Below are positions 1-32,931 of a stretch of DNA of 32,931 nucleotides, piece after piece (the first letter of the stretch is position 1; every line of letters begins with the position of its first letter). Source of the stretch: Candidatus Uhrbacteria bacterium (GTDB lineage: Bacteria > Patescibacteriota > Patescibacteriia > UBA9934); the NCBI GenBank assembly GCA_943357745.1, contig CALRGN010000005.1, positions 1 through 32,931 of the forward strand, in the 5' to 3' direction. The position numbers and the translations under genes are program-made. Below the pieces are notes generated by a model, which saw only the letters and a list, made by a program, of their open reading frames with translations, was not told the DNA's origin and did no database searches.

Positions 1-2
1 CG

Positions 3-362
3 TTAGCGTTAAGAATGGGAGCGGGGTTGAGTTTACTTTATATGGGACTGGTGGATAAATTGTTGAATTTGCCGATGGCGATGAATGTTGTGGTGGGGTC
101 GGGATTAACGCGCTACCCGCCATATGATGCTGGGATCTGGATTGTGGGAGCGGGATTTTTAGAAGTAATTCTTGGGGTTTTGCTTATTATTGGACTTAAA
201 ACCAGGGGCACGGCCACGGTGGGATTATTGGGGCTGGCATTGGGGACGATTTATTTTAAAGAGATTTTATCATTCCACTTGCCACTGGCAGTGGCTTTGA
301 TTGGGATAATTATTTTGGGAGCGGGGGTTAAATCACTAGATCAACATTATGGAAAAGGATAA
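3..362 (+). CDS. DoxX-like small membrane protein, 5' truncated by window start
   Basis: Hydrophobic multi-TM protein; frame stays open upstream of the ATG at 15 (L A L R M G A G L S L L Y M G L V D K L), so the real start probably lies before the window; DoxX-like N-terminal pattern. Confidence 0.6.
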   Translation, partial: LALRMGAGLSLLYMGLVDKLLNLPMAMNVVVGSGLTRYPPYDAGIWIVGAGFLEVILGVLLIIGLKTRGTATVGLLGLALGTIYFKEILSFHLPLAVALIGIIILGAGVKSLDQHYGKG

Positions 363-807
363 AGTTTTAATGTTAGTTGCCAGTGGACTAGCTCTGATTG
401 GATTCATAGATTCCGCCTATTTAACTACTACCCATTATTTTGGAGTACCGATTATTTGTGGAATAACTGAAGGGTGTGAAGCGGTGACAACCTCAGTTTA
501 CGCCTACATTTTTGGAGTGCCGACCGCCTTGTTTGGCACGATGTATTATGGATTAGCAGTGTTAGGTTGGTTTGCGAGTTTTCTGGGAGGATCAACGGGG
601 TTGTTGAGATTTATGGCCTGGTTTGCAGTGATTGGCGTGGGCGTCTCGGCTTGGCTAGTTTTTGTGCAAGCGTTTTTATTGAAACAGTGGTGCCAATGGT
701 GCTTAATCTCGGCGGCATGTTCAGTGTTGATTTTTGGGCTCGCGATTTATTTAAATCGCAAGGGTCATAATATAAGCATCGAACATAGACCTGACCTAAG
801 CCCCTAA
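349..807 (+). CDS. Vitamin K epoxide reductase (VKOR) family protein
   Basis: Multi-TM protein with CGITEGCEAVTTSVYAYIFGVPTALFG and the C-terminal CQWC (CxxC) motif typical of bacterial VKOR. Confidence 0.9.
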   Translation: MEKDKVLMLVASGLALIGFIDSAYLTTTHYFGVPIICGITEGCEAVTTSVYAYIFGVPTALFGTMYYGLAVLGWFASFLGGSTGLLRFMAWFAVIGVGVSAWLVFVQAFLLKQWCQWCLISAACSVLIFGLAIYLNRKGHNISIEHRPDLSP

Positions 808-1559
808 AATCTTCGATCTTTGCCGGTCACCAGCCTAAGCCGGCCGGGGAGTACTTGAAAAATTAATTGATCGGCGGTGAGGGATTCTTCTGAATCCAAA
901 ATGACCGTCATTTTTTTATCTGAAGTTAATAAAAAGCTCCCGGCGCGAAGGTGGGTTAAATATTCTTCTTTTCTAAACCAGCGGCGTTTTAGCTGGGAAG
1001 CAAAAAAGTCCAAGGCGCCATCAGTAGGATCAATTTCAAACTTCCCCACTGACAATGCTAAATTAATAATTTGAAAATCAGCCCAACCGGACCAGATCAT
1101 TTCTGATTGTTGCAAAGATAATTTGGGAGAATGGAATGTACCGGCGGCGGCATGTAAATATGGTCGACCATTTACCTCACCTAAGTCAATCTCTTGTACC
1201 AATCGCGCCGATAATGTATCACAGGCGCTTGAACCGGCATCAATCCCCAACAATGGCCCGAGAACTCCCCCTTTCACCACGGGAATAAACCCAACCACCA
1301 CCTGACTCTCCCCCGATTGCCGACAATTTGGGAGAACCGCCTCTAAAACCCGCCTTAAGGTTCCATCATCCCCCACTGCCACCACGGTGCGGGCGCCGTC
1401 AGCGATCTCATTTTTTACCACGGCCACCGGATCTCTAAACAAGGCCAATCTCGTGACCTTCCCCATGATCCCAAGGTCGGTAAGCCTGGTCTCGATGACA
1501 CCCACTTCCCGCTCATACCGCTTGTCCTCTAAAAATTCGTCGTATAGATATGAGTACAC
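804..1559 (-). CDS. Diacylglycerol kinase catalytic-domain-like protein (altered motifs)
   Basis: VVAVGDDGTLRRVLEAVL resembles the DAGK GGDGT motif; EIDPTDGALDFF resembles DPxDGxLD. Confidence 0.65.
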   Translation of the reverse strand: MYSYLYDEFLEDKRYEREVGVIETRLTDLGIMGKVTRLALFRDPVAVVKNEIADGARTVVAVGDDGTLRRVLEAVLPNCRQSGESQVVVGFIPVVKGGVLGPLLGIDAGSSACDTLSARLVQEIDLGEVNGRPYLHAAAGTFHSPKLSLQQSEMIWSGWADFQIINLALSVGKFEIDPTDGALDFFASQLKRRWFRKEEYLTHLRAGSFLLTSDKKMTVILDSEESLTADQLIFQVLPGRLRLVTGKDRRF

Positions 1560-1602
1560 AATTTAGCGACTACCTAAAGATTATTTACTCATCCCCTTAA
1601 AA

Positions 1603-1944
1603 TTATTCGCTGATCCCGACTCCCATTCTAATAGTGCCATTGATAGTGGCCCCACCAGCGACAGATAAAACTCCAGCAGTAATATCTCCGGTGATCTCCG
1701 CCGTTTCCAAGATCTCTAATTTCTCCGCAATCTCCACAGTTCCCCGTAAGACACCAGCCACAATGGCATTCTTAGCTTGAAGATTGGCCTCAATCTTTGC
1801 TTCTGAGCCGATATTCAAATCACCTTGACTAATCACCGTTCCTTTAACATCGCCGTCAATAAAAATATTTCCGTCCACTCTCAACTCACCATTCATTTCT
1901 ACTCCCTTGGCGATGATCGTATCGGCACCAGATCCCTTTGCCAT
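1603..1944 (-). CDS. Bactofilin family polymer-forming protein
   Basis: Beta-helical repeat pattern GELRVDGNIFIDGDVKGTVISQGDLNIGSEAKIEANLQAKNAIVAGVLRGTV, typical of bactofilin (DUF583). Confidence 0.9.
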   Translation of the reverse strand: MAKGSGADTIIAKGVEMNGELRVDGNIFIDGDVKGTVISQGDLNIGSEAKIEANLQAKNAIVAGVLRGTVEIAEKLEILETAEITGDITAGVLSVAGGATINGTIRMGVGISE

Positions 1945-1947
1945 ATT

Positions 1948-3654
1948 TTACATTTGTTTAATAGTCTCAATCCCTAAGCATTGTAACGCATTTGTGAGAG
2001 TGATGTGAATAGCCCTTAAGAGATCAAGCCTGGCGCCCTCTAAAGTGGGGTTTGAATCACCAATTATGGGGACTTCTTCATAATATCTGCCAAACTGCTG
2101 AGCGAGAGTGAAGGCAAAATGAGCCAAGAGCGAAGGATCAGCCTTGAGAGCGCTGGCGGCCACTAGATCTGGGAATTGAGCGATTGTTCTGATTAAGGAG
2201 TGTTCTAAGGGATGCACTAAGAGATTGGGGTTAGATTCTGGGGCGAGGGTTGATTTGGTGAGAATGGAACTAATTCTAACCAAAGCATACATCACATAGG
2301 GCCCGCTAAAACCTTCATATGCAGTGGCCTCGGAGAGATCAAAAACGATCGGCTTGGCTTGGGTTTGCCGGAGCATGAAAAATTTAATACTAGCCAAGGT
2401 GAGTTTTTTGGCGGTAGTCACGATTTTTTTGGGGGACCATTCCGGATGATGAGCGGCAACCTTAGCTTTGATGTCAGAGAGTAACTCCGTCTCCAGATCG
2501 GTCCATCTTACAATCGTGCCCAACCGAGAACTCATCGCTCCCTCGGGGAGAGTTACAAAATCATAGCCCAGGTGCACCAAGTCTTGGTTGAAGCCTAGAT
2601 GGCGTAAAGTGAGAAATAATTGAGTGAGAGCCAGGGATTGACGATTATCTACCACATAAAAAGAACGGTCGGGATGATAGTCTTCTTGCTTTTGATAAGC
2701 CAGCGCCAGATCTTTGGCGTTATATAAGAGGGTGTTGTCGGTTTTTCTAAGGAGATTAATCCCGGCCGATTCTGCCGTAAGATCCACAATCACCGCCCCT
2801 TCACTTTTTACGGCAATCCCCTCGGTTAGCATCCGGCTCACAATTGTCTGAGCACTAGCAATTAGCTCATGCTCAAAATAGACCTTATCAAGGGTTAAGC
2901 CAAAATCAGCAAATACTTCCTGAAGATTGTCCACCGACCACAGCCAAGTAGTTTTCCACAATTCCCACCAAGGACCAGTACCATCTTCCAACGCTTTCTG
3001 GATGGCACTTACCTCCGGTTGCAAAGTTGGATCTGCTTTTAACAATTGCGTGGCTTCCGTGTAGGCACGGCCAAGAAAATTAAGACGTTCGGTGGGAGCG
3101 GGAATGAAATCGGGATAAAACTTTTGGATTGACCAAAGGCATTTGGCAACATTAGCACCAAGATCATTAATGTATGAAACAGGAATAACCTGATAACCGT
3201 TAATGGCTAAAATATTGGTCATCGCCAACCCGTAGGAGAGATTTCTTAAATGCCCTAAATGAACCTCTTTATGGGTATTTAAATTGGCGTACTCAATCAG
3301 CACCCGCTTGCCGGCTCCGGTATTTTGTTTACCATAACGCGCTTTCTGACGCCGTACTTCTGCTAGCACTTGCTCCGTTAAAGTTTGATTGTCATAAATA
3401 AAATTTAAATAGGGACCGATTGCTTTGGTGGAAGCCACCAACCCGCCCCGTCCGCATTTGGCCGCTAACTCTGTGGCGATTTCTGCCGGATTCCTACCAA
3501 GTCCCTTGGCCAACTCAAAACAGGGAAAAGATAGGTCACCAAACTCTGGTTTGGGGGGAGAAATGAGCTGATCTAAACTTAACGGATAGGTTTTGCCAAG
3601 AGCTTTTTTGAGAAGACGATAGCATTCTTGTTTGGCTTTAAATTGGGTGTACAT
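1948..3654 (-). CDS. argS: Arginyl-tRNA synthetase
   Basis: ANLNTHKEVHLGHLRNLSYGLAMTNIL class I signature; ArgRS C-terminal domain with EGFSGPYVMYALVRISSIL. Confidence 0.95.
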   Translation of the reverse strand: MYTQFKAKQECYRLLKKALGKTYPLSLDQLISPPKPEFGDLSFPCFELAKGLGRNPAEIATELAAKCGRGGLVASTKAIGPYLNFIYDNQTLTEQVLAEVRRQKARYGKQNTGAGKRVLIEYANLNTHKEVHLGHLRNLSYGLAMTNILAINGYQVIPVSYINDLGANVAKCLWSIQKFYPDFIPAPTERLNFLGRAYTEATQLLKADPTLQPEVSAIQKALEDGTGPWWELWKTTWLWSVDNLQEVFADFGLTLDKVYFEHELIASAQTIVSRMLTEGIAVKSEGAVIVDLTAESAGINLLRKTDNTLLYNAKDLALAYQKQEDYHPDRSFYVVDNRQSLALTQLFLTLRHLGFNQDLVHLGYDFVTLPEGAMSSRLGTIVRWTDLETELLSDIKAKVAAHHPEWSPKKIVTTAKKLTLASIKFFMLRQTQAKPIVFDLSEATAYEGFSGPYVMYALVRISSILTKSTLAPESNPNLLVHPLEHSLIRTIAQFPDLVAASALKADPSLLAHFAFTLAQQFGRYYEEVPIIGDSNPTLEGARLDLLRAIHITLTNALQCLGIETIKQM

Positions 3655-3673
3655 AAGCGTTGCAACGGTCTGG

Positions 3674-4909
3674 TTACATGATTTTTAGCAAACCTAGTTT
3701 TCCCTTGGCAATCAGATCGCCTGGAGAGACTAGTGTAAGAAGATCGGTGACGGCGGTTTGATTTAGTTTAATACCGCCCTGGACTACTAGTTGCCGGCAT
3801 TGAGTTTTAGATGAAGCTAGTCCACTTTCCAAAAGGCAGTCTTGAATGGTTAGGGCTGGTCTGAAAGCGATGATGGGAACATTAGCGGGGATTTGATGAT
3901 CTCTAAAACGGGCGTCAAAGGCGAGAGCGGCGGTTTTAGCATCTCCGGGGGAGTGAAATTTGGCTACTAGCCCTTGAGCTAGCTCCACTTTGAGTTGACG
4001 GGGATTCTCGCCGGCAGTTAATCTTGATTTTAGGTCCACCAACTGAGCCATCGATAATCCGAGCACTAGTTCTTGATAGGGCAAAATCAAATCATCAGAA
4101 AGGGCCATTACTTTGCCAAACATCTCCTCAGGGGAGTCATCTAAACAGATCATTCCCCCTTCTGATTTACTCATTTTCTTGCCGGCATCATTAGTGAGAA
4201 GTGAGGTGGTGATTACGAATTTTTCTTTGGCGGGGTGACCTAATACGCCGGCTTTCATCAAAGTCCTACCCGCGAGCATATTAAAAGTCTGATCGGTACC
4301 ACCGATTTCTACATCTACATCAAGCGCCACCGAATCAAACCCCTGCATCAGCGGGTATAAAAATTCATGGAGACCGATCGGTTTGCCCGCTTCTATCCGG
4401 CTCTCAAACATGTCCCGCTCCAACATTTGTTGAACGGTGAAGTTTGAGGACAGGGTGATAATTTCTGCTAGCGTGAGAGGGGAAAGCCAGCGATCGTTAA
4501 ATTCCAGCCGAGCGGGGTTTGGGCCATCAAAAGCGATGATCTTACCAGCCTGAGCGGGATAAGTAGCGGCGTTAGCTTTGACCTGCTCAGCTGTGAGCAC
4601 AGACCGAGTGGCCGTTTTATCCGTAGGGTCCCCAATCATGGCCGTGAACGAGCCGATTACCATAATCACTTCAAACCCAAGCTCCTGAAACTGACGCAAC
4701 TTTTCTAAAAGTAAAGCGTGGCCGATATGGAGGTGGGGAGAAGTGGGATCAAAACCGGCGTAAACCCTAAGTTTGCGACCAGATGCTAAGGCCACGCCAA
4801 GGGCATGAGTGGTGGGATAAATCTGAGCGACATTATGACGAAGAAGATGTTCTGTGAGTATTTTTTGGTTGGTAGGAAGAACAGGGTTGGACATAAAATA
4901 ATTAGCCAC
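3674..4909 (-). CDS. tyrS: Tyrosyl-tRNA synthetase
   Basis: YAGFDPTSPHLHIGHALLLEKLRQFQELG, EIGGTDQTFNMLAGRTLMKA, KKMSKSEGG; C-terminal S4-like domain. Confidence 0.95.
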   Translation of the reverse strand: MANYFMSNPVLPTNQKILTEHLLRHNVAQIYPTTHALGVALASGRKLRVYAGFDPTSPHLHIGHALLLEKLRQFQELGFEVIMVIGSFTAMIGDPTDKTATRSVLTAEQVKANAATYPAQAGKIIAFDGPNPARLEFNDRWLSPLTLAEIITLSSNFTVQQMLERDMFESRIEAGKPIGLHEFLYPLMQGFDSVALDVDVEIGGTDQTFNMLAGRTLMKAGVLGHPAKEKFVITTSLLTNDAGKKMSKSEGGMICLDDSPEEMFGKVMALSDDLILPYQELVLGLSMAQLVDLKSRLTAGENPRQLKVELAQGLVAKFHSPGDAKTAALAFDARFRDHQIPANVPIIAFRPALTIQDCLLESGLASSKTQCRQLVVQGGIKLNQTAVTDLLTLVSPGDLIAKGKLGLLKIM

Positions 4910-4944
4910 ACTTAATAAATTGGTTCCCTTAATAAATTTGTTCC

Positions 4945-7683
4945 CTAGTATTCTCCCACATTTTTTAATTCTCGGCGAAGGGTGATTAGTTTAGCTTCAA
5001 TGGCGGCGAGTTTTTCTTGCTCTATTACTACCACTGCAACGGGAGCGCGGGAAGTGAAGTCAGCATTGGTGAGCTTTGAAGTGAGAGTGGAGTGATAGCG
5101 CTCGGCGGTGGTGATCTCGGCTCTAAGGCGAGCGCGTTGAATGGTGGGATCAGCCTGCTCTGGCAAAACGATTGAAATCGTTCGCTCGCCAATCACGGCT
5201 GTAGCCGAGCTGGTTGAACCATCTGAGCTGGTGGAACCATCTGAGCTGGTGGAACTGACCTGACTAACTGGGGTGGTGGGACTATTATTACTAGCGCTTT
5301 GTAAAATGGTGGTTTTGGTGAGTTGAGCGATCAAATTGAGGTCAGTGTCAGAAATTATGTTTGCGCCAACCAAAGTTAAATCAATCACCTCCTTGGGCGG
5401 GATTTTTGATTCTGATCGGAGATTTCTGATACCCACGACCAATTCTTGAAGTTCGGCGAATGATCCTTCGGCGTCTAGATTCTGATACCGGGGTTTATCG
5501 GCGACGGGCCAATTGGCGACCATAATCAATCCCCTCCCCCAAGATTCATAAAGTGTCTCCGTTACAAATGGCATGAGCGGATGCCAGAGAATAAGTAGTC
5601 GCTCCAGAATAAATAGCAAAATCTCATCTTTATCTTTTTCAATTTTGGCTATTTCCAAATACCAATCGGCAAATTCTCCCCAAGTGAAATCTCGCAGAAG
5701 CTCGCCCGCCGCTGATAGTTCAAGGACATGATTATGAACGGTAACTTTTTCTACCACGGTGGCAAAACGAGAGAGAATCCACTGGTCGGCCAAAGTTATA
5801 GGGGTAACAGAATTGATCGATTTAATTTTACTGACCATGGAATCGCCGACCGCTTCACCGACCATTGATCCATCAACAGTCGTTAGCACAAACCGAGCGA
5901 TGTTCCAAAGTTTGTTGGTGAAATTCCTATACCCGGCGATTTTTTCGGCAGAGAGCCGAGTGTCGTTGCCGGGAGTGCCGCCAATTACAAGCGAAAGTCG
6001 GGTGGCATCGGCGCCATATTGGGCGATCATATCTAGAGGATCAATGATGTTGCCAAGCGATTTGGACATTTTGCGACCTTGATCATCTTTTACCAAGCCG
6101 TGAAGATAAACGGTCTTGAAAGGGATCTGGTCAAACAAATAGGTGGACATTAAAATCATGCGCGCCACCCAAAAGAACAGAATATCGTAACCGGTTTCAA
6201 GCACGGAGGTGGGGTGATAGGTTTTAAGATCGGGAGAATTTAAATCCGGCCAACCAAGGGTAGAAAAAGTCCAGAGACCGGAGGAGAACCAGGTGTCTAG
6301 CGTGTCTTCATCTTGCACCCAACCGTCGCCAGTTGGGGCGATGCCGACCACAATTTCTTGGGCCCGATACCAAACTGGCACCCGATGCCCAAACCAAATC
6401 TGTCGGCTAATGCACCAATCACGGAGGTTATCAATCCAGGTAAAATAGGTGGCCACAAAACGATCGGGAATAATTTGGATTGATTTTGACCGAACCGCCT
6501 CTTGCATTAATGATTTGAGCGTTACTGTTCTTCCGTTTTTTAGAAATGACTTGTTTACAGCGATAAACCACTGGAGTTTGGGGAGTGATTCAACCGTCGC
6601 GCCAGTTCTCTCGGCAGTGGGGAGATTATGGGCAATTTCTTGTTCGTCTTCAAGCAGTCCAGAAGTACGCAACCAGTCAACGATTTTCGCGCGAGCCTCA
6701 AGTACCGGCAAACCGCTCACAAGCCCACCGTTGGTGGGCAACATTTTGGCATCTTCACCGATCACTCTGATGATGGGGAGTTGATGACGAGAGGCGATCT
6801 CAAAATCAATCGAGCTATGAGCAGGAGTAACACCAAGGGCACCGGTGCCATAATTGGGATCAACGGAATCTTCGCCTATGATAGTGATTGTCAGAGGGGC
6901 ACCAGCAAAGGTGAGGGAGAATTTCTGACCGATCAATTTTTGATACCGTTGATCATCGGGATGAACGGCGACAGCGGTATCACCCACCTTGGTTTCTGGT
7001 CTGGTGGTGGAGATGGCGATTGGAAACTCTGGACCGTACTTAAAAGTGTAGAGTTTGGTGGTGGTTTCCTTATAAATAATCTCGTCATCAGAAATAGTGG
7101 TTTGACCGATTGGGTCCCAATTTACGATTCTGTCACCACGGTAAATAAGGCCGTCCTCATAAAAGCGCTTGAAAGCGGTGTTGACGGCGATGGTGCGAGT
7201 GGCGTCTAGTGTGTAAGCCTCCCGCGACCAATCAAGAGAAGAGCCGATTTTTTTGCATTGGTTAATGATAGTGTCATGACTTTCCTGCGCATACTGGTGA
7301 ACACGGGCGAGAAAAGCCTCGCGACCAAGATCATGGCGGGTCTTGGGCTTCTCCCCTGATTTTGTTTCCTCTTTGATGATTTTTTCTACTTTGGATTGGG
7401 TGGCAATGGCGGCGTGGTCGGTACCGGGGAGCCAAAGTGCCTTTTTACCCATTAGACGGGCAAACCGAATCATTGCGTCCTGGATGGCAAGCATGGTGGC
7501 GTGACCAATGTGAAGGGTGCCAGTTACATTGGGTGGGGGGAGAACAATCGTAAATGGTTCGGTGCGAGGTGAGGCGGAGTTGGCTGGCAAATTGTCCGGA
7601 TTAAAATAGCCACTCTTCAGCCATTTTTGATAGATTTTATCTTCAACCAATTGGGGCTGATACGCTTTTGGCAAATCTGGCAT
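4945..7683 (-). CDS. valS: Valyl-tRNA synthetase
   Basis: PPPNVTGTLHIGHATMLAIQDAMIRF, LPGTDHAAIATQ, DEDTLDTWFSSGLWTFSTLGWP, GRKMSKSLGNIIDP, C-terminal coiled-coil. Confidence 0.96.
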   Translation of the reverse strand: MPDLPKAYQPQLVEDKIYQKWLKSGYFNPDNLPANSASPRTEPFTIVLPPPNVTGTLHIGHATMLAIQDAMIRFARLMGKKALWLPGTDHAAIATQSKVEKIIKEETKSGEKPKTRHDLGREAFLARVHQYAQESHDTIINQCKKIGSSLDWSREAYTLDATRTIAVNTAFKRFYEDGLIYRGDRIVNWDPIGQTTISDDEIIYKETTTKLYTFKYGPEFPIAISTTRPETKVGDTAVAVHPDDQRYQKLIGQKFSLTFAGAPLTITIIGEDSVDPNYGTGALGVTPAHSSIDFEIASRHQLPIIRVIGEDAKMLPTNGGLVSGLPVLEARAKIVDWLRTSGLLEDEQEIAHNLPTAERTGATVESLPKLQWFIAVNKSFLKNGRTVTLKSLMQEAVRSKSIQIIPDRFVATYFTWIDNLRDWCISRQIWFGHRVPVWYRAQEIVVGIAPTGDGWVQDEDTLDTWFSSGLWTFSTLGWPDLNSPDLKTYHPTSVLETGYDILFFWVARMILMSTYLFDQIPFKTVYLHGLVKDDQGRKMSKSLGNIIDPLDMIAQYGADATRLSLVIGGTPGNDTRLSAEKIAGYRNFTNKLWNIARFVLTTVDGSMVGEAVGDSMVSKIKSINSVTPITLADQWILSRFATVVEKVTVHNHVLELSAAGELLRDFTWGEFADWYLEIAKIEKDKDEILLFILERLLILWHPLMPFVTETLYESWGRGLIMVANWPVADKPRYQNLDAEGSFAELQELVVGIRNLRSESKIPPKEVIDLTLVGANIISDTDLNLIAQLTKTTILQSASNNSPTTPVSQVSSTSSDGSTSSDGSTSSATAVIGERTISIVLPEQADPTIQRARLRAEITTAERYHSTLTSKLTNADFTSRAPVAVVVIEQEKLAAIEAKLITLRRELKNVGEY
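5207..5256. repeat. 18-bp tandem repeat (gagctggtggaaccatct, about 2.7 copies) within valS
   Basis: Direct reading: gagctggttgaaccatct / gagctggtggaaccatct / gagctggtggaactgacct; encodes SSTSSDGSTSSDGSTSS. Confidence 0.9.
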
Positions 7684-7780
7684 ATTACCCCAAGTTTAAA
7701 TGAAGTTCCGAGATTTGTCTATGATTATAATCTGATTTGCATTTCTTTAGAGATAGCAGTAATCTTAAAGTGGAGCAAAA

Positions 7781-8764
7781 ATGACCAAAACTCAAGGCTA
7801 CCCCGCTTGGTGTTTGTCCCCCAGAGACCGTGTGAATGTTGATCTGATCCGATTGATCAGATCCAGCAAAGCGTCAGATCCTACGGCCAATCATGACATT
7901 GAAACTTTTTTATTGTTCAATCGCGGATTGATCAATAAAGCCGTCTCTCAATTTGCTTGGCCTCGTAACGAATCTGACCGAGAAGATTTAATCCAGGATG
8001 CCCAGTTGATTATGCTGGAGATGCTTCCTAGGTATGATGAGGAAAGAGGCGCCGTTTCCACCTTTTTCTTTTTATGGTTAAGAGCTAAACTTCCTAAAAC
8101 TGACAGCAATCGCCTGCGTTTTGGGATCTCTTTGCCAAGAAATCTGGCTGAAAAAAGAAGCGCAGTTGAATGGGTGGCGAAAGAAATATATCTCCGCACC
8201 GGTAACTACCCCAATCGGATTGAACTGGCACAGTCTCTCTTCCAGCGCGGTTTTGACGGAACACCGGCAAGCATCGCTAAATTACTGGAAGACTTACAGC
8301 TCGTTCACATCCATCCGGTCAGCATTCTGCCGGAAAATAATTCCGAGAACGGTCGTTCAGATCACTGGGAATTGGAGATCAATACCAACCACCTCGGCGA
8401 GAATTGGTCTGACCCAGTGTATTCTGGAGATCAAGTAGCCAACCACCAGCGGTACTTGGAATTACTGCAACAGTTGAATGATTATCGGCCGGATATGAGG
8501 AACAGCAGAACAATGAGTTTACTCATTGCTCGCTTCCGGAGCAATCCGCCTCGGTCGCTGTTGATCAAGTCTAATGTTGAACTGGCTAAAGAGCTTGGTA
8601 TCACCAGAGAAGCGATCCGGCAGAACCTCGCTAATCTTGTGAAACGGCTTCAACCAACACTAGATATAGCCGAGTTGTCCCGATTGGCCCGCTTGGAATA
8701 TTACCGGCTCAATGATCAATTGGGCGTACCAGTTCTTGATAGTCATCGTCGTCCCGACCAGTGA
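7781..8764 (+). CDS. Divergent RNA polymerase sigma-70 family factor
   Basis: Region 2-like EDLIQDAQLIMLEMLPRYDEERGAVSTFFFLWLRAKL; region 3-like RTGNYPNRIELAQSLF; region 4 HTH-like NVELAKELGITREAIRQNLANLVKRL. Confidence 0.82.
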   Translation: MTKTQGYPAWCLSPRDRVNVDLIRLIRSSKASDPTANHDIETFLLFNRGLINKAVSQFAWPRNESDREDLIQDAQLIMLEMLPRYDEERGAVSTFFFLWLRAKLPKTDSNRLRFGISLPRNLAEKRSAVEWVAKEIYLRTGNYPNRIELAQSLFQRGFDGTPASIAKLLEDLQLVHIHPVSILPENNSENGRSDHWELEINTNHLGENWSDPVYSGDQVANHQRYLELLQQLNDYRPDMRNSRTMSLLIARFRSNPPRSLLIKSNVELAKELGITREAIRQNLANLVKRLQPTLDIAELSRLARLEYYRLNDQLGVPVLDSHRRPDQ

Positions 8765-8765
8765 T

Positions 8766-8791
8766 CCCCCACTAGCTCTGCTAGGTGGGGG
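8766..8791 (+). terminator. GC-rich hairpin after the sigma-like gene
   Basis: cccccactagc tct gctaggtggggg (one bulge) immediately after the stop codon; no strong U-tract. Confidence 0.55.
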
Positions 8792-8811
8792 AATTGTTAT
8801 TTCACCACAAT

Positions 8812-8843
8812 AAAAAATCCCCATCTTTAGATGAGGATTTTTT
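8812..8843. terminator. Bidirectional intrinsic terminator
   Basis: aaaaaatccccatc-ttta-gatgaggatttttt, inverted repeat with A/T tracts on both sides, between the sigma-like gene and the convergent tRNA. Confidence 0.8.
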
Positions 8844-8919
8844 GGTTGCAGGGGTAGGATTTGAACCTACGACCTCCGGGTTATGAGCCCGGCGAGCTGC
8901 CTGGCTGCTCTACCCTGCG
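8843..8919 (-). tRNA. Initiator tRNA-fMet (CAT)
   Basis: Minus strand CGCAGGG...CCGGGCTCATAACCCGG...GGTTCAAATCC...CCCTGCAACCA; C1-A72 mismatch and GGG/CCC anticodon stem mark an initiator; CCA encoded. Confidence 0.94.
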
Positions 8920-9018
8920 AAAATTCAAGGCGACATTATGTTAACATGGAAGAAGTTAACTAGCAAATCAAGTTCTCACCTATGCCAAAAGTATTTTGGT
9001 AAAATATTAAAAAACAAA

Positions 9019-9075
9019 CCCCGTGCTGAGACGATTAGCCCTCCCAGTAGAGGGGGCTGGTCGTCTTGCACGGGG
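9019..9075 (-). terminator. Large terminator-like hairpin downstream of the alpha-CTD-like gene
   Basis: ccccgtgc..agacga..agccctc-loop-gagggggct..tcgtct..gcacgggg; on the minus strand followed by tttgttttttaatatttt. Confidence 0.8.
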
Positions 9076-9116
9076 CAAGAGAGTGACAAGTGCGCCGTGG
9101 TGAGCGGCGCGCGCGT

Positions 9117-10274
9117 CTATGTGTCCTTGGTGGTCGTATCAAAGTCCGCCTCGGTCATCCCGAGACGCAGCTCGAAAAACGACAGCATAGTCTTGACATC
9201 GTTCAAGGAATCGCGTCCAAAGTTCCTGATGGTGAGCAAATCGCGTTCCGTTTTGAAGACGAGCTGGTCAACGGTCTTAATACCCGCGGAATCCAAGCAG
9301 GTTTCCGTTCTCACCCTGAGTTCGCATGCATAGATACTGCGGCTGAGGACTTCGATGTCAAAAAGAGTCTTCCCCGCCCCGATACTAGGATGCGAGATCT
9401 CTTCCCGCACCTGGTGATCGCGCCTCATCTGCATCGTCTCGATCTCGTTCACCTCGCGAGCGATTGCGGCGATCTCGATTTCCCAGAGCTCACCGTGCCA
9501 CTTGGGAGGCGACCAGTTGCGAGGCAGAAGAGCACCGGCCCACAGACGCGAGCCGACCTCATGAAGAATGGCCTTGATCCTCTCGAAGTCACCCGTTGAG
9601 CGCATGCCTTCGGGGCAGTGTTGGAGACGACCGCACTTGAAGACTTCGCCGACGTAGTGGATGTCGTCCTGGTGCAAGCGACGGGCGAGCCCGCGGTAGG
9701 CACACTGCTCGTGGGGCGAGCGCAGTCGACGACCCATGTTCGGGATCTCCACCTCCCAATCCGGCGCCGCCGGCGTGGGATGACGCTCAAGGATGAGCGT
9801 GTTGATCTCGGCCAAGAAAGTCGGATCGCTCCAGTACGACGGCTGCCACCCCAACCCGATCGGGTCGATGTGGGAATGGAGACCGAATCGGTCTGCCAGC
9901 ACCTTCATCATCCTCCGTTCACTGGTCTCGCGGCCATGAGCTCCCCGGGGATTAAAGTACACGTAGTAGAGCTCGCCCACGTAGCGGATGCGCCGATAGG
10001 CAAGGTAGGACCGATCTTTGCGGGAGAAGGGTACATCACACACCTCAAGATCGAATACCGCCATGACGTCCTTGACCGGCGAGCTCTTGGATGCCTGAAT
10101 GAAAGCGGCGAATTTTCCCTCCTTGAAGGCCTGCATGACCTCGAGGAGCACCGTCACGTCGCTCAAGGAGCGTTCGTTGGTGAGAATGTGCCCCATTGCC
10201 GAACCCGTGAGGGCGGAGAGACGCTTCAATGCCTCGAGCTTCTGACGATCGTTCATGCCAGTTTCCGTGGACAT
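9117..10274 (-). CDS. Protein with C-terminal RNA polymerase alpha-CTD-like domain, probably with two further degenerate copies
   Basis: C-terminus FDIEVLSRSIYACELRVRTETCLDSAGIKTVDQLVFKTERDLLTIRNFGRDSLNDVKTMLSFFELRLGM matches the alpha-CTD pattern; internal IRYVGEL and IHYVGEV segments align to the same unit. Confidence 0.8.
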   Translation of the reverse strand: MSTETGMNDRQKLEALKRLSALTGSAMGHILTNERSLSDVTVLLEVMQAFKEGKFAAFIQASKSSPVKDVMAVFDLEVCDVPFSRKDRSYLAYRRIRYVGELYYVYFNPRGAHGRETSERRMMKVLADRFGLHSHIDPIGLGWQPSYWSDPTFLAEINTLILERHPTPAAPDWEVEIPNMGRRLRSPHEQCAYRGLARRLHQDDIHYVGEVFKCGRLQHCPEGMRSTGDFERIKAILHEVGSRLWAGALLPRNWSPPKWHGELWEIEIAAIAREVNEIETMQMRRDHQVREEISHPSIGAGKTLFDIEVLSRSIYACELRVRTETCLDSAGIKTVDQLVFKTERDLLTIRNFGRDSLNDVKTMLSFFELRLGMTEADFDTTTKDT

Positions 10275-10335
10275 GATTCACCTCCCTATTGGATTGTTGA
10301 ACAGTTCAAATCACCCCACCTTGTGGTGAGGGATG

Positions 10336-10364
10336 ATACTACCTCTTTTAGCTCATTTTGTCAA
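10336..10364 (-). promoter_or_regulatory. Sigma-70-type promoter of the alpha-CTD-like gene
   Basis: Minus strand TTGACA - 17 nt - TAGTAT, then a short leader with AGGTGA SD before ATG at 10274. Confidence 0.82.
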
Positions 10365-10565
10365 TCTCCTGGCTCACATGCCAATTCAAAGCAGTAATGA
10401 TCCCCCGTTTTAATAATTGGCCAAGCAAACCACTCAACTATCAAACTCCAAATCAGGTGTTAAAAAAGGAATTACTGGTTTGAAATGGAATGTAAGTGAT
10501 CGCCTTGACGCCTTGATGCAATCCAAGCTACTCTACCCCCTTATTTTTCTTCTCCCCCCACCCGC

Positions 10566-11717
10566 ATGATCTCCCCCCATGAACAACTAGCCAAGGCCAT
10601 ACTTAAAGCCGAACGGCCGCTGTTAATACTTTCGGCTGAGCCTACGGTGGACGGATACGCCGCCATGATCGCTATCAATGAAGTGGCCAAGCTATTGCAA
10701 AAGAATTTAACGGTGGTGAGTACTGGTGGTAATGCTCCTAGTCAGCTAGCTTTTCTTTCTCCTCCGGAGATCAAGAGCGATCTAACTAATTTGCGTTCGC
10801 TCACGGTGCAGGTGAATACAAAAAAAGCGAAAGTGGAGGAACTTTCTTATAGTGTTGAAGGCGAGGTAATTAATATTCACCTTCTCCCAAAACAAGGGTT
10901 CTGGACCACGGATGATATTAAAATTTTAAGCACCGCCTATCGGTACGACCTAATCTTGGCGCTAGGACTGGGATCGCTCTCGGGAGCGGGCATGATTTTT
11001 CAGCGGTATCAGGATTTTTTCTATGCAACGGCGATTATTAATCTTGACTTTGGCATGATGAGTGAAGAATTTGGTCAAATTAATTTGGTGGACCAAACGG
11101 CTACTTCACTCTGTGAAACGGTGGCCTATGCCCTGCCGGCACTGGGAGAAGAAATGTTAACGCCGGCCGTGGCCACCGCCCTACTGACTGGGATTATTTC
11201 TCAAACCAATAGTTTTAAGGACGAGCGGGTAACCACTAAGACCTTGAATCTAGTAGCTAAATTAATGGCCGCCGGCGCTAAACGAGAAGAAATTAATCAA
11301 AAATTGTATCGCACCAAATCGGTAGAGACTTTAAAACTATGGGGTAAGGCATTGGGAAATCTTAGAAGTGAACCGGAGTTGCGGTTAGTTTGGACCATGC
11401 TAACCCGGCAAGACTTTTTGCAAACCGGCGCCAATGAAGAGGCGTTGCAGGATATTGTTCAAGAGCTTCTGCGTAATTCTCCGGAGGCGCAGGTGGTGGT
11501 GATTTTTGAAGAACGAGGACTGGATTTGATTAGCATTCATATCCATGCCGAACGTCCGTTTGATGCCCTGGCGCTGGGGGCACCATTTAAGGCGGCCGGT
11601 AGCCGACAGAAAGCCACCTTGCTTGTACCGGAAGAGAACCTGCAAGGAGCGGAAAAAGTAGTAATGGATCATTTGAAAAAAACTTTACGGGAAGGGGTAC
11701 GCGGATTCTCTTCATAG
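10566..11717 (+). CDS. DHH-family phosphoesterase-like (NrnA-like) protein, catalytic motifs degenerate
   Basis: EFGQINLVDQTATSLCETVAYAL and LLTGIISQTNSFKDERVTTKTLNLVAKLMAAGAKREEI match the NrnA/DHH scaffold; DHH is replaced by DFG. Confidence 0.7.
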   Translation: MISPHEQLAKAILKAERPLLILSAEPTVDGYAAMIAINEVAKLLQKNLTVVSTGGNAPSQLAFLSPPEIKSDLTNLRSLTVQVNTKKAKVEELSYSVEGEVINIHLLPKQGFWTTDDIKILSTAYRYDLILALGLGSLSGAGMIFQRYQDFFYATAIINLDFGMMSEEFGQINLVDQTATSLCETVAYALPALGEEMLTPAVATALLTGIISQTNSFKDERVTTKTLNLVAKLMAAGAKREEINQKLYRTKSVETLKLWGKALGNLRSEPELRLVWTMLTRQDFLQTGANEEALQDIVQELLRNSPEAQVVVIFEERGLDLISIHIHAERPFDALALGAPFKAAGSRQKATLLVPEENLQGAEKVVMDHLKKTLREGVRGFSS

Positions 11718-11746
11718 TATCCTCACGATCGTGATAAAATAGGGGC

Positions 11747-13045
11747 ATGAGCCCCTTATTTTATTCCAGCCATATCTCCCCCTCCACCCGCGTGGGTGCT
11801 GTTTTAGCACAAGATAAGAGAAGTGGTTTGGCTTTTCAATTGTTGTCCCACTTCCCTCAGGCGCAAGTGAGCCTGCTTGGCGAGGGAGTGGCACAAGCAG
11901 TACAAGGCAAACAGCCGGCACGGTTGCAATTTGGAGTGTCAGGCTTGGCGTCGGAACGATTGGATAAGTATTTGCAGGCGCAAGGGCATGGTCAAACAAT
12001 TGAGTTTGTGACACTTAATCCAAATAATTATCGCCATCACAATCATCGTCAAGCTGTTTTTGATTATTGTCACGCTCAACCGTTTAGTTTAGATGCAATC
12101 ATCTACTCAATTAACCGCCATCAAATAGTTGACCCGTTTGGAGGACTGGCCGATCTAGCCCAGCAAAGATTGCGACCGGTGGGTAAATTTGATCAACTAA
12201 TAAACACCAACCCCGCGCTCAATCTACGCGGACTCAAATTGGCGGGTCAATATGGCCTCTCACCGTCTGTGAAGATTAGAGATAGCTGGGATGATTCTTG
12301 GGAAGCATTACAAGCGGTGAGTGCTGGTGCCGATGGTTTTGGCGAATATAGGTATCCACGGAGGATGGTGGGCGAGGGATTTGCTCAAGTTTTGGCGACT
12401 GGCAAGGAAGGGATGAATTGGTGGCAGGATAGTTTAGCTAGCAAAACTCTGACCCCGGAGCTTGGTTTACTAGAACAGACTCACTCCGCTAAACATGAAC
12501 ATGGACTAGCCGAGGGTTTAGAATCGCTCATAAAACTGCCGGTGCAAATGGCGGAGCTAGCTTTGAGCGCGCTGTTGTTACCTTTAGAAAATTTGGCGGT
12601 ACCGACCTTAAAAAAATTGATCGCCAAACTGCATCTATTTCATAGTCGGAGTTTAAATCACTCAAAAGCGGAATGGCTCACTCATCACGGTTATCATCTG
12701 CTTCACCTTCCGGCTCATTTAGGTGAACCGTCGTATGGACAGCTGGCGCAACATGAACATAGTGTTGATTTGGGCCGCCTTTTAAAGGCCCAGCATCAAG
12801 TGATGTCGTTTGACCATAAGCGACTTGAACGACTGGAACGGTTGCATGAGGCGATCACTCAGTGTGATTCGGTTGAATCAGATATGAATCAAGAACGGTT
12901 GATTAAAGGGCGGGATTTGATGAGCGTGGGATTTCTCCCGGGATCACATGTAAGATTTATTTTACAAAAAGTCTTTGACGCCCAGCGGTGTGGCTTGATT
13001 TCTTCCAAAGAAGAGGCGATCCGTTTGGCACTGGGGATGATTTAG
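11747..13045 (+). CDS. CCA tRNA nucleotidyltransferase/poly(A) polymerase-like protein, head motifs apparently missing
   Basis: SLDAIIYSINRHQIVDPFGGLADLAQQRLRPVGKFDQLINTNPALNLRGLKLAGQYGL and C-terminal LIKGRDLMSVGFLPGSHVRFILQKVFDAQRCGLISSKEEA match CCA-adding enzymes. Confidence 0.72.
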   Translation: MSPLFYSSHISPSTRVGAVLAQDKRSGLAFQLLSHFPQAQVSLLGEGVAQAVQGKQPARLQFGVSGLASERLDKYLQAQGHGQTIEFVTLNPNNYRHHNHRQAVFDYCHAQPFSLDAIIYSINRHQIVDPFGGLADLAQQRLRPVGKFDQLINTNPALNLRGLKLAGQYGLSPSVKIRDSWDDSWEALQAVSAGADGFGEYRYPRRMVGEGFAQVLATGKEGMNWWQDSLASKTLTPELGLLEQTHSAKHEHGLAEGLESLIKLPVQMAELALSALLLPLENLAVPTLKKLIAKLHLFHSRSLNHSKAEWLTHHGYHLLHLPAHLGEPSYGQLAQHEHSVDLGRLLKAQHQVMSFDHKRLERLERLHEAITQCDSVESDMNQERLIKGRDLMSVGFLPGSHVRFILQKVFDAQRCGLISSKEEAIRLALGMI

Positions 13046-13189
13046 TAAATGGTTTCTCTATATGTACCAATGTACCAAACTCGCACCTACTTCCAAAACA
13101 AATAAGGAGGGATTTGGGAAAGAATTTTCCATTTTATCCTCTTTTTGTTATAGGAGATTGCTTACTGCTTTGAATTGGAATCTAAGCCC

Positions 13190-13218
13190 TTTCGTTATGG
13201 GGAAAAATAAGGCATAAT
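13190..13218 (+). promoter_or_regulatory. Possible promoter of the type III R-M operon
   Basis: TTTCGT - 17 nt - CATAAT upstream of the ATG at 13257. Confidence 0.35.
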
Positions 13219-13256
13219 TCTTAACAATAGCTGTCTAGGCTGAATATTGAAATTCT

Positions 13257-15122
13257 ATGAAAACATCGAAATTGGATGGAGATTCCACGAACCAACAAGA
13301 AGCCCTTCTTGCGTTGCTGAGACAACACGCCCCCGAGGTCTTTAGTGAAAACAAGATCGACGTAAAGCAACTCCGCGCCACTTTGGGCGAGGAAGTTTTA
13401 GCTGATGCAGAGCGTTATGGTTTGAACTGGGCTGGCAAGATGGATTGTTTCCGAACAATTCAGGAGACCACAACGAACACCCTCAAGCCTGTCCGTGATG
13501 AGTCGGTAAACTTCGACAGTACCGAGAATCTTTTTATCGAAGGCGATAACCTAGAAGTTTTGAGGGTTCTTCAGAAGAGCTACTACGGCAAGGTAAAAAT
13601 GATTTACATCGACCCTCCCTACAACACGGGAAACGATTTTATTTACAACGACAAGTTTTCCCGAAACAAGCGGGAGTATCTCGAAGAGGTTGGAGCGATT
13701 GATAAAGAAGGCAACGTCGTGAATGCCGGGTTATACACGCAGAACACGAAAGATAGCGGACACTTCCATTCGGATTGGCTCAACATGATGTATCCGCGTT
13801 TGTTTTTGGCGAAGAATCTCCTTCGACAGGATGGAGTGATGTTTATTAGTATAGATGATAATGAAGTATACAATTTACGAACAGTCGTGAATGAGATTTT
13901 TGGAGAGGAGAATGTAGAAGAAATGATTTGGAGAAAAAGCGGAATTGGTCGTGATGGAAAAATGAAAAACACGACCACATTCAGAAATGATCATGAGTAT
14001 GTATTAGTTTGCCATAAATCTATTAAAGATTTGAACAAATCTTTTGAGATACCTAACTGGCAGAATCAATACGGAAATCCAGATTCTGATCCAAGAGGAA
14101 GTTATAAGGCCGGAAGCATTTCAAGAAAAGATGAGGCATCAAATCCACTGCATAAATTTTACTACACAGTAATATCTCCTGTCGGAAAAGAATTTACAAG
14201 GCAATTTGAGATTAGTAAGGATGATTTCCTTAGACTCGATGAGGATAAGAGAATTTATTGGGGTAAGAATAAAGATGCTGTACCAGCAGTCAAAATTTTT
14301 ACTGAAGAAAAACGAGAAGTCACCACGTCCTCGTTAATTGAGGATAAACTTTGCACCACAACAATTGGATCCAAGGAGCTCGACGAACTACTTAATATCG
14401 AAGGTTTAGGCATAACGGCTAGACCAAAGCCAGTTACGTTGATAAAAAAACTTACTCAAATTGGCGATGATAAAGATGGTATCGTGATAGATTTTTTCGC
14501 TGGTTCCGGAACGACTGCTCATGCCGTGATGCAACTCAACGCTGAGGACGGCGGCCACAGAAAATGGATCTGTATTCAGCTGCCAGAAAAATGTAAGCCA
14601 GAGACTGAAGCCGCAAAGGCTGGATTTGTTACGATTGCGGATATCGCAAAAGAACGTATTCGACGTGCGGGCAAAAAGATTAAGGAAGAAAATCCAGAAA
14701 AAACTTTTGATGTAGGATTTAAGCTATTCAAGATTGATGAGAGCAATTTCAAGATTTGGAATACCCACGTGACGAGCGTCGAACAATTGGAGCAACAGAT
14801 GATTGAGATGTTCGATAACGTCCAACCCGGTGCCACGAAAGAGGCGATGATGTACGAGTTGATTCTGAAGAGTGGCAAAGAGCTAAATGTTGCAATCGAA
14901 GAAAAGACTGCCGGGGGAGAAAAGTATTTTAGAGTAAATGACGGCTCTTTGGTGATTTGTCTTGCTGACAAGTTGAGCAAGGAGTTGTTTACAGGAATCC
15001 TCACCGAGAAACCAAAGAAGATTATCGTCCTCGACAAGTCTTTTGGGAATGACGATCAACTCAAGACGAATCTACTCCTCCAAGCTGAAGGTGCGGGAGT
15101 TGATGAGGTACGCGTGATTTAA
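13257..15122 (+). CDS. Type III restriction-modification DNA adenine methyltransferase (Mod)
   Basis: MIYIDPPYNTGNDFIYNDKF (DPPY) and DFFAGSGTTAHAVMQLN (FxGxG) in beta-class order; adjacent res gene. Confidence 0.93.
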   Translation: MKTSKLDGDSTNQQEALLALLRQHAPEVFSENKIDVKQLRATLGEEVLADAERYGLNWAGKMDCFRTIQETTTNTLKPVRDESVNFDSTENLFIEGDNLEVLRVLQKSYYGKVKMIYIDPPYNTGNDFIYNDKFSRNKREYLEEVGAIDKEGNVVNAGLYTQNTKDSGHFHSDWLNMMYPRLFLAKNLLRQDGVMFISIDDNEVYNLRTVVNEIFGEENVEEMIWRKSGIGRDGKMKNTTTFRNDHEYVLVCHKSIKDLNKSFEIPNWQNQYGNPDSDPRGSYKAGSISRKDEASNPLHKFYYTVISPVGKEFTRQFEISKDDFLRLDEDKRIYWGKNKDAVPAVKIFTEEKREVTTSSLIEDKLCTTTIGSKELDELLNIEGLGITARPKPVTLIKKLTQIGDDKDGIVIDFFAGSGTTAHAVMQLNAEDGGHRKWICIQLPEKCKPETEAAKAGFVTIADIAKERIRRAGKKIKEENPEKTFDVGFKLFKIDESNFKIWNTHVTSVEQLEQQMIEMFDNVQPGATKEAMMYELILKSGKELNVAIEEKTAGGEKYFRVNDGSLVICLADKLSKELFTGILTEKPKKIIVLDKSFGNDDQLKTNLLLQAEGAGVDEVRVI

Positions 15123-15124
15123 GT

Positions 15125-15931
15125 ATGGCTATCCCAGAAGAAATTACAAGAACGATTAATAAATCCGACAGTGGATTTTTAATCGAGACTTCGAGCTTCT
15201 TGGAGTCTCAGGGCTGGGTTGTCACGATCAGTCCGTACTATCTTGATTCTTTTACGGGAAAGAGCCGAGAGATTGATTTGCTTGCTACGAAGACTGTCGA
15301 TGTGCTCTATGGTAGACGAATCGGTTCCGCGACTTACAATCTTATTATCGAATGTAAGGATATAAGGAATGGTGATCCAATGAATAACAATGCTGTTTTT
15401 TGGTTCAAGGATTCTGCTAAGTATGAAAAAGAGCTATCAGATTTTGTACAAAGGCATTTTTCAGACGATCCAAAAAATTGGGATCAGTTGAAAAACCTCC
15501 ATTATTTTGAAAACCCCGACACCGCCTTCTTGTTCGAGAGCGCTGACAATGGTGGTAAAGACCGTGAGAACGGTTCTGTTTTTAAGGCGCTTACTCAGGC
15601 GCTTCACTCGTTGATTTATTTTCGAGCAGAAGGTTATGGAAGCGTAAATACTACGGGCTACAACGTTCGGCACTACTTGCCTGTTGTTGTTTATCGAGAT
15701 ATTTCAAACGCTGTATATAAAGTGAACGACGATCGAATCGAGCAGATTAAAGAGAATTTTCTACTCGCAATGAATTACTCTTACAGTCACCCTAAGAAAG
15801 GAACGGCCATATCAGAATTCTTCCTTGTCGATGTGGTGAGACATGAGCTGCTCCAAGCGTTTTTAGACAAAATTTCGAGCGACCTGAAGAATTTACAGTC
15901 GTATATTCAGGATAAGGACGATCAAGTATGA
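15125..15931 (+). CDS. PD-(D/E)XK nuclease-like protein between mod and res
   Basis: SREIDLLATK...YNLIIECKDIRN fits a D-x(n)-ExK nuclease core; starts 3 nt after mod and overlaps res by ATGA. Confidence 0.6.
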   Translation: MAIPEEITRTINKSDSGFLIETSSFLESQGWVVTISPYYLDSFTGKSREIDLLATKTVDVLYGRRIGSATYNLIIECKDIRNGDPMNNNAVFWFKDSAKYEKELSDFVQRHFSDDPKNWDQLKNLHYFENPDTAFLFESADNGGKDRENGSVFKALTQALHSLIYFRAEGYGSVNTTGYNVRHYLPVVVYRDISNAVYKVNDDRIEQIKENFLLAMNYSYSHPKKGTAISEFFLVDVVRHELLQAFLDKISSDLKNLQSYIQDKDDQV

Positions 15932-18597
15932 AATTAAAATTCGAAGCAAATCAGCAGTACCAAATCGATGCCGTAAAATCGGTGGTCGATATTTTTGAGG
16001 GCCAGCCGTTGGAGAGTGGTGATTTTGAGATGATGGTTGCTATACCGGCGGACAGACTTCAAATTGGAAGTGAGATTTTGGTTGGTAACAATCTCGTGTT
16101 GGAGCAGGAAACAATCCTGAAAAACATTCAAACCATCCAGGAACAAAACAAACTCCCCCTCAGCGATAGCGAGTTCAAGGATGGAATGAACTTCTCTACT
16201 GAAATGGAAACGGGTACGGGAAAGACATACGTCTATTTGCGAACCATACACGAACTCAATAAGAAGTACGGGTTCAAGAAGTTCGTAATTGTCGTGCCGA
16301 GTATCGCGATCAAGGAGGGTGTGATGAAAAACCTTGAAGTAACGAAGGAACATTTCGCGTTGCTGTTTGATAATCCGAAGATGGATTTTTACATTTACGA
16401 TTCCAAGAAAAGGGGTCAACTTCGGAATTTTGGTACAACGGATACGCTCCAAGTGCTCGTGATAAACATCGACTCGTTCACCAAGAAAGAAAGCAACATC
16501 ATTTACCAGGATTCAGATGATGGCATTCCGGTTCGCTACATTCAGGGTGTTTGCCCGGTGGTGATTGTTGATGAACCGCAGAACATGGAAACAGACGTGC
16601 GCAAGGTGGCAATCGCGAATTTAAATCCGCTTTGTACACTTCGGTATTCCGCGACGCATAAATATCCGTATCATCTGCTCTACAAACTCGATCCAGTACA
16701 GGCATATGACTTGGGTTTGGTGAAAAAGATTGAAGTCGACTCTGTTTTCTCCGAGGATGCGTACAACGACGCATATATTCGCGTTCTTGAAATCAAAAGC
16801 AAGAAGGCTAATATTACGGCGACCATCGAGATTGATAAAAGCGATGATTATGGCCTCCAGCGCAAGGAGGTGGTGATGAAGCCTGGAGACGACCTGTTTG
16901 ACCTCTCAGGGGAACGTGAGGCTTACAAGGACGGATTCGTGCTGGAATCCATCAGCGTTACGGACCAAACTGTGGGCTTCTCCAACGGAAATACGTTTGC
17001 GTGCGGTCAGAAGGATGAAAAGCTACAGGACGACATCATGAAATATCAGATTAAGAAAACGGTTGAAAATCATTTCGAGAAAGAAAAAAAGCTGAAAGAT
17101 AAGGGCGTGAAGGTGCTCTCCCTGTTTTTTATTGACCGCGTATCAAATTACCGAGAATACGTTGAGGCTGGCTGGGGTAAAGGAAAATTCGCACAATGGT
17201 TTGAAGAGGCATACAAAGAAATGCAGAAGAAGCCGCAGTACCAAGGCGTGCTTGAGCAAGATTGTGGCGACGTTCATGACGGTTATTTTGCACAGGATAA
17301 GAAGTCTGGCTCCTGGAAGGATTCGAGCGATGCAAAAGGAGGAGAAGGTGGAAAAACACAAGACGATGAACGGGCGTACGAGTTAATCATGAAGAACAAG
17401 GAGAAATTGTTAGACGTAAATACGCCACTACGTTTCATCTTCAGTCACTCCGCGCTTCGTGAAGGATGGGACAACCCGAACGTCTTCCAGATTTGTACGC
17501 TCAGTGAAACACAATCCGTCATGAAGAAGCGCCAAGAAATCGGACGCGGTCTTCGCTTGCCAGTGAATCAGGATGGCGAACGAATTTACGATTCGAACAT
17601 CAATGTGCTGACCGTCATTGCCAATGAAAGCTACGAACAGTTTGCGAAAGCCCTCCAGACAGAAATTGAGGAGGACTGCGGTGTTTCGTTTTCTGGTCGT
17701 ATCAAGAGCAAAGAAAAACGTCGGATAGTGAAGCTGAAGAAGGGATATGAACTCGATGAGAACTTTAAAGATTTGTGGAGCCGAATCAAACAGCGCACGC
17801 AGTATCACGTTGAGTACAGTACAAGAGACCTTATCGAAAATGCCTGGCGTGCGTGTTTGAATATCAACGTCTCGAAGCCAAGAATCAGCAACGTTCGCGT
17901 GCGCCTGAACATCAACGAGAAAGGTGTTAATACGGAAATTCGTTCAGTAAGTAGTCAGACGATCAAACAAGAGATTGGACTGGAGGCCATTCCTGACGCG
18001 ATTAACAACATTCAGCGGAAAACTCGGCTGACCAAACCGACGATATTTAAAATTCTCAAGGAATCGGATCATTTGAAAGATATCCTGGTTAATCCTCAGC
18101 AAGTCGTTGACGAGGTGACCATGAAAATCAACGAGACGCTCACTCGTATGGCAGTAGACGGCATCAAGTACGAAAAGATCGCTGGTGGCTTCTGGGAGAT
18201 GCAGCGATTCCAGAATGAAGAGCTGGAAGAGTATCTTGACCGTCTTATCAAGGTTCAGAATCAGCAGAGAACGCTTTACGACCACGTTATTACGGATTCT
18301 GCGGTGGAAGCGACCTTCGCCAAAGACTTGGAATCACGCGAGGATGTGAAGTTTTACTTCAAGCTCCCTCGATGGTTCAAGATCGAAACCCCACTTGGTG
18401 GCTACAATCCGGACTGGGCAATTGTTTTTGAGAATGACAAACGGGTGTACTTCGTTGCGGAAACCAAAAAAGAAGGCGAGATTCGAGAGAGTGAGGAGAT
18501 GAAAATCACCTGTGGTCGTGCACACTTCAAAGTGCTGGACGGTGTGCTATTTGAGCGAGTTGAGAGGCTGGAGGAGATTCAGATAAGTGGCTCTTGA
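15928..18597 (+). CDS. Type III restriction enzyme Res subunit (helicase-nuclease)
   Basis: Walker A FSTEMETGTGKTYVYLRTI, VIVDEPQNME, SHSALREGWDNPNVFQICTL, RQEIGRGLRLPV, C-terminal YNPDWAIVFENDKRVYFVAETK (PD-ExK). Confidence 0.94.
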   Translation: MKLKFEANQQYQIDAVKSVVDIFEGQPLESGDFEMMVAIPADRLQIGSEILVGNNLVLEQETILKNIQTIQEQNKLPLSDSEFKDGMNFSTEMETGTGKTYVYLRTIHELNKKYGFKKFVIVVPSIAIKEGVMKNLEVTKEHFALLFDNPKMDFYIYDSKKRGQLRNFGTTDTLQVLVINIDSFTKKESNIIYQDSDDGIPVRYIQGVCPVVIVDEPQNMETDVRKVAIANLNPLCTLRYSATHKYPYHLLYKLDPVQAYDLGLVKKIEVDSVFSEDAYNDAYIRVLEIKSKKANITATIEIDKSDDYGLQRKEVVMKPGDDLFDLSGEREAYKDGFVLESISVTDQTVGFSNGNTFACGQKDEKLQDDIMKYQIKKTVENHFEKEKKLKDKGVKVLSLFFIDRVSNYREYVEAGWGKGKFAQWFEEAYKEMQKKPQYQGVLEQDCGDVHDGYFAQDKKSGSWKDSSDAKGGEGGKTQDDERAYELIMKNKEKLLDVNTPLRFIFSHSALREGWDNPNVFQICTLSETQSVMKKRQEIGRGLRLPVNQDGERIYDSNINVLTVIANESYEQFAKALQTEIEEDCGVSFSGRIKSKEKRRIVKLKKGYELDENFKDLWSRIKQRTQYHVEYSTRDLIENAWRACLNINVSKPRISNVRVRLNINEKGVNTEIRSVSSQTIKQEIGLEAIPDAINNIQRKTRLTKPTIFKILKESDHLKDILVNPQQVVDEVTMKINETLTRMAVDGIKYEKIAGGFWEMQRFQNEELEEYLDRLIKVQNQQRTLYDHVITDSAVEATFAKDLESREDVKFYFKLPRWFKIETPLGGYNPDWAIVFENDKRVYFVAETKKEGEIRESEEMKITCGRAHFKVLDGVLFERVERLEEIQISGS

Positions 18598-18607
18598 ATA
18601 AAAACTT

Positions 18608-19372
18608 ATGGGTCAGGATGATCTGTACACTCCAGACGCGCAGCCAACCAACAATATGGACATGTCAATAAAATTCAATCCGCGGAAAATTAACCTAGAA
18701 CCAAGGGACATATTGCAGATATCAAACCTTGTCGACGGTGAGATTGTTCATGATCCGCTAGGTAGGCATAAGCCAGGTTCCCAGTTTGTAATCAACCACA
18801 GGGATATCGGTTCCAAGAAATTCCCCAAGGCAATGTTTCCGGCACCTAACCCCATCGAGTTCTATCTTCATTTAGTATTGCAAAGTATCGACGCTATCAG
18901 CCCCCTTGAGGTGGTAGTACAGCAAGACATCAAGCAGATAAATCGATTGATTCTGGAAGAAATTAGATTCTGTATTTTCGCGGTTGGCGCTCTTGAAGCT
19001 TTTGTGAATCAGATGATCCCAGCTACGTTCACCTATACCGATAATGGAAAGACTTTTTCTAAGAAAGACATCGAGAGGTGTTGGTCTCTGGAGGATAAAT
19101 TCAAAAAGATCATTCCCTTGATTGCAGGAGTTCGGGTCGTGGATGACACTAAAAAATGGTGTATTGTTACACTATTGATTGGTTTGCGGAATGACTTAAT
19201 TCACCTGAAGACGGCCTACCCAGTGGTTTCAGACTTCCAGTCTTACCAAGTCCTCTACCGCCGCTTGTTAGACAACAACTATGCCGAGTGCTTTGATGTC
19301 GTTAAGGCGATTATCAGTTCTATAGCTTCACCGACCCCATCTGTGAGCGGCGGTAATGGCCCCCTCCATTAG
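18608..19372 (+). CDS. HEPN-like domain protein downstream of res
   Basis: FAVGALEAFVNQMIP helix and LIGLRNDLIHLK (R-x4-H) match HEPN-type patterns; 10 nt after the res stop codon. Confidence 0.55.
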   Translation: MGQDDLYTPDAQPTNNMDMSIKFNPRKINLEPRDILQISNLVDGEIVHDPLGRHKPGSQFVINHRDIGSKKFPKAMFPAPNPIEFYLHLVLQSIDAISPLEVVVQQDIKQINRLILEEIRFCIFAVGALEAFVNQMIPATFTYTDNGKTFSKKDIERCWSLEDKFKKIIPLIAGVRVVDDTKKWCIVTLLIGLRNDLIHLKTAYPVVSDFQSYQVLYRRLLDNNYAECFDVVKAIISSIASPTPSVSGGNGPLH

Positions 19373-19453
19373 GCTGTTACGAATGAATTCAGTTTTTCCT
19401 TGTGTAACTAGCAAAAGCTCAAAAATGAAGCCATTTTTATATTCGTTCTATTC

Positions 19454-19530
19454 TGGTGGGCGATAGAAGATTCGAACTTCTGACCTTCACAATGTCAATG
19501 TGACGCTCTAACCAACTGAGCTAATCGCCC
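19454..19530 (-). tRNA. tRNA-Val (GAC)
   Basis: Minus strand GGGCGATTAGCTCAGTTGGTTAGAGCGTCACATTGACATTGTGAAGGTCAGAAGTTCGAATCTTCTATCGCCCACCA; CCA encoded. Confidence 0.95.
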
Positions 19531-19578
19531 AAACCGTTAAGGAATTGTAGTGGGGTAGAGGAGTTAGGTCAAACTTTA

Positions 19579-19971
19579 TTAGAATTTTCTCGGTTTTGCT
19601 TCTGGGAGTTTGGCGACGAACATTAGTCCAATCCCCACTGCCAATAGGAAAATGAACCAAAGACTGCCGGCGATTAGGAGATTACCTAAATTGCAATTTG
19701 ACCATTCCACCAAGGCGATGTCTCCAAAGTGTTGAATTGAATTAAAACAAGCTTGAGCGGCGGATGATTGTTCAAGTACAAAGATTCCGGTCCAGGCGGC
19801 GCCAAAAGCAGTGGCGATAGACAGCAGAGTGAACCAACAACTGAATACGGCGGGATTTACCCTCACAAATTTACTTAATGCGACCACGGCAAATAGTACT
19901 CCCCCAAAAAGCCAATAAATCAAAAACCAAGCGAAAGTAAGAATAATAGTTGGAAAAATTAAAGTGCTCAT
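19579..19971 (-). CDS. Hypothetical multi-TM membrane protein
   Basis: Start chosen at the internal ATG (MSTLIFPTIILTF), overlapping the upstream stop as ATGA; several hydrophobic segments. Confidence 0.6.
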   Translation of the reverse strand: MSTLIFPTIILTFAWFLIYWLFGGVLFAVVALSKFVRVNPAVFSCWFTLLSIATAFGAAWTGIFVLEQSSAAQACFNSIQHFGDIALVEWSNCNLGNLLIAGSLWFIFLLAVGIGLMFVAKLPEAKPRKF

Positions 19972-20147
19972 AGTTGATTGATAACTGATAGGGCTAGATG
20001 AATTATAAACCAAGAACCAAGCGCCCCTAAAAACATCACCACGCCGGCGTTCTTCATGGTGTCATCATGATGAGCTCTGCCGTGCTGAAAAAAGAAAAAG
20101 GCAACTCCGGCAATGATCAGTGGCAAAATAAGTGATTCTAAAAACAT
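19968..20147 (-). CDS. Hypothetical small membrane protein
   Basis: ORF-track start overlaps tRNA-Ile; start MFLESLILPLIIAG at 20147 avoids this. Two hydrophobic segments. Confidence 0.55.
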   Translation of the reverse strand: MFLESLILPLIIAGVAFFFFQHGRAHHDDTMKNAGVVMFLGALGSWFIIHLALSVINQL

Positions 20148-20151
20148 AGTT

Positions 20152-20229
20152 TGGTGGGCGCGCCTGGATTTGAACCAGGGACCATTGAGGTATAAGCTCA
20201 ACGCTCTAACCAGGCTGAGCTACGCGCCC
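20152..20229 (-). tRNA. tRNA-Ile (TAT)
   Basis: Minus strand GGGCGCGTAGCTCAGCCTGGTTAGAGCGTTGAGCTTATACCTCAATGGTCCCTGGTTCAAATCCAGGCGCGCCCACCA; anticodon loop CTTATAC gives TAT. Confidence 0.92.
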
Positions 20230-20403
20230 AAATGGCCCAATAAATGAGAAATGATTGCTATCTGAGCCGTGTAAGAGCTGGCTTGCTCCCGAATAGACTA
20301 GCAAATTATCTGGTTTTCCGCCATACTAATGGGACACTGAATTATAACATGGTTAAAATATCGCAAAATCATCACAATAATTCGCAAAATCGTCCCAATT
20401 TCT

Positions 20404-21345
20404 ATGCAAATTACCTATAATGGTGAGTCAAAACGAGCCGATCTCGCGGTGGCTGGTATTTTAGCAGTCAGCCGCTCCCAAATCCAAAAACTTTTTAAAG
20501 CTGGCAGAGTTTTGGTGAATGACCGGATTAGTACGGCCCATTTAGCGCTAGTTGATGGCGATCAGATCGTGGTGGAACAGTGGGGTGATGCTGGCGACGA
20601 GATGGGCAGTGCTTTTGAGTCGGCGGCTCGGACGGATCTTCACCCTACTGATCCGGTTACCCTGTTAGTGGTCTATGAGGATGCCGACTTATTGGTGATT
20701 GATAAACCGGCGGGCTTACTTAGTCATGAAACCAAGGTTGGGAGCGGTGAGATGAGCGTGGCAAGTTTATTTCTGACCCGTAATCCAGAAGTGAGTGGGG
20801 TGGGACCGATTGGTAGAGAAGGATTGGTGCATCGGCTAGACAAAGCCGCCTCTGGTTTGATGATGCTCGCAAAAACTGAAGTAAGTTTTGATTTTTTGAA
20901 ACGACAATTTGCCGATCGGTTGGTTAAAAAAACTTATACCGCCCTGGTGCTAGGCAAAGTAGAGCCGGAATATGGAATGATTAACTTTCCGATTGCTCGC
21001 TCTAAGAGCAAACCGAGGATGGCGGCACGACCAACCTCGCAAGAAGGATTGACGGCCGTTACACATTACGATGTTGAGCGACGCTTTACTACGGCAACTT
21101 TGGTTTCGGTTGGGATTGAAACCGGTCGAACCCACCAAATCAGAGCGCATTTCTTTGCCTTAGGGCATCAGGTAGCCGGTGATACTGTATATGTCCAGCG
21201 CGGGGTGAAGTTAGCTAAATTGGACCGGCTATTTTTACACGCCAGTAAGCTGGAATTCGCCTTACCAAGCGGAGAACAAAAGACTTTTACCTCTCCCCTC
21301 CCCCAAGAACTAGAGGCGTATCTATTAACTTTGAAAGCGATATGA
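20404..21345 (+). CDS. RluA-family pseudouridine synthase with S4 domain
   Basis: VSRSQIQKLFKAGRVLVND (S4), LLVIDKPAGLLSH, GLVHRLDKAASGLMMLAKT, GRTHQIRAHFFALGHQVAGD. Confidence 0.93.
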   Translation: MQITYNGESKRADLAVAGILAVSRSQIQKLFKAGRVLVNDRISTAHLALVDGDQIVVEQWGDAGDEMGSAFESAARTDLHPTDPVTLLVVYEDADLLVIDKPAGLLSHETKVGSGEMSVASLFLTRNPEVSGVGPIGREGLVHRLDKAASGLMMLAKTEVSFDFLKRQFADRLVKKTYTALVLGKVEPEYGMINFPIARSKSKPRMAARPTSQEGLTAVTHYDVERRFTTATLVSVGIETGRTHQIRAHFFALGHQVAGDTVYVQRGVKLAKLDRLFLHASKLEFALPSGEQKTFTSPLPQELEAYLLTLKAI

Positions 21346-21920
21346 TCATCACAATCGCCGGTGATCCAGGATCTGGGAAATCAACGGTTGGTAAATTAGT
21401 GGCTAAACATTTGGGAATTCCCTATTTTTCTTTGGGAGATAGGAGAGCGGAATATGCTAAGGAGCTTGGATTAAATTTAGACGAGCTAAATGCTAAATCT
21501 GATCTTGATCCCGCGATTGATCAGATTTTTGACTATTGGCAAGAAACCTTAGGCGAGCAGAAGGGTGATTTTGTTTTGGATAGCCTATTGGGGTGGCATT
21601 TTTACCCCAGCTCCATCAAAATTTATTTGGGTCTTGATTCCGGTAAGGCGGCTGAGCGGATTTTTACTGACCGAAAGCAAAATGAAACTCGTGCCGACGA
21701 ACCAGCATATGCCAATGTAGGGGAAGTGGAACGGATTATAAATAAAAGAAAACAGGGCAATTGGACACGGCTCGGTAAGATTATTAAAAATAGCGGTGGC
21801 AAGATGTTAGGGTCGGTACCGATTGAATCTCAATTTGATTTATATCTGGATACGGGGGAGTTTTCTATTGCCGAGGTGGTGGAGAAGGTTGTAGAGAAGT
21901 GTAAGACATCGCAAAGGTGA
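21342..21920 (+). CDS. Cytidylate-kinase-like P-loop kinase
   Basis: MIITIAGDPGSGKSTVGKLVAKHLGIPYFSLGD; small NMP-kinase pattern. Confidence 0.75.
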   Translation: MIITIAGDPGSGKSTVGKLVAKHLGIPYFSLGDRRAEYAKELGLNLDELNAKSDLDPAIDQIFDYWQETLGEQKGDFVLDSLLGWHFYPSSIKIYLGLDSGKAAERIFTDRKQNETRADEPAYANVGEVERIINKRKQGNWTRLGKIIKNSGGKMLGSVPIESQFDLYLDTGEFSIAEVVEKVVEKCKTSQR

Positions 21921-21986
21921 TAGGAGGGGTTGCCATCAAAAACCACCTCAGCCTAGTCGAACTGGTTAATAAATTGATTTTTCCGG

Positions 21987-22373
21987 TTAACTATTTTTAC
22001 TGACTACTTCTTTTTTGGCTGGTACTTCCTTTTTAACTTTTACCTCCTTCAGTTTTCTGGAAAAATCTTTGATGTAGCTCAACTTAGCTCTTCTAACAAT
22101 AAAGGTCTTGACCAATTCTAGCTTGGCTAAATTAGGTGAAGAAACCGGAAAGATTTTCTCTACGCCAAACCCGTCCGTATCTTTTCTGATGGTAAAACTC
22201 CGAGAAGCCCCGGCTCCACGGACGCCAAGGATCAACCCTTCAAAAATCTGAACACGCTCGCGCGGCTCGCCTTTAGCAGTGGTATCTTGAATCTTCTCAT
22301 GGACTCTAACCACTTGACCGGCTGATAGCTCGGCGGGAAGGAGTGACTTATAGGTAATATTAGCGTTCTTCAT
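21987..22373 (-). CDS. rplS: 50S ribosomal protein L19
   Basis: GQVVRVHEKIQDTTAKGEPRERVQIFEGLILGVRGAGASRSFTIRK...GFGVEKIFPVSSPNLAKLELVKTFIVRRAKLSYI. Confidence 0.94.
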   Translation of the reverse strand: MKNANITYKSLLPAELSAGQVVRVHEKIQDTTAKGEPRERVQIFEGLILGVRGAGASRSFTIRKDTDGFGVEKIFPVSSPNLAKLELVKTFIVRRAKLSYIKDFSRKLKEVKVKKEVPAKKEVVSKNS

Positions 22374-22393
22374 AGGGATGTTAAATCGGGGCT

Positions 22394-22422
22394 AGTTTAT
22401 CCCAACTCGCAAAATTGGTCAA
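22394..22422 (-). promoter_or_regulatory. Promoter of rplS
   Basis: Minus strand TTGACC - 17 nt - TAAACT upstream of the rplS ATG. Confidence 0.65.
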
Positions 22423-23156
22423 ATTTTTACAATATTGATTAACTCCTCTATTAAGGTTTTAAAGATACTAAAGGGAATGGCGCCTTCTATTTTTTGCTGG
22501 TTGATAAAGAAAGTGGGAGTACCCACTACCCCGAGCGCTTGACCGGTGGCGATATCATTCTCAAGATCGGTGCGGAATTTTTCTGACTCCAGACAGAGAG
22601 TGAATTCTTTTTCATTTAGCCCCTGCTCTGTGGCCAGAACGATTAGAGATGGTTGATCGAAAATTATTGATTGGCCATACAAAGCATCATGGTATTCCCA
22701 AAATTTATCCTGATCATTAGCGCAACCTGCCGCCAAGGAAGCTAAATCAGCACCGGGATGCAAATCTGGCAAGGGAAAATCTTTATAAATAATTTGAATA
22801 TCGTTGGGGAACAATTTAGCGAGCGCGCGGAGAACATGGCTTTCGGTTTGTGAGAATGGGCAACCAAAGTCCGCGAATTCTACGATTCTAATAAGGGCGG
22901 AATCAGGCCCAAGTTTAGGATCGCCTTTTAAATCCTGTAAGGTGCTGGGGGATCCAATCCCGGCCTGCTTTGCCAAATAACTACCGGTCGCTAAACTTCT
23001 TTCAAACTGCAAGGCGGAATAATCTACTTTACCGGTTTTTATTTGACTGTAATAGTAAAGGATTTTATAGGCAAAAAGGGAGATGAAAACTATAATGACG
23101 CCCGCTAAAATAATCCTCCATGGAAATGGCTTGGCAGTCCGTAAAAATAAAGACAT
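22419..23156 (-). CDS. Membrane-anchored DsbA-like thioredoxin-fold protein
   Basis: IVEFADFGCPFSQTESHVLRAL, IIYKDFPLPDLHPGADLASLAAGCA, GVVGTPTFFINQQKIEGAIPF; N-terminal TM; start set at MSLFLRTAK (ORF track start 23198). Confidence 0.85.
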   Translation of the reverse strand: MSLFLRTAKPFPWRIILAGVIIVFISLFAYKILYYYSQIKTGKVDYSALQFERSLATGSYLAKQAGIGSPSTLQDLKGDPKLGPDSALIRIVEFADFGCPFSQTESHVLRALAKLFPNDIQIIYKDFPLPDLHPGADLASLAAGCANDQDKFWEYHDALYGQSIIFDQPSLIVLATEQGLNEKEFTLCLESEKFRTDLENDIATGQALGVVGTPTFFINQQKIEGAIPFSIFKTLIEELINIVKI

Positions 23157-23375
23157 AGCGTGCCAATATAATAACATGAACGATGGACCTAAATTCACCT
23201 AGCCTTCCATAAGGCCTAGGGAATAATATCCCCGAAGCGGCCTCTTTTTGTTAGGCGCAGTCGTTATCGAGTGATGCGATGGGGTTTGAATTCGGGATGA
23301 CATTTCTACTTAGCCTTTGCAGGAAAATACTATCGCTTTACTTACTTCTCTTGTTCTGGTAAACTGGTTTTATCT

Positions 23376-23588
23376 ATGTGGCTAAATATCGCGCAAACAG
23401 TAATCGCAATTTTATTGACAGCAGCAATTTTAGTTCAGGTACGCGGAACAAATGCTGGGCTAGCGTTTGGAGGAGATGGGGCGGTGTACCGCACTCGCCG
23501 AGGAATTGAGAAGAATTTGCATAAAATTACAATTCTGTTGGCGCTTAGTTTTTTGGTGGTAGGATTGATCAACTCATTATCCGCTTAA
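23376..23588 (+). CDS. secG: SecG preprotein translocase subunit
   Basis: Two TM segments with AAILVQVRGTNAGLAFGGDGAVYRTRRGIEKNLHKITI. Confidence 0.85.
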   Translation: MWLNIAQTVIAILLTAAILVQVRGTNAGLAFGGDGAVYRTRRGIEKNLHKITILLALSFLVVGLINSLSA

Positions 23589-23645
23589 GGCTATTATACG
23601 ATTAAGGTCAAAGAAAATCTAAGTAGTGCTCTCCCTAAAAAATCC

Positions 23646-25340
23646 TTGGGAATATTTAATTTTTTCCCGTCTCGTCAGCAGTGGCGATATTTGCCTAAAT
23701 ACTTATCAAAACGGGAAAAAGGTTTAATGATGGTTGGTTTGATATTTGGGGTGATCGGAATTATTTTAATAGGGATTAATTGGGGTAATAAACACTTGGT
23801 GCGAATCCCTACGAGCGGTGGCAAATATATTGAAGGGGTTAATAATTACCCAAGACTCATTAACCCCCTTTATGCACCGGCTAACCCCACTGATGCTGAT
23901 TTGGTGGCGTTAATTTATTCTGGTCTAATGAAATTTGATCCTAAGTTGGGCTTGGCGACCGACCTAGTGGAAAGCTTCTCGTTGTCTAAAGAGGAAACCA
24001 CTTATACCTTTACTTTGAAACCGGATTTGCGCTGGAGCGACGGTGAACCGCTAACCACCAAGGATGTTGTCTTTACTTTGCAAGCAATTCAAAACCCGGA
24101 ATATTTGTCGGTCTTAAATCAGCGGCTCTCCAGAGTAAGTATTGAGCGGATTGATGATTTGAATTTTACTTTGACAATTCCAGAACCATACGCGCCTTTG
24201 ATTGCGGAGCTGACCTTTGGAATTTTACCGGCTCATCTTTGGGAAGATTTACCACCCAGCTCTGCCCAAATCTCGGAATTGAATTTAAAGCCGATTGGAA
24301 GCGGACCTTATAAGTTTTTAGCAATAACCAAAGATAATAAAGGATTCATTAAAAGTTATCGGCTAAGAGCGAACCTTGAATATTATGGCACGAGTCCTTT
24401 ACTTGAAGAGGTTGAGTTTAAATTCTTCCCATCCCCAATTGAGTTAAGGGAAGCGATTTTAAATAAAACTATCAACGGTACCGGATACCTAGATCAAGAA
24501 GGGGTGGCTTGGCTCCAAAATCAAGGATTCAAAGGGTTAAATAATTGGTCCACCAATCAATTTTTGGGACTGTTTTTTAACCTAAAAAAAACTGGTAGTC
24601 CTTGGCTCTCGCTGAATATGAGAAATGCTCTTGGAGTAGTTGTGGATCGATCAGCTTTAAATCAAGCCATCTATCAAGGACGAGGAGTGATGATCAGTAG
24701 CGCCCACCTCTTGCAACAATCAGGAACGGCGGTAATTGGACCTAATGAATGGGCGCAAGCTAAAGCCAATTTAGAGACCGAGGGTTGGGGTTTAGCTGAA
24801 GGTGAAGTGATTAGAAAAAAGGCCGGAGTGGAATTGGCGCTTACCATCACTACGATTGATTTATCGGCGGAGCACCAAGCGTCCTTGCTGTTATGTGAGC
24901 AATTTAAATTACTAGGTGTGAAATGTGAGGTTAATAAAGTTCCAAGGAACGCTTTGTCTTCCCTGCTCAAGAGTCGCGATTATGAAGGCTTGCTGGTGGG
25001 AGAGAAATATGGCGCAGTGATGGATCCGTATCTATTCTGGCATTCCTCGGCAATTGATAATAACGGCTATAATCTAAGTCAGCTAGTTGATCCCACCGTG
25101 GACAAGTTGGTGAACTTAATTAGAACTAGCGGCGACGGTGGTGCCCGAGCCCAGGCATGGGAAGAACTCTCGGCTCAACTATTAAACCTTAATCCCGCCA
25201 TTTTCCTCCTCCAAACTCCTTTCACCTATGTAATGTCTCCCAAAGTTGAGGGGGTTGAGGTGGGGCTAATAAATAATTTATTTGACCGATTCCAGGGAAT
25301 AGAACAGTGGTACAATAGTAAACGGTGGTCAATAAAGTAG
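23646..25340 (+). CDS. Peptide/nickel ABC transporter substrate-binding protein (OppA/SBP_bac_5-like)
   Basis: LINPLYAPANPTDADLVALIYSGLMKFDP, LKPDLRWSDGEPLTTKDVVFTLQAI, PIGSGPYKF; N-terminal TM anchor; TTG start. Confidence 0.88.
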   Translation: MGIFNFFPSRQQWRYLPKYLSKREKGLMMVGLIFGVIGIILIGINWGNKHLVRIPTSGGKYIEGVNNYPRLINPLYAPANPTDADLVALIYSGLMKFDPKLGLATDLVESFSLSKEETTYTFTLKPDLRWSDGEPLTTKDVVFTLQAIQNPEYLSVLNQRLSRVSIERIDDLNFTLTIPEPYAPLIAELTFGILPAHLWEDLPPSSAQISELNLKPIGSGPYKFLAITKDNKGFIKSYRLRANLEYYGTSPLLEEVEFKFFPSPIELREAILNKTINGTGYLDQEGVAWLQNQGFKGLNNWSTNQFLGLFFNLKKTGSPWLSLNMRNALGVVVDRSALNQAIYQGRGVMISSAHLLQQSGTAVIGPNEWAQAKANLETEGWGLAEGEVIRKKAGVELALTITTIDLSAEHQASLLLCEQFKLLGVKCEVNKVPRNALSSLLKSRDYEGLLVGEKYGAVMDPYLFWHSSAIDNNGYNLSQLVDPTVDKLVNLIRTSGDGGARAQAWEELSAQLLNLNPAIFLLQTPFTYVMSPKVEGVEVGLINNLFDRFQGIEQWYNSKRWSIK

Positions 25341-25443
25341 TTGAGTTCTGCTACAAACTTGACTAAAATTCCTAACAATGGTATTATTTCTTCTTGCTTA
25401 GGCAGGTACTCACCACATCTTCCGAACATTGTTTATAAAATTT

Positions 25444-25527
25444 GCGGACGTGGCGGAATTGGTATACGCGCAGGTCTCAGAAGCCTGTGCCTTAAACGGC
25501 TTGGGAGTTCGAGTCTCCCCGTCCGCA
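25444..25527 (+). tRNA. tRNA-Leu (CAG)
   Basis: GCGGACG...GCAGGTCTCAGAAGCCTGTGCCTTAAACGGCTTGGGAGTTCGAGTCTCCCCGTCCGCA; long variable arm; no encoded CCA. Confidence 0.93.
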
Positions 25528-25718
25528 GAGATAATCTTCCCCTTTGGGTCAGGCAAAAACTATCGCCAAATTAGAAGATTATTGTTAGTCACCAAATTGG
25601 ACCATTTTAAACTTTTATATCGTCTCTGTTGTGCTTACTGTCTCAGCTGTGCTTACCATTTCTGTAAATTAGTTACTAGTGACTGTTAAAAATTAATTAT
25701 TAGTTATTATTGTTATAT

Positions 25719-27818
25719 ATGGGTAATTTTAAACCCTCGTTCATGACTCGTTCTTCTAATTCACAATCTAATCGGCCAACCGGATCACAAACGGCGCGGC
25801 CAGCCGGATCGCCGATCGGTAGACCCACCGTGCCAGTGGTGAGACGCCCGGTGGTAACACCAACCGTTCCGACGATGAATCGGTCAGTTGTGGCCACTGC
25901 TGGTAGGGCGCCTTTTGGAGCATCTGATCGTTTAGCCGCACCGGCGGTTGGTCGAGCGGCCATCGCTCCCGGTCGGTTGCCTCCAGCCACTGACGGATCT
26001 AGAAAAAGTTCCGGTTCAAAATTTAATCGCGGTCGACGCACGCAACCGGTCAAAATTATTCCTACCGGGGCGATGAAGCAGGATATTTCTGCTAGAACGG
26101 TGGAGGCGCTTGAGTATGCCAAAAATGCTGTGCCAGTTAGCTTGCCGGCTCCGGAAAATTCTCCTAAACTTAGAGTTTACGCTTTAGGTGGTTTAGAAGA
26201 AGTAGGAAGAAATTGTACCGTTTTTGAGTGTGGTGATGATATTGTAATTGTTGATGTTGGCCTGATGTTTCCAGAAGAAAACATGCCGGGAATTGATTTT
26301 ATTGTCCCTAACACCACAAGCTTAATCGGTAAGGAGAAAAATATCCGGGGCATTATTGTGAGCCATGGTCACTTGGATCATATTGGCGGACTGCCATACA
26401 TTTTACCAAAGATCGGTTGGCCGGTGATTTACACCGCTCCGCTCACGGCGGGAATAATTAGAAACCGCCAAGAGGAATTTGGTAATGGGCATTTGCTAAA
26501 AATCGCCAATGTAACGGGCAAGACCCGAATCACTCTAGGTAAACACTTTGTCTTTGAACCGTTTCATGTAAACCATAACATCAGTGATGCTTTCGGTACG
26601 GCGTTGCATACGCCTTATGGTGTAATCCTTGGCACCGGTGACTTTAAATTTGATTTTACTCCGGCTGATGGTGATCCGGCAGACTTGATTCATATTGCCA
26701 GTTACGGCGCCAAGGATGTACTGATGTTGCAGTCAGATTCCACCAATGCCACCGTCCCTGGTCATCAAATTTCTGAACGGGAGGTGGGTGAGGAGTTAAA
26801 GCGCACCATTACTAAGGCCAAAAGCCGAGTAATTATTGGAACCTTCTCCTCAATGTTAACGCGGTTACAACAGATTTTAGAAATCGCGGAGTCGCTTAAT
26901 AAAAAAGTCTTACTCCAAGGTCGGTCGCTTATTAAAAATGTGGAGCTGGCACACAAGCTGGGCTACATGAAATATAAAACCGGAACCATTATTGAAGATG
27001 GTGAGTTCTCTAGAGTGGCTGATGACAAAATCGTTGTAGTTTGTACCGGCGCTCAAGGAGAGGTAAATGCCTCTTTGATGCGAATCGCCAACCGCGAACA
27101 TAAAATGATCTCAATTCAGCCCGGAGACATGGTGGTATTCTCTAGTTCAGTGATCCCGGGAAATGAAAGAACGGTGCAATCGCTTAAGGACACCTTGGTG
27201 AGACAAGGCGCGAAAATTGTAGATAATGCCATGGTGGATGTTCACGCTGGTGGTCATGCTAAGCAAGAGGATCTAAAACTAATGTTGCGCTTAACCAAGC
27301 CTCGTTACTTTATGCCCATCCACGGTAATCGTTTTATGCTAGAGGCTCATGCTGAATTAGCGGAATCGGTGGGCACACCGCGCTCCAATATTTTTGTGGC
27401 CGATAATGGTCAGGTAATTGAATTCGATAAGAATGGAGCCCGGTTGACGGCCGAATTTGAGGTGGCTGACTATGTGATGATTGACGGGTTAGGAGTGGGA
27501 GATATCTCCCATGTAGTGCTCCGTGATCGGCAAGCGCTCGCGGAAGATGGCATGGTGGTGGTGATTGTTAAGATCAGCAAAACCGGCGAGCTGATTGGGA
27601 TACCAGATATCACCAGTAGAGGCTTTATTGATCTTAAGGAAAATAAAGAGATTTTGTCCCAGGCGTGCTTATCAGTGCAGATGGTTCTAGACAAACACGG
27701 TCAAACCCAAATTGATCCGGAAAATATCAAACATAGTATCCGAGAAGAGGTGGGCAAATATCTCTTCCAAAAAACAGAACGCCGTCCGATGATTTTGCCG
27801 GTGTTGATTGAAGTTTAA
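25719..27818 (+). CDS. rnj: Ribonuclease J with long N-terminal low-complexity extension
   Basis: LRVYALGGLEEVGRNCTVFECGDDIVIVDVGLMFPEENMPGIDFIVPNT, SHGHLDHIGGLPYI, GTGDFKFDFTP, MVDVHAGGHAKQEDLKLMLRLTKPRYFMPIHGN. Confidence 0.95.
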   Translation: MGNFKPSFMTRSSNSQSNRPTGSQTARPAGSPIGRPTVPVVRRPVVTPTVPTMNRSVVATAGRAPFGASDRLAAPAVGRAAIAPGRLPPATDGSRKSSGSKFNRGRRTQPVKIIPTGAMKQDISARTVEALEYAKNAVPVSLPAPENSPKLRVYALGGLEEVGRNCTVFECGDDIVIVDVGLMFPEENMPGIDFIVPNTTSLIGKEKNIRGIIVSHGHLDHIGGLPYILPKIGWPVIYTAPLTAGIIRNRQEEFGNGHLLKIANVTGKTRITLGKHFVFEPFHVNHNISDAFGTALHTPYGVILGTGDFKFDFTPADGDPADLIHIASYGAKDVLMLQSDSTNATVPGHQISEREVGEELKRTITKAKSRVIIGTFSSMLTRLQQILEIAESLNKKVLLQGRSLIKNVELAHKLGYMKYKTGTIIEDGEFSRVADDKIVVVCTGAQGEVNASLMRIANREHKMISIQPGDMVVFSSSVIPGNERTVQSLKDTLVRQGAKIVDNAMVDVHAGGHAKQEDLKLMLRLTKPRYFMPIHGNRFMLEAHAELAESVGTPRSNIFVADNGQVIEFDKNGARLTAEFEVADYVMIDGLGVGDISHVVLRDRQALAEDGMVVVIVKISKTGELIGIPDITSRGFIDLKENKEILSQACLSVQMVLDKHGQTQIDPENIKHSIREEVGKYLFQKTERRPMILPVLIEV

Positions 27819-27845
27819 AATCCCAGACCAGTTCTCTTGGCAATT

Positions 27846-27870
27846 CCTCACCCTCACCGGTGAGGTTTTT
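27846..27870 (+). terminator. Intrinsic terminator after RNase J
   Basis: CCTCACC-ctcacc-GGTGAGG-TTTTT. Confidence 0.8.
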
Positions 27871-27984
27871 GGTTCTATCCCCTACCGCAACTATCCAGCT
27901 AGCGGATTTTAAACTAAACTAGTATGGCCGGTGAAGAACCGGCTGTCTAACCTGAACTCCGCCCGATATCTATTCCCCTTCACT

Positions 27985-28968
27985 ATGAAAATATTTACCG
28001 GTATCAAACCTACTAACAAACTCCATTTGGGGAACTATTTTGGGGCGCTAATGCCAACGATTGCCTTACAAGAAGAGCATGAGGTATTAATGATGATTGC
28101 TGATTTGCATGCCATCACCGTGCCGCAAATCCCTGCCGAACTTAAAGAGACAATCCTACTCACGGCGGCCACTTATCTGGCCTGCGGTGTGGATCTGCAA
28201 CGGACAATCATGTTTCAGCAGTCGGCTGTCCCCGCTCATTCAGAACTGGCTTGGATTTTAGGCTCGGTGGCTAAGATGGGTGAGCTAGAACGGATGATCC
28301 AATATAAAGATAAAGTCACCATAAAGGGAGAGTCGGTATCGGTTGGCTTGTTCAATTATCCCGTGCTCATGGCGGCCGATATTTTGCTATATCAAATCGA
28401 GGCGGTGCCGGTAGGTGTTGATCAAAAACAACATTTAGAACTTACCCGAGCTCTAGCCGAACGATTTAATAAAGATTTTGGACCGGCTTTTCTCTTACCA
28501 AAACCGCTCATAAGCAAGGAAGCTGCTAAAATAATGGGGCTAGATGATCCAAGTATCAAGATGAGTAAGAGCGCGCCTAACCCAAAAAACTATCTTGGTT
28601 TGCTTGATTCGGCCGATGAGATTGCCACTAAAATCAAAGCGGCGGTTACGGACTCGGAGCCCACCATCACCGCTGACCCCAATAGGGCTGGTGTCTATAA
28701 CCTACTAACAATTTTTAGCTTAGCCAGCAAACGATCGATTGATTCGATCGCTCATGAATACCAAGATCAGGGAACTAAAAAATTCAAGGATGATCTAACT
28801 ACAGCAGTCATTGAGCTGTTAACTCCCATTCAAGCTTCAATAACCCAACATCTAGCCAATCAAACCGAGTTGATTGAGTTGTTAGCCGAACAATCAGAAC
28901 GAGCGCGGTTGATCGCCAATAAAACACTAGTTAAAGCAAAAGAGATGGTAGGATTGTTAATTGGTTAA
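27985..28968 (+). CDS. trpS: Tryptophanyl-tRNA synthetase
   Basis: MKIFTGIKPTNKLHLGNYFGAL, KMGELERMIQYKDK, KMSKSAPNPKNYLGLLDS; start chosen at MKIFTG (ORF track start 27931). Confidence 0.95.
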   Translation: MKIFTGIKPTNKLHLGNYFGALMPTIALQEEHEVLMMIADLHAITVPQIPAELKETILLTAATYLACGVDLQRTIMFQQSAVPAHSELAWILGSVAKMGELERMIQYKDKVTIKGESVSVGLFNYPVLMAADILLYQIEAVPVGVDQKQHLELTRALAERFNKDFGPAFLLPKPLISKEAAKIMGLDDPSIKMSKSAPNPKNYLGLLDSADEIATKIKAAVTDSEPTITADPNRAGVYNLLTIFSLASKRSIDSIAHEYQDQGTKKFKDDLTTAVIELLTPIQASITQHLANQTELIELLAEQSERARLIANKTLVKAKEMVGLLIG

Positions 28969-28971
28969 GAC

Positions 28972-29000
28972 TTGCAATTTCTTCTAAAATCAGCTACAAT
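28972..29000 (+). promoter_or_regulatory. Promoter of RNase P RNA
   Basis: TTGCAA - 17 nt - TACAAT, 6 nt before the predicted 5' end of rnpB. Confidence 0.75.
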
Positions 29001-29006
29001 TCCTCC

Positions 29007-29485
29007 GCGGTAAGGGGGATGGTCGCTCTAGTCTTTGACTGGAGAGGAAAGTCCGAACACCCGTTTAGGCGTAAGTCTAGATTGAGAGCCAAGTTGCTAA
29101 CAGCAACCAAGCATAATTCTTGACGGATTTATCCGGCGAGAAAAAGCTAGGGAAAGTCCGGTTTTTGCGGAAGTGGAAACTGGTTTGTCTTCGTCAGAAA
29201 TGATGAGGCACAAAGCAACAGAGACAAACTACCGGTCTAAAGCGCAAGCCATGACCGGTAAAAGTGAAACGTGAGGCGGTGTGGAGCGCATGATTTATCA
29301 GTCGCCCGGCTGCGCCTCTCCCCTTGTTGGTGACAATAAGGGGTGGCAAACCCTTGGTGGTGCAAGAGCAAACAAAGGTAGCTCGCATTGAGGTAACAAG
29401 CGATTGTTATCCCAGAGAGATGGCCTCGCTTCTTTTAGGGGTTTCCCCTGACTGGAGTACAGAATTCGGCTTATACCTTTACCGC
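29007..29485 (+). ncRNA. rnpB: RNase P RNA
   Basis: GAGAGGAAAGTCCGAACAC near the 5' end, GGCAAACCC..GGTGCAAGAGCAAA, ACAGAATTCGGCTTATAC near the 3' end; P1 pairing gcggtaagg/cctttaccgc. Confidence 0.9.
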
Positions 29486-29567
29486 ATCTCTTCTGTTCCG
29501 ACCAGTGTTCCGAACGGCGTTCCGATCGGTGTGCCGACCGGTGCTCAATAGTCGGATTAGAAGAGAT
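29486..29567. repeat. Inverted repeat enclosing four imperfect 12-bp tandem repeats
   Basis: atctcttct (29486-29494) / agaagagat (29559-29567); inside gttccgaccagt gttccgaacggc gttccgatcggt gtgccgaccggt. Confidence 0.8.
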
Positions 29568-29587
29568 TGTGCTAAAATACTACTGAT

Positions 29588-31009
29588 ATGAAAAAGCTTG
29601 ATTTGGCTTTTGTGGCCGGATTAGTGCCGCTTGATTTTAGTGCCATTATTATTTCAGCGATTAGCGCCTATACCCTCAGGTATTGGCCGTTTTTTACGGC
29701 TTTCAAACCGATTGCATTTGATCTCTCTTTTGAGACCTATCTTACAACTGCCCTGCTCGTATCTCCAATTTATCTCATCACTTTCGCCTTAGCGGGATTG
29801 TATTCATTTAGACCAAGACCACTTAGTACGGTGCTTGGCAGAATAATGCTTGCTTGCACGGCGGCGTTGGCGGCGATTTTAGTTATTGCGTTTTTCTTAC
29901 GGGAACTTTTTGACTCCAGATTTATTATCATCGCGGTTTGGGTACTCACCATTGCCATGGTTTTTTTGGGGAGAGTATTAATAAGAGGGATCCAGAAAAA
30001 GTTACGGGGGTATGGCTATGGTCTCACCAGAGTAGCAATTATTGGAAAAACTAAATCAGCCGAAGCGCTGAAAGATTGGTTTTTGAGTTTGCCGAGCTAT
30101 GGCTTCTCTCCGGTGCTTCAATTAGTGGGGTTTGATTCACAATCGCAACAAGAGCTCCTAGTTCTCAAATCTCAAGGCAAGCTTGATGCGATTCTTCTGG
30201 CCAATCCAGAGGCCAATAAAGATGAAGTTAAGGCGTTGAAGTGGTTCACGGAAGTGGAAAATCTGGGGTTTTATTATCTGGCGGAACTTCTGCCCGGCGG
30301 GCATTTGAGGCCGAATGTTCATACTTTTGCCGGCCGACCGGTGATTGAATTGCCGGTTACGCCCTTGGATGGCTGGGGAGCGATTTATAAACGGATTTTT
30401 GATATTGTGGGGGCGCTCGGATTGATTGCGGTTACATTACCAATTCAACTAATAGTGGCGATCTTATTATTTGTGGAACAGCCGGGAATGGTACTTTTTA
30501 ACGCCCTACCCAATGGTGAGAAAGTGAAACGAGTAGGCCAAGGCGGCAACTTGTTTTTTTATTTTAAGTTCAGATCAATGATTAAAAACGCTCATTCCCT
30601 TAGATTTAACCGAGATTTTTTACAGTCCTATGGAAATGATCGGAGCAATTCCCCACTTTTTAAGTTAAGTGATGACCCTAGAGTAACTCCAGTGGGAAAA
30701 ATTTTGCGCCGGCTTAGTTTGGATGAATTACCAGAATTTTATTTGGTGTTAGCTGGTAAGATGAGTTTGGTGGGACCAAGACCGCATTTACCAGAAGAAG
30801 TGGCTAAATATAGCCAAGCACAACGGAGAGTGCTCCGCATTAAGCCGGGGATTACCGGACTCCCCCAGATCAGTGGCCGGGCCAAACTTGACTTTGAGGA
30901 TGAGATCCGGCTAGATATGTACTATTTAGAAAATTGGTCACCGTGGCTGGATATTGTTATCCTTCTAAGAACTCCCTTTGTGGTTATCTCACAAAATGGA
31001 GCGGGCTAG
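29588..31009 (+). CDS. Polyprenyl-phosphate sugar-phosphate transferase (bacterial sugar transferase family)
   Basis: KRIFDIVGALGLIAVTLPIQ, FYFKFRSM, LRRLSLDELPEFYLVLAGKMSLVGPRPHLPEEV, KPGITGLPQISGR. Confidence 0.93.
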   Translation: MKKLDLAFVAGLVPLDFSAIIISAISAYTLRYWPFFTAFKPIAFDLSFETYLTTALLVSPIYLITFALAGLYSFRPRPLSTVLGRIMLACTAALAAILVIAFFLRELFDSRFIIIAVWVLTIAMVFLGRVLIRGIQKKLRGYGYGLTRVAIIGKTKSAEALKDWFLSLPSYGFSPVLQLVGFDSQSQQELLVLKSQGKLDAILLANPEANKDEVKALKWFTEVENLGFYYLAELLPGGHLRPNVHTFAGRPVIELPVTPLDGWGAIYKRIFDIVGALGLIAVTLPIQLIVAILLFVEQPGMVLFNALPNGEKVKRVGQGGNLFFYFKFRSMIKNAHSLRFNRDFLQSYGNDRSNSPLFKLSDDPRVTPVGKILRRLSLDELPEFYLVLAGKMSLVGPRPHLPEEVAKYSQAQRRVLRIKPGITGLPQISGRAKLDFEDEIRLDMYYLENWSPWLDIVILLRTPFVVISQNGAG

Positions 31010-31073
31010 AAAAATCATGAAACATACCGGTGAGTATTAACTTGAGACTTGGGTATTAATCCTATTTGGCCAT

Positions 31074-32204
31074 ATGAGACTAGCATTTGTACATGATCAC
31101 CTAAATCAGTATGGCGGCGCGGAAAAGGTTCTCTCCGTAATGCGGGAAATTTATCCGGAAGCGCCGGTCTACACCTTGAGCTATTCCCCAGAGAAAATTC
31201 CGGAAGCGCTTAGACCGGCTCGCGTGATTGTCTCAAAACTGGGATTACGCCCGTGGTCGATTATTCCTTTCAAATTTCTACTGCCATTCATGCCGGCAGC
31301 AACGGAGGAATACGATCTTTCTCAATTTGATGTTGTAATCTCTAATTGTAGCGCGTTTGCTAAAGGAGTGGTGGTAGCGCCCAAAACGGTGCATATCTGC
31401 TACTGTCATACGCCTACTAGATATTTGTGGTCGGATCGGAAATCTTATTTAGAAGAGCAAAAACTCCCAAAGGTTCTGAAAGTTATTTTAGGGTGGTACT
31501 TACATTGGTTGAGAATTTGGGATTTTCAGGCGGCGGACCGAGTGGATTTTTTTGTGGCCAATTCAGAAACGGTTAGACAAAGAATTAATCGGTACTACAA
31601 AAAAGATAGTGTAGTAATTTTCCCGCCGGTAGAAATAGGAGCGCTGCTAGTGGTTGACCAAAGTGAGCGCGATTTTTTTCTAGCGGGGGGGAGGTTGGTG
31701 CCGTATAAACGGATTGATCTGGCAATTATGGCCTGTAATCGTGTGGGAGCGAAATTGAAGATTTTTGGAACGGGGCCCGCTTATGCTGATCTTAAAAAAT
31801 TGGCCGGCCCAACGGTGGAATTTTTAGGCAGAATCTCTGAATCAGAGAAGTTCCGGTTATTTGCGCAAGCAAAAGCCTATTTACACCCGCAAGAAGAAGA
31901 TTTTGGAATGACGGCGGTGGAGGCAATGGCGGCTGGTACGCCGGTATTGGCCTATGGTGTTGGCGGTGCTAGCGAAACGGTGATGCCGGGGATTACGGGG
32001 GAATTATTTAGCACCCAAACGAATGAAGAATGGGCCACCGGATTAGTGAGATTTGACCCGTCAAAATACTCCCCCATTGCTTGCAAGGCCCAAGCCGATA
32101 AATTTAGTACCAAAAATTTCAAAGAAGCCATTATTAAAATAGTCACGGAAAAATTCACAGATAAGCAAAATAGATTGGTTGAGGCTGGTAGATTAGTTGG
32201 ATAG
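31074..32204 (+). CDS. GT4-family glycosyltransferase
   Basis: MRLAFVHDHLNQYGGAEKVLSVM, ICYCHTPTRYLWSD, PHQEEDFGMTAVEAMAAGTPVLAYGVGGASETV-like block. Confidence 0.92.
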   Translation: MRLAFVHDHLNQYGGAEKVLSVMREIYPEAPVYTLSYSPEKIPEALRPARVIVSKLGLRPWSIIPFKFLLPFMPAATEEYDLSQFDVVISNCSAFAKGVVVAPKTVHICYCHTPTRYLWSDRKSYLEEQKLPKVLKVILGWYLHWLRIWDFQAADRVDFFVANSETVRQRINRYYKKDSVVIFPPVEIGALLVVDQSERDFFLAGGRLVPYKRIDLAIMACNRVGAKLKIFGTGPAYADLKKLAGPTVEFLGRISESEKFRLFAQAKAYLHPQEEDFGMTAVEAMAAGTPVLAYGVGGASETVMPGITGELFSTQTNEEWATGLVRFDPSKYSPIACKAQADKFSTKNFKEAIIKIVTEKFTDKQNRLVEAGRLVG

Positions 32205-32217
32205 TAATAGCTTATTT

Positions 32218-32931
32218 ATGCGGATAGGAATAGATGCAAGGTGTCTGTTGGATGAGAATCTTACTGGAGTTAGCAGAGCGACACTAGAAATTTCACGAGC
32301 CTTGGCTAATACCCATCCCAATTGGGAGTTTTTTTTATTTGTTAGTGGAAGCAAACGAGTCCAATCTCGATTACCCCAAGATTGGCCGATCAATGTGAAT
32401 ATCTGTTCGGTGAGATATCCAAATAAGCTGGTAAGCTTGGGCTTTTGGTTAAAATGGTGGAGTTTAGATGCACTAATTGACCAACCAATAGATTGCTGGT
32501 TAGTCCCGAAATTTTCATTTTTTAATACTAACTCACCGTACCTGTTAATTGTGCACGACCTGGCCTTTGAATTTTTACCAGAAACAATCACGATATGGAA
32601 ACACTTTTATCATCGCTTGTTAAATATTAAAAAACAGACCGGTGGCGCTAGTAAAGTGTTAGTCCCGACGGCTCGCGTGGCAGCTGATTTGGAATTACTC
32701 TGGAAGATTGCGCCCGATAAGATAGAGGTAGTCTCGCTTGGCGGGGGGAGCCGAGGTCAGGTCGGGAATGTAGAATTGTGTCCGGTCGAGAGCTCGGGTC
32801 CGGTCCGAATCAAGGACGAGCTCTCTATCCGACCGTACTTTTTATCACTAGCCACGATTGAACCAAGGAAAAATTTTGCCTGCTTGTTGGCGGCTTATGC
32901 TCGCTATAAAGCGATGGTACCAACCGGTCCC
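32218..32931 (+). CDS. Glycosyltransferase (GT4-like), truncated by window end
   Basis: Open frame from ATG 32218 to the window end: MRIGIDARCLLDENLTGVSRATLEISRAL...LLIVHDLAFEFLPE...LSLATIEPRKNFACLLAAYARYK; absent from the ORF track because it has no stop. Confidence 0.88.
   Translation, partial: MRIGIDARCLLDENLTGVSRATLEISRALANTHPNWEFFLFVSGSKRVQSRLPQDWPINVNICSVRYPNKLVSLGFWLKWWSLDALIDQPIDCWLVPKFSFFNTNSPYLLIVHDLAFEFLPETITIWKHFYHRLLNIKKQTGGASKVLVPTARVAADLELLWKIAPDKIEVVSLGGGSRGQVGNVELCPVESSGPVRIKDELSIRPYFLSLATIEPRKNFACLLAAYARYKAMVPTGP

Follow-up and report, generated by a model that had tools for sequence, protein, structure and literature searches.

A detached protein with apparently three alpha-CTD-like units in a Candidatus Uhrbacteria genome whose RNA polymerase alpha subunit lacks the domain

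Introduction

The roles of the DNA-contact positions R265, N268, C269, G296, K298, S299 and E302 in the C-terminal domain of the RNA polymerase (RNAP) alpha subunit (alpha-CTD, PF03118) are well established in E. coli. In the same organism, alpha-CTD residues D259 and E261 lie opposite sigma70 R603 and nearby basic residues in region 4.2. The alpha-CTD is called ubiquitous across all Bacteria in PMC12531629. In the reduced genomes of Hodgkinia, Tremblaya and Parcubacteria, RpoA is cut to its N-terminal domain (NTD), as in the genome considered here, and the loss in Parcubacteria is mentioned in a single sentence (PMC8321222). Loss of the RpoA alpha-CTD in Parcubacteria is therefore not new. 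The relevant part of that paper differs from the present case in that it describes neither detached Parcubacteria alpha-CTDs nor the sigma patch. In literature whose coverage stopped short of most subscription journals and of bioRxiv preprints, no description of detached alpha-CTDs in Patescibacteria was found.

The window, meaning the whole stretch of DNA that was analysed, comprises 32,931 nucleotides of a Patescibacteria genome. Its nearest named relatives are Candidatus Uhrbacteria, within NCBI's Parcubacteria group, and together they belong to what we take to be the class ABY1/Patescibacteriia. The window encodes P0001, for which the original prediction proposed a stand-alone protein with apparently three alpha-CTD-like units that could act as a transcription regulator or as an RNAP decoy by binding UP-element-like DNA or sigma.

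The polymerase and housekeeping sigma of the class

Within its genome (94% complete), P0001 is the sole protein with a PF03118 match, even at E-values up to 10. The RpoA of this genome, encoded on contig 2, has 250 residues and ends after the NTD. In a survey of 96 genomes, made up of the window's genome and its relatives, rpoA was matched in 91 and PF03118 on none of the rpoA products. The residues that follow the RpoA NTD number 4-47 in 31 proteins of the class versus 78-99 in 25 other Patescibacteria, and in a sample of the phylum an alpha-CTD above the cut-off is found in 239 of 287 genomes, mostly on frames of about 300-340 amino acids.

The housekeeping sigma factors of the class (L181-L210) were compared with those of other Patescibacteria (L211-L240). 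In the class, R596 is replaced by E in 30/30 sequences, R599 by Q in 27/30 and R603 by L or I in 27/30, whereas in the other Patescibacteria position 599 is R or K in 30/30 and position 603 is R in 12/30. The basic patch is retained in proteins of the class that fuse sigma region 4 to an alpha-CTD, where the sigma parts of five read ALRKLRHPSR or similar. Loss of the alpha-CTD and loss of the facing sigma patch thus go together in the class, and the fusion proteins carry both. The suggestion that P0001 is a decoy of its own RNAP fares poorly in this setting, because that RNAP has no alpha-CTD to mimic and the sigma of the class lacks the basic patch that would contact one.

The P0001 locus

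P0001 lies between valS and a DHH-family gene. This gap spans 2.9 kb here, and in three genomes of the same genus it measures about 0.1, 0.14 and 0.73 kb. The features of the locus are as follows.

7684..10565, segment from valS to the DHH-family gene, holding the sigma-like ORF, tRNA-Met and P0001
7781..8764 (+), divergent sigma-70-like ORF of 327 amino acids, Sigma70_r2 E=6.7e-7
8843..8919 (-), tRNA-Met (CAT), between the sigma-like ORF and P0001
9117..10274 (-), P0001, alpha-CTD array protein of 385 amino acids, ATG start
10275..10364 (-), P0001 leader with Shine-Dalgarno GGAGG and promoter-like TTGACA/TAGTAT, the latter by consensus match only

The P0001 frame is open over its full length, with 385 codons intact. 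Its GC content is 58.3% and its GC3 74%, against 45-48% GC in the flanking genes. The GGAGG lies 6 nt 5' of the ATG, and the promoter-like TTGACA-17-TAGTAT, again by consensus match only, is located at 10364-10336(-). Searches of P0001 with PADLOC and PHROG gave no defence-system match and no significant phage family, respectively, and a DNA repeat search gave nothing informative. P0001 has no match to the RpoA N-terminal assembly domain (PF01193/PF01000), nor to sigma70 region 4 (PF04545) at E-values up to 10.

The sigma-like ORF has a GC content of 47% and a GC3 of 49%, the native composition of the flanks. It differs in this from P0001, so a joint arrival of the two genes is not required. 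Its one close relative in the 96 genomes is a 39% identical paralogue on contig 28 (L166, 8589-9638(+)), which has xseA on one side and an xseB-like frame on the other, with no alpha-CTD protein there. A functional link between P0001 and the sigma-like ORF was considered and rejected as unproven, given this paralogue and the homologue loci of P0001, which have no such partner. Elsewhere in the window, ORFs at 13257-18597(+) resemble, by eye, an adenine methyltransferase (DPPY motif) and restriction-system partner genes, and 29007-29489(+) encodes an ordinary RNase P RNA of class A (Rfam RF00010, 127 bits).

Anatomy of P0001

Four segments can be distinguished within the protein.

10092..10169 (-), residues 36-61, conserved N-terminal helical segment, from homologue alignment and AF2 helices 37-51 and 55-61 at low pLDDT
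9840..10064 (-), residues 71-145, degenerate alpha-CTD-like unit 1, from hhalign; AF2 pLDDT 48-77 with alpha-CTD-like helix order
9522..9710 (-), residues 189-251, degenerate alpha-CTD-like unit 2, from hhalign; AF2 pLDDT <50
9183..9353 (-), residues 308-364, canonical C-terminal alpha-CTD, from PF03118, residue table and AF2/Foldseek

P0001 ends in a genuine RNAP alpha-CTD. Residues 308-364 match PF03118 with E=7.7e-16 and 58 bits (gathering cut-off 23.8), PDB alpha-CTD chains match the C-terminus with E-values down to 1.3e-10, and AF2 models the unit at a pLDDT of about 80 with top Foldseek matches that are all alpha-CTD. Aligned to E. coli, the unit retains R265, C269, G296, S299 and E261 and carries the changes N268T, K298D, E302D and D259A, so that 4/7 of the DNA-contact set is kept. 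R265 and the G and S had been noted from the sequence at the outset, and these are the residues that P0001 shares with RNAP alpha-CTDs. P0001 differs from RpoA in that it has no alpha-NTD, carries two worn copies in addition, has N268, K298 and E302 changed, and occurs in a host whose RpoA lacks the domain. Elsewhere in the class, detached alpha-CTDs mostly have the full contact set intact. The substitutions N268T, K298D and E302D could weaken DNA binding by the last unit.

Upstream of this unit, a Pfam search finds no alpha-CTD above threshold, and the two further copies were assessed by profile comparison. Profiles of each unit were built from five sequences (P0001, its homologues L004, L006 and L026, and the weak relative L170) and compared by hhalign with one built from 60 non-redundant alpha-CTDs. 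Over 72 columns, unit 1 aligns with a probability of 89.8 and a score of 35.8, and unit 2 over 58 columns with a probability of 77.5 and a score of 31.5, both in alpha-CTD register. Column shuffles, 300 for each unit, scored at best 14.9 for unit 1 and 15.0 for unit 2, reversed alignments scored 12.4, and the highest score among 109 segments from other window proteins was 19.7. A profile made from the upstream part alone, searched against 381 class genomes, hit a genuine alpha-CTD protein in each of two other genomes (E=2.8e-4 and 0.005). Because the hhalign scores exceed all controls and the reverse search reaches alpha-CTD proteins, the profiles support three alpha-CTD-like units in P0001, one canonical and two worn. 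The canonical DNA-contact set is absent from units 1 and 2 in the profile alignment.

Structure prediction agrees in part. An AF2 model of P0001 from four sequences is of low confidence, with a mean pLDDT of 50, and in a model of a 515-amino-acid homologue the middle units are likewise poorly resolved. Foldseek matches that homologue model best to structures of the E. coli alpha-CTD, either together with sigma region 4 on UP/-35 DNA or together with CAP. Of the three folds expected from AlphaFold, the C-terminal one was recovered and unit 1 showed the helix order, but unit 2, with its pLDDT below 50, did not emerge, and its predicted fold therefore comes from sequence. As to anatomy, the original prediction otherwise holds: the profiles bear out a stand-alone protein of three units, the two upstream segments score as degenerate copies far above their shuffles, their positions were approximate but correct, and the likeness to alpha-CTD extends beyond the C-terminal part. 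That only the C-terminal unit is an alpha-CTD, the rest resembling it through a chance HhH-like composition, is very improbable: Pfam detects one unit, AF2 leaves unit 2 without a clear fold and each profile holds five sequences only, but the real scores stand far above every shuffle and decoy, the register is common to 58-72 columns and the reverse search finds alpha-CTD proteins.

Relatives of P0001 and other detached alpha-CTDs

The search of related genomes that had been proposed for P0001 did return homologues. Across 381 class genomes, the upstream part occurs only in three Uhrbacteria metagenome-assembled genomes and one weak relative. P0001 is absent from all four same-genus genomes searched, and neither a single-protein scan of genome contigs nor an N-terminal-profile scan of viral contigs gave a close relative. 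The homologue loci share no conserved neighbour gene. One homologue (L006/L130) retains the worn units and has no canonical alpha-CTD, which suggests that the core function may lie in the worn part.

Detached alpha-CTDs as such are more widespread, with at least one in 28 of the 96 genomes. Among the detached alpha-CTD proteins scanned, eight have Sigma70_r4, one is FtsK and two have tandem alpha-CTDs. The eight (L005, L008, L009, L010, L011, L014, L015, L019) combine sigma70 region 4 with a C-terminal alpha-CTD, no region 2 being detected, and an extra N-terminal HTH-like segment is often present in this family. Like P0001, these fusions and a viral counterpart (L246) place a detached C-terminal alpha-CTD on an accessory protein; unlike them, P0001 has no sigma region 4 and carries degenerate alpha-CTD repeats instead. 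The recurrence of sigma region 4 on alpha-CTD proteins of the class suggests a transcription role for the group. The tandem proteins L012 and L023 resemble P0001 in being stand-alone with more than one alpha-CTD unit, but both of their units are recognised by Pfam and no homology to the N-terminal part of P0001 was found. In the FtsK protein (L029, 1187-2914(-), on contig 19 of genome G044), an FtsK/SpoIIIE motor comprising alpha and gamma domains precedes a C-terminal alpha-CTD, which is 64% identical to that of Sinorhizobium RpoA. Detached alpha-CTD genes are often GC-richer than their flanks, e.g. 63% versus 44%, with L009, L015, L004, L017 and L027 among the examples.

Viral contigs from IMG/VR hold 17 alpha-CTD loci (L241-L257), including HTH_3-alpha-CTD and HTH_17-sigma4-alpha-CTD proteins. 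The viral proteins are either stand-alone or HTH-fused, and PHROG has no family for four of the six that were tested. Phage and plasmid records gave only alpha-CTD matches; those on plasmids are mostly annotated RpoA copies, and the Tsukamurella plasmid match lies within a ribosomal-protein operon.

Origin of the detached domains

In a tree built from 67 alpha-CTDs, all but one of the 33 accessory domains group with the RpoA of E. coli and Azospirillum (98/94), and they stand apart from the RpoA of Patescibacteria and of Gram-positive bacteria. A clade of accessory domains with Patescibacteria RpoA is rejected by the AU test (p=0.0029), and a clade of accessory domains only is not (p=0.196). 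The alignment has 78 columns and eight RpoA rows from outside Patescibacteria, of which two are Pseudomonadota; the E. coli row was entered by hand. The detached alpha-CTDs of the class are thus apparently foreign and of Pseudomonadota type, although a Pseudomonadota donor is to be taken as a lead rather than as proof, owing to the short alignment and the long branches, that of P0001 included. Descent from the organism's own lost alpha-CTD was considered and is disfavoured by the tree and the AU test, within the 78 columns and eight outside rows.

Possible functions of P0001

The reading that we favour, which we put at slightly under an even chance, sees P0001 as an accessory protein, gained by horizontal transfer, that binds promoter-upstream DNA; its anatomy is well supported and its function inferred. 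P0001 would act in trans as a detached alpha-CTD, with its C-terminal unit holding the minor groove of DNA upstream of promoters; the changed contact residues of this unit would give it an altered preference. Lacking the DNA-contact residues, the two worn units may serve as protein-contact or spacing modules. P0001 would then be a regulator that adjusts transcription and not a competitor of its own RNAP, and a role as DNA-binding regulator is plausible.

It is unlikely that the units instead serve as generic helix-hairpin-helix grips on DNA or protein in an adaptor outside transcription, for example in repair or segregation. The FtsK of genome G044 shows that the domain is used outside promoters too, Foldseek with the homologue model also gives weak matches to the HhH parts of Y-family polymerases and of RAD51 paralogues, and the alpha-CTD of one relative has an HHH_5 match. 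However, most accessory alpha-CTD proteins in which a second domain is recognisable have sigma region 4, which points to promoters.

P0001 could also be a recent acquisition in decay that has kept no function. Its foreign composition, its absence from four same-genus genomes and its altered contact residues fit such a history, but the frame is intact over 385 codons with a good Shine-Dalgarno and a promoter-like site, and a reduced genome of 650 kb would be expected to purge such a gene, which makes decay improbable. Slightly more doubtful still is action on the RNAP of another bacterium, as a hijacker or decoy in a host cell or as a relic of a phage era. Pseudomonadota RpoA groups with the accessory alpha-CTDs, one of these is close to the Sinorhizobium domain and stand-alone alpha-CTDs occur on viral contigs; against this, P0001 has by eye no secretion signal, it retains R265 and E261 but has N268, K298 and D259 changed, and the sigma4 and FtsK fusions suggest intracellular use.

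Implications for promoter recognition in the class

All sampled members of the class lack an RpoA alpha-CTD, and the domain persists solely on accessory proteins of apparently foreign origin. A broader proposal, tentative and rather unlikely, is that upstream-promoter recognition was stripped from the core RNAP of the class (RpoA without its CTD, sigmaA without the facing patch) and rebuilt from laterally acquired, detached alpha-CTDs of Pseudomonadota type. Fused to sigma region 4 or arrayed as in P0001, these would serve as interchangeable, trans-acting UP-element factors. If the detached domains do read upstream elements in trans, promoter recognition could be detached from the polymerase and provided by independent proteins that are themselves transferable.
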